From Saitoella complicata NRRL Y-17804 (taxonomy: Eukaryota > Ascomycota > Saitoellomycetes > Saitoellales > Saitoellaceae), in assembly GCF_001661265.1 (NCBI RefSeq), contig NW_017566998.1:186001-250000 (forward strand): a stretch of DNA of 64,000 nt, read 5' to 3'. The notes beneath the pieces were generated by a model. That model searched no databases. It had not been told where the DNA came from and saw only the letters and a program-made list of their open reading frames with translations. Numbering within the stretch: position 1 is the stretch's first letter; each line of letters starts with the position of its first letter. A program made the position numbers and the translations under genes. This document shows, one piece after another, positions 1 through 64,000 of the stretch.

Positions 1-666
1 TAATCATCTGACAAGTTCGCGCCTGACAGGATGATCTCGTTATCGAAGCCATACAGCTTCATGTGCTGTAATCCCCATCCTTCGTTGAACCGTTTGGGAA
101 TGTACATCTTTTTCAATCCTCTTAGGTTGGGGGTGTGGAACATCCGCACCTCAATGCGATCATCTCCGAACTCCTCAATCAATGGAGCGAGAATGGAGGC
201 GGCAGAGGGATTGGGCGATTCCCGGGTACCACGGAGGGCATCGGTCAGGATAGAAACTTGAAGGTTCTTGTTGGTGGACAAAGCCTCGCGGATAATCGCG
301 ACAAGTTCCAACTCCTTCTTTCCGATATATAGCGTTGACAGGAAGATCCGGCTCTTGGCATTGAGAATCTTGTGCTTGAGAGTCGAGTAAAAGTCTGCGG
401 GCTCCCGTAAGATCTTGATCTCTCCCTTTCCGAGCTCGAAACATGGCGCAATAGCGGAAGCCTTGCTGATGAGGTTTTCTACCGAGGAGTGGTGGAGCCG
501 TAAGACTTGCGCAGCATAGGCATATCGAATGGTGGGAACGGCAGGCACAACCTGTAAGCAATATAAGCGACGAGTTCTGAATCCAATCGACCTAGATGGG
601 ACTCACCCTCCGTCCATTCCGTGCAATCCCATTATACAGACTCGGCGGTATTGATTTGGCGTTCAT
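1..666 (-). CDS. PGS1: CDP-diacylglycerol--glycerol-3-phosphate 3-phosphatidyltransferase (partial, C-terminus outside window)
   Basis: Makes phosphatidylglycerophosphate from CDP-diacylglycerol and glycerol-3-phosphate in the mitochondrial inner membrane, the committed step to cardiolipin. Exon 1 is 666..607 (20 codons, starting MNAKSIPPSL). The intron 606..552 is GTGAGT...CAG. Exon 2 runs from 551 off the left edge. The visible part contains a phospholipase-D-type HKD motif (HMKLYGFDNEIILSGANLSD) and the stretch FLSTLYIGKKELELV typical of PGS1. There is no long classical presequence, so the mitochondrial location rests on the family. The start codon faces GUS1 across about 200 bp, suggesting a shared promoter. 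About half of the usual fungal length is visible; nothing looks broken. Confidence 0.9.
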
Positions 667-867
667 GGTGTGCCGAGTCCGAGTTGACAACGATAACGAA
701 GGAGCAGACTGAGGGTCTGAACCAACGACGACGATATGATTGGATTGAGAGAGTGTGAATCAACGACGACGAAAGAAACACTTGGGTAATTTCGATCGCG
801 AGACGACGCTCATGTTCACCAATTGCAGGAACGCGCATGACGAGCAAAATAACCTCCAAGAACAACG
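667..867. promoter_or_regulatory. Bidirectional promoter PGS1/GUS1
   Basis: The 201 bp between two divergent start codons must hold both promoters unless the 5' ends overlap the neighbouring gene. I see no clear TATA box. Confidence 0.5.
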
Positions 868-3042
868 ATGCCTCAGCAGGACCAGATCGTTCTCACTGTC
901 GCTCAGAAGGGCTCTCCTGTTGCCTACGGACCCCTTTTGGCGGCCAGCTTCATCAATGCCGACAACGTCCTTCCCCCGGTCTCTATCCGCTACAAGGAGG
1001 CTGCCTTGATTGTTGAGTCCGACAAGTCCTCGAACGTCAGCTTGCAGGGCAAGGAGGGTGATGTGATCTACGGTGTCGAGAATGTCGCTAAGGCTCTTGC
1101 TAAAGGCTGCCCTGACGCCAAGCTCTACGGTAAGAGGGAGGAGCTCGTCGACGAGTGGCTCGCTTTCTCCGCTCGTCTCGCCGGTGACTTCAAGTCCGTC
1201 CTCCCCGCTCTCGAGGAGCTGGACCACCACCTTCAGCTCCGTTCTGTCTTGGTCGGTTACTCCCTTACCGTCGCCGATCTCGTCATCTGGGGTGCGATCA
1301 AGGGCAGCACCATCGCTGTCGGTGCCATCAAGAAGAACGCCTTGACCAACATCTCCCGTTGGTTCTCGTTCATCGAGGCTCAGCCCCACGTCTACCAGGC
1401 CGTCGACGCCATGCAGAAGGAGATTAACCTTAAGAAGAAGACTAAGACCGCCAGCAAGTCCCACACTTCCAACTACGACATCGGTCTTCAGGATGCCGAG
1501 GAGGGCAAGGTCTGTGTCCGTTTCCCTCCTGAGCCCTCAGGTTATCTCCACATTGGACACGCCAAGGCTGCTCTCCTCAACCAGTTCTTCGCCCAGGAGT
1601 ACAAGGGTAAGCTCATCATCCGTTTCGATGACACGAACCCCTCCAAGGAGAAGACGGAGTTCCAGGACTCCATCTTGGAGGATCTTACTCTGCTCGGTAT
1701 CAAGGGTGATGTCGTTACTCATACTTCCGACCACTTCGACACTCTCTACCAATACGCCATCCAAATGATCAAGGACGGTAAGGCTTACTGTGACGACACT
1801 GTTCAGGAGCAGATGCGTGCTGAGCGTATGGACGGTATCGCCTCCGCCCGCCGCGAGCGTACCGTCGAGGAGAACTTGCAGATCTTCGCCGAGATGACCG
1901 CTGGAACGGAGCTCGGATTGAAGAACTGCTTACGTGCCAAGATTTCCGTTGATGACCCGAACAAGGCCCTCCGTGACCCTGTCATCTACCGTTGCAACCT
2001 TCTTCCCCACCACCGTATCGGTGACAAGTGGAAGGTCTACCCCACCTACGACTTTGCTTGCCCCATCGTTGACTGCATCGAGGGTGTCACCCACGCTCTC
2101 CGTACCATTGAGTACCGTGACCGTAACGCCCAGTACCAGTGGATGCTCGACGCATGCAACCTCCGCCGCGTCCACGTCTGGGACTTCTCCCGTATGAACT
2201 TCGTCAGGACTCTCTTGTCCAAGCGTAAGCTCCAGTGGTTCGTCGACCAGGGTCTCGTCGGTGGTTGGGATGACCCTCGTTTCCCTACTGTCCGTGGTGT
2301 CCGTCGTCGTGGTATGACCATCGAGGCTCTCCGTCAGTACATCCTTTCTCAGGGTCCTTCCAAGAACATCAATAACTTGGACTGGACTTCCATCTGGGCT
2401 ATCAACAAGAAGACCATCGACCCCATCGCTCCCCGTCACACTGCCATCTTCACCGAGGGTAAGGTCCCTGTCAAGCTCGAGGGTGGACCCGCCGAGGTCG
2501 TCGAGGAGGTCCGTCCTAAGCACAAGAAGAACCCTGAGCTCGGTAACAACAAGGTTGCGTTCTACCACCAGCTCGTTGTCGACCAGGACGATGCCCAGAC
2601 CTTCAAGGAGGGTGAGGAGCTTACCCTCATGGACTGGGGTAACGCTTTCGTCACCAAGATTAACAAGGAGGGCGACAAGGTCGTTTCTCTTGAGATGAAG
2701 CTTCACCTCGAGGGTGACTTCAAGAAGACTGAGAAGAAGGTCACTTGGCTCGCTGACACCCCCGCTCTCACCGACGTCGAGCTCGTCGACTTTGACCTAC
2801 TCATCACCAAGGAGAAGCTCGAGGATGGTGACGACGTCAAGGACTTCTTGACTCCTCAGACTGAGTTCCGTGTTTCTGCTGTTGCTGACGGTAACGTCCG
2901 TGACTTGAAGAAGGGTGACGTTATGCAGTTCAACAGGAAGGGATACTATGTTGTTGATGTTCCTTACACTGAGGGTGGTAAGATTGTAATGTTCTCAGTT
3001 CCTGATGGTGCTTCCAAGAACCGTTACGGTGTTGCCAAATAG
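868..3042 (+). CDS. GUS1: Cytoplasmic glutamyl-tRNA synthetase
   Basis: Charges tRNA-Glu in the cytosol (class I, eukaryotic/archaeal-type GluRS). The 724-residue intronless frame matches the usual length of about 700-720. The N-terminal ~190 residues resemble a GST-C-like appendage, which in yeast binds the Arc1 cofactor. A lysine-rich linker follows, then the catalytic domain with the HIGH signature (SGYLHIGHAKAAL, around residues 220-232) and the KMSKS counterpart LSKRKL near residue 450. The C-terminal beta-barrel anticodon-binding region ends at GASKNRYGVAK. Codon choice is strongly biased to C/T-ending codons (GGT, CGT, ACC), as expected of a highly expressed gene, and this bias creates long antisense open frames. 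The start at 868 is the first ATG of the frame. Confidence 0.96.
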   Translation: MPQQDQIVLTVAQKGSPVAYGPLLAASFINADNVLPPVSIRYKEAALIVESDKSSNVSLQGKEGDVIYGVENVAKALAKGCPDAKLYGKREELVDEWLAFSARLAGDFKSVLPALEELDHHLQLRSVLVGYSLTVADLVIWGAIKGSTIAVGAIKKNALTNISRWFSFIEAQPHVYQAVDAMQKEINLKKKTKTASKSHTSNYDIGLQDAEEGKVCVRFPPEPSGYLHIGHAKAALLNQFFAQEYKGKLIIRFDDTNPSKEKTEFQDSILEDLTLLGIKGDVVTHTSDHFDTLYQYAIQMIKDGKAYCDDTVQEQMRAERMDGIASARRERTVEENLQIFAEMTAGTELGLKNCLRAKISVDDPNKALRDPVIYRCNLLPHHRIGDKWKVYPTYDFACPIVDCIEGVTHALRTIEYRDRNAQYQWMLDACNLRRVHVWDFSRMNFVRTLLSKRKLQWFVDQGLVGGWDDPRFPTVRGVRRRGMTIEALRQYILSQGPSKNINNLDWTSIWAINKKTIDPIAPRHTAIFTEGKVPVKLEGGPAEVVEEVRPKHKKNPELGNNKVAFYHQLVVDQDDAQTFKEGEELTLMDWGNAFVTKINKEGDKVVSLEMKLHLEGDFKKTEKKVTWLADTPALTDVELVDFDLLITKEKLEDGDDVKDFLTPQTEFRVSAVADGNVRDLKKGDVMQFNRKGYYVVDVPYTEGGKIVMFSVPDGASKNRYGVAK

Positions 3043-3178
3043 ATGCTATCATCTAGTGGTATAATATAAGAAAAGAACATCTTTGGCAAATCAATTTCGA
3101 CGTTCGCTCCTCAATTCCACGACTGCTCCGTACTTTCCCACGCGTACTTGCCCGTCCCCTCGAACCCCTTTCCTACCC

Positions 3179-3185
3179 TATAAAG
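3179..3185 (+). promoter_or_regulatory. TATA box of first PMP3-type gene
   Basis: TATAAAG lies 91 bp upstream of the ATG at 3270. An ACGCGT hexamer lies a little further upstream at 3140-3145. The next PMP3-type gene has the same pair of elements at nearly the same spacing from its ATG. Confidence 0.55.
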
Positions 3186-3269
3186 TCTCTGCCTCCCCCA
3201 GCTCTTTGTCTCCCCCCACGACCACCCCCTCCCCTCCTCCCAACCCTCTTCCTCCTCCTCCAATTCACA

Positions 3270-3612
3270 ATGGCTTCCGACTGCGCTGCTTTCCTCCTCG
3301 TCATCCTCACCATCCTGGTGGTACGAACTTTTGATTCTTTCCCTCTGCGGAGTGTATGCTGATTACGTGCAGCCCCCGCTCGCTGTCTTCATCACCACTG
3401 GCTGCTCTGTTGACTTCGTTATCAACATCTTCCTCACCATCCTCGGTTACATTCCTGGGTATGTTTCGTGGTCGGAATCCTGGGTGTATGCTAACGGCGG
3501 CATTTACAGGATCATCCACGCTTTCTACGTCGAGTACAAGTACGCCCGTCTTGAGCGTGAGGCCGCTGCTTTTGAGGCCGGTACCATCGCTCCTGTTCCT
3601 ACGGCGTATTGA
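3270..3612 (+). CDS. PMP3: PMP3/UPF0057 plasma-membrane proteolipid, copy 1
   Basis: Small hydrophobic membrane protein of the PMP3/UPF0057 family. Yeast Pmp3 sits in the plasma membrane and limits membrane hyperpolarisation and cation uptake under salt stress. Exons are 3270..3320, 3373..3458 and 3510..3612, giving 79 residues. The sequence reads MASDCAAFLL, then PPLAVFITTGCSVDFVINIF and LTILGYIPGIIHAFYVEYKY. These are the two transmembrane segments and the family signature LGYIPGIIHAFY. The C-terminal tail (REAAAFEAGTIAPVPTAY) is short. Introns interrupt the V|PPL and PG|IIHAF positions. It is tandem with copy 2 and shares both intron positions with it. The splice model is firm because every join restores the conserved motif. 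Confidence 0.9.
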
Positions 3613-4061
3613 GTTGATGTCGATGGTGTCGCTGATGGTGAGGGGTTGTATGCTGCGGCCTTTGGGGTGTATGCAACGAGTGGGTCTTGACGCACAGAGT
3701 GTGATATTGGTCAGAAGTGTTTGATGGACTGGCTACTTGTCTTATGGGGTTTCTTTTCGGGGTGTATGCTCGCGTTCATGGGTCGGACGGGCTTGAAGTC
3801 CTTGTTATCGCAGCTTCTGACTGCACATGTTATTGATTGATAGACCTGCTAATAACCCCTCTTCCTTCCTCAATCGCTTGCGGTGCGTGTCTTCGCCTTT
3901 CTACCCACCTTCCCTGTCACCTATCAATCTGAAACTCACACGCTCCCCCCACACGCGTCGCCTATAAATCCCCCATCTCCTCCCCGCAACCCAAACCTCC
4001 CACAAACCCCCCATCAAACAAACGTACCCCACCTTTTCTTCTACCTCTACCGTATTTCATA
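3613..4061. other. Intergenic region between PMP3 copies 1 and 2
   Basis: 449 bp with no gene. It holds the 3' end of copy 1, with several near-repeats of GGTGTATGC, and the promoter of copy 2 with ACGCGT at 3953-3958. Confidence 0.6.
3963..3969 (+). promoter_or_regulatory. TATA box of second PMP3-type gene
   Basis: TATAAAT lies 99 bp upstream of the ATG at 4062, directly after an ACGCGT hexamer. This parallels the arrangement upstream of copy 1. Confidence 0.5.
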
Positions 4062-4549
4062 ATGGCTTCCTCTGGTCTCGCCGCAGTTTTCCTCATCATC
4101 CTCACTGTCTTCCTCGTTCGTCTCCTCCACTTCTCTCCTTTCCCGTCGTCTTGTCGATCGTGGGCTGGGGATGAATGCATACTAATCGAGCATGCGGATA
4201 GCCCCCGTTGGGTGTCTTCCTCATAACCGGCTGCTCTGTCGAGTTCCTCATCAGCATCCTCCTCACAATCCTCGGCTACATCCCTGGGTACCTCTTCCCT
4301 CCCCCTTCCCTTGCTCCCCCTGGATGTATGTTAACCCACCGTGCCCATAGCTGGATCTACGCCTTCTACATCGAATACAAATACGCCAAACTCGACGCCG
4401 AAGGCGTCGCCGCGTACCCTGAGCCCATCGTTTACCGAGCTCCGGCCACTACCGGTACTACGACTACGAGTGAGCGTATTGCTGCGGCGCCGAACCCGCA
4501 TGTTAGGGGGATGAGGGGGGTTGATGCTGGTGTTCATTTGATGGAGTAA
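4062..4549 (+). CDS. PMP3/UPF0057 plasma-membrane proteolipid, copy 2 (long tail)
   Basis: Second member of the cluster, 112 residues. Exons are 4062..4115, 4202..4287 and 4351..4549. The core MASSGLAAVFLIILTVFLPP, GVFLITGCSVEFLISILLTI and LGYIPGWIYAFYIEYKYAKL carries the two membrane helices and the family signature, with a W in place of the usual first I after PG. The C-terminal extension of about 45 residues is polar (region RAPATTGTTTTSERIAAAPN) and much longer than in yeast Pmp3. Long-tailed PMP3 homologues are known in filamentous fungi; their separate role is unclear. Both introns match copy 1 in position and phase, so the two arose by tandem duplication. Confidence 0.88.
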
Positions 4550-4962
4550 AGATTGAGTTTGATGGATGTTGATGAGAAGTTGCGTGGATGGCAGTGTGTG
4601 AAGGCGTGATGGTTATTGATGGATTCTGTGATGGGGTGTGAGTGATAGTTCTTCTTTACCGTGTATGCAGGGCGTTGGGCTTGAGGTCCGTTATTGTTGT
4701 GATAGAGGGGTGATAAACGATGCTATTGCATGCATTCTTCTTCTTCCTTACTGGGTTACTCTTGGCTTTTCGCCTGTAAGTGGTACGGAATTGACTCGAT
4801 CCTCCTTCCCCTTCACTCGCCAAAGGCCTCAATCCACCAATCACAGGAGCCCCGTGCAAAGACCATCAGAATCCATTGAGTGAATGGTCGGGTCCAAGAA
4901 ATATCGTGTTATCTGTTCAAGGCCTCCCTACCGCAGGCATATATCCAGTTCATCGGCCACCT
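4550..4962. other. Intergenic region between convergent PMP3 copies 2 and 3
   Basis: 413 bp between two converging 3' ends. I see no gene or RNA here. Confidence 0.6.
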
Positions 4963-5370
4963 CTACTTCTTGTACACAGGCGGCTGCTGTCCGACGACAC
5001 CAGTCGTCTGCCCGGTACTCCCATACCCCCTAACATCACGTCCATTCCCAGCACCGGGCTGCAACGTCGAGTCCGAATAAACCGCAGCAGGCCTCTCTCC
5101 TGACGCAGGCTCATATCCCGCCCTCGCCTCTTCCAGCCTCTTATAATGTTTATACTCGAGATAGAAAGCATGGATGTGCCTGTCCAAAACCAAGTCAGCC
5201 GAACAATGGTGAAGTCAGTTCGAGTTCTTGACATACCCTGGAAGATAGCCAAGCACAGTCAAGCAAATGTTAATCAAGAAATCGGCGGAACACCCGGAGA
5301 TGAGGAAGACGCCGAGGGGAGGAAGAAAGATTGTGATGATAACGACGAGGACGGCGCTGACGTCTGACAT
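4963..5370 (-). CDS. PMP3/UPF0057 plasma-membrane proteolipid, copy 3 (inverted, long tail)
   Basis: Third family member, on the opposite strand, 116 residues. Exons are 5370..5237 and 5179..4963. The core reads MSDVSAVLVVIITIFLPPLG, then VFLISGCSADFLINICLTVL and GYLPGHIHAFYLEYKHYKRL. The tail of about 60 residues is rich in Gly/Ser/Pro/Gln (ending TGVVGQQPPVYKK). The first intron of copies 1 and 2 is absent here, while the intron splitting the PG codon is kept. This copy is therefore either older or has lost an intron. A perfect CRE octamer lies 76 bp upstream. The product is probably a stress-related plasma-membrane protein. Confidence 0.88.
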
Positions 5371-5445
5371 GGTTGGTAGATTCTTGGGATGCTGGTTTTG
5401 GTGGTTTGTGCTTGGGCGGTCGCGGAGGGCGGGGGGGTTGGGCGG

Positions 5446-5453
5446 TGACGTCA
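5446..5453. promoter_or_regulatory. CRE palindrome TGACGTCA upstream of PMP3 copy 3
   Basis: A perfect 8-bp CRE, the binding site of Atf1/CREB-type bZIP factors, lies 76 bp upstream of the copy 3 start codon. Stress control of a PMP3 gene by such a factor would make sense, but this is inferred from the motif alone. Confidence 0.5.
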
Positions 5454-5600
5454 CGGGAAGGACCTTTGTTCTCATCCAGATCGGAGTGGGAAGCAGTGGA
5501 GAGGAAGGATGGACGATCTTGATATACTTGCGTTTGCTGTCAATACGATCGTACAACGTCGTGCTCTGAAGTGGCTACTCCGTCTGAGAGGGTTGAGTCA

Positions 5601-6324
5601 TCACTTCAACTGCTTCCCAACCCCCATCTCCCCCTCCAACTTCTCCATCTCCTCCACAACCTTCCCATGCAACCACTTTGCCAACTTCGGCGGCCCATTC
5701 GCACTCACAACCCGATACGCCTGATCTCCACTTTCATACGTCGTAACCTTCACCTCACCACCCTCAACCCTCACCGTACCGACGATGTCCTCGGGGTAGG
5801 GGATACGTCCATACGGCGGTGGGTTTCGTTCGTCCGCAATGTGGATCCAGCCGTCGCCGTTGGAAGAAGCGGTTGCGAGGGTTATGGGGTCCTGGGGGAG
5901 GTGCGTGCGGATGTGAGATTGGAAGCGGGGGAGGAAGGAGGGATTTTCCTGGAACTTTGACACGGGTGAGAGGTCTATGTCCTGAATTTTCGAGTCGAGC
6001 GCTTTCAAGAAAGTCGGCAGTTAGCGAAGACGGGGGAACAAGGAAGGGAAGGGAGACGTACGGGCCCATCCCAGGGTGTTGTCGGGGTGCATGGGTGGTT
6101 TGGAAAGGAAAGAGACAGACATCATCGGCTTATCAGTGGCGACGGCTGCCTCTGCTGAGTGAAGGTAGATCTGGGGATACTTCTTTGACTGGAGGAAGCG
6201 AGCCTGGAAGCCGAGGCGAGTCGCCGACGAGGCAATGCTGGATCATTGTCAGTATTGATCTAGATGAACCTGTTCGCGAAAGAGGGGACGAGAGCACATA
6301 CCGGATACGAGAGACAGAGAACAT
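5601..6324 (-). CDS. Conserved-looking putative mitochondrial protein, unknown function
   Basis: Three exons (6324..6302, 6237..6062, 6001..5601) give 199 residues. The N-terminus MFSVSRIRIASSATRLGFQA is rich in Arg/Ser and lacks acidic residues, like a mitochondrial presequence. The middle (HPDNTLGWAPLDSKIQDIDL) and the C-terminal half (GWIHIADERNPPPYGRIPYP; KLAKWLHGKVVEEMEKLEGE) look like a compact folded protein, but I cannot name the family. Both splice joins keep the frame and use GTATGT/CAG and GTACGT/AAG signals. The 3' end converges on PMP3 copy 3, with about 230 bp between copy 3's start and this gene's stop. The gene is real on coding character; the location is inferred. Confidence 0.7.
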
Positions 6325-7105
6325 ATTAGAAAGCCCGTTTTGGTTACGAATCAATGGTGGACTGATTGTCGATAAATTTCGTCACGGTGGTCGATGTAAC
6401 GTAGATCCGAAGACTCGCAGAATCGGCACTTTACCCAATTGGGGAATGAGCGTACTTTGCCTCGGGTGCAGGTATATCGGATAGACAGATACGAGAACGG
6501 CGGAACTTAAGGCCTGGATCAAAGGAAGAGCAAGGCGGGAAGGCTTTACATGGATCCAGCACCAATGTTCCGCCCGCAGCCGTCAGCCAAGCCTCGCTGC
6601 CCACAAGTTAACCTTGCTCACGGCCCGCGGTATTCATGCTTCTCCTCCTCATGACACCGTCTGCCAGTTTCTAATGTTCTAGCGCCAGAGAGTGTTCCAC
6701 CCCAGATACAATCTGGCTGTCAGAACCGAGCAAACCTGAGCACGCAAGACACCCGCCCAAACTTAAACCTGTTGCATGTACATGTGCATGTCTGACATCG
6801 CTTGATCGGGCACCGGCTTGAGTCACTAAGCCGAAAGACCGGGAACTGCAATTGTTTACCTTGTACACCGTACATAAGCCTCAACTGCATCACGCGGACT
6901 GACACCGTCACTGTCTCCACCAGTGTTGCCGAGGCGGTTGTCTATATTTACAGGCCGGCTTTCCCTCTTGGGTCTGTTACCGTCGAAAGGTATTGATCCA
7001 GACAGACTGTCACCAGCTCATCACTCAATGACAACGTTTGCACCCAGATCAGGGCTTGTCCACACTTTTAGGTCGCCTACGTTTAGTGGACATCAACTAC
7101 ACCGC
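6325..7105. other. Divergent intergenic region
   Basis: 781 bp between two divergent genes, presumably promoters and 5' leaders. Short frames here lack coding character, and I see nothing else. Confidence 0.6.
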
Positions 7106-8321
7106 ATGGATGAGTATCCCGAGGGTTTGTTAATCCATTCTGCAATTGTGAACGGTTGTTGACTTGTTGTTAGTCGATCCGCTGACGACACCACCTCCCT
7201 TCTACAGTCAAACTCCGGCAAACAGCCAACTCATCGTGCCCATCTTCGGCATCGTTCCTCCCACGCCCGGCCATGTCACACCAGTACCAAGCCCGAGTCC
7301 GATCGCAACAGCGGTGAACCGGAACCGGCGTCCCTCAGCATACGAATTAATGCCACAAGGTTCGCACTCGGGTGTCATCAGTCTCCAAACACCCGGTCCC
7401 TCAGCAACATCAACATTCGATACCTCGCATGCGCACGCACACCCTCGCCGTCCATCCCTCTCCGCCGTCCAAAACCTCCACACCGAACCCAACGTCCACG
7501 ACCCCAGTCCCGACCTCTCCAACCTCGCAGCCCAGCGTCGCCCCTCCGCTTACGAACTCGCCCCCCACGGCTCCCACTCCGGCGTAATCCCCACGCGCTC
7601 CCTCTCCTCGACCGGAATTCCCTACTCCCAAACCTTTGAACGCCGTTATGCCGTCATCTCACTGCTCGTGCGTCCCATCTCGGGTCCGGATGATCCGAGT
7701 TATGTCAACCATAAACATCACAATGAGTTTTCGGAGAAGGAGAGGGATGGGAGGATTAGGGGAAAAGATTTGGAGGCAGAGAAGGAGAAGGAGAAGGAAA
7801 AGGAAAAGGAAAAGGAGAGGGAGGCGGAGAAGAAGAGAAAGGGGAGTTGGATGAGGAGGAAGAGTAGTGCCGCGAGTGCGGTTAGTGTTGGGAGCAGCAT
7901 TGGCGCAGGGAGGACGGAGAGTGTCGTGGCAGCTGGTTCTGGGTATGGAGTTCGAAGTAGTCGGGAAAGGAGGGAGTCGGCGGTTTCGACAACTTCGTCA
8001 CAGGGAACATCACCACTGGGGCCTGGTAGGAGGGAATCAAGCGGCACAACACCTGGGCAATTTCCTCTGGTTGATCGTGACTCCGCTACCGCCGCGAGCT
8101 CAGTACTGGTAACACCAGGCACCTCCCCCGAATCCCCATCAAACATGGCATCGGCACAACGCAGACCGTCAGGCGTAGGCATGTTGGGCGTCATCGGGCG
8201 TCGCTTCTCGAATGAGAGTACGGGAAGTAACTCCAGTGCCAATGCGGGAGCCGGGAGAAAAGGCAGTGTTGCCAGTGTGGAGGGGGAGAAGAAGAAGGGT
8301 GGGAAGTGGTGGGCGAGTTAA
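7106..8321 (+). CDS. Serine/proline-rich protein with a duplicated RRPSAYEL motif, unknown function
   Basis: Exon 1 is 7106..7124, followed by a 49-nt intron and exon 2 7174..8321, giving 388 residues starting MDEYPEVDPLTTPPPFYSQT. The start was chosen because this intron is the only one that joins an ATG to the long frame. The protein is largely disordered. Two near-identical 18-residue copies, RRPSAYELMPQGSHSGVI (about residue 57) and RRPSAYELAPHGSHSGVI (about 127), stand out. Then come a short core (FERRYAVISLLVRPISGPDD), a Lys-Glu alternating run of about 30 residues likely to form a charged helix, and a Ser-rich tail ending KKKGGKWWAS. The RRPS units are good basophilic-kinase sites. Function is unknown; a scaffold or regulatory role is only a guess. 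Confidence 0.7.
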
Positions 8322-8472
8322 TGGCCTTCATGATGGCTGTGATCAGGATGTGTTGTTTATTATGGGGGGCGTTCGTGTGCTTGATCAATGGAACGGGAGT
8401 ATTCTTAACTATCTTACTATACCCAATATCACATGTGCATTGCTCGAAATATCCCACATTCTCCGTCCCTTC

Positions 8473-9482
8473 CTACGTCTTCAACCTAAGAAGCACCCTG
8501 CCCTCCTCACGTTCAACACCAATGGGCTCGACCTCGACCATCCCCTCACCCATCTCACCCCCAAAGACGTCCTCCAACTTCAACTCCACGCAGCCCACCG
8601 GCCTCGTCTTCGGCAGCTCCTTAACCGCACTACTACCAATAAAGAAAGGCTTGCGATGTGTGCTCCCGGCTGGCGCTGTATATACTCCCTTCCTAGAACT
8701 TCTCCCCATCGGCGTCCTCCTCTTCGTATCCGTCGAGATGGTGGGAATGGTGAATGATGCATCAGGCGTACTCGACCCCTCCTCTCCAAATAGGCGCATA
8801 CAATCTCCGAGATGACCCAAAGCAGACTCGAGACTTTCGCGTTTACGGCGTTTGGAGGGTTGAGAGGGTGTTTCGGTTTCTAGGGAGAGGATATCGGAGA
8901 GGGGACGTTTGTTGGAGGGAGTGGGGCGGGTGAAGGAGGGTGATTTGTGGGGATGGCCTGTATCTTGGTGGTAAGTCACGCTTGTAGCAAGTTGAACTAG
9001 CAAGGGATGATACCTTGCTGCTCGAATCGTGAATGCCTTATGGCGTGAAGTGCAACCGGCACGAGGAACCCCGCATTTAAGGAGGCGGTAAGCCAAGTCG
9101 GAGCAAAGACAACTGCATGTCTATAGCGTCCATCAGCAACCCCTCCTTTCATAAGCAAACATTCATGCGTACTTTGGAAGGCTCGATATCTCCAACCTCG
9201 ACTCCATCGCGAAGATATACTCCACTTTCTTTGTTGGCTTTTCCGCCAACGTACCCCCGTTCAAGACTAGCAAACACAGCGTGAGCCGGCACATTCAATA
9301 CTTGAAAGGAATGGCAGAAACGAACCCCAGCTTTGGATATAATCGGGTGTACATGCGGTAGAGAAGTATGCCGTTCGAAATGCGAAGAGCGGGGGGGCAG
9401 AAGTGATCGTTGCGATGGAGGACTTTGGAGGAGCAGGTGAAGAAGAACGTGCAGGTGCTGAGAATGGTCGAGGTGTCATCAT
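8473..9482 (-). CDS. Unknown protein, three-exon model
   Basis: Proposed exons are 9482..9353, 9300..9173 and 9120..8473, with two 52-nt introns that both restore the frame, giving 301 residues starting MMTPRPFSAPARSSSPAPPK. The middle (ASLERGYVGGKANKESGVYL, RDGVEVGDIEPSKTCSCLCS, DLAYRLLKCGVPRAGC) contains a cysteine cluster that could bind metal. The last third has a basic patch (SNKRPLSDILSLETE, SKRRKRESLESALGHLGD), possibly a nuclear signal and a short helix. An in-frame GT...AG pair inside exon 3 (about 33 nt near 8990) leaves one segment uncertain. I do not recognise the family. The exon 3 frame is convincing; the N-terminal exons are less so. Confidence 0.5.
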
Positions 9483-9781
9483 AGATGTTCAGTGATAGAA
9501 GAAGAAGAAGAGAGAACGGTAGAGACGTGGTGGTGACGACTGTTGTTATGCTACAGCTGGTTGGCAACAGGAGGTCCGTGTGCTCGAAATCGAAGAACGC
9601 GCTAGGCTGAGGACCGCGCGCTCGTACCGTGGATGGAGGAGTATGCTGTTGTCAATTCAAGCAAATGCTGTCTTATGATCATATCCCTTTTCACGCCCAA
9701 TATGCAAATCAAAACCCCTTCTTTCCTTTTGCCCAAAACGCTCTTCGTGTACGGTTTTAGATATCTCCCCTTGCAAGATTC

Positions 9782-10794
9782 TCACACCTCAGCCGTGTCG
9801 TTCGGGACAGGCACGAAACCTCCCTCTCGAATCTCCCTCTCCGCTCCATACATAAAGAACTGCACGAAGATCGTGCCATCAAGAATCAGCGTACCGGCAC
9901 TACCAGCGATCCACGATGCGTTCACGCCGATATAGGCCCGAGGATCTTGAGATGCGAGGGCCGCCGTGACGATGGAGATAACGTAGGTAATGTTGCCGAG
10001 ACAAGAAAAAAGGAAGAAGAGGAGTGATAGACCTTCGCACTGCGTCAACTCGTTAGCATGCTCGTGTGTAACGGTTCAAGGAGTTGGCATACAGTCTTCC
10101 GTCTCCAGTTGTGCAAGATCTGCGGAATACGGCTTCCGAGGTAGAGACCAGCGCACATCCACCCAAAAACCTGACCCCAGGTGTCCCACTCGACCTCCTC
10201 GCTGTGCTTCTTTCCGCCATCTGGCTGTCCACCATGTGCATTTTGCGACATCCACCATCCGGCCACACCGGCAGCACAGACCGCGGCAATGGCGGCAATG
10301 TTCCACAGCGCAGCTTTCCACATGGGTGGGGCAGCGTGGACATGCTTGTGACGCTGGTGTTCGTCGAGCAACGGCGTAGCTGGCGACAAATGCTCAGGAC
10401 TCGGCATCCCGTCCGATGATGGAGTAGGCGACTCATCCGACTTTGGCAGAGCACGATAGTACGTAACCTGCGCAATCAAGATAACATCCGCCAACGTATA
10501 GTACAACGCCAAAATCAACATCGTCGGCAGAACGTGTTGGAAGATTGCACCGATTACGTTTGCGACGTCGCCTGCTAACCAGATCGCGAGGAAAGTGAGG
10601 GAAAGCCCGTCACCGCTCCGTCGTTGGAAGTTTTGGATGATTTGTGGTGAGAAGACGCAGATCCAGAATGCCTGTAGCATACCCCGTTACTACATGGTTG
10701 TCAATGTCAAGAAAGGCAGACGTACAATCGAAATTGACCCGGAGATGGACGAAATCGTTAGCGGGTCAAGATGAATCGGAACCGGAGGTGGCAT
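9782..10794 (-). CDS. PQ-loop vacuolar (lysosomal) cationic amino-acid transporter, YPQ/PQLC2 type
   Basis: Seven-helix PQ-loop transporter that in yeast exports basic amino acids from the vacuole. Exons 10794..10726, 10671..10093 and 10039..9782 give 301 residues. PQ-loop 1 is in AFWICVFSPQIIQNFQRRSG and PQ-loop 2 in GSRIPQILHNWRRKTCEGLS, each with the diagnostic Pro-Gln. Both introns are phase 0, and the second splits PQ-loop 2 exactly between T and C. A polar loop of about 70 residues (SPTPSSDGMPSPEHLSPATP) separates the halves, as in yeast Ypq proteins. The C-terminal helices end in FVPVPNDTAEV. The family is sure; the exact substrate is inferred. Confidence 0.9.
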
Positions 10795-11304
10795 GATGGA
10801 ATTAGAAAATATGAGTCTTCTTATAAGCCCCTCGACGTTTCGCAAGGCCGTTCACTCTTGTCGTTTGCTCTCGTTGGTCGGCTACAAATTTCGAAGGTGC
10901 ATCTATCTAACCTTCGATCTGAGATCTCCGCACGTCACGGTGCGCAAGGGCACATGAAGGGTCTCGCTTCGGCATACTGGCAAGAAGAGCAGAGGAGAGT
11001 GTTAAGATGATCAAATCAATTGTTCATGGAATGCAATTTCCAGCAGCTCGTAGCGACTACCTGCTTTAGCTATTATCCCAGTTGAGCATGCCGTGTGCGA
11101 TGGTGAATGAGTGTCGATCCCGGCTCGCGGCCGCGCCAGCGGCGGTGTGATATGTGATCAATGCCAATAAGTCCTTGTAACGCCCAATCCAATTACTGCT
11201 CCCCAGTCCTGTCGTTTCTCGCCTGTCGTTTCTCGCTGCTCGCTGCAATAGTCCAGCGCACCATCCTCCGTAGGCGTGCTCTCCCACCATCATAAACGTC
11301 AATC
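10795..11304. other. Intergenic region
   Basis: 510 bp between the start of the PQ-loop gene and the stop of the next minus-strand gene. No convincing coding frame or RNA gene. Confidence 0.55.
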
Positions 11305-12430
11305 TCAATCACTATCACTCAACTCCCCCTCAGCAAGGTTCGCGATAAACAACCTCCCCTGCCCACCTCCAACCCTCCACCCACCAATCCCCTCCTCATC
11401 CGAATCAATATCACTAAAACTCGCATGCCGTGATGGCTGGTGCGAATACACCTGTATATCATTCGTCGGAGACCCAGTCCGACTCGGTGGCCGTGGTGGT
11501 TCTTCGAATTGGACGGTCGAGCCTTGACGGCTGATGCCATAGTTTTGGTCTTCGCCGCTTGTGCGGAGGGATTGGGAGTGCCGTGCTGGGGATTGGACGG
11601 AGGAGGCGGAGCGGAGGGAGGGTTCGGCTGTTACGGCTGTTTCGATTGGCGTGAGGGAGATTTCTTCTCGTAGGCCGCTTCGTTTGCCTGAGCTAATTTG
11701 TCTTTGCACGGGTGCTGGCGGGCCCATGGACGGTCCGCGCATAGGGCCATCGTCGGTATCGGCACCTGCTTCAGACGCGGATAGTCGCGGAGGAAGTGTT
11801 GGATGGTATGGTGAAGGATCATGGTAGTATGAAGGTGAAGAAACTGACTGCGGTCGATGTGATGAAGAGTGGAAGACGCGCGCCTGTAACACGGTTAGCA
11901 TCATGACGATGGATCATGTCGCGTAGGTAACATGCCCTCATCGTGTTGAATCGACCCTCTTCCTTCTTCTTCTTTTTGCTGCCCTTCGTCCCAACGACAG
12001 TCTCCTCCTTCTGCCCTCGCTCACTCCAAACAGTAGCCTTCGCTCTCCGCATTCTCTGTACGTATCCCTCGGGGCCACTGCCACCCGCTAACCCAGCCAA
12101 CGTACTATTCCCAGAACTCCGCCGGCTGAGCTGACCGATCGAGGCTGAACTTCTATGTCCAGTTCCATACGAGGTGGAGGAATGTTGTGAGGCGTTGCGT
12201 TTCGGTGGTGAATACTGACGCAAAGGCGGCGATGGCCGTGGCCAAGCTTGGGGTAGAGGCGCGGTCGTAGATACTGCTGGGGATTGTACTGGCGGTACTG
12301 GCGGTGCTTGAAGAGGTTGAGGAGGGTAGGGCATGTGAGGGGAGGCCGAGGCTGAGGGTGGGTGCGGTAGTGGTTTCCGCGGTGGATACGCGAACTGAGG
12401 ACCCGCCGGTTGTGGTTGAGGATGGTACAT
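11305..12430 (-). CDS. Pro/Ser-rich disordered protein with a GC-AG intron, unknown function
   Basis: Exon 1 is 12430..11936 and exon 2 is 11883..11305, giving 357 residues. The join uses GCATGT at the donor and TTACAG at the acceptor, a GC-AG intron of 52 nt with a GCTAAC branch-like site. This is the only join I found that keeps the frame (NTMR|ARVFHS). The N-terminus is proline-rich (YPPRKPLPHPPSASASPHMP); then comes a conserved-looking block (GPEGYVQRMRRAKATVWSER, GQKEETVVGTKGSKKKKKEE). The C-terminal half is Ser-rich with an acidic end (FSDIDSDEEGIGGWRVGGGQ ... EGELSDSD). Polyproline runs suggest SH3 or WW binding. I cannot name the function. Confidence 0.65.
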
Positions 12431-13957
12431 TGTCCTTCAGTTATAAAGAGTGTGTCTCACCAACGTACCGGTTGATTGGATCACCGAGGTCTTCTCGTGC
12501 GCTGCCCGTGCGGTAAGGAAGTATCCCGCTGATGGTTCGACCCAAGTCCGCGATTGGCACAGCCTCGAGCCGTGTTTTCCGCGAAGCGGGATCAGAACGT
12601 CGATAGGAAAGCAAAGGGTCCAATTATAGAGACCGGCAGAATAGTTATTCTGATCGTGATACCGTAAAGATCGAGTGCTGACGGCAAGACTGGACAGGCT
12701 CGAGACGATGATTTGGGGCAGGTTCGAGCCACATGCATCGGGCGCATGCGGGGCCAGTGGCGGCTGAGCAACCTAATTATAGGACCGAGGTATATCAGAC
12801 CGACAGCCGGACCGAGGATTTTTCTTTCTTAAGGGTCCAAAAGTGTAATTTGCCTCAGCGAGTCTTGTACCAGAGTTTGCGTGTTTTCCGGAGAGTGGGG
12901 CCATGGAGGGTGTTCGTCTCCGGCCATCACCACGCTTGAGACTTTACCTTGGTTGTTGACGATGAACCTTGCTAGTAACACAAATTACAGGATCTTTGAA
13001 CGCACGTTTTCCTGTCAAGTTCAGCGGACCCCCGGAGACATGTGAATATCGGCACATGGATGATGCTGAAGGATCCGGACGGGTGGCCATGGACGGCAGT
13101 TAAAAGATTCACGACACACAACATGCCGTGATCGTAGACTTTATCCCCTCAACGTTAGGGTTCAAACCTAATCGGATGCATCATCTTTTTGGACTTCCAT
13201 AAGAGGCCATCTCGTCTTCTTTCTCGATCGTGGGAATTCTTATGACGTACGCTGCATTTGTATACCAACATCTTCCAGGTGATTAAATTAGCAATCTCGA
13301 TGAGTGACAAAGTATGACAGTTTCATGTCACGTTGATTAACGTCAATATACACAGTGAGTCCGAGGATCGCTTTGCCTCCCATCACCGAACTACCCAAAC
13401 ATCACTCAGTCCAGAATGCGGCATGGCGTTTTCCCTTGGTTACGCGTCGTTGTTACGCAGTGAAGGACGTCGAGGAAGAAGCTCTACGAGGCCGGAGTGG
13501 AGGCAGACCAGGCCATTGCCACCTGTCTCCGAGCTACCCTCTCCCACCCACCGAGAAACCCAGCTCCTCCACCCCCAATGTTCATGATCCCTCTCAAGCT
13601 CGTCTTCGGTTCCACATTCCGACGGGAAAAGGGCTTTGCCGGATTTCCGCGGCATGGCTTGTGTTCTTACAGCTTATGCGGTTGTCCTCCAATCGCTGCG
13701 ATTCCCCCACGCCAGCAACTGCGCAAAACTGCACGTAGCCTAACAACCTAAACCATTTCAGCAGTAAAACCTGCATCGACAGGCATCGGCTAACGGCAGT
13801 GTTTGGCCCTCAGTTTCATTAGCGTTACTTTTTTTTGCACATCATGTTGCTTACTAAAGACCTCTTCGTGCCGAGCCGAGGACGTACAAAAAGATCTCCC
13901 TTTGCTGTGTACTGTTGCGACGATAGAAGGCGTACGCGTAGTCGGTAACCGTTGAAG
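12431..13957. other. Long intergenic region upstream of the PDR transporter
   Basis: 1.5 kb between divergent genes, probably the promoter and leader of the ABC transporter. A frame at 13355-13738 has poor coding character. A B-box-like GGGTTCAAACC near 13147 lacks the rest of a tRNA. No perfect PDRE (TCCGYGGA) was seen. Confidence 0.55.
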
Positions 13958-16900
13958 ATGGATCCGACCAAGAATGCTTTCGAGCTCAACCAGCTCCCGG
14001 TTGTTGCTGGTGGTGCTCCCACTGCCAACGTGACTGTAAACAGCACGACAAACAACTCTTCCTCGACTACGCTCGACATGCGCGGTACTGAGGGTGTCAA
14101 CGTCGCCGCTGCCGAGGCCGATTTTATCGAGTTGCAGCGTCAACTCACCAAAGCTTCGCGTGTCGAGCGGCACGATGCGCTCGAGGCTTCCTTCGGGCGC
14201 GACAAAACCGTCGATCTTGAGAGCCATGTTTCGGAGGTTGATTCGACGGCAGAGTTCAACTTGGAGCAGGTGATCCGTGGACAGCAGGACTCCGCCGATG
14301 AGGCCGGTATCAAGAGGAAGCACATTGGTGTCATCTGGGAGAACTTGTCGGTTCGTGGAGTGGGTGGTACCAGACACTTTGTCAAGACTTTCCCTTCTGC
14401 CTTCACTGGCCTCGTCACCACGATCCCCATGTACCTCGCTTCTTTCCTCCCCTCTCAGCGTCCTCGCGAAGTCGAGATCCTTCACAACTTCCACGGTGTC
14501 CTTAAGCCTGGAGAGATGGTCCTCGTTCTTGGTCGTCCGGGATCTGGATGTACTACCTTCCTCAAGATCATCACCAACCAGCGCATTGGCTACACCGGAA
14601 TCGAGGGTGATGTCGCCTACGCCGGTTTGACCGCTGAGGAGTTCGCCGAGCACTACCGCGGAGAAGCCGTCTACAACATGGAAGACGACATCCACCACCC
14701 GACCCTCTCCGTCTCGCAGACGCTCAATTTCGCTCTCGAGACTAAGCTCCCCAACAAGCGCGTTGCCAACCAGCCGAAGGAGTCCTTCAAAGAGTCCGTC
14801 ACTTCCCTCTTGCTCAAGATGTTCAACATTGAGCACACTCGTGACACCATGGTCGGAAACGCCTTCGTGCGTGGTGTCTCCGGAGGAGAGCGTAAGCGTG
14901 TCTCCATTGCCGAGATGATGGTCACCAACGCTTCCGTCCTTGCTTGGGACAACACTACGCGTGGTCTCGATGCTTCTACCGCTCTTGACTACGCAAAGTC
15001 TTTGAGGATTCTCACCGACATCAAGCAGACCTCCACCTTCGTCTCCCTCTACCAGGCATCCGCTGCTATCGCCGACCAGTTTGACAAGGTCATGGTCCTG
15101 GATGCTGGTAGGACTGTCTACTATGGTCCCGTTTCCGAGGCCAGAGCCTACATGGAGAACTTGGGTTTCAAGCCTAAACCCCGTATGACCCTTCCTGACT
15201 ACCTCACCGGTTGTACCGACGAGTACGAGCGCGAGATCCAGGAGGGTTACGAGAACGTCTGCCCCCAGACCAGCGAGGGCTTGGAGCAGGCTTGGTTGAA
15301 TTCTTCTCAGTTCGCTCGCCTGCAGAAGGAGATGGCTGACTACAAGGCCGAAATTGCCCGTGACTCTAAGCCTGTGGAGCAGTTTCGCATGGCCGTTAGG
15401 GAAGACAAGTGGAGCGGAACCTCAAAGAAGTCTGTCTACACCGTTCCCTTCTGGACTCAGGTCTGGGCTCTTACTAAGCGTCAAATGATTCTCAAGTGGC
15501 AGGATAAGTTCTCCCTTGTTGTCTCTACTATCTCCGTTCTCTTAGTTGCTATCATGATTGGTACTGTTTTCTTGGATTTGCCCAAAACTTCTGCTGGTGC
15601 TTTCACTCGTGGTGGTGTTCTCTTCATGGCTCTTCTTTTCAATGCTCTGCAGGCGTTCACTGAACTTCCGGCTACTGTCCTCGGTCGTCCTATTGTCAAC
15701 AAGCACAAGGCGTATGCGTTCCACAGACCTTCAACGTTATGGCTGGGGCAGATTATTGTCGATCTGCCGTTCTCTGCGTTCAAGATCTTCTTGTTCTCTA
15801 TTATCGTCTACTTCATGGCTGACCTTGCTCGTGATGCAGGAGCGTTCTTCACGTTCTTCCTCATTATTTTCACGACGAACATCTTGATGGGTGTCTTGTT
15901 CCGTGTCATCGGTGTCATGTCCGCGAACTTCGACTTCTCTCTGAAGTTTGCGGCTTTGATTATCACCATGTTCGTTCTTGACTGTGGTTACCTCTTGTCC
16001 AAGCCCGACATGCGTCCATGGATGAGTTGGTTCTACTGGATTAACCCGATCGCATACGGTTTCGAAGCCCTTGTTGCCAACGAGTTCGGAAGGGTCAACT
16101 TCACCTGTACCGATGCCAACTTGGTCCCTAGTGGAAGGATGTACACGAACATCGCCAACCAGGTTTGTACCCTCGCTGGAGCTGTGACTGGTACCAACCT
16201 CGTCATCGGATCCGAGTACATCAAGTTGACTTACAACTACGTTGTCTCTCACCTTTGGCGCAACTTCGGTATCCTTGTTGGTTTCACTGCTTTCTTCCTT
16301 TTCTGTAACGCATGGTTCGGTGAGATCTTCACCTTCGGTGCTGGAGGAAAGACCGTTACCCTCTACCAGAAGGAGAACGCGGAGAGAAAGAAGCTCAATC
16401 AGGATCTCGAGGCAAAGCGTACTGCTCGTCGTGCGGGTAAAGAGGACGACAGCCAGCTTGAGATCAAGTCGAAGCAGGTCCTGACATGGGAGGCACTCAA
16501 CTACGATGTTCCCGTTCCTGGTGGTGAGAAGAGGTTGTTGGACGATATCTACGGATACGTCGAGCCCGGAAAGCTTACCGCTCTCATGGGTTCTTCCGGT
16601 GCTGGTAAGACTACCTTGTTGGATGTCCTTGCCAATCGCAAGAACATTGGTGTGATCACTGGTGATGTCCTCATCGATGCCAAGCCGCGTGGTATTGACT
16701 TCCAGCGTGGTACTGCTTACTGTGAGCAGCTCGATGTTCACGAGTCTACCCAGACCGTCCGTGAAGCTCTCCGCTTCTCTGCTTACTTGCGTCAGCCTTT
16801 TGAGGTCCCTATCGCCGAGAAGGACGCTTACGTCGAGGAAGTCATTGCGTTGTTGGAAATGGAGAACATCGCTGATGCCATCATCGGTACCCCCGAGACT

Positions 16901-18370
16901 GGTTTGTCTGTCGAAGAACGCAAGCGTGTCACCATCGGTGTCGAGCTTGCTGCCAAGCCCAAGCTCTTGCTGTTCCTTGACGAGCCCACCTCCGGTCTCG
17001 ACTCCCAGTCTGCTTTCAACATTGTCCGTTTCTTGAAGAAGCTCGCTGCTGCCGGACAGGCCATTCTCTGTACCATCCACCAGCCCAACGCTGCCCTCTT
17101 CGAGAACTTTGACCGTCTCCTCTTGCTTCAGCGTGGTGGTCGTGTCGTGTACTTTGGTGAGATCGGATCTGATGCTCATGTTATGCTGGACTACTTCCGT
17201 CGTAACGGGGCCGATTGTCCGCCTGACGCGAACCCTGCTGAGTACATGTTGGACGCTGTCGGTGCTGGTTCTGCACCTCGTATCGGACCCAAGGACTGGT
17301 CTGATATCTGGCAAGACTCCCCTGAGCTTGCGCAGATTAAGGCAGATGTTCTCCGTCTCAAGGACGAGCGCTCCAGAGCTGGTGATGCCGGAGAGGCTGA
17401 TACCGCTGAGTTCGCCACTCCCCTCGCGTACCAGCTCAAGCTTGTCATCAAGCGTACGTCCCTGACTTTTTGGCGTTCTCCAGACTACGGTTTCACTCGT
17501 CTCTTCAACCACGTTTTGGTCGCATTCTTGACCGGTGTCGCCTACTGGCAAGTCAACAATTCCGTCTCCGCCATGCAACAGCGCGTGTTTGCGATCTTCC
17601 AAGCTACCGTCTTGCCTGCTCTCATCTTGTCCCAGGTCGAGCCTCGTTACGATATCTCTCGTATGATTTTCAACCGTGAGTCGAGTTCGAAGATGTACTC
17701 CCAGTTCGCGTTTGCCTCGTCCATGGTCATTGCAGAGATTCCGTACAGTATTATCTGTGCTGTTGCTTACTTCATTGCGTTCTACTACCCTGCTGGATTC
17801 AACTACAACAGCGACCGTGCCGGATACCAGTTCTTCATGATTCTCATTGATGAGTTCTTCTCCGTTACGCTTGGACAGGCTATCGCTGCTGTCACCCCGA
17901 ACGCCTTCATCGCGGCTTTGTTGAATCCTCTTTTGCTGGTCATCTTTGCTACGTTCTGTGGTGTTACAATTCCTCAGCCTAACCTGCCTCACTTCTACAA
18001 GGAGTTTGTTTACAACATCGACCCCTTCACCCGCTTGATTGGTGGTATGTTGGTGACTGAGCTCCACGACCTCCCCGTCCGCTGCAGCGACGTCGAACTC
18101 GCCCGTTTCCTCGCTCCCGCCGGTCAGACCTGTCTGGAGTACGCCAACACCTTCATGGAGTCCGCGTCTGGTTACCTCGTCAATCCCAGTGCTACCTCTC
18201 CCTCGTACTGTGAGTACTGTCCTTACAGCGTGGGAGACGACTACTTGGCCACGCTCAACTTGGATTACAGCCACAGGTGGAGGGACCTTGGTATTTTCAT
18301 TTGTTTCATTGTTTCGAACCTTGCGATTTTGTTCTGGGGATCGCGTTACCTTAACTTTGCTCGTCGTTAA
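13958..18370 (+). CDS. PDR-type full-length ABC (ABCG) multidrug exporter
   Basis: 1470-residue intronless plasma-membrane exporter of the fungal pleiotropic-drug-resistance type, arranged NBD1-TMD1-NBD2-TMD2. NBD1 has the degenerate fungal Walker A GRPGSGCTTFLK (about residue 194, Cys replacing the usual Lys), signature VSGGERKR (about 306) and Walker B region AWDNTTRGLD. NBD2 has the normal Walker A GSSGAGKTTLL (about 877), a degenerate signature LSVEERKR (about 983) and intact FLDEPTSGLD. This reciprocal asymmetry is the hallmark of Cdr1/Pdr5-like pumps, leaving one catalytic ATP site. Each TMD has about six helices and ends in the usual Cys-containing external loops (CTDANLVPSGRMY; CLEYANTFMESASGYL). 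The ATG at 13958 is preferred over the upstream TTG. The substrate cannot be read from sequence. Confidence 0.95.
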   Translation: MDPTKNAFELNQLPVVAGGAPTANVTVNSTTNNSSSTTLDMRGTEGVNVAAAEADFIELQRQLTKASRVERHDALEASFGRDKTVDLESHVSEVDSTAEFNLEQVIRGQQDSADEAGIKRKHIGVIWENLSVRGVGGTRHFVKTFPSAFTGLVTTIPMYLASFLPSQRPREVEILHNFHGVLKPGEMVLVLGRPGSGCTTFLKIITNQRIGYTGIEGDVAYAGLTAEEFAEHYRGEAVYNMEDDIHHPTLSVSQTLNFALETKLPNKRVANQPKESFKESVTSLLLKMFNIEHTRDTMVGNAFVRGVSGGERKRVSIAEMMVTNASVLAWDNTTRGLDASTALDYAKSLRILTDIKQTSTFVSLYQASAAIADQFDKVMVLDAGRTVYYGPVSEARAYMENLGFKPKPRMTLPDYLTGCTDEYEREIQEGYENVCPQTSEGLEQAWLNSSQFARLQKEMADYKAEIARDSKPVEQFRMAVREDKWSGTSKKSVYTVPFWTQVWALTKRQMILKWQDKFSLVVSTISVLLVAIMIGTVFLDLPKTSAGAFTRGGVLFMALLFNALQAFTELPATVLGRPIVNKHKAYAFHRPSTLWLGQIIVDLPFSAFKIFLFSIIVYFMADLARDAGAFFTFFLIIFTTNILMGVLFRVIGVMSANFDFSLKFAALIITMFVLDCGYLLSKPDMRPWMSWFYWINPIAYGFEALVANEFGRVNFTCTDANLVPSGRMYTNIANQVCTLAGAVTGTNLVIGSEYIKLTYNYVVSHLWRNFGILVGFTAFFLFCNAWFGEIFTFGAGGKTVTLYQKENAERKKLNQDLEAKRTARRAGKEDDSQLEIKSKQVLTWEALNYDVPVPGGEKRLLDDIYGYVEPGKLTALMGSSGAGKTTLLDVLANRKNIGVITGDVLIDAKPRGIDFQRGTAYCEQLDVHESTQTVREALRFSAYLRQPFEVPIAEKDAYVEEVIALLEMENIADAIIGTPETGLSVEERKRVTIGVELAAKPKLLLFLDEPTSGLDSQSAFNIVRFLKKLAAAGQAILCTIHQPNAALFENFDRLLLLQRGGRVVYFGEIGSDAHVMLDYFRRNGADCPPDANPAEYMLDAVGAGSAPRIGPKDWSDIWQDSPELAQIKADVLRLKDERSRAGDAGEADTAEFATPLAYQLKLVIKRTSLTFWRSPDYGFTRLFNHVLVAFLTGVAYWQVNNSVSAMQQRVFAIFQATVLPALILSQVEPRYDISRMIFNRESSSKMYSQFAFASSMVIAEIPYSIICAVAYFIAFYYPAGFNYNSDRAGYQFFMILIDEFFSVTLGQAIAAVTPNAFIAALLNPLLLVIFATFCGVTIPQPNLPHFYKEFVYNIDPFTRLIGGMLVTELHDLPVRCSDVELARFLAPAGQTCLEYANTFMESASGYLVNPSATSPSYCEYCPYSVGDDYLATLNLDYSHRWRDLGIFICFIVSNLAILFWGSRYLNFARR

Positions 18371-18614
18371 ACAATATGGACGGCGTGGAATATTTCGATA
18401 TAAGTTTTTTATGGATATATAGAGAAAGATTTGCATAGACATGTCATCATGAAGAGGAATAACAAACATATAATCTCAAAGCATGACCAATTTCAAACTC
18501 CTTCGCCGGAAACCAGAATAAGACAGTACTCAACCTGTCAGTCAACCTCATCAATTGCGATGTCCTTCACTGCTTCAGCTCAAAACTTGTCTCGACTTGG
18601 ACATCCCTTCACTC

Positions 18615-19295
18615 TCAAAAAATCCTACCAGTACCTCTACACCTCGGACACGTCTCATCCATAAACATAAACCCCGTAATCCTCCCATCCCCTCCACAAT
18701 ACCCACACAACATCCCCCCAATCCTCGGATCACCCGGCCTAACCACAATGCCCGGCGGTCCAAGCGGCATCATCCCCATCGGCGACGAGAAGAATCCACC
18801 ACCTACAGCCGCAACAGGCTGAATCATCGGCGCAGGTCTTGGCGGCGCGAAGAGGGACGGATGAAACTGTCGTTCACAGGTTCCACATTTCTTCCCGTTA
18901 CGGAGTTTTATGCCTGTGTTGTGGCATTTTGGACACCAGTATCCTGGTGGGTAGCGGTATCCGAACGGATGTCGTTCGGGTTCTGGTCTTGGAGGTGGGG
19001 GAGGACCAGGTGGTGCTTGCGCATGCGGTTGTGGTCGTCCTTTCTCGGTTGGGGAGTTTGACGGAGGGTTATGTGAGTATCGTTGTGGACGTGATGATTG
19101 CGGATTATCCGAATAACGAATCGGACTAGCGGCTGGTCGATCTGGTAATGGTGGAACGGACGAAATCGACGATCTTGTTGCCGCTTCGTACGGCGGTGGT
19201 TCCTCAGCGGGCGGCTCCACGTCCGCCGCGAGCATGAACGGATGATTTGACGTTGATCCTGTCCTCCGCGGTTTCATCTTGTCTGATAGACCCAT
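18615..19295 (-). CDS. HUA1: HUA1-like proline-rich zinc-finger protein
   Basis: 226 residues, single exon. An N-terminal PPxY-like stretch (EEPPPYEAATRSS) fits a Rsp5-adaptor or endocytic protein. The C-terminal half carries two zinc-ribbon-like units: YPPGYWCPKCHNTGIKLRNG with CGTC following, and RPGDPRIGGMLCGYCGGDGR with CPRCRGTGRIF at the end. The CxxCxGxG pattern is that of DnaJ-type fingers. Yeast Hua1 has this layout and is linked to actin patches and endocytosis. The gene converges on the ABC transporter, with 244 bp between the two stops. Confidence 0.78.
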   Translation of the reverse strand: MGLSDKMKPRRTGSTSNHPFMLAADVEPPAEEPPPYEAATRSSISSVPPLPDRPAASPIRYSDNPQSSRPQRYSHNPPSNSPTEKGRPQPHAQAPPGPPPPPRPEPERHPFGYRYPPGYWCPKCHNTGIKLRNGKKCGTCERQFHPSLFAPPRPAPMIQPVAAVGGGFFSSPMGMMPLGPPGIVVRPGDPRIGGMLCGYCGGDGRITGFMFMDETCPRCRGTGRIF

Positions 19296-19548
19296 CTTGG
19301 ACTGATCAAAAGAGGAGGTTGGAGGTTACTCTTGGCTGCTGCTGAGCCTCTTGACTTACTTTACGTATATAGACTCACACGCGCCGAAGGTTCGGTTGCA
19401 GCACCGGAAGCGACGGAAACCGGTACCCGTAGCTGCAGAACCGAATGTAGGGTCGTAAGAAAACCGGCAAATGATGGATTTTGTTAACCAAGAACAACGC
19501 CTAGAATGACCATAAACCCATGACTAAGTATCGTAACCGCCTTCTGAA

Positions 19549-22161
19549 TCATCTCCTCTTCAACATCCTACCCACCAGATCCTGCTTCTTGGACGTCAAT
19601 GTCTTGTTCACAGACTTATTGTACTCCTTATAGGCCATATCATCCGCTCCAGCGAGCGATGTAAGCGAAGCCGCGAATCGCTTAGCTTTGGGACCAGCTC
19701 CTGCACGATGCATTCCACCAGTCCGGCCCACAAAGTCGTCAGCATCGTCACCGATGTCCTCCTCGCCCGCCTCCTCATTCTGCAGCAAAACCTCCTGTAG
19801 GAGCTCTCGGCGCTCCGCCAAGGTGTTATATGCGATACTCGGCATACTCTCGATACCCTGCAAGTGCGTGATAACCTTGAAAGAGTAACCCTGATCAACC
19901 AAGAATGCTTGTCGCTTCGAAGAGTAGTACATTTCCTGCGTGTCCTTCGACACAAGACTGTAGAAGAACGCATTGAAGCCTTCATCATTCCTCCTCTTCG
20001 CACGAAGGATACGACCCAATCTCTGTGCTTCCTGACGACGACTTCCGTAATGCGAGGAAATTTGGATAAGACACGTTGCTTCCGGCAAATCAATGGAGGT
20101 ATCACCGACTTTCGACAAGAAGATGGTGTTCACCAACTCATTGTGCTGGAAGTTCTCCAAGATACGAAGACGCTCCTGCTGTGGCGTTCCACCAAAGATG
20201 AACGCCTTACCAAGCTTGAGTGCGTAAGCCTTCAACGCGTACACGTTGTCGGAGAAAACAATGATCTTATCACCCCGCTTCTCGTGGTAATCAATCAAGA
20301 ACTGACACGCCTGGAACTTCCTTGGGTTCATGATGTACAACAATGTCCTCTTCCTCAAGGACGCCTTTAAATACTCCTGGTAGAACTCCTGGGTCATGGG
20401 ACACCACACCTCAGCACACTGCACATTGGCAATATGCCCCTTCTGCGACAACTCCATCCAATTCGCCTCATACAACTTCGGCCCGATAAGGTAATTCAAA
20501 TCCACGATCTTGTCATCTTCACGGACCAGGGTAGCGGTGAGACCAAGTTTGGCGTGACATGGAATCACCTCCATGACTTTTCTGAACATGTTTGCGGGAA
20601 CGACGTGCACTTCGTCAAGCAACACGAAACCCCATTCACGGTTCTGCATCCACTCCATGATCTTTTGCGCATCATACGCACGTTTGTTGCGTTGTGCGAC
20701 CATGGAATAGGTAGACACCACGATACCAGCATCACCCTCGAACTTGTCTTTCGTGTCGGAGGTGAAGACTGCAATGGATGACGGTTTAACGTTACTCCAC
20801 TTGAGGAACTCAGCACGCCATTGCATGACAGACACAGAGGAAGTACACAGCACCAAGCAACTCTTCTTGATGGTACAGGCGGCGGTGATACCCACCAATG
20901 TCTTTCCCGCACCACATGGCAAGACGATGATTCCACTCCTCGCACGACCGTTACCAAACATCTTACTCAACGACTTCTCCTGATATGGTCGAATCTGGGT
21001 ACTTGGCTTTAAGTCAATGTCGAGATCGGCGTTGAGCTTGTCGTTTCTGAAATCGTATTCTTCGAGAGCGGGAATGTTGAGTTCGAACATGCGTCTCTTG
21101 ACTTGTTCCAGTTTATCTGCTGGAATTTCGAAGGAGTGGACAGCGTCTTCGTCGTCTTCCTCAACGTCAACTTCGTCAATACCCACGATCGAAGTAAACA
21201 GATCATCGTCGTTCTTCGGCTGCACGTCCTCCACTTTATCTCCCTCTGCACCATCCTTTTCCTCTGTCTTCGCACCCGTCTTATCCTTCCCAGTACCAGC
21301 AATAACCAACCCCTCCATCCTCGGAGCCCTCTCCTTCACAACCGCAACATCCGCCGCAGTCCCCTCCGTCTGAATCCGGCACGACCCGATTTGCGGATCC
21401 TGCAACATCGACTGCAGGAAATCCGCAGTCGTACTCTCGACGTAGTACCTGTTGCCCTTCAAGACGAGACGGACCTTACCTACGGCTTTGGTGACTTCGG
21501 TAATCCACTGCACGATGGATTTGGGGATGGTAAATTTTGAGAGTCGGTTTAGGACGGTAATGATGTCGTTAGGCTGCAATCCGACAGAGACAGCTGCGTG
21601 CATCGCGTTCTCTGTCAATGCATATTCGTGAATATGACTCGGACGACTGACGGGCTCCGCAATCGCAATCAAGAAGTCCTCTGCTTGTTCGGCCAACGGT
21701 GAAAACGCCTCCATATAAATCTTCGCAGACTTCGGATCAATCCACAACGGTCGAGAATCATGATCAGGCTTCAAATCCAACCATGAATGTTCGAATCTCT
21801 GAAACAAATGGCTGACAGAATCTCCCCTAAACTCCGCCGGCCGATCATCGAAATCATGCTCCTCATTCAACCCATCCGTGATCCGCGTTTTCACGGGTGC
21901 AGTCGAATCAGATCGTTTACTCGCTGCTGGTCGTTTTGATCTCAATGCAAGTGATTTCCTCGGTGCTGCGAATGCCTCGTCGTTGTCGTCAAAGCCTGCT
22001 TCGTCGTAGTTGTCGTCGGAGTAAGCGGCGATATCGTAGTCATCAAAGTTGCTCCCGTCTGAGAGATCCTCATCGGCGGCTCCCGTTGGACCTGATGCGG
22101 CGGCACGGCGGGCACGTTTGATCGTGGTGCTGGCCACCGAGGAACCGGCTCTCTTCGACAT
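19549..22161 (-). CDS. SSL2: TFIIH 3'-5' DNA helicase/translocase subunit (XPB)
   Basis: 870-residue intronless homologue of yeast Ssl2/Rad25 and human XPB, which opens promoters in transcription initiation and acts in nucleotide-excision repair. An acidic N-terminus is followed by a damage-recognition-like domain. Helicase motif I is [11 protein letters not shown] (about residue 413), and motif II is LLDEVHVV (DEVH box, about 515). A RED motif is visible in [12 protein letters not shown], and motif VI in [18 protein letters not shown]. The C-terminus [13 protein letters not shown] is basic. Length matches the family (about 800-850). The extended acidic, repeat-free N-terminus is the only lineage-specific part. 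Confidence 0.97.
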
Positions 22162-22495
22162 CGCCGGCGCTGGTCACACTCAGCGAATAGGATATACCTC
22201 AGTGAATGCTCAGCAGATACCGTTCCGCACTTGTCCGTTCAGTTATAGACAGAGAGAGGGAAGGCGGACAGGAGGAGGGTGTGTATGCTCAGGGTGACTC
22301 GTGTTGGTATACGCTGCACGAACATGCAATGGACTGCACGGCCCCGGTAACGTCGCCACATTACGTAGTTCAGCAATACCGCAATTGTATGTGAATGGAG
22401 AATGCTTCATTCCTCCTTGATATCAATCCTAGATGCCATTACCTTTTGCCTATCTAACCATCCGTTTTCCTGTATAACGTCCAAGCCGTTTATAA

Positions 22496-23828
22496 TTACT
22501 TCGAATTCCCCGAGCTCGCGCTCTTCCTTCTCTTGAGTTCCTCCTGGACTGCCTGGTCGTACTGCTTCTTGGCAGCGTTTACCGCACCCTGATAGCCGGT
22601 CTTAATGCCCTCAAAAAATCCCATAGGCTTCTCCGGCGCAGCTCCTGGCTTTGGTGCTGGAGGCTTGGGAAGAGCGGGGATATGCAACTTCTTGCGCACA
22701 TTAGGATTGCGCAAAAGGACAGTTTGAATGACACTGAAGGCAGCATTCGGAACCCAGTAAGCAAAGACAGCAGCAGGAAGATTTGCGACGAAAGGGATGA
22801 CCAAGACGGCAAGCAACTGAAAGACGTTAATCATGGCCTTAGTGTTGGTATTGTGCCCAACCTCAGAACCCATACGAAGGGAGCTGATTGTTAACGCCGC
22901 AGAGATACATGGAAGGGCGACATATGGGTCGGCAGCAGTCAAGTCAAGGAACCAGTGCGTACCGCCAGTCTGGAATCCAGGCACAGGGAGGTCAGCCATG
23001 GCCCTCAAAGCGAGGAAGAAGGACATCATGACAGGGATTTGCAATGCCGGCAAAAGCAGAGGAGAGAGAGGGTTAGCTGTCTTGAACAATGCCCAAAGGG
23101 CCGCATAAGCCTCCTGTTGCTTGACTAGGTCACCTTCAGCACGAGCGTTCTTGAGCTTATTGGTGGCTTCGTCCATCTGAGGTCGAATCTTAGCAAGCTT
23201 CCCGGTACTACGGGCCACCTTGACAAAGAGCGGGAAGAGCGCAAAACGGATACCAATCGTCACAGCCGCAATGGTACCCCACCAAGGTAATCCCGTATAA
23301 ACGTGGGCAAGCTCCAGAATACCTTCCAAGGCACCAACCGGGGTCCAGTGAACCAAACCCATGGCCTTCAAGTCACCAATCTGGTGAGCAGCCTGTACCA
23401 TAGCTTCAGTGGTAAGAGGATCCACCACAGTCTGGAAAGATTCGGGAATAACGGGGAGTTCGGGCGTTGGTGCGGCGTCGGCAGCAGTCACGACTGGCAT
23501 GTGTGAGGTAGTGGTAGCTTGCAGACCACGCTGGACGTCGGCGAGATCGACAGCATTGTCGGTAACAGAAGGGACTGAGGAGTTGTTGCGAAGGGAAAGA
23601 AGGATGGGGCTAGAAGCCTTGTAGAATGGTGATGGTTGTGTCCGCCGACAGAGGATATGGATAGACCGAGAGAGTTGAGCAGGTTGGACGTACCCGAGCT
23701 TTGCACGGACGAGGCTTTGGGCGGAGAAGCTATGCAAAAGTAAGAAAAAGGGAAGGACACACGTAGATAAGGTAGAGAGCAAACCTTGATCCGGTCGATA
23801 ACCGGGCGTAAACTCTTGCGGCGGCCAT
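22496..23828 (-). CDS. OXA1: Mitochondrial inner-membrane insertase Oxa1
   Basis: Inserts mitochondrially made proteins (for example Cox2) into the inner membrane. Exon 1 is 23828..23785 and exon 2 is 23729..22496, giving 425 residues starting MAAARVYARLSTGSSFSAQS, a typical presequence. The YidC/Oxa1 core begins at EGILELAHVYTGLPWWGTIA and has five predicted membrane helices (including IPVMMSFFLALRAMADLPVP and LAVLVIPFVANLPAAVFAYW). The basic C-terminal tail (YDQAVQEELKRRKSASSGNS) is the region that contacts the mitoribosome in yeast. The 54-nt intron lies within the presequence. It is divergent from RTT109. Confidence 0.95.
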
Positions 23829-24000
23829 TATTGGTTGCTGCTGCAGTGCTGCACGTCCGTACGTACGGAGGGACTTAGGCGAAATTTCGACTTTAGCGGC
23901 GTCACGTAGACCACCCCGCGAAATCCCAGAAGCATGGGTGGTGGTGTACACCGACGCATATAAAAAGCGTCGAGCCCTTGGGAAGCAGACTGAGATCAGG
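23829..24000. promoter_or_regulatory. Bidirectional promoter OXA1/RTT109
   Basis: 172 bp separate the two divergent ATGs. It contains the near-palindromic stretch CGTCCGTACGTACGG. Confidence 0.5.
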
Positions 24001-25404
24001 ATGGCCTCGAGTCTTAAACACTACCTGGAAAGATATATTCCGGCGTCGGATTTTCATTACGATGCCTACTACCTCCATACACCTCCAAAGAAGGAAAAGG
24101 CCCTCGCGCGTCCTCCTAAAGGAATGCGACCCACACCGACGACCGTTGCGCACCATCTCTTTGCCCTGGCTCACAATGGACACCTGATTTGTGCAATCGA
24201 GGCGCTGGTATACACAACGAAAGACCTGACGACTCTGTATGTAAGCAAAGTCGACACAACCGGGTATAAACCGCCAAAGACACAAAGTCCCGTCCGAGGA
24301 GCCATTGCGGGATTCCTTGCGTACTTGTACTTGGTATACAAGAAGAAGGAGGGCTCGAGGTTGCGGTTGAGCTTATTTGCGAAGTCCCAGCCGCAGTATC
24401 TCTTTCCGGACTCGGCGAAGAACCAGAATAAGCATGTCGTGGACGACGGCGGATTGATCAAGTGGTGGGTCAAAACTTCCGATCTTGCCATACCAGAGTC
24501 GAGTAAGAGATACTTAATTGTACCAGGAATGGACAGGTATGATACGCGAAAGTTCTGGGCGGGATCGAAGCTTGATTGGGTGACGGGGCATCCATACGGT
24601 GATCCGAAAGATCCGAATTCCTCGATTGCACGAGAGTGTATACCTTGTTTGCCGGATGATCCGAAGGCACGGTATGTTGCTGAGCTTGATGATAACGGGT
24701 CCGGCGCTACTATGACACTCTCTCAGTTTTGGACGACAATGGAGTTTCGACAGGAATGCTCCGCGGGACGGATGGTTGGGTTCATTTCAGTGGAAGCGGT
24801 CGCGAAAGAGGGGTCGTCGGTGGACAACAATATGGAAGGGAAAACTCTGGACGACAAGCAATACAAGAGAGCCTTTGAGGTGCTGATCAAGAACGACTTT
24901 AGCACCGATGAGTTCTGCAAGAAGTCAACGGAGGCGTTCGTCCGCAGCGCCGGTAAGATAATGGGGCTGCCAGAGGGGGATAGGGAGTGGGGTTTCATCG
25001 TGGTTGGAACGAAAGACGTTACGAATGGGAGTACAACAGCATGCGCGGGCGCTGCTAATATATTGTCAGTGAGGAGGAAGGCGCCCGAGCCCGCTGTATG
25101 TGATGGTGTGATTAAATTACAGCCTCGAAAAAAGGTAAAAGTCGAGAGTGCGACGTCGACAGATGTCGGAGTAAACGTCTTGCAGCCACGGAAGAGAGAG
25201 GACACGCCGAAAGTGGAGGCTCCGGCTGTGAACGTGCTTCAGCCCAGGCGAAAAGGAGAAGCTCAATATGAGGCAGGACAAGAGAGCGTTAACGTGCTTC
25301 AGCCGAGACGGAAGGAGAAGACACCGGTCGAGGATACAGAACCAAAGGTGAATGTCCTTCAGCCAAGGCGAAAGGAGGCGAAAAAAGCCAACTCAGTAGA
25401 ATAA
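24001..25404 (+). CDS. RTT109: Histone acetyltransferase Rtt109 (KAT11) with C-terminal LQPR repeats
   Basis: Acetylates histone H3 (Lys56 in yeast) on newly made histones, with Asf1/Vps75, for replication-coupled chromatin assembly. 467 residues, no intron; ATG at 24001. The catalytic fold is recognisable in LKHYLERYIPASDFHYDAYY, GGLIKWWVKTSDLAIPESSK, IPGM-like VPGMDRYDTRKFWAG, DWVTGHPYGD and FWTTMEFRQECSAGRMVGFI. The C-terminal ~100 residues hold five spaced copies of V-x-x-LQPR-[KR] (residues about 370, 391, 410, 430, 450). Rtt109 normally ends in one basic tail, so the expansion is unusual. RTT109 and SPO11 converge with their stops 31 bp apart. Confidence 0.93.
   Translation: MASSLKHYLERYIPASDFHYDAYYLHTPPKKEKALARPPKGMRPTPTTVAHHLFALAHNGHLICAIEALVYTTKDLTTLYVSKVDTTGYKPPKTQSPVRGAIAGFLAYLYLVYKKKEGSRLRLSLFAKSQPQYLFPDSAKNQNKHVVDDGGLIKWWVKTSDLAIPESSKRYLIVPGMDRYDTRKFWAGSKLDWVTGHPYGDPKDPNSSIARECIPCLPDDPKARYVAELDDNGSGATMTLSQFWTTMEFRQECSAGRMVGFISVEAVAKEGSSVDNNMEGKTLDDKQYKRAFEVLIKNDFSTDEFCKKSTEAFVRSAGKIMGLPEGDREWGFIVVGTKDVTNGSTTACAGAANILSVRRKAPEPAVCDGVIKLQPRKKVKVESATSTDVGVNVLQPRKREDTPKVEAPAVNVLQPRRKGEAQYEAGQESVNVLQPRRKEKTPVEDTEPKVNVLQPRRKEAKKANSVE
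25108..25380 (+). repeat. Five diverged tandem units encoding VNVLQPRRK in RTT109
   Basis: In-frame units start at 25108, 25171, 25228, 25288 and 25348, spaced 63, 57, 60 and 60 nt. Each encodes V-x-x-LQPR followed by Lys/Arg and an acidic spacer. The last four are most alike; the first reads VIKLQPRKK. Confidence 0.85.
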
Positions 25405-25435
25405 ATCTAGCAGTCGTATACCACATTATACCCTC

Positions 25436-26856
25436 CTACACCCAGTCCCTCTCCCTAATCCTCCTCCCAATCCACCTCCCCAACCCCTCGTTCCCACTCT
25501 CAACCCCCTGAATCTCACCCTTCCTCCCCATCCACAACATCCTTCTCACCTCCTCCCTGACCTCCTTTCTCACTCCCTTCCTGCCCAATATCCCCACACA
25601 CATCCTCCTATCCTTGCTCGTCATCTGTAGCAGATTCTCGCTCGGAATATCACCCGACCGTACGCCGAGGAGACGAAGAGAGGGAACGGAGAGGAGGATG
25701 TTTTGGTGCGCGAGGGAAGTGGAGCCGCAGGTGTAGGTCAGGAGGATATCAAAGCCGTGGGGGTCGTGGTCGACGAGGGCTAGGAGGGGGAGAGTTGGGG
25801 AGGTTGTGTGGAGGAGGTGGAGGAGGGCGCGGGTTGAGAGGTCGGGGTAACCTTTTGCCTGTGTATAACCACTTAGCAGAACGACTGGTGCCTTTCATTA
25901 GGGTTATCCACACCGTGATTAGGATACCTGGCCCACCATCGACATTGTCCTTCCAGAATCCGCTAGTCGCAAGACCACGAAATGTGGCCTCCTTCTCTAT
26001 CACCAGCACCCATTTAACTTCTTCACCAACGTCCACTCCCCTAACCTGTCCCGCATCCAGCACTAGCACTCCCTCAGTCTCTCCACACTCCACCCTCCCC
26101 CCATCATCCCTCAAGATCACTACATTCCCACACACCAATCCCTTAGCGGCTGCAACGACATTCAGGTCGGACCGATTGACGGAGAGCGTGCATGCGATAT
26201 CGTCGATTTGGGTGTCGACAGTGCGCTGGGAGCGATAGAGTGCGGGAGCAGTGTAGTAGATGTCACGTTTTGTGGTGATCGTGTTCGTGAGAAGGACAGT
26301 GTGGACGGCGTCGAGGGTGTGGATGAGGGTAGCTTCGACGTGTTAGCTTAAGAGTGCGAGTGTTTCTTGGGGAATGGAACTCACTGAATCTCCAGATAGA
26401 CTCGTCGTCCTTGGCGTCAACCATCTTGATGCGTTTCATGCTGCCATTAGCTGCTCTCTGAAATGTTCCAGTTTCTGCTTCGAAAACACTGTTCTTTGCG
26501 TTGCGACGCGCCAATTCAATGTAGACATCCTCTCCTGATACAAGAGCGTCAACGACGGACTTGATGATAGCCTCAACGGACTTGACGAGCTCTGCCCTTC
26601 GTATAGAACGCTCTTTGACTTCTTCTTGGCGGATATATGCTGCGTCCTGGTCCTTGGACGGTGTTTCTGACAGCGGAGGCGTGGGAAAGGACGCACACAC
26701 GCTGGTCGTCCTCTCGACTTTGGCAGCATCTTCAGCTTCAGACAGGCCTGAAGCGTTAACCAACAGCGAAGAAAGCTCCATTGAGAAGATAGTTGGAGTA
26801 TCGATGTTCGGAGGGAAAAGGAGGTGGTCAATAAGGTTTCCATTCAGGGCGTTCAT
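25436..26856 (-). CDS. SPO11: Meiotic DNA double-strand-break transesterase Spo11
   Basis: Topoisomerase VI-A-like protein that makes meiotic double-strand breaks. Exons 26856..26385, 26332..25914 and 25858..25436 give 437 residues. The winged-helix (5Y-CAP) domain has the catalytic tyrosine pair in TTKRDIYYTAPALYRSQRTV. The Toprim domain has its glutamate in WVLVIEKEATFRGL and the DxD metal site in ALVDHDPHGFDILLTY. The usual GKGYPD motif appears as ILITAKGYPDLSTRALL and is restored only by the second splice (GTGTGG donor). The C-terminus ends RWIGRRIRERDWV. Both introns are about 50 nt. All key residues are present, so a sexual cycle is likely. It is head-to-head with the CID/RS gene, 96 bp away. 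Confidence 0.92.
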
Positions 26857-26952
26857 GCAGGCCGCCGTACGTCAGCGGTTCCCGATATACGGCCGAGGAC
26901 GAAGAAAACAACAAGTTCTTCAAGATCCTGAAGATCCTGTTCAAGAGCTGAG
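26857..26952. promoter_or_regulatory. Very short bidirectional promoter SPO11 / CID-RS gene
   Basis: Only 96 bp lie between the two divergent ATGs. One gene is meiosis-specific in known fungi and the other is likely constitutive, so at least one promoter probably extends into coding sequence. Confidence 0.5.
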
Positions 26953-28212
26953 ATGGATACTGCTATGGAAGGCATGAGAAGGCATGCGCCGGATCTTGAG
27001 GTTGTCATCTTCGGGAAACTGTTGCGCAGGCTCGCTCGCCGAACGTCGCCTACGAACGTGCAAAACGCAAAACGATGGGTCATTCGGCATTGTACCGCGA
27101 CCGCCTCGGTTGATGCACTTGGAAAGGTCCTCGTCACTTTTGCGAAGGTCAAAGATACCTTTAAGGAGCGTCTTAGCATCCTATACCTCGTCAACGACAT
27201 CCTACACCACTACAAGCAGACCTCCAGGCCAGAGCTCACCTCAGCGTTCCAGCCCTCCCTACTCCCTCTCCTAAGATCAGCACACTATGCACACCTAGGA
27301 TCAGATTCAACGACAGCAGACGAAGAAAAGAGCAAAGTCACGAACCTACTCGAAATCTGGACCCGAAAAGAATACCTCCCAACCGTCGCCCTTATTGGCC
27401 TCAAAGCCGGACTCCTCGTCCCACCCAAAGAATTAGCCGCCACCACGAAACCAAGACCATCATCAACTCCATCGTGTACGGTGTACAAACCAACAATGCA
27501 CGGCAACTCCTCCGACCCTTACTTCCTCCAGCCCGTCTCCTGCCTCCTCCAAGCACACATCCCCGGCGTGAGCACCCTCAATCCCTCCCGTGTCCGTCCA
27601 GTCCCTCTATCAACCACCACCGACCCTAAAGTGATGGAAGCGCTCGAGGAGTTCTATGAGAAGGAGAGGAAAGGGTGGGAGTGGGAGTGGATGGAAGAGG
27701 AGGAAGAGGAAGACGGGGAGGAGGAGATGAGATGGGAGGGGTGTGATGTGCAGTTCTGGAGGGGGAGGGAGGCGGAGTGGGAGGAGGAAATGGAGATGCT
27801 ACGCAAGAGGAGGGAGAGGTCTGTGAGCAGAGGCAGAAGCAAGAGTTTATCGAGGTCGAGGTCAAGGGAAAGGAGACGGTCATACCCACGCTCTCGTTCA
27901 TTATCTCGCTCGAGGTCGCCACCGAGACGGAGACGGAGCTATTCCCGGTCGCGATCGCTATCGCGCTCTGACTCTCGGTCGCGCTCTCGATCACCCCTCC
28001 GTCAATCTCGGTTTGACCAACCTCCGGGACCCGGGACATATGCCTACCCTCCAACGACTATGGGTGGCCGCGTACTCCCTCCACCGACAAACCAGGGTAC
28101 TACGAGTATCGCGCCGGGGATGCAACCACGAGGGCTGCCGGCGCCGACGAGGCAGGGTTATATGGGCGGTGGAGCATACGATGGGGATTATCAAAGTGGT
28201 TCAAGGAGGTAG
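26953..28212 (+). CDS. CID-domain and RS-domain protein (CHERP/SR140-like splicing-associated)
   Basis: 419 residues, single exon. Residues ~1-120 form a CTD-interacting domain (CID) of helices: SPTNVQNAKRWVIRHCTATA, then LSILYLVNDILHHYKQTS and VTNLLEIWTRKEYLPTVALI. Such domains read RNA polymerase II tail phosphorylation. An acidic stretch (WMEEEEEEDGEEE) is followed by an Arg-Ser domain (repeats of SRSRS and RRRSYSRSRSLSRSDSRSRS) and a Gly/Pro-rich tail. This order resembles human CHERP without its N-terminal SURP domain, so a role in splicing or 3'-end processing is probable. The ATG at 26953 is taken because the upstream sequence is closed in frame. Confidence 0.75.
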   Translation: MDTAMEGMRRHAPDLEVVIFGKLLRRLARRTSPTNVQNAKRWVIRHCTATASVDALGKVLVTFAKVKDTFKERLSILYLVNDILHHYKQTSRPELTSAFQPSLLPLLRSAHYAHLGSDSTTADEEKSKVTNLLEIWTRKEYLPTVALIGLKAGLLVPPKELAATTKPRPSSTPSCTVYKPTMHGNSSDPYFLQPVSCLLQAHIPGVSTLNPSRVRPVPLSTTTDPKVMEALEEFYEKERKGWEWEWMEEEEEEDGEEEMRWEGCDVQFWRGREAEWEEEMEMLRKRRERSVSRGRSKSLSRSRSRERRRSYPRSRSLSRSRSPPRRRRSYSRSRSLSRSDSRSRSRSPLRQSRFDQPPGPGTYAYPPTTMGGRVLPPPTNQGTTSIAPGMQPRGLPAPTRQGYMGGGAYDGDYQSGSRR

Positions 28213-29660
28213 GTTGATGCGACTGGACGGGTGTTGAACGACAGATGTAGTCGAAAGCGAACGGTAAGAGCCGAATCGAAGAACAGCGCAAACCTAATTC
28301 TACTCATCTCCACGTCATCTCATCCAGGCCCATTGATCGCGGCTCGGGCCCTTTTTCGAAGCATCGCATAAGCTTCAACGCTTGACTCGGACGTCGATCA
28401 CGGAATGAAGCGACGCGGCATCCATGTCGAGTCTCCCCAGTTGCCAGATCCGTAAAGTCTTATGTGATGAGGACTTACGCGTGGGCATGGTTTCCCCACA
28501 CCCCTACCCCATGCATTCCATTCCCCACCACCTGTCAACCCCATGCATCTTACCATTCGCCTCCATTCGTTCATATGTCCCACACTCCTTCAGTTCATAA
28601 TATTCTCCCGAGTCAAGCCCAGCGAACCAGCGCCATTCCCGCTCTCCCGCAAGTCCCAATCCTTGTCGACTCCGCGGCCGGGGGAGGGTGAATCTCCGCG
28701 CGGACATATGTCGACACAAGTTTAAACTATATTCATTTCAGAGGCTAGAACGTGACATGTGGCGAGTTTTGGGTACATTGAGTCGCAGCTCTTGATGGAC
28801 TTGAAGGAAGCTTACGAACGCTTGCGTCGCTTGTGGTTTCTAGACCTTGGGAAGTAGATTCTGGACTTGCTTAGGTTGCCCCCGTACATTGATGAGAGAG
28901 ACTAGAGGTTTAGAGTAGGACCCTGAAGAGAGAGATCTGGAGCTGGCTGGGAACGCGACGGCGGCTGGACGCATCGAGAGCGACTGTTGACAGTTGCGGG
29001 TACAGGCGCGCGGCACCAGACGTATCCGCGGAGGAGGTGGTCCGCGCTTTGACGTCCGCATCCCGTGTTTACTTGGTTGGAACCTGGAACAAAGAAAGCG
29101 GCAGAAGAGCCCCTTGCGATTGAAGTCGAAAAGGAAGAAGCCTAGGGAGTTTAGTCACGGCCCAAAGCGAGGCGAGTTTTGCCCTTTGTGGGATGGCGTA
29201 AGCCTCGCCGACGCTTGCCGGGTTTCGGCAGATTTCCCCTCGTGATCGGTGAACCGTGTGACAGTCGTTTTGCTCATCAAAGACGACGGCACGGGGGATG
29301 TATGCTCATCGTCTATGCTCCTGCTCTGCTTACAAGGTCGATTCTCCTACGATGGGAGATTTCCGAGTTTGCTGGCGATCGGCAGTTCTCCACCTGCATT
29401 CGGCTAAGAGAACTCAATGCAGGCAGTCCGGCCAGACACGGACTAGCGCAAACTCAGAAGGAGAGGGGACTGGAGTGTAACGTAGACGGAAGGTAACGTA
29501 GACAGACGGTAGGAGGGCGAGAAAGAAGAACATCCTCCTCCTCCTTCCCTGCCCGTGATCTCCAGCATTGGCCTGGATGACAGCTTCCTCACTGACATCG
29601 CGCCATCTGACCCCGTGTGGACGTCTCGGCGCGGCCCCAGATTCATACGTACGCTGGACG

Positions 29661-29747
29661 CCCCCCGGAGAACATAATCCGGGGCCACACAGCCGTGAAA
29701 ACCTGCAGTCTCTTTCATTTCACCGCGGAGATCTACCTCCGGGGCCA
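29661..29747. promoter_or_regulatory. Candidate CreA/Mig1-type carbon-repression sites
   Basis: CCCCCCGG lies at 29661-29668. Two direct copies of TCCGGGGCCA are at 29678 and 29738, 60 bp apart. They match the CreA core SYGGRG. The position about 200-290 bp before a sugar transporter ATG fits glucose repression, though this is inferred from motif and context. Confidence 0.5.
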
Positions 29748-29867
29748 TCAAAACACTTTCGATCTCCTAGGAATCAACACAATTTTTTCTTGTCTTACCC
29801 ACTCCCCTCATCCGTTTCTGCCCCAGACCCCGCAAACTGGGGAACGACTACGCGATCGCTTCCAAGG

Positions 29868-29873
29868 TATAAG
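29868..29873 (+). promoter_or_regulatory. TATA box of the sugar transporter gene
   Basis: TATAAG lies 81 bp upstream of the ATG at 29949 and is followed by a pyrimidine- and A-rich leader. Confidence 0.5.
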
Positions 29874-29948
29874 TAGGAGCTGAGCCCCCACCTCCTCATC
29901 CATCATCAACTCACTTCGCCGAGCACTGCCTCCACCAACGACATAGTC

Positions 29949-31556
29949 ATGGTTTCCTTCGGCAAATCAACCCTATGGAAGAAGCTGTCTCCCTCTCAGC
30001 TCAATGCGGCAATCCAGATCTTTGCCCTCCTCGCTATTTTCTTCGAGGGTTATGATCAGGGTGTCATGGGCGGTGTCAACTCCGCACCAAACTACATCGA
30101 TGAAGTCGGAATCGGAAAGAACGGTGTTGTTACCAAGGCCATCCACCAGGGTGGTATCGTCGCTATTTATTACCTCGGGGCTATCGTCGGCTGTTTCGGT
30201 GGTGGATGGATGGCTGACCGTATCGGACGTATCGATGCTACCTTCTACGCTGCGATCTTCTCTACCATCGGTGGTGCCCTCCAGGCTGCTTCTATCTCTT
30301 CCGACATGATCCTCGTTTCTCGTGTTGTCTCTGGTCTCGGTACTGGTGCCCTTACTGGTATCATCCCCGTCTACTGTTCCGAAATCGCCAACACTGCCCA
30401 CCGTGGTCGTTTCTTGGGTCTCGTCTTCATTGCCAACTACCTCGGTATCTCTGTCGCTTACTGGCTTGCCTTCGGTTTGGCTTTCGTCGACAACGGACAG
30501 TCTGCCCTTCGCTGGAGGTTCATCTTGGCGTTCCAGTGTATCCCCGCTATTCTCCTCCTCATTGGTATCAAGCAGCTTCCTGACTCCCCTCGTTACCTCA
30601 CCGCTGTCGGTCGTCACGAGGAGGCTTTGGATGTTCTCGTTCACGTCCGTGGTGGAGAATTGACTCCTGCTATCCAGGCCGAGCACCAGATGATGGTCGA
30701 CGCTCACACCCGTAATGCGGACAAGCGCTCCAACCCCTTCGAGGTCTTCACTATTCTCTCTGGATTGGGCAAGCGTGGTGGTCACATTACCCGTCGTGCT
30801 TGGCTCTGTGTCTGGCTCCAGATCATGGCTTCCTGGACTGGTATTACCGCCGTCACTGTCTACTCTGGTGTCCTCTTCCGTCAGGCTGGTTACTCTACCG
30901 TTACTCAGGATGGTTTGTCCGGTGGTGTCAACTCTATCGGTATCGTCGGTACCATCATCTCCGCTTGGTGTGTCGACCGCTTCGGACGTCGTGTCAACTT
31001 GATGTGGGGTGCCTTCGGTCTCGCCTGTGTCAACTTCATCGCCGGTGGTCTCTACGAAGCCGTCCGCCAAGGTGGTGACGCTAACCACATCACCCCCGGT
31101 GCCGTCCTCATGTTGTTCTTCTTCAACTTGATCTACGCCGCTACCTGGGGTACCATCGCTTTCCTGTACCCCACCGAGATCTTCCCCTCCGAGATGCGTG
31201 CCCTCGGAAACGGTTTCGGTGTCACTGGATGGGCTATTGGCTGTGGATGGACTACCCTCGTTAACCCCACCATCTTCGACAAGTTGGCCAACCGCACTTA
31301 CTTCTTCTTCGGTGGTTTGAACGTCATCTGGATTCCTATCATCTACTTCCTCTACCCTGAGACCAACAACCGTACCCTTGAGTCTATCGAGGTCCTCTTC
31401 TCTCCTTCCTCTCCCTTCGTCTGGGCTTCCGAGCGCGCTTACGCCCAGCGTGACCTTGCTGGTTCCCCCGATGCCAAGAACGTCGAGCGTGTCTCTTACG
31501 AGTTGGAGAACGTTGAGCAGAAGGGTGGTATCTCTCGTCACGTCGACCAGGTGTAG
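29949..31556 (+). CDS. MFS sugar transporter
   Basis: 535-residue, 12-helix sugar/polyol transporter of the plasma membrane, intronless with strong codon bias. Signatures: FFEGYDQGVMGGVN in helix 1, GGWMADRIGR (loop 2-3), RVVSGLGTGALTGIIPVYCS, DSPRYL, VDRFGRR (loop 8-9), PTEIFPSEMRALGNG and the PETKGRTLE counterpart YPETNNRTLESIE. The VMGGVN segment is common in fungal hexose, glycerol and lactose-type permeases, so substrate cannot be assigned. The tail is cytosolic and short. The upstream region has CreA-like sites and a TATA box, suggesting carbon-source control. Confidence 0.93.
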   Translation: MVSFGKSTLWKKLSPSQLNAAIQIFALLAIFFEGYDQGVMGGVNSAPNYIDEVGIGKNGVVTKAIHQGGIVAIYYLGAIVGCFGGGWMADRIGRIDATFYAAIFSTIGGALQAASISSDMILVSRVVSGLGTGALTGIIPVYCSEIANTAHRGRFLGLVFIANYLGISVAYWLAFGLAFVDNGQSALRWRFILAFQCIPAILLLIGIKQLPDSPRYLTAVGRHEEALDVLVHVRGGELTPAIQAEHQMMVDAHTRNADKRSNPFEVFTILSGLGKRGGHITRRAWLCVWLQIMASWTGITAVTVYSGVLFRQAGYSTVTQDGLSGGVNSIGIVGTIISAWCVDRFGRRVNLMWGAFGLACVNFIAGGLYEAVRQGGDANHITPGAVLMLFFFNLIYAATWGTIAFLYPTEIFPSEMRALGNGFGVTGWAIGCGWTTLVNPTIFDKLANRTYFFFGGLNVIWIPIIYFLYPETNNRTLESIEVLFSPSSPFVWASERAYAQRDLAGSPDAKNVERVSYELENVEQKGGISRHVDQV

Positions 31557-31895
31557 GTGTGGTGATATACGAGAAAGTCAAAGTTGAACGGGTGCATGGT
31601 ACGATATAGGATAATATAGTTTATGTTTTGTTTGCAAATCAGAGGGAAGAAAGGGAAGGAGTTATATCGGACTGGCTTTGGTCATATGTACTAGTAATTA
31701 CATCTTTTGGATCAACTTATCTTGTCTTCTCTTCCTCTTGAGCTCATCTTTTTCAACAGGTCTTCCATGATGGCGAGAAATAAGGTTGCAGCGGCGTTGC
31801 AGCGATTGCGGGACATGCAAGCGCTTCCGAGGCAGTTGGTATCAATAGCGAACGTCACCTCTGAGAAGGACCACACACGCCCCAATTGATCAGCC
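31557..31895. other. Intergenic region
   Basis: 339 bp between the sugar transporter stop and the next ATG on the same strand. No gene seen. Confidence 0.6.
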
Positions 31896-32463
31896 ATGAC
31901 AACGGACGAAGGCCAATCCCTCTTCTTCTACGGCACCCTGATGCACCCCGCCGTCCTCCGACGTGTCGTTTACGGCCCAAACGCACACGTTGCTGCCCAA
32001 GTGCAGATTGAGAAGAGTGTCCCAGCAGTTCTTCCGGTGGGTCTTTCATCCATTCAACTTGTCATGAGCTGACATGAAGTTCCCGCAGGACCATGCACGG
32101 TACCGTGTCCGAGGCTGCGATTATCCGGCAGTGATTCCCGTTAAGGGCCCCTCTCGTACAGTTCTCGGGACATTGACGACGAACCTGTCACCATTGGCAG
32201 TGCAGAGACTTGATGTCTTCGAAGGTGACGAGTATCAGCGGACGCCAGTCACGGTCATGGTCGGTGGAAAGCCGGTGCAAACAGACACATACATCTGGAT
32301 TGCTGGAGAAGATAAGCTCGAACAACGAGAATGGGACTTCGAAGAGTTTACCCAAGAGAGGCTACGAGGATGGGCAGATCCAGGCTTCGAGCAGGCGGAT
32401 CAAGTAGACGGTACAGGAGGACGAGCAGCACACTTGCAAGACGTGGAGCGAAGTGCGGTATAG
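31896..32463 (+). CDS. AIG2-like gamma-glutamylcyclotransferase-family protein
   Basis: Exons 31896..32036 and 32089..32463 join in phase 0 (52-nt intron), giving 171 residues. The fold signature is FFYGTLMHPAVLRRV near the N-terminus, where FYGTL forms the substrate loop. The catalytic-type glutamate lies in LDVFEGDEYQRTPV (about residue 95). Members remove or cyclise gamma-glutamyl groups; close fungal relatives are annotated as AIG2-like or GGACT-like with little biochemistry. The C-terminus (GTGGRAAHLQDVERSAV) is polar. Family confident, substrate unknown. Confidence 0.85.
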
Positions 32464-32676
32464 ACAGAGCAGATGTAGCAAATAGCTAGTTTATGTTGAT
32501 TGAATTAGAGGGTATACCAGATATAGTAATGCAAGTATGAAGAAAGGAAAAGCGCCAGCAAAATAGCACAATACGCCAGCCATCCGTGTCCATATATGAT
32601 CCCCGCCCTGCCAACAATGCAAGGAAAGCGAAAAACAAGCAATGCAAACTGCACTGCACTCCACTCCACTCCACTT

Positions 32677-35600
32677 CTACTCCTTCTCGCTTGCACTTCC
32701 TCCAGAAGTCCATCCGCTCAAACTACCAACACTTCCCCACTTCCTTCTCTGCTTTTTCTTCCCTCCGGGAGTAACCTCCCATCCAACCGACTCCGTGGAA
32801 GCCCGGCCTGCATCCTCACTCATACTCTTCTTCGGGTGCCCCTTCCCGTCAATCGTATCTTTGATCTGCTCCGTGACCTTGCTCTTCTCCCCCTCACTTT
32901 CACTGTTGGAGTCCTGCCCGAGCAAAGCTTTCGTGGAATCCTTAGACCTGGCCCAGCCGAAGATGGTCCTACGCTTCGGCTTGACAGTGGGGTTGGCAGC
33001 GAGCGGACGCATGACAGCAGCGGGAGCGCTCTTGGTTGACTCCTGAGACTCTACAGAGGCAGTAACATCCGCAGTGGACGATTGTTCCGTGAAGGGAGTA
33101 TCGGTGTCAGTGCTGTGAGAGTGACCATTATTGGCATGACTGGCAGGAGCAGTAGAGGGAACAGAGGGTGCCTCCTTCGGGGCGATGATAACGTTGGGCG
33201 GAAGCCTCGGCTGCGGCGTGTTGTCGCGGTAGATGTCGAAGGATGCGATAGCCTGGATCAACTCGGTAGGCTGAGCAGCAGCAGGACCTCCACGCGCACG
33301 CGGACTATTCTTGATGGACTCCTCTTCCTCAACCTCGTCAATCTGGTGAAGCGCCGTGCCACGAAACTGCTGCAAGACGGCAGCAGCAGGGGCTGAGAGA
33401 TCTTCTCCACTCGGAGGACTGTCTGCCCCAGCGGGGTTCTCCGACCTAGAAGTCTCCTTTACCTCCTCGACAACACTGCTGACAGGACTCACACTCGCCT
33501 CGTTCGGTTCATCCGCCTGCTCCTCAAAGATAGGAAAACTGTCCACAGCGAGCGCAAGCACGTTCTGCGGCTCCTCTGTTGGGGCGGCAAAGACATTCGC
33601 AAGGCGCTTCATACGATCCTCCTTCTTCTCAGCCCAGCTGACGAAGATACGCTTGCGACCAATCATCTTTCCATCCATCTCACCGCGAGCACGGGCAGCA
33701 TCAGCAGGGTTCAAGAAGGACACGAAACCGAATCCACGAGAGAGACCGACGTTGGAACCATTGCTGGGGTAAACGGCGAGGTAACTGCTAGAAACTGTTC
33801 CGAAAGAGCCAAACAGTTGATCCAAGTCCATCTTCGAGGCGACGACGTCGTCATCAAGATTCTTCACGAACAAGTTGCAAGGATCCACAGGAGCGACCAA
33901 GTTCGTGTTCACCTTATCCTGCGTACTCTGAGCAGACTTCGGGACAAACTCATTGTTGTCACCAGCCTTGAGAGCCTTCGACTCCTCCTTCGGCTCTGCC
34001 TTCTTGGCACCGGCCACCACCTCCTCGATCTGCTGATGGAAAGCCTGGGCAGGATTCGCTCCCTCCGAGCCAACACTGGTCCTAGGAGTAGTGATCTGCG
34101 GCTCGCCCGCTTGGCCCTCAACAGCATACTGCGGCATCCGAGTCCACATAAACGTCCCCTGGTCAGGACTCCAAACGGGGCTGAAGACGGATGATTCACC
34201 ACCGCTCGAGTACTGCCTGGCATGACCGAAGTGCTGCTGCTGCTGCTGCTGCTGCTGCTGACATTGCTGCTGACATTGCTGCTGACATTGCTGCTGACAT
34301 TGCTGCTGCTGGTCCTGACCTTGTTGCATAGGAGTAAACCCGGGATAGAGCATCTGCTGCGCATGAGGAGGCAGCATCGCCATCGGCACGGGCATACTCA
34401 GGGCAACCGGGTGCTGCACGAAGTAAGGGTGCTGCTGCTCGAACATTTGCTGTTGCTGCTGTTGGCCGTTCTGACTCATGATCTGCGGACTGGCAGAAGG
34501 CATCGCGTGCGAAGGGTGCTGAGAGCCGTTCAGCCCCATGATAGTGGAGTTCTGCGGACTAGGCGTAGAACCGTGAGGAAGGAACGTAATCTGAACAGGC
34601 ATTGGAGAGGACGTGCCAGTGGAGCCATGACCAGTAGCAGGCGGAGCAGGAGAAGCGTGCTCTGGCATTTGCATGGGGTACATCGGCTGCGGGTGACCGG
34701 GCTGTGGAATGTGGTCGTTCGCGAACTTTGGTGGTTGCTGGTGTTGATGTTGATGCTGCTCTGGATCCCTCGACGGAAGGACCACGTTTGAAAGTGGACG
34801 TACAGGCGGCGAGCCATACGCACTCGTCGAAGTCTTGTATGACACCTCGAGCTGATACCCACCAACCACGAGCCCATTGCACATCTTCAGCGACTTCTCA
34901 GCATCCATCTCGTGAAGGAAGTTGACCTCACCGAATCGAAGGCCCCTGACATCCGGCACAGCGTAGATGAAAGTGCCCTCGATCTTAATGTCTGGGACGC
35001 GGTCCATGAAGATGGTGTACAATTCCTTAGGGGTGAGAGTTGGAGGAAGGCTGTTGACGGTGAGATCCTTGCATGCGGGAGGAGGACGGTGAAAGCGAGG
35101 CCCACCGAAAGTGTTGCGATTCCGGAAGTCGTGACAACGAGAACGGTTCTCGTAAGGAATTTGATTATGATAATGCATCCGGCCGGGCGACTGATGTTGC
35201 TGTCGGTTGTTTTGCTTGTAAGTTGGAGCACGACGGGGACGGATTTGGCTAAAAAGGTGCAATTAGTGTCGTTCTTGTACTGTTTCATTTACCCCAAAGA
35301 AGCATACACAGGCCTGCCTGAGATCAACATCCCGTGTTCTCCCGCCTGAATAGCTCGCCTGGCCTCTTCGGTGCTTGAGAACTTGATCAAAGCCCAGGCA
35401 GTGTCATGGTGAGGTGGGTCACGAACTTTGCTGAAGATAGAAATGATTGTGCCTGTTGCTCGAGAGTTAGTTTCTGTGCTGTCCCTGTACCATACACGGC
35501 AGGAAAGGCTCGCAGCTGCGTAAAACTAGCAGCATACATCCCGGACAAGAAGAGTACACTTACCGTACTGTGAGAAGATGTTCTTCACGCCGTTATCCTT

Positions 35601-35849
35601 CACCGCCGCCAGAAAGTCAGAACCAATATTACCCACATAGATCATAGTCGGGTCATCCCGGTCACTCTGTAAACCATTGGTGCCACCACCCTGTTGATGC
35701 TGATGACGAGGACCAGGGTGAGCAGGTTGAGGGTGCCGATGAAACGCAACAGCGAAACCGGGAGGAGTAGCATACACAGACGGACTGGAATTTGCCGGAT
35801 GCGCATGACTCGGTCCCGCAAGACGAGTAGGAGTCGAAGGGACAGACAT
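32677..35849 (-). CDS. Three-RRM RNA-binding protein with Q/C-rich repeat
   Basis: Exons 35849..35564, 35452..35293 and 35248..32677 give 1005 residues. RRM1 is split over exons 1-2 (TMIYVGNIGSDFLAAVKDNG ... DTAWALIKFSSTEEARRAIQ). RRM2 begins CKDLTVNSLPPTLTPKELYT. RRM3 is CNLFVKNLDDDVVASKMDLD with RNP1-like LSRGFGFVSFLNPADAARAR and ends IFVSWAEKKEDRMKRL. A Pro/Gln-rich linker between RRM2 and RRM3 contains a polyglutamine run interrupted by cysteine. The C-terminal 350 residues are disordered and Ser-rich. The layout resembles fission-yeast Cip1/Cip2-type and related post-transcriptional regulators, but I cannot fix orthology. Confidence 0.82.
34234..34308 (-). repeat. CTG run plus 12-bp minisatellite encoding polyQ/QQCQ
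   Basis: Nine CTG triplets (34234-34260) are followed by four exact copies of ACATTGCTGCTG (34261-34308). On the coding strand this reads as glutamines with a cysteine every fourth residue. The exact identity of the units points to recent slippage. Confidence 0.9.
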
Positions 35850-37092
35850 AACGAGACCGAAACCGAAGAATTAACGCGAAAAGAAAAGACAGAAAAGGGG
35901 GTATTTCAGGCAATGAATGCCGTGACTGAGCACCGTCAGGAAGAGACTTTGTTGATATAAAGCAGCAAGGTCGAGGTATAGGGGATTATCAGTAGATGTA
36001 CTGGTTGTTGGATGTTGACGGTGATGGAAAGGAGGTTGCACGAGCTGGGTCCAGTCGAGTTTTGTAGGGTGGCCAAGCTGCGGTGTATGAAGGCACTAGT
36101 TTTCGGGAGTCCTGCAGAACGTAAGAACCGTATGCCAAGCTACGTCAGAAGGTGAAGTCTGGGAATGGGCTTTGTCAGAGGTAGACTATGTTCAATTTGA
36201 GTTCTGTTCGTCGTATCGATGGCCTCGTTTTGTGAAAGTTGAGCACACACTCACGGCAACATCGTGAGAAAACGTTAACGCGCCCCCTTTCGACGTCAAC
36301 CGTATGCAGAGGTAGGTTATTGCCATGAATCGGAAGTGCTGCCCCGAACGGGTACAACGAAGAGATTGATCTGCTAATAGAAGCGAGGTATTGATGCTAA
36401 CATGTGGTGTCGCACTCTGCATGTCAGTACTTGAAGCTCGCGAGGTCAACTGCCCCTACCAAGGCATGTCGAGACGACAACCAACACAGGGAGAGGCATC
36501 CAACCAGCAGGAACGAAGAGTACGCTGACTGTCCCGGTCAGCCGTCAAGCCGCTTGGAATGTTCTCGCAGCTTACGAGATCACAATGCGGGGCCACAATC
36601 CCCACTTCACCCACCCAACTCCGCCTTCTTGAATTCTTACGTCAGCGTACGTATAAGCAAAAAGTCGCCTCGAGCAACTCCTTTCGAAGTTCTTCGTCTC
36701 GGTCTGTCAACGGCTGGAGTACGCGTGCCTTCCCGCACATCATTTCGGTACAGGCCGCGCGCGAGAAGTCGTCCTCGAAATCGCGAACATTTACGCGCTC
36801 GGGCCCTCGACATCTCGCGCGACCACCCACCACACGAACTATATGTACCAGCCCCCCCTCTTGCGCGAGTTACCGAAAACGGTGAGGGGCAACGACATCG
36901 AAGACGTTTAGTGCTGGGTTTGGGTCAAACTAGATCAAGGCTACATCATCAAGCATCACTGACAGACCCGAGATTCTCAAAGGGGCAAGGCTTCCCAACC
37001 TCCCTCGTGTCTCCTCGTACCGATCAACTTCAATTTCTATCTGTACAACATCTCTCCACCAAGACGCGACTCTCGGATCAACTTGGACGAGC
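35850..37092. other. Divergent intergenic region
   Basis: 1.2 kb between the RRM gene and a large disordered-protein gene. Short frames here lack coding character. Presumably promoters and 5' leaders; nothing else seen. Confidence 0.6.
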
Positions 37093-40000
37093 ATGTCTAA
37101 CCGGCTGGAACTGTTGAAGAAGGGTGCCAGGAAGGAGGAGAGGCAGATCCAGCGTCTGAGGAGGAAGCAGACCGGTCATGGAAACGCTACAGGGAGTTTG
37201 GGGAAGAGATCCCTTGTGCCGGGATGGGAGGAACAACTACGAGCACCGACATCACGACGACTTTCAACCATAGCATTTACGACGCGCCGCGGATCGAGGG
37301 CAGGAAGAGTATCGCCTTCGTCATCACAAGGAGGATCAAGGAGAGGCAGTCTGACGCCACGTCCACCACCAGAATCCAAAACCGAGGAAGATCAGCAATG
37401 GGAAGACGTACCTTTGGAGAAGTTCGAACACGAGCTCGATCTTTCACTCCAGCCACCTACGAAGCCTCCAACACCACCACAAGAGGAGCAACCCAAGCCC
37501 AAGCCAGCAGCGGTTTTCCCACTTCCAGCATCGACCTTCCATGTTATCAGTAGTAGCGCTACCCCATCGCCAAGGCCGAAGTCAAAGTCTCCGGAGTCAG
37601 CGCCTACCATCTTGCCAGCTTTCAAGCCTTCGCCGCAGATTCAGCGTGCAAGAGAGCCATCAACAGTGCAGAATACGATGCGCTTCAGAACCGGAAGTTC
37701 GGCTGGTCTTCAACCTTGGGACCGCGAGCAGCAAGATTCATATTGGACTTCTGGTCTCGGAAACATTGGTTCAAGTCTGAAGAGCTTCTGGAACCGCAAT
37801 GGAGCAGCGAATGGAGCGACATCTGCGGCGGAAGAACCTACAACTACTTTGAAACCTATTCCCGCTCCCGTGCCAGCCGAGTCATTGGTACAGACTAGGG
37901 TGGAGGCAATCGAGAAGAAGAGGCTCCAACAAGGAAACGAGGCCTGGAGAAACAAGTTGATGAACGCACCATCGGACATCCTGAGCGTGCCAAAGAGGCA
38001 ACCAGGCCACGCCCGTACTGCTTCCATGCAAAGTGCCAGTGCCGGTTACAAGGATTTGGATACCGGAGCAACCAACATGAGGAGAAGCATTTCGATGCAT
38101 CTCCCCGGTACAACGCCGGAACAAAGAGAAATTCTTACAGCACCAGCAGACCCATCGCCTAAGGAGATGGTGAACGGAAGACGGCCAAGTTCGCCTCCGC
38201 CAACGATTCACAGCAAAACGACCCCACCGGGACCCCCGGCTGCCGGTGTTGATCAGGAGATTGAGGAAGTGCCTTTGGTCTCTCCTTTGCCTACTGCACG
38301 GAACTTCTCGCGTCCGACATCCGAGACGAGCCCTCCTCCAGCTCAAAGGACTTACTCATTGTCTGAGGAGGAAGATGAAGTTTTGCCTACCCAGCAGGCC
38401 CCTATTGAGGAGCAACCTTCCCCAGAGCCAGTCATTCAAACCGCCAAGCTCTCAGAGCCGTCTCGTCAGAGTTTCGGTCTCTCAAGTACTTTGGGCACGA
38501 GTCACCACCCACAGTACATCGACCCCGTCACCGCTCGCCAGATGTCCTTTGCTCGTGCACCTTCCGTGGTGCACGCTCCGATTTTTGGTGCTTTGAAACG
38601 TTTTAAGCAGCAGGATGCGAGGAAGAACAGTATCTTTGGGTTTCCTGAGCCGCCTCAATCGGAAGAGATGCCGGCGTTGAATGAGGAAGTTCAGGAACCT
38701 CTGCCGACGACACAGTTTGAGTCTCCGGGACTGAGGCCATTGAGCCTCACCATTCCTTCTCACCACCAGTCATTTTCCGACGATGACGACTTGAGTCCAG
38801 GTTCCATGTCTCCTCGGGCTTTGACACCTCCACATGTCAGTCCCTTGGTACAACAGCCGGCTACCGTCGCTCAGCGACAGGACTCAAAGACTCCCAGCCC
38901 GCCTAGTCGCACGCCTAGCCTTTCGCCTACACCAAAGGGCGCGATCCAGCGTCAGCCAAGCTCTATCTACCCTGTTAGTGAGGAGGACTACAGCATGGAT
39001 GCGGACAGCTATAACCTCCCTCCCGAGGTTTCCGCGATCCTGAGTGGGCAGGTGTCGGATTCTTTTGGTACGTTGGATGTTGACAGGATGATTGCGCAGT
39101 TCCGTCAGACTACGGTCAATGAGGGAAAGAGCCCGTCACTTGCTCCGGTGAAGATGATGGTTAAGAGTCCGAGTGGCAATGTCTTTGTGGACCCGTTCAC
39201 ATATGTTGGCGAGACGCAGCAGCAGGAATTTCTGCCGGGACCGCCAAGAAGCTACAGTATCGTGAGCCCTATTACCGTGCAGGCACCTGTGCAACTCCCA
39301 GTTACGCCGATCAACAAGCGCATCGGATCCCTTGTCGCTGACGACTCCGGTTATGGTGGCGATGTTTCCCCGAGGGGAAGCATGAGCTTGCAGGGTACCC
39401 AAGGTGCATCGCCGATTCAGCAGCCCCAGTACCGCTTGCCTTCTGTTGCCGAGGAGGACGTGTTCATACCTCCGAACAACAGGATTCACCGTCTGACTAG
39501 CTTGGTCGATGATGATGAGTATGAGCTTCACAGATCAACTTCGAACAAGAGATTTGGGCAATCAGCGCCGGCACCTGCAGCAGAACAGCAGCAACCACCA
39601 CAGACACCTCAGGAATCTCTGAACAGGCAGCCGAGCATCACAAGCGAGTACTCTACGTACTCTCCTAGCGCTACCCCGAAGCCTCGTCCTATGTCGGACT
39701 ATTCACCTGCTCCTGCTTCCGTGGTTGCTGCCGGATATCAACAGTACCTCGACTCACCTGCGACGTACTACGACAAGACCCCGAGTCAATTCGGTTCAGC
39801 TTCGTTCAACGGCGGCTCATACAGCAACACGGCCTACAATGGCACTAGTTCATCGATGGGTAACCCCAGCACCGCCGCACCCAGCATCCATGGCCAGCAC
39901 TTCGAGAATGGTTTTACATTCCAGACACCATCATGTACGCCTTCGCGTACGTCACAGTCGTCCCGCGCCACATTCGCAAAGGGTCAACGTCCGTTCAGCT

Positions 40001-40743
40001 ATCACAGCGGGGCCTCCTCTGCGGTCTTCGACGAGGGATACCATAGGGGTTACGAGGCCGCCAAGAGAGCAATGCTCCAGCGTCTCGTGGTTCCTGAGGG
40101 TAATGAGTGGATGGATGAGGGTGGACCGGATCCTTTGCAGAGTCTGTACGATGGTGCTTCGACTATCTTGGCTCCTGTTTCGCAGATACGTCGTTCGAGT
40201 TCTTTGTACTCTACGCAGCGTGGTATGGTGCCGGAGGCCAAGCAATATTTGGTTCTTAATCCAGGCAGCAGCTATGCTCCCTCCGCCGTAGGCTCGCTCT
40301 ACGCTCCTGAATCTTTGCGGCCGTACAGTCCGATGTACGGGAAGGGTTCCATCTCTGGCGCAACTCCGTATATGCATGCCGGATTGGCGCGAGCTTCTCA
40401 GGAATACATCCGTCGAGCATCGCGTTCGCGTGGCCGCAGCTCTCAGCGTAGGACGAGCACACCTCACGACCAACCCATGGCTGCCTACAATGGCCAAGCA
40501 AGACGCTCTGGCGCACCTGATGAGATGCCGCAACAGCGTTACAACCCGATTGCGTTGCAGAATGCACAGGTGGCTACCGAGCAGTATCAAAACCAGCAAA
40601 CCCAGGAAGGGGAGATGGAGAAGGGGAAGAAGAAGGGGCTTATGAGTCGCCTGAAGTTGAAGATTAATAACAAAAGGTTGAGGACGCAGCAGGCGATTGT
40701 GTCGACGGCGAAGGCTGCGGGAGCGAATTGCAGGTCTGTGTAG
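37093..40743 (+). CDS. Large Ser/Pro-rich disordered protein, unknown function
   Basis: 1216 residues, single exon. The N-terminus (MSNRLELLKKGARKEERQIQ) is a basic amphipathic helix candidate. The bulk is Ser/Pro/Gln/Thr-rich with many RRxS-type sites (SRRLSTIAFTTRRGSRAGRV; NMRRSISMHLPGTTPEQREI). A Tyr-rich patch sits around the last quarter (SEYSTYSPSATPKPRPMSDY). The C-terminus is strongly basic (GKKKGLMSRLKLKINNKRLR) and could bind membrane or nucleic acid. No enzyme motif is visible. Coding status is supported by the uninterrupted 3.6-kb frame and codon use. A cytoskeletal or cell-end scaffold is a guess only. Confidence 0.72.
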   Translation: MSNRLELLKKGARKEERQIQRLRRKQTGHGNATGSLGKRSLVPGWEEQLRAPTSRRLSTIAFTTRRGSRAGRVSPSSSQGGSRRGSLTPRPPPESKTEEDQQWEDVPLEKFEHELDLSLQPPTKPPTPPQEEQPKPKPAAVFPLPASTFHVISSSATPSPRPKSKSPESAPTILPAFKPSPQIQRAREPSTVQNTMRFRTGSSAGLQPWDREQQDSYWTSGLGNIGSSLKSFWNRNGAANGATSAAEEPTTTLKPIPAPVPAESLVQTRVEAIEKKRLQQGNEAWRNKLMNAPSDILSVPKRQPGHARTASMQSASAGYKDLDTGATNMRRSISMHLPGTTPEQREILTAPADPSPKEMVNGRRPSSPPPTIHSKTTPPGPPAAGVDQEIEEVPLVSPLPTARNFSRPTSETSPPPAQRTYSLSEEEDEVLPTQQAPIEEQPSPEPVIQTAKLSEPSRQSFGLSSTLGTSHHPQYIDPVTARQMSFARAPSVVHAPIFGALKRFKQQDARKNSIFGFPEPPQSEEMPALNEEVQEPLPTTQFESPGLRPLSLTIPSHHQSFSDDDDLSPGSMSPRALTPPHVSPLVQQPATVAQRQDSKTPSPPSRTPSLSPTPKGAIQRQPSSIYPVSEEDYSMDADSYNLPPEVSAILSGQVSDSFGTLDVDRMIAQFRQTTVNEGKSPSLAPVKMMVKSPSGNVFVDPFTYVGETQQQEFLPGPPRSYSIVSPITVQAPVQLPVTPINKRIGSLVADDSGYGGDVSPRGSMSLQGTQGASPIQQPQYRLPSVAEEDVFIPPNNRIHRLTSLVDDDEYELHRSTSNKRFGQSAPAPAAEQQQPPQTPQESLNRQPSITSEYSTYSPSATPKPRPMSDYSPAPASVVAAGYQQYLDSPATYYDKTPSQFGSASFNGGSYSNTAYNGTSSSMGNPSTAAPSIHGQHFENGFTFQTPSCTPSRTSQSSRATFAKGQRPFSYHSGASSAVFDEGYHRGYEAAKRAMLQRLVVPEGNEWMDEGGPDPLQSLYDGASTILAPVSQIRRSSSLYSTQRGMVPEAKQYLVLNPGSSYAPSAVGSLYAPESLRPYSPMYGKGSISGATPYMHAGLARASQEYIRRASRSRGRSSQRRTSTPHDQPMAAYNGQARRSGAPDEMPQQRYNPIALQNAQVATEQYQNQQTQEGEMEKGKKKGLMSRLKLKINNKRLRTQQAIVSTAKAAGANCRSV

Positions 40744-41102
40744 AGAGAGAATGCGGAGGAGGTTAAGAGAGATGAAGAAAGGGAAGGAACAGGAAAGGGA
40801 AGGGAAGGACAAGGGATTGCATTTAGGGTTTAGTTTGGTGCATGGCATTTGGATTCTAATATAGGGGAGTTACTTCGTAATTGAACATTGTCATTTTCCT
40901 ACCTGTTATCTTCAGTTCTTCGCACGGCTCACCTGTTCAAATCCAATTGTGGGGTCATAGAGTAGACACGGCACGCGGACCGCCTACAGTATCGATTGCG
41001 AACTCGGAGAGTTTGATCTATCAACACCAACCACCTTCAGGTCATTGATCCGTTCCGTCACTACCGCCGTGAAGGCCCAACGGTGTCTGATCCTCCCTTA
41101 CA
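40744..41102. other. Intergenic region
   Basis: 359 bp between two plus-strand genes. A GTTCAAATCC string near 40936 resembles a B box, but no tRNA cloverleaf forms around it. Confidence 0.55.
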
Positions 41103-42185
41103 ATGAGTCCAATCACCTTTAATCCTACGACAACGGCAGCCTTCTTCATTCTCTTCACTTCACTGACACCCTACCTCCTCTACCACCTCGCATCCCACCA
41201 CTTCAACTGGACTGATAATCGTGCAAAGTCGCCTGTTGTCCATGCACAGGACTTGTGTAAGTTGGCAGGGTTTGGGGCTGCAATCTGTTTGGTTGGTGGG
41301 TATGTGGAGACTTTTAGGTAAGTGTTTTTGGGAAGTGGTGTGATGTGGAGGGACGCTGATGGATGTATGCGGGTAGTCCGTTGGTGACAGCGATCATGGC
41401 ACACATCACGATCGTGCTTTATGCATTTCTGTGCGAGTGGGAGGTATACAAGGCTTGAAGGTCCTTTGACAATGTCACGACTAATCAAGTTTGTATAGCC
41501 CATGCGAACAGACCTCTCCCGCTGGCGCTCTTGGCCCTGGCAAATGTGGGCAGTCTTCCTCGCGGCTGTGACCCTGATCGTCCTCTTCACTCTTTACCAT
41601 ATCGCGGTTGCTATCGAGCGGTGGGGATTTGTTGGGGCATGTCTTTATTTGGGAACGTTTGTGTGCTCAATCGTGGGTGTGGGAATGGGGACGGTAGGGA
41701 TCGCGAGGTGGCAGAATCATGGGGGCTTGAGGGGAGTGGGAAGGGTTAAGGTTGAGATAATGGACGATGGTGATACTGAAGAAGGGGAGGAGGAGGAAAG
41801 CAGACCGATCAGAGGTGCGACGATGAGGAGGTATTCTGGCCTTGACAATGAGGCCAGCGAGGAAGAGGAGACTGAGCGGAAGTCGAGGTGGCCGCATGTG
41901 AAGATCCATGTGCACCATTGGCAGGTATTGCACGGCAAACAGAAGACATTGTAATAGTGCGCTGACGCATTGTACTACAGATCTTCGGGTTCCTTGCCCT
42001 CTTTACGAGGTTTGATACGTGGCCGTCGCAGCTTGCGGCGGGGATTGTGTTGGGGTGTTATGTGCATGGGATAGCTGCGTATGTTGGCCCGGTAAAGTTA
42101 TCCCCGAGAGTGGACAGTTACTGACTGACCGTACAGGTATGGGTATGATTCGATTTGGATTCTTGAGGAGGTTCAGGAGCGGTGA
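41103..42185 (+). CDS. Multi-pass membrane protein with C-terminal HxHHWQ module, unknown function
   Basis: Five exons (41103..41317, 41377..41443, 41499..41924, 41981..42078, 42137..42185) give 284 residues; each join keeps frame. Four hydrophobic segments lie in the first 150 residues (TTAAFFILFTSLTPYLLYHL; LCKLAGFGAAICLVGGYVET; VTAIMAHITIVLYAFLCEWE; FVGACLYLGTFVCSIVGVGM). An acidic cytosolic-type loop (EIMDDGDTEEGEEEESRPIR) precedes the C-terminal block HVKIHVHHWQIFGFLALFTR ... GCYVHGIAAYGYDSIWILEE. The His-rich motif before a membrane helix looks conserved and might bind metal or haem. I do not recognise a named family. Confidence 0.75.
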
Positions 42186-42451
42186 ATTGTGGGAAAAGGA
42201 CGAGGCGATGGATGAACGGTGTATGGTTCATGGATGATCTTGTCACGTTCCCTTATGCAAGTCAATATTCCAGTCAATTCAGAAACCAAGGATATCAGCT
42301 CCTCAACCTCATCGAGGGCAATTACGTTTGTCCCATGATTCAGGTAATTCTAGCCGACGCGTGCATTGCGGATCCCCTGACCTCATCTCAACTCACGCCG
42401 AGATACCCATAAGAAAAAGTATATCACCAAACCCTTCCACCCATCCAAATC

Positions 42452-43503
42452 ATGACCGAACAAGCTAAGCTCAAGGTCGGATACGTCCCTGGTACATTCA
42501 TCTCCTCTTGCTCTCCTCCACCGGCCGTACTGACGGGATCAACCCCACAGAGCACTTCTCTACCCCCCTCCTCCTCGCCTCCCGTCATGGCATGCTCCCC
42601 CCTCACACCCTCCACCCCCAGCCCTCTGGTACGGGCCAAATGATCGAATCCCTCCGTACCGGCGAAATCGACATCGCACTCGGTCTCACCGAGGGTTGGG
42701 TCGCTGGTCTCGGTGGTGACAAGGATTGGTACAAGATTGTCGGGTATGTATCATAGCTGCGCTATCCAGCTACATCTAGATCTAATGGTACTATGGTACA
42801 GAACTTATGTCCAGTCACCGCTCTGCTGGGCGATCTCTACCGGAGCGCAGAGTGAGTATAACTCTGTTGATGATTTGAAGGACAGCAAGTTGGGTATTAG
42901 CCGTATTGGGAGTGGGTCTTATGTCATGGCCTACTACTTGGCTGACACCAAGGGATGGCTCGGTACGTATCAGCTATCCTTCATCGACGCCTTTTACGGT
43001 GCTAAGACATGGATCATGAAGAGGAGGGCAAGCAACCCTTTGATTTCCAGATCCAAAACACCTTCCTCAACCTCCGCAACGGCGTAAACTCCGGCGCCTC
43101 TTCCGCCTTCATGTGGGAATACTTCACCTCGAAGAAGTACTACGACAACAAGGAGATCCGTCAAATCGGGGAAATCTACACCCCGTGGCCCTCGTGGTTG
43201 ATCACGGCTCACACCTCTGTCCTCGCCCGCTCCGACGCTTCCCAGACGCTCAGTGCTCTTCTTGAGGGTATTAACAAGGGTGTGGAGTACTTTCATGCGC
43301 ATACGGATGAGGTTGTGGAGTATATCTCGACCGAGTTGGATTACTCGGCAGAGGATGCGAGGGCTTGGTTGAAGACTGTCGAGTATCCTCAGGATGTGAA
43401 GAAGGTTGACCAGAAGATGATTGAGAGCACTATCGGCACTTTGCAGAAGGCGGGTGTTATCAGGGGCGAGCCTCAGGCGGAAGCCATGGTTCAGAAGCTC
43501 TAA
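42452..43503 (+). CDS. Ca3427-like periplasmic-binding-protein fold protein
   Basis: Four exons (42452..42491, 42551..42743, 42802..42962, 43007..43503) give 296 residues. It resembles the type-2 solute-binding proteins related to bacterial NMT1/SsuA/TauA components and to Candida Ca3427. Markers are LKVGYVPEHFSTPLLLASRH, GTGQMIESLRTGEIDIALGL and DLKDSKLGISRIGSGSYVMA. The third join (GTACGT...GCTAAG, 44 nt) gives TKGWLDMDHEEEGKQPFDFQ and is the least certain. The fungal protein lacks a signal peptide and is therefore probably cytosolic; its ligand is unknown, though the fold is shared with thiamine-pyrimidine enzymes. Confidence 0.85.
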
Positions 43504-43779
43504 AGCTTGTAGGCTTGGATGAACAGTTGCGCGGTGTCAAGATAGGATGGACAAGGTTATTGTATCGATATAGGATCAAAAGTACGAATGTGAAATAGAA
43601 GATTGTTTCTTGGACCCTTCATGTTGTGACGTGCGGCATCGGGCCCTGTTCCCCACACTGCCGAGAAGCGACAGCGCGTCGTATGTACACCGCAATTGAT
43701 CTCACTATCAAAAACCTAATTGCACCCCAAGCAATTCGATCGCATTTGCAAAGCCGTCCTTCATTCGAGCAATTGCAAA

Positions 43780-44713
43780 ATGGACCGCTACGCCGACCTC
43801 TTCGGACTCGACGAAGACCTCCCCTCCTCCCCAACCTCCGATCCCGACCGGGACTCATCCGACCTCTCCTCCCTCCTCCAACCGCTCACCCTGACGCCCT
43901 TCCGCTCTGCCACCTTCTCACCCACATCTTTCCTCCTCTCCCACCGACACACCGATCTTGCAGACCTTCGCGCTGAGCTGGATGGACTGGAAGAAGAAGT
44001 ACGAGCGGAGCTCGGTGGGTTGATCGAGAGGGATTATGGGGAGTTTGTGGGGTTGGGGAGGAGTTTGGGAGGTGTTGGGGGGATGGTTGGGGAGCTTAGG
44101 GGGGGACTGGAAGAAGTAAAAGCCGGGGTAGAGGTATGTACGCTGGATTGAGGGGACGGAGGGTGGGTGTACTGAAAGCGTGTCTGCTGTAGGCTATCGC
44201 GACAAGACTGAAAAGCACGATCGATGAGATCGACCAATTACTCGCCGAGAAAGCCACAGTACGGGCTGATATGAAACTCGCACGATCGTTGATGGGGTAT
44301 GCGCAAGCACTGGAAGAGTTGGAGACAGACCTACAGATATCAAGTCCGAATGGGGCGCAGAACCACGTCAATCGTTCGGCGGAAAGGTTGCTATGAAGCT
44401 GCCGTCTCATACTTGCTGTATACTAACGTTGGGTGACAGTAATACCTCGCTAGACCGACTCCAAGGCCTCGCACAATCTTTCAGCTACCTCACCTACCTC
44501 CGCCAAAAAATCCCACAAGACCACCCATTCCTTGCGGCGTATCAAGCACGGTTCGACAGTGTCGAGGCGACGCTCATGGCGGATCTTGCGGCAGGGTTGA
44601 GGGAGGCGGCGAAGTCTGATACCGACAAGACCCGGTTAATGGGGATTTTGAAGGCGTATAGGGAGCTTGGAAGGCCGGGGGAGGCGATGGGGGTGTTGCA
44701 GAGTATACGATGA
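43780..44713 (+). CDS. COG2: Conserved oligomeric Golgi complex subunit 2
   Basis: COG tethering-complex subunit needed for retrograde vesicle traffic within the Golgi. Exons 43780..44133, 44193..44386 and 44440..44713 give 273 residues. The N-terminal domain is recognisable from TPFRSATFSPTSFLLSHRHT, DLADLRAELDGLEEEVRAEL and IERDYGEFVGLGRSLGGVGG. Coiled-coil follows (IDEIDQLLAEKATVRADMKL). The length is close to yeast Cog2 (262) and far below animal COG2, as expected in ascomycete-type fungi. The intron signals are GTATGT/TAG and GTTGCT/CAG. Confidence 0.87.
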
Positions 44714-44877
44714 GATTGAAAAAGGAAGAATGAAGGGAGGGTAAGGGATGTGCATTTTGATTTTGGCGTTTTGACATTGGGGTGGAGTTCATTAGGGCAT
44801 TTCTTCAATATGTAGACGACACCCACACAAGGGTCAAAAGAAATTCTGTTTTAATATTTCATATGCACTCACTCCAT

Positions 44878-45711
44878 CTATGCCTTGATAACACATCCTG
44901 GCGCATGCGTCGACGACAACACAATCTCCGCCACCTTGATACTCTTCTTCGTCGTCTTATTAATCTCCTGCACCTTAACCTTGACCTGCCCCATCAACAA
45001 CTTGATATTCGTCTCCAACTCCTCCTCCGTGAAATCCAGCTGTCCGATCGGAAGTCTCACAACACCCTGCTGCTCACGGTAATCCTGCTTACCAAGCGCG
45101 TCCTTGATCGCAGTGGTCAAGTCTTTCGTCACAGTCCCGCGCTTCACGGACGGCATGAGGTTTCTCGGACCGAGTATTCTTGCGACCTTGGAAAGGAGGG
45201 AAAACGAGTCCGGGTGCGCAATACATTTATCGAACTGAATGGCACCATCTAGGATCTTCGCAACGACTTCTTCGGCGCCGACGATGGATGCGCCGGCTTC
45301 GCGGGCTTCTTTTGCGGCGTCACCATCTGCGATGACACAGACTACACTTGGCTTCTTGCTGCCCTTGGGGAAGAGAATCGCGCCACGGACGGGTGCGACA
45401 CCGTTGATGGTATCGATCTTGATCGCGATATCGTATGGCAGCTTTTGGTTTTGTCCGACTTCGGCGGCACGGATGTACCTCATAGCCTCCGAGATCGACA
45501 TAGGCTGAATCATATTCGGGTCGCCCCCCTTTTTTCGGCTCCACTTATGGGCGGAGCGGACGGTGGCACCGTACCAGATTGGCTGGCCGTGTTCGTTCTC
45601 GGACGGTTTTGTGGGTTGGACGATGGGTTGGGCGTGGCGGGTCTTGACGACGGCCATGGATCTAAGGTTTGTTGCCCGTGGGCACAGACGGGCGGGTCTT
45701 CGTGATAGCAT
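44878..45711 (-). CDS. MRPL1: Mitochondrial large-subunit ribosomal protein uL1m
   Basis: 277 residues, single exon. The N-terminus MLSRRPARLCPRATNLRSMA is a clear presequence. The ribosomal L1 fold follows: LPYDIAIKIDTINGVAPVRG, RGAILFPKGSKKPSVVCVIA, IVGAEEVVAKILDGAIQFDK, and the family signature region ILGPRNLMPSVKRGTVTKDL. L1 forms the mobile stalk at the E site. A second ATG 18 codons downstream would remove the presequence, so the first is chosen. It converges on COG2, with 164 bp between the two stops. Confidence 0.92.
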   Translation of the reverse strand: MLSRRPARLCPRATNLRSMAVVKTRHAQPIVQPTKPSENEHGQPIWYGATVRSAHKWSRKKGGDPNMIQPMSISEAMRYIRAAEVGQNQKLPYDIAIKIDTINGVAPVRGAILFPKGSKKPSVVCVIADGDAAKEAREAGASIVGAEEVVAKILDGAIQFDKCIAHPDSFSLLSKVARILGPRNLMPSVKRGTVTKDLTTAIKDALGKQDYREQQGVVRLPIGQLDFTEEELETNIKLLMGQVKVKVQEINKTTKKSIKVAEIVLSSTHAPGCVIKA

Positions 45712-45867
45712 GTTGGTCGATTCCCAAGGGTAAACGGTAAACGGTAAAGGTTCTCTCTCGAGGCCAGTTGCGGTGGAGCACTTTGGCCAGATGCAAGGGC
45801 AGAGGGGAGCGCAGGAAAACGCAAACAGCAGTCAACACCCTCTCAGGGTTGCAGTCAACCTTGGAAG

Positions 45868-47431
45868 TCAATTCAGGGATCTATCTCTGTGCTCCTCGAT
45901 ATATTTCGCCTTCCACTTCCCCAACTCCGCTCTCGCGTTAAACTTCTCCTCACTCCACTCCGGAATCATCAAACCACCCTCACCCGACGCCTCCAATGCC
46001 CAACTCCTGAGCATGTTGATATACTCCCCATCCCTAGGATGTCCCATCTTGTGGAAGTTACGGGCGTCACCTTTCTCGCTGATCTCATCTTGTTCGGCTT
46101 GGAGCATTTTCTCCGTTGATGGCATAGTCAGGCGGCCGGCGTAGAATCGTGCCACGACCATGGCCTGTGCTTCGGAGTTCGGGAACGGGATGACTTGCCA
46201 TGGCAGACCGAGGAATGTCAGGGTTGGATCATAAGCGTAGAACACTTGGCGGTATAGGCGGCGGATGCGGAGGCCATCTGTGATTAAGGCATCCGGTCCT
46301 TCGCAGAGGGATGGCATAAGTCTGTATGTTTCCTCGTCAGCTCTTGAAACGGGTGGATTCAATGGAGGAAAGCATACGGTAGTGAATAGTAGTATCCCGT
46401 TGCATACAACACCACATCAACACCCTCTAACACCTTCCCACCCTCTAACACGATACTCCCATCCTCCCTATACTCCTCAATCGGCGGAACATCCTCTACA
46501 TCCGGATGCGGAATCACAGGCATCTTACTCTCGGATCGAACACTCCTCCACACAGGTTTATGTGCCTCACGGACGATTTCCTCCGATATATCAAGACCTG
46601 AAGGACCATTCCCGACAACGAGGACTTTCTGGTTGGTGAATTGGTGGGGCGTGCGGAAGGATTTGGCGTGGGTTATGGGTTTGGGGAAGGTTGAGATGCC
46701 TTTGACGGAGGGGATGGTAGGGACTTCGAAGTGGCCTGTGATAACCAAGACATTAGCCGAAGAAGCGGGAAAGATCTGATTATCAGACCTGATGCGATGC
46801 ATACAGCATCAAAGCGCTCTTCCCAAGTTCGTTCATCGCCCACAACCTTCCGCAACTTCACAACCCACTTTCCTGACTCCTCCGAATCTTTCCTAATATC
46901 CTCCACCGCAGTCTGTAACTCTATCAAATCTTTGACTTGCGCACTGTATGCCCTCAAATACTCTAGGACGACGGAGCGATGTGGAAATGTCTCTGTATCT
47001 GGCGGGAAATGGAGATCGGAGAACTCCATAAGCTTCTGTGCCGGGATATTGCTGCGGTCAGGCCCAGTCAGCTATTGTCGAGCAGAGTGTTCAGTTGTTA
47101 TCGCTCACGTATGAAGGTACTTGTACATCGGCGACGGCCAAACCGGAACACCATCCTTCCGCAATGGCTCGTCTTCTTCTTGCGGGTTCACCCGTGGTAC
47201 CGGTGATGGATTGGGTGTCTCATCTGTATAGATCCTACAATCCCAAAGCGTGGTAAGCCTCACGTCAAAACTCCCGTACATTTGCGCATACCATGATCCG
47301 CCAATCTCGCTCCTCCGTTCATAAATCCTTATATGGGGGATGCCTTCAGCGATGAATGCGCGGGCCGCTGTCAAGCCTGACGCTCCAGCCCCGATGATGG
47401 CGACCCGTCGTACTCTACCTGGAGCAACCAT
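45868..47431 (-). CDS. Flavin-containing monooxygenase (FMO family)
   Basis: Five exons (47431..47292, 47234..47109, 47051..46789, 46735..46378, 46321..45868) give 446 residues; all joins hold frame. FAD-binding GxGxxG is RVAIIGAGASGLTAARAF at the N-terminus. The NADPH-binding motif is KVLVVGNGPSGLDISEEIVR in exon 4, and the ATGY motif is VVLYATGYYYSLP. The FMO-identifying segment is less clear. Such enzymes oxygenate soft nucleophiles (S or N); yeast Fmo1 oxidises thiols to support ER folding. Length fits the yeast-like single-domain group. The first intron removes a stretch that would otherwise stay open, so an intron-retaining isoform would still translate. Confidence 0.9.
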
Positions 47432-47891
47432 GCTCGTTTGTGTCGATGTAACGTTTGACGTCTGATCTCGATCCCGTTCAACTTTATTCCTTATCGTACA
47501 GTAGACCTTTGTCCCGCCAGCGCCCAACGGCCAACCTGTCAAAGCGCGCTGCTCGGGTGCGCCGGATCTGTACTGGATGCCCTTACGAAACAAAACCCTT
47601 GCAAACAAAGACCCCTCCGTTGCCCATTGAAACACCAGCCCTCAAGCCCTCTTGTTTACCACCAATCTCCCTCTTCGTGTCAAGGGTTGTCGTCCATTTC
47701 CCGTTTGTCCATTTCCACAGCACGCCCCCCCTCGCCGTGGTCGATTGTTCTGGCCTGATTCTGCGACACCTACTCGACTGCCTCCCTCTTTGACACTTAC
47801 AAAGTTAACCCCCGGCCGCCCGTCCTTCCAATTCCTTCTACTTCTTCTTCGACTACGGAATTCTGCCGTTTCCAATTGATACGTGATCGTC

Positions 47892-49613
47892 ATGGGCTTC
47901 TTCAACAAGAGGGAGTCCGTTGGTGGTACTGCCGCCGACAACGCTTCCATTATCTCGTACCAGTCCATCAAAGAGTACCCTTCTCCACCCATGTCTGCGA
48001 CTCGCACCTCGTTCGCCCGTCGCTCAACCTCGTCGAACCACTCCGTTAACTCAAAGCGCTCTCCCTCAATCCTCTCCAACACCAAGTCTTTCTTCTCGAC
48101 CTTGTCGGCTCCGGCGACAGCACCCGCGCAACCCAATGCCTCTGTCAAAGGAGTCAAGCTCCCTGAGCCACCGAATGCGGATGAGGACCCCAGTGGGTAT
48201 CTTAGGACGTTGAATGCTGTTAGGGAAAGGAGTAACATGATTTTTGAGAAGGGAAAGACTGGCGAGTTGAAGTGTTTTGACCTTGACATGGACAAGATGG
48301 ACGATGTCGTTGGGTTTGTTGCATCAATTATCAAGGTACGTCGGTACGCAACGTACACTATTTTGCTGAATGCTGACGTATGGTCGTACAGCGGGACTAC
48401 GCACCCGACTACCACCTTATCCCTCCTCACGGCCGCTGGCAGCACTTCGAAGTCGGCGGCTCCAAGCGCATTGACCGCCTCCTCGCCGCCTTTCCTCCCT
48501 CGATTGACGACTTCGAAAAGACAAGACGTCTTCTCGACCTCTTTGTCGTTTCCGTTCTCTTGGATGCCGGTGCTGGAACTGCGTGGACCTACAAAGAAGA
48601 GGCTTCCCACGACATCTACCGTCGGTCCGAAGGTTTGGCCGTGGCTAGTTTGGAGATGTTCAACAGGGGTCGCTTCAGTGGTGATATCATTAACCCTTGG
48701 AGGGTCGATGCAGAGGGATTGAGTCTGATTACGGCGGACATTTTGGGAGAGGATATGCAAGTTTCTGAGGATAACCCGCTTGCGGGGTTGGAGGGTCGTA
48801 CGGAGCTCTTGAAGAATCTCGGAAAAGCACTCGGGGCTAAACCGGAGTACTTCGGAAAAGACGCGAGGCCAGGGAATATTTTGGACTACCTTCTCAAGCA
48901 CCCCACTACCCTCGGCGCTGGTACGCCGAACCCTACCGTTTTGGTCCCGACTTTGTGGGCTGCTTTGATGCACGGCTTCGCACCCATCTGGCCCGCTGGC
49001 AGAACCACTTTGCCGGGCGACTCCACTCAGCTCGGTGATGCATGGCCTACGCAACTTCTCCCACAGTCACCTCCCCACGCCAAGATCGTCCCCTTCCACA
49101 AGTTGACGCAATGGATGGCATACTCCCTCATCCCGCCCATGACCCGCCTCGCCGGTATCCGTTTCGCAGGAATGCACCTCTTCACCGGTCTTCCCGAATA
49201 CCGCAACGGAGGCCTCTTCGTTGACCTCGGACTCTTGACCCTCAAGAAGGAAGTCGAGGCCCGCGGGTTGGCGACTTACCACGCCACCGTCACCTCCGAC
49301 AAGAAAATCGAGGTCGTCCCGATGTATGCGCCTGGCGATGAGGTTATCGTCGAGTGGCGTGCTTGTACCGTCGCGCTTCTCGATCTTGTTGCGGAGGGTG
49401 TGAATAAGAAGTTGGGGTTGAGGGCGGATAATGCGTTGAGTTTGGCGCAGGTTTTGGAGGCGGGGACGTGGAAGAGTGGGAGGGAGTTGGCGGAGATTCA
49501 GAGGCCTAATACGAAGGGGCCGCCAATCGGATTGTTGAGTGATGGAACGGTATGTCTTCACACACAATGCCCACCCTGTAACGAATGCTAACATGAACCT
49601 ATAGGTCTTCTAG
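47892..49613 (+). CDS. URC4: URC4/Urg3 (DUF1688) uracil catabolism protein
   Basis: Member of the fungal/bacterial DUF1688 family required for the URC uracil-degradation route of Lachancea and inducible by uracil as urg3 in fission yeast. Exons are 47892..48335, 48392..49549 and a 9-nt last exon 49605..49613 encoding Val-Phe-stop, giving 536 residues. The N-terminal 90 residues are Ser-rich and less conserved. Core motifs are HLIPPHGRWQHFEVGGSKRI, LDAGAGTAWTYKEEASHDIY, RPGNILDYLLKHP, and the end GPPIGLLSDGTVF, which needs the tiny exon. No other URC gene is in the window. Confidence 0.9.
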
Positions 49614-49993
49614 GTGAGGTGTTGACCGTGAAGAGTGTTTTTGCATGCCTAGGCGTTGGCATGGTTATATGGATGGAAGTGATGGATGGGTGGGTCGTAT
49701 TGCAACGGGTCATCTTTCGGGCTGATTAGATTCCCTTTTTACCTGTGTTACCATATTTGCTTCTGTTTGAAATGTTTTTGTTGCTAATTTCACTTTTATA
49801 AAACAAGATGTATGTCATTTGAAACCTTCGCAAGTCCACTTGTCACTGTTCTGGCGTACATACGATCGGGTCTGATCTGTCAAGACCTCACATTCGTCGA
49901 CAGCTTTTCTGATACAACAGGACATCCGCCATTTCCGGTCTCGTATCGTATATTGGGAGAGTGTCGTTCCCGCTTGCCCTTCACTTACTTCGC
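49614..49993. other. Convergent intergenic region
   Basis: 380 bp between converging 3' ends (URC4 and COA6). Nothing but likely 3' UTRs seen. Confidence 0.6.
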
Positions 49994-50446
49994 TCACTTC
50001 CTCGGAGCGTTCGGATCAACAGAGAATGATCCGGCGGGGCCCGTCATGAGCTGTCCCTTCTCCGCTGCCTCCCTCAACATCTGCTCCTTTCTGAAGTCTA
50101 GTACACGCTTCTTGTTGAAGTATTCAACCTGTCCAACCATCCATTAGCGGAATACTGGTTGGAGAGCGCAATGATTCCATACCCAACTATGCACGCACGA
50201 ATCCTCAAACTTCTTGAACTCCTTTGGACATGCCTTCTTGGCCTTCACTTCCTCATCAATCGGGTTGATGATGTTGTTCTTATCCAAACACGCAAACCTA
50301 GATGCTGTGTAAGTACCTGACCACGGGAGGCGAACACCAAAAAGTGTGGGGATCCTATCACAACTGCAAACGTACCATGCGTCTCGGGAGCCCCAGCACT
50401 GCTTCCGCTGCTCTCTCATAGGAAGTTCATCAGGTCTAGGAGCCAT
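49994..50446 (-). CDS. COA6: Cytochrome c oxidase assembly factor 6
   Basis: Intermembrane-space twin-Cys protein that helps copper delivery to Cox2. Exons 50446..50376, 50297..50183 and 50128..49994 give 106 residues. Spliced sequence contains CWGSRDAWFAC (Cx9C) and CPKEFKKFEDSC (Cx10C), the exact spacing that separates COA6 from COX6B (Cx9C/Cx10C with a preceding REQRKQ helix). The helix SWVEYFNKKRVLDFRKEQML follows. Introns of 78 and 54 nt break the sequence at W|F and W|V; each join restores the conserved cysteine frame. Divergent from the WW gene (164 bp). Confidence 0.9.
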
Positions 50447-50610
50447 ATTGATCGTATTTGAGGATTCTCGATGACCTTTGCGGAATTCGCTTACATGGGC
50501 ATACGTACTGGGGCTGGTGTATGGCGAAGTGCATGACGTTGCAGGACGGGAAGCAGGGATATCGATAACAGCACCTCAACGAACCAGACCGGCAGTATAC
50601 GAGTTTGATC
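50447..50610. promoter_or_regulatory. Bidirectional promoter COA6 / WW-domain gene
   Basis: 164 bp between divergent ATGs. No TATA box seen. Confidence 0.45.
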
Positions 50611-51483
50611 ATGGCCGAACAGCAGGACCCCTCAGCTCCCGGTATTGATGCGCCGCCTCTTCCTCTGGGCTCTCCTCCGGCCACTGTGCCGGAGCTTCCC
50701 TCCGTCGGTGGCGGATCAGGCGGAGCACCGCCGCTTCCTAGCGAGCCTGTTCCGCGAACAGCATTGGTAGCTTCGACGGAGGAGGAATCCCCTAAAGAGG
50801 CGACGGAAGTCAGTACATCGTCGGCCGAGCCGATTCGGAAGGCTGAGTCACCCGCAGCAACGACGGCCGCAGCTAAAGATCCTCAACCGCAAGATGCTTG
50901 GCAGGTTGGCTAAGTCGTGTACACTCTCTTCTTTTTCTTGTATTTTAACCGTTCATCTATCCAGGCTGTCTGGGATTCGACACATCAAGCATATTACTTC
51001 TACAACACGGATACGAAAGTGGTAACGTGGACCAATCCTCGTGTACCACCTGGGAGTGAAGAGGAGAAGGCAGCGTTAGAGCAGCAGCGTCAGCAGCTAC
51101 AACAAGCTCAGCAAGCGTATGGAGCCGTGGCGCAGGATCCGTATGCTGCTTATGCGGGTGAGGAGTATCCGTATCCACAGCAACCTGCTGCACCAGGTAC
51201 AGAGGAGGACTATTCCTTTGCTGCGCGTTTCAATAAGCGTACTGGTCGCTTCCAAGCAGATCCCAAACTTGATCCTTCACGGCATACCATCGAAGCTCGT
51301 GCTGAACGCCAGATGTCCGCGTTCTTTGACACGGACCAGTGGAATCAGACCAGTGGAATGTCGTTGAAGGAGGAGAGAAGGGAGATGTATAAGAAGCTGA
51401 CGAGGAAGGAGATTGCGGAGTATAAAGCGAAGAAGAAGGAGAAGAAAGAGATGAAGCGTCGTGCTTGGTTGACGAAGGATTAG
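50611..51483 (+). CDS. WW-domain protein, possibly splicing-associated
   Basis: Exons 50611..50904 and 50965..51483 give 270 residues. The first ~95 residues are Pro/Ser/Ala-rich. A single WW domain spans the splice: DAWQAVWDSTHQAYYFYNTD, TKVVTWTNPRVPPG, with the two key Trp residues and the central YYFYN. A Gln-rich linker follows, then a conserved-looking block SFAARFNKRTGRFQADPKLD and AERQMSAFFDTDQW and a Lys/Glu-rich end (KEIAEYKAKKKEKKEMKRRA). Fission-yeast Dre4, a splicing WW protein, has a similar combination as far as I recall. The intron retained would stop translation after WQVG. Confidence 0.82.
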
Positions 51484-51815
51484 CCGGCTAAACAACGTTC
51501 AGGGTTTTTGGATTGCTTGGTAGTACGCAGCTATCGCATTATTAGAATGCCGCAGGAGACGTAATAACCGAGGGACAATAGAAGACTCAGCTTAATAGCG
51601 AGCCCTCCTTTCATCATCCATGCACATAGCAAACAGTCTTCCCACGGCAATCACCATGCAGAAGTCAGGGAGATACAATGCAATGCCAGCGACGTGATAC
51701 AAGTCGGACCATGAGAAGGGTAAATATGGTACCAGGAGTTAGGAAGAACCGCGAAGTTAAGGTTGATATAGTGTATATTTTGCTAATCTCAACCGAAGTA
51801 CACTCTAGAACCGGA
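51484..51815. other. Convergent intergenic region
   Basis: 332 bp between converging 3' ends (WW gene and APM1). No gene seen. Confidence 0.6.
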
Positions 51816-53298
51816 TTAGATCCCACCTACAGCAGCCGAAGCGGAAGCTGGGTTGTCGGCAATACGCAAAGTAACCTCTCCTGATTGCGTAATATATCTG
51901 GTCAGACAAGTCAGCAACACGATTCACGTTGACTCCTGGACAGTCTTGTCTTACCTGACCCATGGCAGAGCCTGGTAGTTGAGCTTCGGCTCAATGATCT
52001 TCAAGTACCTCACTTGGATACCACTCGTAGTAAAGTATGGGATCTCGAACTTGATCTCCACTGGTCTCTTCTTCGTCTCCACCTGCTCGCCCTTGACGGA
52101 GGGCAAGTTGAGTTCAGCACGCATCATGAACTCCTTACCACCACCAAACTGCTTAATCTTCCAAATGATCGCAGACTTCTCAGGCGCATATTGCACAGTG
52201 CCGGTGGAAGTGCGGAAACGGGGGGTGTCGGCGTCCTCCGGGACTGGAATGAGGATCTCGACGTTGTTGGCTGTCGAGCGACGCTTGAACTGTCCTTTTG
52301 CCTGTTCGGAAATTCCATATTAGCAAGCGGTTTGCTCGATTCCAAAGGAAACTTCGAACCTTGACCATATACTCCAATCTGCTCCCCGAGTGACTCTCGA
52401 TCAAGCATTCCACCCAGATCAAAGGCTTAACAGCCGTGTTCAACCGGTAACTCATCAACTCAAACTCGCCATCCGGTGGAATAAACGAGATTGTTCTGTC
52501 GTTCTCGAACCTAGACAACCTCACACATTGATGGAACTTGACATCCTCCATCTCGATACTCTTTCCTCTGCTTGTCCTTCCCGTAGTCTCGAACATCACC
52601 TTGTCGTTCAAACCCAACCGCAATTCGGGCATACCTGATAGGTAACACTTCATCTTAACTGCACCAAGGATTTCTGAACGAATGACGTTTCCGGCAGCGT
52701 TAACCATAAGGTTGACAGATTCGACGACATCGAGGAAGACTTCGTTTTTGCGATAGCGTATACCTTCAGAACGCCAGGACACTGCGTTGGTGACGGCCAT
52801 TGGGGGTCGTGCTTGTACTTCGAGTTTGTGAGATTCTTGGGTGATGTACTCTTGCAGAATCTTAGTTTCCGTTGTCTGTGGGTAACCAAAGTCCATCATT
52901 TCATCCAGCAATTCGTAAATGATGACAAAATTGTCGCGGATCGACTCCTCTTCCAGTGTTTTGAAGTATTCCGTCAAGACCTGTACCAGCTTATGCATGA
53001 ACAGTAGGATCTCAGTCGCATTAGTGTTTCGCTTCGTCAGTGATAATAGGTAGAGGTTGTGGTGTCTGATATAGAGATACTAGGGATGATGTTAGCAAAA
53101 CATCCGGCTTGGTCACATTGATCCACGTACGTTGATACCCTCATGAGTGAAACAGGGTGTAGGCGTTACGTTCTCCTCCTCAGCCTCGTTCAGAAGAGGC
53201 ATAAACTTCTCCACCGCCGACATAGGGATATCACCGCGGTAATTCCGGGCGAGAAGGGTCTTCCCCTTCATATCAAGGAAGAAAAGGCAGGAAGCCAT
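51816..53298 (-). CDS. APM1: AP-1 clathrin adaptor medium (mu1) subunit
   Basis: Sorts cargo with YxxPhi signals between trans-Golgi and endosomes. Exons 53298..53131, 53079..52360, 52301..51955 and 51897..51816 give 438 residues. The longin-like N-terminus MASCLFFLDMKGKTLLARNY is followed by FKTLEEESIRDNFVIIYELL DEMMDFGYPQTTE (mu1-type) and RPPMAVTNAVSWRSEGIRYR. The mu-homology domain reads KNEVFLDVVESVNLMVNAAG, then FHQCVRLSRFENDRTISFIP, PPDGEFELMSYRLNTAVKPL and TSGIQVRYLKIIEPKLNYQA, ending LPWVRYITQSGEVTLRIADN. The choice of mu1 over mu2 rests on SWRSEGIRY and overall match. Confidence 0.93.
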
Positions 53299-53643
53299 AT
53301 CTGCTGTTTCTGAAGCGTAGCAGCGTTACTGAGTTTAATGTCGCCTTCCAACTGAATACTCCGTATCACTGCCTCCAGAATGCTATCCAGATCTCTTCCT
53401 CCAGATTTCGGTTTGTTGCTCTCGTTGCATTCGTGCTTGGTGGTGCAGGACGAAGCGGTAACCGGTGACGCCAGGTGAAATAACCTTGACTTAACCCCTG
53501 ACAGGTTAATTGAGATGTACGTACGTTAATGAGAACCCACCTCCGCAAGTATCGCCCACAAATACAATCGATACCTCGGTACCAGTATCATCCCTCTCTT
53601 TCACCCCTATACCTCTCCGCGACCCATCTACAACTTCGTCAAT

Positions 53644-54263
53644 ATGTCATCAAACGGTTCCGCCACGGCTTTGCGTCGCCTCATGAAGGAATACCAAGAG
53701 ATTAGTCAGAATGCGCCAGAAGGCATCATGGCAGGTGTGTTGTGGCTGTCTGCAAGACTTCTTGGAAGCTCTCTGACTTAGTTACACAGGTCCATCTGAC
53801 GAGAACAACTTCTTCGTGTGGGACTGCCTTATTCAGGGTCCTGAAGGCACGCCTTTCGAAGGAGGTCTCTTCCCGGCTACTCTTACTTTCCCGAAGGTAT
53901 GCTTATAAAGCTTATCCGTTACAGAATATCATGATTAACACGTTGCTTCAGGACTACCCCCTCTCGCCACCTGTCATGAAGTTCACCTCAGAGATGTTCC
54001 ACCCAAATGTCTACCCCGACGGTACCGTCTGCATCTCCATCCTACACGCTCCAGGAGACGACCCAAACCAGTACGAGTCATCTTCGGAAAGATGGTCACC
54101 AGTGCAGTCTGTGGAGAAGATCTTGATTAGCGTGCAGAGCATGCTGAGTGAGCCGAATGACGAGAGTGGAGCAAATATCGAAGCATGCAAGGTGTGGCGA
54201 GATGACAGGAAGCAGTATAACAGGATTGTGAGACGGTTGGCACGGGAGACGCTTGGATTGTAA
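53644..54263 (+). CDS. UBC7: Ubiquitin-conjugating enzyme E2, Ubc7/UBE2G type (ERAD)
   Basis: E2 acting in ER-associated degradation with Hrd1/Doa10-type ligases. Exons 53644..53734, 53790..53896 and 53952..54263 give 169 residues. The HPN motif and catalytic Cys (about residue 93) are in [20 protein letters not shown]. The insertion [20 protein letters not shown] after the active site is the acidic loop specific to the Ubc7/Cdc34/UBE2G group. It ends [10 protein letters not shown] without a membrane anchor, so a Cue1-like partner would be needed for ER recruitment. Introns are 55 nt each. Confidence 0.95.
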
Positions 54264-54515
54264 GCGGTGGTGGCGGGATGTAGGTGGCAGGCGGCGAGCA
54301 CAGAGAAGCGAAGTCGGTGTAGCGATGTCGGAGCTTGCATGGATTACGAGAGTGGTATACGCATGCTGGAGCTAATCCGCACCTTCTTTATTGTCAGAGT
54401 CTCTAATGCGAGAGACTTTCCTTTATTCTCCATTGACCACGAATCCCAAAAGCAAGATGTAAACGCCAGTATAAATAAAATTCCCATGCCTTGTGTCCTC
54501 GTCCAGCGACGACGT

Positions 54516-55165
54516 CTACTCAGCCTTTCCCTTTCCCTTGTCATCGACCTCCTCAACAGAGAGGTTAATCTTCTCAGCAGCAGCAGCCATCTCCTGCAAC
54601 TCCTCTTCACCGAGCTCGACACCCTCCTCGTCAACGATCCTCATCTTCTTCTCGCCACTGCCCTCACCCTCGTCCTTCGCCGCAGGCTCCTCCTTCACCT
54701 CGGTATTTTGAAGCATCCAGTCGACGACCTCCTCCTTGTCATTTGCTTGTGCCTCCCAGATCGGGGTCCTGCTCATGTCGTTCTTGGAGGAGAAGTCCGC
54801 GCCGGCCTTGATGAGGACTTGGACAACTGGGAGATGGCCAAGGAGACATGACCAATGCAGAGGAGTGTTCCCTCTCTCATTCTGAATATTCAGAAGGCTC
54901 TTATCCGCAATTTCCTGGATTAACGCGTTTACAATGTCTGCGGATCAGGTTAGCTCATATTGCATTCTTCCCGCAATGCAAACGTACCGACGTGACCATT
55001 CGCAGCAGCCATATGCAGCGCAGTATTTCCAGTATATTCATCTTGCGCCTTCAACAGTTCCTCTTTCCGGTCTGCGAATTGGGCGAAGTACGCGTTGATC
55101 TCCTCGAGATCGCCGTAGCGGGCTGATAGAATGAAATCGTCCGTATCGAATTCGAGAGTAGCCAT
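54516..55165 (-). CDS. Ankyrin-repeat protein, Yar1-like
   Basis: Exons 55165..54988 and 54937..54516 give 199 residues. Two to three ankyrin repeats are visible: FILSARYGDLEEINAYFAQF, EYTGNTALHMAAANGHVDIV and NERGNTPLHWSCLLGHLPVV, with a partial one at NDMSRTPIWEAQANDKEEVV. An acidic tail follows (EEELQEMAAAAEKINLSVEE ending KGKGKAE). Size, repeat number and acidic tail match yeast Yar1, the dedicated chaperone of ribosomal protein uS3. This assignment is from architecture and not proven. The stop lies 253 bp from the UBC7 stop (convergent). Confidence 0.78.
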
Positions 55166-56054
55166 AATGAAGCTCTGCGAAGGAATAAACAATGCACGAT
55201 GCTCTTGATGCTTTTTTTTATTAGGATCGAGGAGGTCAAGGATCGGACTTTCTCGGTGATTTGCTTGTACGGCTGCGGGTCGCGTTTCACCGAACGTTAA
55301 ATGCACCCAAATTTGTGGGGCTGAAGCTGCGGCGTGCCTTAATCAAGCTGTGGCGCACGAAGAAGTCTACGTTACTGCCGAACTTTAACTGTTTGAAAAG
55401 GTGAACCTTGAACCATAGAAGTTGTTAGGGACTTGTAAGCTCAAGAAATATACATTCCTCTGTGCAAGGGGCTATTTGAGGGGCACTTGCTGAACCCATC
55501 CGATCAGCGCAAGTCTTTGCGTGAGACCACGATGCCTAGGCCAGTCTGATCCCCATGAACTCGACGCGTTGAATCACCGGACTGAGTCGCAACGAATTCG
55601 CCTCAGACTCGACTAAACCGAGTTCTGTTCATCAGAGACCCTGCGATGGTCTAATCGCCAGAACGCAACTCTGATAGATCTGCTATTTAACCTACTGCCA
55701 CTAGTCACTAGTCTTATGCAGTTGTTCCCGCAAACCTGCCTAATCCGTCAAATTCGTTGCACCGTTACACCGGATGCCGCGCGAGACCAGTTCTCCCACA
55801 ATTTCCTGAACCGGTCGCACGACGTCAGCACTGACCATGACGACTGTTCGACCAGGATGGGCAGATCGAGCGGGTTCCCAAACGCGCTTGGGACCTTCGT
55901 TGATAAAAGAGGGCCACCCCCCACCCATCTCAACCCTCATCCCATCTCTCATCCTACCAAAGTCTTTCACAGAAGCACAACTTCTACGAGTACTACCACT
56001 CCCTACACCAGTACTACAAGCAACAAATACCGTACCACCCAATAATCAAGCACC
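55166..56054. other. Divergent intergenic region at the edge of the accessory segment
   Basis: 889 bp with no gene. It contains a small palindrome ACTAGTCACTAGT near 55700 and a pyrimidine-rich leader before the next ATG. Confidence 0.55.
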
Positions 56055-57395
56055 ATGTCTGCCACTACTATCTTTACCGCCTCTTCCGCCGTCACTGGCA
56101 CCTGCGCTGAACAGAACCTTCAGTACCACCAGTCTACAATCAAGCCTGCTCTCGAGATGATCACTCGTCTCAACCAAGACATCCAGGACTACGGGGCTGA
56201 GTTTTGTTACCTCTTCCGCCGCGTCAAGTCATGGGTGGACGACAACTGCACGAGGAATGAGCAGGGCAAGCTTCCCGTGCAGGTCCTTCAGGAGCGCGGT
56301 CACTACTCGTGGATTCAAGATACGGTTATCTTGGCGGCGAAAGAGATCTCAGTATCCGTCTACAATGCTGAAGCCTGTATCGACTCGGACGATCTCGTCG
56401 GTGCTCTTCGCCATGTCCAGGCCTTGGCCAACATGGACTGGACGAACAAGAGCAATACAGCCTATTATGAGAAGAAGATGTTGTTGGATGGCAAGAAGGA
56501 AATGGAGAAGAGCATTTTTAGGAGAGAAGCCGTCATGCCCTCCCTCTTGGCTCTTTGCAACTTCGTCGAACGGGGGTCTGTTGTTCCGGCTGAGTACAGG
56601 GAGTCGGTCAGGCCCTTAGTTACCGGTTTCAAGAACGACACGTTCCGCCAGTTCCAGGGACTCACGGCTGTTCTCGTTGACACCATCGAGGGTACTATCA
56701 AGTACACCGCTGAGGTTGCACTTGAGCGTGCCGCCTATATGGATGACGAGAGTGACCTTGCATTGGAGGTCGACGGCCCCTTCCACGAGATGTCCGAGGA
56801 CTCTTGTGACAGCAGCGATGACAACGCCTCCACCGGCTCATCCACGCCTGACCTCACCTTCTCTCCTGCACCAAGCAAGGAGAAGGTCGGTATGGAAATG
56901 ATTGATGAGTTGTGGCTGTACCAGACCGCTGGAACCGTTGCGTTGAAGCAGCGAACGGGGTTGAGCAGTTATGCTTTTGACAACGCTTTCCTGCCAAGGC
57001 ATCGTCACGTTTTGGGGAAGATTCGGAACTTCGAACCCCCAAAGGAAGTGGTTCCATGCGTCCAAGTTGAAGAGTCTACGGAGGAGAAGCCTGAAGAGAA
57101 GTGTGAAGAGAATTCCGAGGAGAATCTTGAGGAGAAGTCGGAGTGTATGAGAACGGACTATAACTTGGACGACGCATTCCTCCCAAAGCACCGCTACCTT
57201 TTGGAAAAGATCCAGAGATTATGGACCCCATGGACAGCGGTGCCACGCGTTCAAGTCCAAGAGCTCGAGGCTAAGCAAGAGAAGTTGGTGTGCTTCACTC
57301 AAAGCTACTGCCTCGACGCTGCGTTCCGTCCGGAGCATCTTCGTATGTTGGGCAAGATGGAGAGATTTTGGGGACGCAAGAGCTCGAAGGCATAA
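56055..57395 (+). CDS. Orphan protein with three C-terminal DxAFxPxH repeats
   Basis: 446 residues, single exon starting MSATTIFTASSAVTGTCAEQ. The N-terminal ~230 residues look helical (YHQSTIKPALEMITRLNQDI; AVMPSLLALCNFVERGSVVP). An acidic, Ser-rich segment (MSEDSCDSSDDNASTGSSTP) follows. The C-terminal third has three related units: YAFDNAFLPRHRHVLGKIRN (residue 306), YNLDDAFLPKHRYLLEKIQR (369) and YCLDAAFRPEHLRMLGKMER (418). The first two are followed by a similar VxVEE/VQVQE end, with a Glu-rich linker between them. No known domain is recognised. It lies 307 bp left of a DNA transposon but outside its inverted repeats. It may be a lineage-specific gene. Confidence 0.65.
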   Translation: MSATTIFTASSAVTGTCAEQNLQYHQSTIKPALEMITRLNQDIQDYGAEFCYLFRRVKSWVDDNCTRNEQGKLPVQVLQERGHYSWIQDTVILAAKEISVSVYNAEACIDSDDLVGALRHVQALANMDWTNKSNTAYYEKKMLLDGKKEMEKSIFRREAVMPSLLALCNFVERGSVVPAEYRESVRPLVTGFKNDTFRQFQGLTAVLVDTIEGTIKYTAEVALERAAYMDDESDLALEVDGPFHEMSEDSCDSSDDNASTGSSTPDLTFSPAPSKEKVGMEMIDELWLYQTAGTVALKQRTGLSSYAFDNAFLPRHRHVLGKIRNFEPPKEVVPCVQVEESTEEKPEEKCEENSEENLEEKSECMRTDYNLDDAFLPKHRYLLEKIQRLWTPWTAVPRVQVQELEAKQEKLVCFTQSYCLDAAFRPEHLRMLGKMERFWGRKSSKA

Positions 57396-57700
57396 GGAGC
57401 ATAATGCCCAGGATAGCACGGCTACATTGGGAACTGATGTTTACGGGTGCATAGCGATGGAGCATACATGGGGTTTTTCTTTTGGGTAGCAATAGTGTTT
57501 CAGGATCTGCAATTGATTGGCTTTTTGCACAAGCGCCGTCCATATATATGTGGGACACATCCTCCTCCGTTACTGACAGTGTCCCCATCTACACATCACG
57601 CTGAAGAACTCCAAGTCCACTCTCAAAGTTCTTTGCGACAAGGTGTTGTAGAGCATGGGGTATCAGGTTTTACGGTCGGTGAATGTGACTCTCGCGCACC
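57396..57700. other. Intergenic flank left of the transposon
   Basis: 305 bp between the orphan gene and the TA target site. Nothing recognisable. Confidence 0.6.
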
Positions 57701-57702
57701 TA

Positions 57703-57731
57703 CTGCTGTGTGCAAAATTCTTGACGCGCAT
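57703..57731 (+). repeat. Left terminal inverted repeat of the transposon
   Basis: 29 bp, perfectly matching the inverted right end at 60725-60753. Contains GTGCAAAATTCTTGAC, the probable transposase-binding core that recurs in the centre of the element. Confidence 0.92.
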
Positions 57732-57821
57732 TTTCGTACATGCGCGAGACCCCTGTAACGGTAACATAAAACACCTCCAAACAGCTCGAAAAAGGGTCTA
57801 GGAAACTCAGTAAGGGTCGAA

Positions 57822-58919
57822 ATGCTTGGGAAGATATGTGCCGATGTCGACCGTGACAAGGTAATCAACCAATATGCCTCTGGGAAGGATGTCTACGAAA
57901 TCGCGACCAACATTGAGAGGTCTCCTTGCACGGTTTACCGAATTGTGAAGAGATTCGAGGAGACAGGGCTTACTGAGCGTAAGGGCAACTCAACCTGCGG
58001 GCGCAAATCGGCTGTTGACGAGTTTCTGGGCTCGGTAAGTGGACGATTACTGCTCATGGGTACCACCAAGGGCATGACTCAATGACCGCAGCAAATCAAG
58101 TACTTGTACGACAAAAACCCTACCCTGTATCAGGACGACTGTGCTGAGTTCCTCAATGATCAATTCGCTACATCTCTATCGCGCTACCATGTCACCCGCT
58201 ACCTGCAAAAGATTGGATATACCCGTAAGGTTTTGACCTTACGGGCAGCCCAGCGCAACCCTATCTTACGCGCAAACCATGCCATTGAAATGGCTGACTA
58301 TACTCAAGAGCAGCTCGTATTTCTCGACGAATCAGCCGTGGATGAGCGCACGGGTTCACGAAAATTTGGATACTCACCAACAGGCGTCCGCGCAATCCAG
58401 GAGAGGGTCTTTGGACATTCGACACGTTGGAGTGTGCTGCCGGCATTGACTATTGAAGGTTTGAAGGCTCTGCGGATCTTTCAGGGGTCCTTCAATGCTG
58501 ACCGATTCGTCGAATTCATCGAAGAGGACCCGCTACCAATCGTTGGGCCATTCCCTGGTCCAAACAGTGTCATTGTGCTTGATAACTGTCGAATTCATCA
58601 TGATCCAAGGGTTGCTGAACTCTTAGTGAACCAACATGGCTGCCGCATTGTGTTCTTACCGCCATACTCACCCGACCTCAACCCAATTGAGCTCTGTTTC
58701 AGCATGATGAAGGCCTGGATGAAGCGCAATAACAACGACCCTGACGCCCGTCTCGACCCTGCCTCATTTGTTCGTAAAGCGATCGACTATATCAATACAG
58801 ATCTCGAAAAGATCCGCAATTTGTACACGGGCTGTGGTTATGCGCTGACCGGCATGGATTTGCGCCAATATGTTGATAACAACCGTGAAATGGCCGCTCG
58901 AGCGGCTGAGCGGGTGTAG
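57822..58919 (+). CDS. Tc1/mariner/IS630-family DDE transposase (intron-containing, intact)
   Basis: Exons 57822..58034 and 58092..58919 are joined across a 57-nt GTAAGT...GCAG intron, giving 346 residues. The N-terminus has a helix-turn-helix (DKVINQYASGKDVYEIATNI ERSPCTVYRIVKRF), and a second DNA-binding region follows (SLSRYHVTRYLQKIGYTRKV). The DDE_3 endonuclease has its first Asp in LVFLDESAVDERT, the second in SVIVLDNCRIHHDPRV and the Glu in PPYSPDLNPIELCFSMMKAW. I count 35 residues between the second Asp and the Glu. No stop or frameshift is seen, and all three catalytic residues are present. The intron must be spliced for a full protein, because the unspliced frame stops inside it. 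Confidence 0.9.
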
Positions 58920-59085
58920 CTATCATTCATTAGTTCTTATCAGTATTTTCATGAATCAAAGGAACATTTCGTTCATTATTCACGTACTTGCCGTTCTCAC
59001 GGGTCCTTTCCCTAACAAAATGGCCGGGAACTGCCCCACCTACATAGCATGCGAGTGTAGCTCACTAGATTACGCTCCTCTGAGA

Positions 59086-59240
59086 CAAGAATTATGCACG
59101 CTAAGGTAGGGCATGCTGTTTTGTCAAGGTTTGTGCACGCTAACGCACGCTAACGCAGGTATTGCTACGCTAACGCAGGTATTGAGCGTGCATAATCCTT
59201 GACAAAACAGCATGCCCTGCCTTAGCGTGCATAATTCTTG
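59086..59240. repeat. Central palindrome with TIR-like arms
   Basis: Arms 59086-59129 and 59197-59240 are 44-bp inverted copies with one mismatch. Each arm's outer end carries GTGCATAATTCTTG-type sequence close to the element's own TIR. The loop has short direct repeats (GCTAACGCAGGTATTG twice). The single mismatch falls where a TA follows the TIR-like part in the left arm and CA in the right. It lies between the two convergent genes. Confidence 0.85.
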
Positions 59241-59324
59241 ACAACGTCGTTTCGTGCTCGAGTACAGGTTTGCAAAAGAATCAAGCATTGTGGATTGAAA
59301 AGCAGTACAGTACGACAGAGATAA

Positions 59325-60661
59325 CTATAGATCAAAGCTTTCGTCAAACTCCTGGCTTTCGTAGACCTCGAAGGGTGTCACCTCGAGGCCTAGGGGTTCC
59401 CTAGGCTTCGATTGCTGCTCCCGCTGGATACCTTTCCAAACCGGCCACCATTTGCGCATAATCCTCACCCATCCATGCTTCACAGGCGGTAGGCCATTCG
59501 GATCGATGTTCTTGAGATCGTCTAGCACTACTCCATTGTCGACAATTGCATCTCGAACCGTCTGGCAATTAAAGTCGATGTATTCCGGAACCTTGGTCTT
59601 GACATAGGCTAGAAACCCGTCCAAATCATCAGCAGCCGGCCCTTGAAGAGGGCTCGAGCCCCTGAGCATTTGCGTGTCAATGGTTGTTGGGGTAGGGGTC
59701 GGAGTAGGCTTACTCGAGGGAGATAGCGGCGGTAGATCGAATCGAGGCGCAGTCACTGGTGTAGGTAGTTGAGGCATACCGGACGAAGAGTGCCTGCTTT
59801 CAGGTGTTTCCGACTGATCTGTCGACTTGTATGGTGTGAGCAACCCAGCGAAAAGGGGATCATGGAAGGGTGGATCCTCAGCGGTAACCCCATGTTCTTT
59901 CGCAACCAAGTACTTAGACCATAGATTGAGGAGATCATTGGAGATGTATCGATGATAGCCAGAAAAAGGATGAACATAGCAGTACTGCTGGTGGTGCTTG
60001 GCGCATTTGTGCTTAGCCTGTAGGGTCTGAACAGCAAGGATCATTTTCTGAGTCTGAGAGGGGTGCAACGGGGTTTGCTGGTCGAGCTCAAATTGAGAAG
60101 CAGCCCTTGTAGGGTCGTAGTGTGTTTCGATTAGGATAAAAGCTGACCATTTGACCTTGGGTGTGTTGCGCTCAGTGTGGACGGCATCAATGAAGCCTTC
60201 CCAGTCGTCCTCCGTTCGTAGTCTACACCATGGTGCATCCCGGCTCCTTCCACGGCAGACTTTCCAGTTGATATTGGGCTTCAGGGAGTATTTGTTGACG
60301 CCTTCGACGACCATATGATCATGACTGAGCTCCTCGAGGGCGACATCGATCAAAAGCTGGCCTTGGTCGGCCCAAGACCTGACTGGATTGACCGTCCAGG
60401 GTGCTTGAGGATACCTGTGGTTCTTTTGCCAGTGACGAGAACGAAGACCTGGAAGTCGTCGAATCTGCTGATAGCATCAACCGGTGCGTCTTCGTCTTCG
60501 AGTTCGATGACTGTCTTAGGTCGTTTTTCCCTCCGGACTGTATTTGTAGGTGGTGGTGAGGCTGCATCTTCGAGGAGACGGGAGGGCGGTTTAGGGGTAC
60601 GAGACGATGCCCTGCGCTTATACGAAGCCTTAGCAGCTCCTTTCAGCTTCCTTGGAGGCAT
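59325..60661 (-). CDS. Transposon-borne second gene, unknown function
   Basis: Exons 60661..60415 and 60361..59325 (53-nt intron, GTATCC...CAAG) give 427 residues with no stop. The N-terminus is basic and nuclear-like (MPPRKLKGAAKASYKRRASS). A folded-looking domain follows (QLLIDVALEELSHDHMVVEG ... WSAFILIETHYDPTRAASQF). Next is a Cys/His cluster C202-x2-HH-x3-C210-x2-H213 followed by ISNDLLNLWSKYLV, which could bind zinc. A Pro/Ser/Thr linker leads to a C-terminal domain (DLDGFLAYVKTKVPEYIDFN ... GWVRIMRKWWPVWKGIQREQ). I do not recognise it. It is not a transposase. It could be a DNA-binding accessory factor or a captured host gene. Confidence 0.75.
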
Positions 60662-60724
60662 TTTCAAGGTTTGGCGGCGTGTTTGGTGGATTGGTCGTGT
60701 CCTGCACGAATATGCGGTAAAATG

Positions 60725-60753
60725 ATGCGCGTCAAGAATTTTGCACACAGCAG
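60725..60753 (-). repeat. Right terminal inverted repeat of the transposon
   Basis: 29-bp perfect inverted copy of 57703-57731, followed by TA at 60754-60755. Confidence 0.92.
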
Positions 60754-60755
60754 TA

Positions 60756-61141
60756 CGAGCTTGGACGCACAACGCAGCAACGCACTTGAGCTACTTGGCG
60801 CTGGCCATGGCGAACGATTGCAAAGGTTATATGCTAGGGTCTGTGGTACTCTCCATTAAGAGCATTCATCAGGTACGCCTGACATTATTGATTAGTCAGT
60901 GTGCCCGCTCAAATACAGTCTCGTTCGTCCCAATAAAATGTGAAGACTGGATTAGCCACTCCAGCTGATGCTGCCGGATGGGTAACCCCGATATGTGTAT
61001 ATCTTACTTCACTTTGCCTTACTGCGTAATCAGCAACTTCGGTCCTTACATTCACGGGCCACAAAGCCTCTGAATTCGGCACGTCCTGCTCAACGTAGTG
61101 GATTATCATATGGGAAATTCGTTAATTCCTCCCTCTGAAAT
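60756..61141. other. Intergenic flank right of the transposon
   Basis: 386 bp between the right TA and the end of the esterase gene. No gene seen. Confidence 0.6.
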
Positions 61142-63247
<2,106 letters not shown>

Positions 63248-63427
63248 CCTGGTCGAGCTCGATGTCTTTGTCAGAGAGATCTGTACGGCCTCTGGACTTT
63301 ACCATAGAAATAAGCTCGGGCCTACAACGCGGGGGAGGCTGAACGCGCGGTGCAGTTCGGCACAGGCGGGAAACCTTGCAGCATACACCCGAGCAACAAG
63401 AGGAGCAAAAACGGGGCGAGAAATGTG
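63248..63427. promoter_or_regulatory. Bidirectional promoter, esterase / ZUP1-like gene
   Basis: 180 bp between divergent ATGs. Confidence 0.4.
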
Positions 63428-64000
63428 ATGGATGATGAGTGTCGTTGTCCTTTTGAAAGATGCAAGTTCAAAGGAGATGAGGTCACTGTCTCGTTGCATG
63501 TCGGGCGGCATCTGGATGGAGCCCTACAGGAAGGTGATGGCGAAGGCTCAACCGTAGCCGAGGAAGCGTCCGAGCGGGACGGATTCGGCGGGCTTGAAGA
63601 CATGTATGACTTCGACGGTGAACCAAATATGATCCCTTGCCATCACCCAGATTGCGGCGCCATGATCCTTGCTGCCGAGGTCCAAACACACGAAGATGCT
63701 CATCTCGCCTTACAACTCTCGCTCGACGAAGCCCAGTTTGCGGAAGCTAATGAAGCTAAACACTTCAATGCTCTGAAGAAGAGAGAGCTCGGTCATTTCA
63801 TGGACAGGGATGAGAAACAGGGAGGACCGCCACCTAAAGTCTTAAAGGCCATGGAGCAAGTCGGAAGAGGCGGGCGCCAGTTACTGATAGCGGGAAGTAA
63901 TCTGGGCTGGGTGACCGACAATATGACGGTCGGTATCCTGACTGCATTGAAGAATGTCTTCAACGTACCTGTTATGGAGAAGTACAAACTGTGGTTGGCC
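63428..64000 (+). CDS. Zinc-finger protein, probable ZUP1/ZUFSP-type deubiquitinase (partial, 3' end outside window)
   Basis: Open frame of 191 codons running off the right edge, starting MDDECRCPFERCKFKGDEVT. Two C2H2-like fingers: CPFERCKFKGDEVTVSLHVGRH, and CHHPDCGAMILAAEVQTHED with a following His. A helix LALQLSLDEAQFAEANEAKH after the second finger resembles a MIU ubiquitin-binding helix. The segment KVLKAMEQVGRGGRQLLIAG ... VGILTALKNVFN precedes the expected catalytic C78-type peptidase domain, as in fungal and human ZUP1, which cleaves K63-linked ubiquitin. The catalytic cysteine lies beyond the window, so this is an inference from order of parts. Confidence 0.6.
   Translation, partial: MDDECRCPFERCKFKGDEVTVSLHVGRHLDGALQEGDGEGSTVAEEASERDGFGGLEDMYDFDGEPNMIPCHHPDCGAMILAAEVQTHEDAHLALQLSLDEAQFAEANEAKHFNALKKRELGHFMDRDEKQGGPPPKVLKAMEQVGRGGRQLLIAGSNLGWVTDNMTVGILTALKNVFNVPVMEKYKLWLA

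What the first reader, a model, noticed from the sequence alone, without database searches (positions are those of the whole stretch)
57703..60753. A DNA transposon carrying a transposase and a second, unrelated gene
The sequence directly shows 29-bp perfect TIRs with TA on both sides, an intact DDE transposase on the plus strand, and a second intact two-exon gene on the minus strand between the same TIRs. Known Tc1/mariner/IS630 elements are usually 1.2-2 kb with only a transposase gene. A 3-kb member with a conserved partner gene would be a new autonomous-element architecture. Inference: the partner could aid TIR binding, target choice, nuclear import or host silencing evasion.
Basis: partly seen in the sequence, partly recalled or inferred. 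Interest (0 to 1): 0.88.

Follow-up and report, generated by a model that had tools for sequence, protein, structure and literature searches.

The report
Fungal two-gene mariner-type transposon
This is a 3-kb jumping gene of the IS630/Tc1/mariner kind, probably in a fungus, that carries a second gene of unknown family beside its transposase; similar two-gene elements are already described, but this one has extra copies of part of its end signal in a central hairpin.

Summary
A 3,051-bp element (57703-60753) has perfect 29-bp terminal inverted repeats with TA on both sides. It carries an IS630/Tc1/mariner transposase on the plus strand, complete only if a 57-nt intron with an in-frame TGA is removed. 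A convergent second gene of about 427 codons lies on the minus strand, and codon statistics support it. Its protein matched nothing significant in Pfam, NCBIfam, the PDB sequences, or the viral, prokaryote-genome and plasmid collections.

It holds four more copies of the 16-base TIR core GTGCAWAATTCTTGAC, placed so that each gene is bracketed by inverted copies. This may be a scar of two fused one-gene units, or a set of inner binding sites.

The novelty claim is weaker than stated. Two-gene Tc1/mariner elements are in print: one in Pyrenophora tritici-repentis (46 members, 31 near-identical with both genes), Mariner elements with Fanzor1, and ciliate Tec and TBE. The decisive test, whether 3-kb copies with both genes recur, could not be run: no fungal genome collection was available. 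I file it as a new member of a known kind, with an unplaced partner gene and an odd central hairpin.

The parts
57701..57702 (.). left TA (presumed target site duplication)
57703..57731 (+). left 29-bp terminal inverted repeat
57822..58034 (+). transposase exon 1 (start codon 119 bp inside the left end; helix-turn-helix region)
58035..58091 (+). 57-nt transposase intron, GTAAGT...CAG, containing an in-frame TGA
   Evidence: splicing inferred, no RNA data
58092..58919 (+). transposase exon 2: catalytic D150, D235, E271 (35 residues between the last two), DDE_3 domain
59084..59242 (.). central palindrome between the convergent genes: 56-nt arms 59086-59141 and 59185-59240, 95% complementary; four TIR-core copies at 59084-59099(-), 59123-59138(-), 59188-59203(+), 59227-59242(+)
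59147..59184 (+). two tandem copies of a 20-bp unit in the loop of the palindrome
59325..60361 (-). partner gene exon 2 (boundary at 60361 uncertain)
60362..60414 (-). likeliest partner intron (53 nt); 28 other splice pairs listed also give an open frame
   Evidence: splicing inferred, no RNA data
60415..60661 (-). partner gene exon 1 (start codon 92 bp inside the right end; basic N-terminus, 15 K/R and 3 D/E in the first 50 residues)
60725..60753 (-). right 29-bp terminal inverted repeat
60754..60755 (.). right TA (presumed target site duplication)

Best explanation
It is a recently inserted, apparently intact two-gene DNA transposon of the IS630/Tc1/mariner group, probably in a fungal chromosome. 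Shown: the perfect outer TIRs flanked by TA, a transposase frame with the catalytic D, D, E, a second coding frame, and the TIR-core copies in the centre. Inferred: the transposase binds the outer TIRs, cuts the whole 3-kb unit out and inserts it at TA, so the partner gene travels with it. Each gene starts about 100 bp inside its own end and both converge on the central hairpin. Because each half (TIR, transposase, inner core copies; inner core copies, partner, TIR) looks like a unit with inverted ends, I think the element most likely arose when two neighbouring TIR-bounded units became one, and the perfect outer ends now define the mobile unit. The partner is most likely an element-borne nuclear protein; whether it is a helper or a mere passenger is open.
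For: Perfect 29-bp TIRs with TA. IS630 equivalog and DDE_3 matches. Triad aligned with two bacterial IS630 proteins. Both genes lie wholly between the TIRs, and over each exon tested (transposase exon 2, both partner exons) the expected frame scores best of six. Of 11 places in the window with up to 4 mismatches to the core GTGCAWAATTCTTGAC, the 6 with 3 or fewer are all in the element (2 in the TIRs, 4 in the centre) and the 5 with 4 are all outside it. 200 simulated inner sequences had a mean of 0.04 copies and at most 1. The inner copies are oriented so that each half has inverted cores. TpA/ApT is 0.69 in the element and 0.68 in the window left of it, so no sign of RIP by that index. Host probably a fungus: the XPB frame in the window scores up to 1,100 bits against chains named RAD25 and at most 861 against the others listed.
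Against: One copy only: no second copy, empty site, transcript or movement was seen. A TA on both sides is weak evidence of a target duplication. The core motif was written after seeing the TIRs and the centre, so its statistic is partly chosen after the fact. The inner cores lack the full 29-bp TIR and a TA at a matching distance, so two former complete elements are not proven. The partner intron is not fixed. The codon scores of both element genes (-0.03 to 0.02) are lower than those of 6 of 7 host frames (0.09 to 0.44; the seventh -0.06), though the table was trained on those same frames, and in several 60-nt windows of the partner another frame scores better.
Confidence: 0.62

Rival explanations
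1. Passenger (transduplication): an ordinary one-gene element picked up a host gene, which is copied along but does nothing for transposition.
For: This is how the Pyrenophora authors read their Tc1/Mariner element with a second ORF (PMC3538342, section 20). The partner has no recognisable transposition domain.
Against: The frame is open over about 427 codons with codon scores like the transposase's, and its start lies 92 bp from its end, mirroring the transposase. A young capture would also be intact, so this is weak.
Confidence: 0.35
2. Helper: the partner is a co-factor or regulator that binds DNA or the transposase, perhaps at the central core copies, and is needed for efficient movement or control of dose.
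For: Four extra TIR-core copies in the centre. Basic N-terminus (15 K/R in 50 residues) and one C-x2-H-x4-C stretch; helical C-terminus in a model of moderate confidence. Two-protein transposons exist in the Harbinger/PHIS groups (recalled; PMC4482050 seen in a search listing only).
Against: No domain match, no significant fold match (7 weak Foldseek rows, best E 6.6), no second copy to show conservation.
Confidence: 0.3
3. Two adjacent, independent insertions: a 1.4-kb transposase element and a 1.6-kb partner element side by side, with degenerate inner ends.
For: Inner cores are oriented as a right end next to the transposase and a left end next to the partner, with several TA in the spacer.
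Against: Outer TIRs are identical over 29 bp while inner ends share little more than the 16-base core with them; the two inner arms are 95% complementary over 56 nt, beyond what the outer ends share.
Confidence: 0.2
4. The central palindrome is a nested foldback insert unrelated to the ends.
For: 56-nt arms at 95% complementarity and a strong hairpin (z -14) would fit such an insert.
Against: It holds the TIR core four times; the cores face the opposite way from those of a normal miniature element of this family; the 15 nt on either side of it share no direct repeat longer than 3 nt.
Confidence: 0.15

Closest known systems
Tc1/Mariner element with a second ORF in Pyrenophora tritici-repentis (PMC3538342, section 20 read)
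   Same: Fungal Tc1/Mariner-superfamily element with a transposase and a second coding region between the TIRs; 46 members, 31 near-identical with both genes.
   Different: Its second ORF matches PF08946; ours has no Pfam match above a cut-off. Sequences were not compared, and I did not see its Figure S5.
Mariner elements with Fanzor1 (PGv-1, PUl-1; PMC3627910, passages)
   Same: Mariner transposase plus one or two further proteins, TIRs, TA duplications.
   Different: Our partner has no Pfam match and no C-x2-C pair, so no sign of the C4 zinc finger of Fanzor/TnpB; convergent genes around a palindrome here.
Ciliate TBE and Tec elements (PMC7325037, section 8 read)
   Same: Tc1/mariner transposase plus further genes, in Tec one on the opposite strand.
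   Different: Three ORFs, about 80-bp or 700-bp TIRs, DD34E, ciliate hosts.
Bacterial IS630 family
   Same: Transposase matches NF033545 at 5.7e-47; plasmid-borne relatives at 26.5-31.8% identity in the 20 rows listed of 891 records; same triad in the two proteins aligned.
   Different: Probable intron, 35 instead of 34 residues between the last two catalytic residues of the two aligned bacterial proteins, second gene.

Membership tests
IS630/Tc1/mariner superfamily | DDE transposase with the superfamily's catalytic domain | tested here: met
   DDE_3 E=1e-31, IS630 equivalog E=5.7e-47, D150/D235/E271 aligned; PDB sequence matches only weak: SETMAR E 0.12 and 0.31, Sleeping Beauty E 0.45
IS630/Tc1/mariner superfamily | N-terminal helix-turn-helix DNA-binding region | tested here: met
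   HTH_23 (8.4e-06) and HTH_28 (1.5e-05) just above their cut-offs, residues 13-50; HTH_29 and others below theirs
IS630/Tc1/mariner superfamily | TIRs flanked by TA | tested here: met
   29-bp perfect TIRs, TA both sides; that TA was duplicated on insertion is not shown
IS630/Tc1/mariner superfamily | mobility (several copies, empty sites) | not testable with these tools
   no genome held; no fungal collection
Traveler (DD35E) family of Tc1/mariner | DD35E spacing | tested here: met
   35 residues between D235 and E271
Traveler (DD35E) family of Tc1/mariner | monophyly with Traveler transposases of vertebrates | not tested
   no Traveler sequence was compared; PMC7093834 seen as search listing only; spacing alone is no membership
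Fanzor1-carrying Mariner | Fanzor/TnpB protein as partner, with its C4 zinc finger (motif as given in PMC3627910) | tested here: not met
   no Pfam match except PMD at E 0.09-0.12, below cut-off; 5 cysteines, no C-x2-C pair
SAM domain (C-terminus of the partner) | sequence or fold match to SAM domains | tested here: inconclusive
   helices at 8-18, 27-36, 41-44, 54-78 in a model of pLDDT 64.5, pTM 0.47; 2 of 7 Foldseek rows are SAM tandems but at E 7.4 and 8.4, prob 0.09 and 0.07; no Pfam match

The most novel reading that the evidence does not exclude
A two-component Tc1/mariner system built by fusing two TIR-bounded units: a transposase unit and a unit for a dedicated second protein. The central palindrome with four TIR cores is a working control site where the partner or the transposase binds to regulate or direct movement of the whole.
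Probability: 0.15. Interest if true: 0.62.

Novelty: new member of a known kind. Interest (0 to 1): 0.36.

Why it matters
If copies with both genes recur under selection, the element would be a clean case for asking whether Tc1/mariner transposons, usually thought to need only their transposase, can depend on a second protein. The inner core copies would make the transposase-binding question testable with one short DNA. If it is a passenger, it is one more example of gene capture by a DNA transposon.

Tried and rejected
Whole-genome search for further copies: no genome is held for this window. Viral contigs: the partner as query matched 1 stretch by pattern and the transposase 7, none confirmed. 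A TIR-core pattern gave 5 contigs with one exact match each, which I take as chance and did not examine, except that script 70 searched them. Prokaryote genomes: 25 pattern matches for the partner, 0 confirmed. A pattern for the peptide DNCRIHHD gave 2 viral contigs and 1 genome contig; none of the three gave a transposase row at E of 1 or less. An alignment query gave 51 viral-contig loci with IS630-type relatives. None of the 63 loci held encodes a partner relative at E of 1 or less. Plasmids: 891 of 72,556 records match the transposase, all under 60% identity, none the partner at E of 0.1.

Partner fold: the long model is useless (pLDDT 34.3); the C-terminal 82 residues gave pLDDT 64.5 and no significant match. 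I recall that the partner's layout (a small beta-grasp-like part, a Cys/His stretch, a SAM-like end) resembles uncharacterised proteins common in mushroom-forming fungi; this is recollection, and no call supports it (Pfam with the pieces gave 0 families). No Rfam match in the window at gathering thresholds. The joined flanks show open frames across the empty site of at most 122 aa, not followed up. Of four bacterial loci fetched, two were aligned. PHROGs and PADLOC were not run. Fanzor was rejected as the partner.

Full report
What is there. The element spans 57703-60753 (3,051 bp). Its ends are perfect 29-bp inverted repeats, CTGCTGTGTGCAAAATTCTTGACGCGCAT, with TA at 57701-57702 and 60754-60755. 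A 21-base part of the TIR is found nowhere else in the window with up to 3 mismatches, and 100 shuffles gave none. The repeat finder extends the pair to 36 nt at 94%, so a few flanking letters also match.

Transposase. The plus-strand frame carries DDE_3 (E 1e-31) and HTH_23 and HTH_28 just above their cut-offs, and the IS630 equivalog NF033545 (E 5.7e-47). PDB sequence matches are weak: an uncharacterised protein at E 0.0051, two SETMAR entries at 0.12 and 0.31, Sleeping Beauty at 0.45. It is not one open frame: a TGA lies at 58083-58085. A GTAAGT...CAG intron, 58035-58091, 57 nt, removes it and leaves 346 aa. Alignment with two bacterial IS630 proteins (two of the four fetched) puts the catalytic residues at D150, D235 and E271; 35 residues lie between the last two, against 34 in the two bacterial proteins, which have a one-column gap there. 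That is a DD35E signature; I do not infer kinship with the vertebrate Traveler family from it.

Partner gene. The minus-strand frame from 60661 to 59325 changes frame once. In 60-nt windows the best codon score moves from the exon-1 frame to the exon-2 frame between windows starting at 60421 and 60406. That fits a 53-nt intron 60414-60362, but 29 splice pairs (donors GT, or GC followed by AA; lengths 28-160) keep the frame open. The same scan is not clean: at 60571 the three frames tie, and in three of the last four windows (starting 60286, 60271 and 60256) another frame beats the exon-2 frame. Over whole exons the expected frame is best of six for both partner exons and for transposase exon 2. 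Scores are -0.03, 0.00 and 0.02, under those of 6 of 7 host frames, on which the table was trained. GC at third positions is 0.57 in partner exon 2, 0.48 in partner exon 1 and 0.55 in transposase exon 2, against 0.56-0.71 in the seven host frames. Among 2,000 simulated sequences of the region none had a frame of 355 codons or more; the longest was 332.

Partner protein. There is no Pfam match beyond PMD at E 0.09-0.12, under its cut-off, no NCBIfam match for the long exon-2 frame, no PDB match for that frame at E 10, and for two pieces only one row at E 1.3 and none. It has 5 cysteines and no C-x2-C; one C-x2-H-x4-C stretch begins at residue 202, and the first 50 residues hold 15 K/R and 3 D/E. 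Structure prediction without an alignment gave nothing usable for the long form (pLDDT 34.3). The C-terminal 82 residues gave a helical model of moderate confidence (pLDDT 64.5) with only chance-level fold matches, 2 of 7 being SAM tandems.

The centre. Between the convergent genes lies a palindrome with 56-nt arms (59086-59141, 59185-59240; 95% complementary) and a 43-nt loop with two tandem 20-bp units. As RNA the region 59060-59260 folds at -112 kcal/mol against -56.3 (sd 4.0) for 200 shuffles, none as good. It holds four copies of the TIR core GTGCAWAATTCTTGAC with 0, 1, 1 and 3 mismatches. In the whole window there are 11 places with up to 4 mismatches: the 6 with 3 or fewer are all in the element, the 5 with 4 are all outside it. 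Simulated inner sequences had 0.04 copies on average, at most 1 in 200. The W in the core was set after seeing both forms, so the figure flatters somewhat; the repeat search, run before, found the same similarity (families D1, D2 and pair I8). From the loop outwards each arm carries the core in the orientation that an end would have, so each half of the element is bracketed by inverted cores. The 15 nt on either side of the palindrome share no direct repeat longer than 3 nt, so nothing marks it as a separate insertion.

Setting. The host is most likely a fungus: the XPB frame at 19555-22173 scores up to 1,100 bits against chains named RAD25 and at most 861 against the other XPB chains listed. 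TpA/ApT is 0.69 in the element and 0.68 in the window left of it; the second RIP index is 1.22 against 1.10. Neither points to repeat-induced point mutation. Intact frames and identical TIRs suggest a recent insertion (inference).

How it works. Shown: the anatomy. Inferred from the family: the transposase binds the TIRs, excises the unit and inserts it at TA. Inferred here: the unit includes the partner, because no other TIR of this kind lies in the window. The half-and-half layout suggests that two TIR-bounded units were fused. Whether the partner helps or only rides is open; I give 0.35 to passenger and 0.3 to helper, and these two are rivals within the main reading.

What is known. One ORF is usual in this group (PMC8533490, passages), but two-gene Tc1/mariner elements are in print. 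In Pyrenophora tritici-repentis a Tc1/Mariner-superfamily element holds a second ORF between its TIRs; of 46 members, 31 are near-identical and carry both genes (PMC3538342, section 20 read). Mariner elements with Fanzor1, some with three genes, are described in PMC3627910 (passages including part of the abstract). Ciliate TBE and Tec have three ORFs (PMC7325037, section 8 read). A larger single-gene Tc1 element of 5,659 bp is known from a yeast (PMC9977792, passages). My ten searches of the open-licence library (one search listed none) listed no paper that I recognised as describing this element, its partner, or a central palindrome with TIR cores in a Tc1/mariner element. Most listed papers were seen only as title and start of abstract, and subscription journals are mostly missing from the library.

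Verdict. The claim of a new architecture fails on precedent at the level at which it was made. What remains of interest is the unplaced partner and the central cores.

Noticed in passing
   Followed up: yes
window 58035-58091: The transposase intron is a multiple of 3 and holds an in-frame stop, so a retained intron would give a short N-terminal helix-turn-helix protein; possible dose control, untested.
   Followed up: no
window 13949-18367: Long uninterrupted plus-strand frame (1,473 aa) that reads like a PDR-type ABC transporter (by eye, not searched).
   Followed up: no
window 62876-63298, minus strand: A frame that reads like the start of a carboxylesterase, about 2 kb right of the element, with the rest of the gene perhaps split by introns or damage (by eye; not searched).
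   Followed up: no
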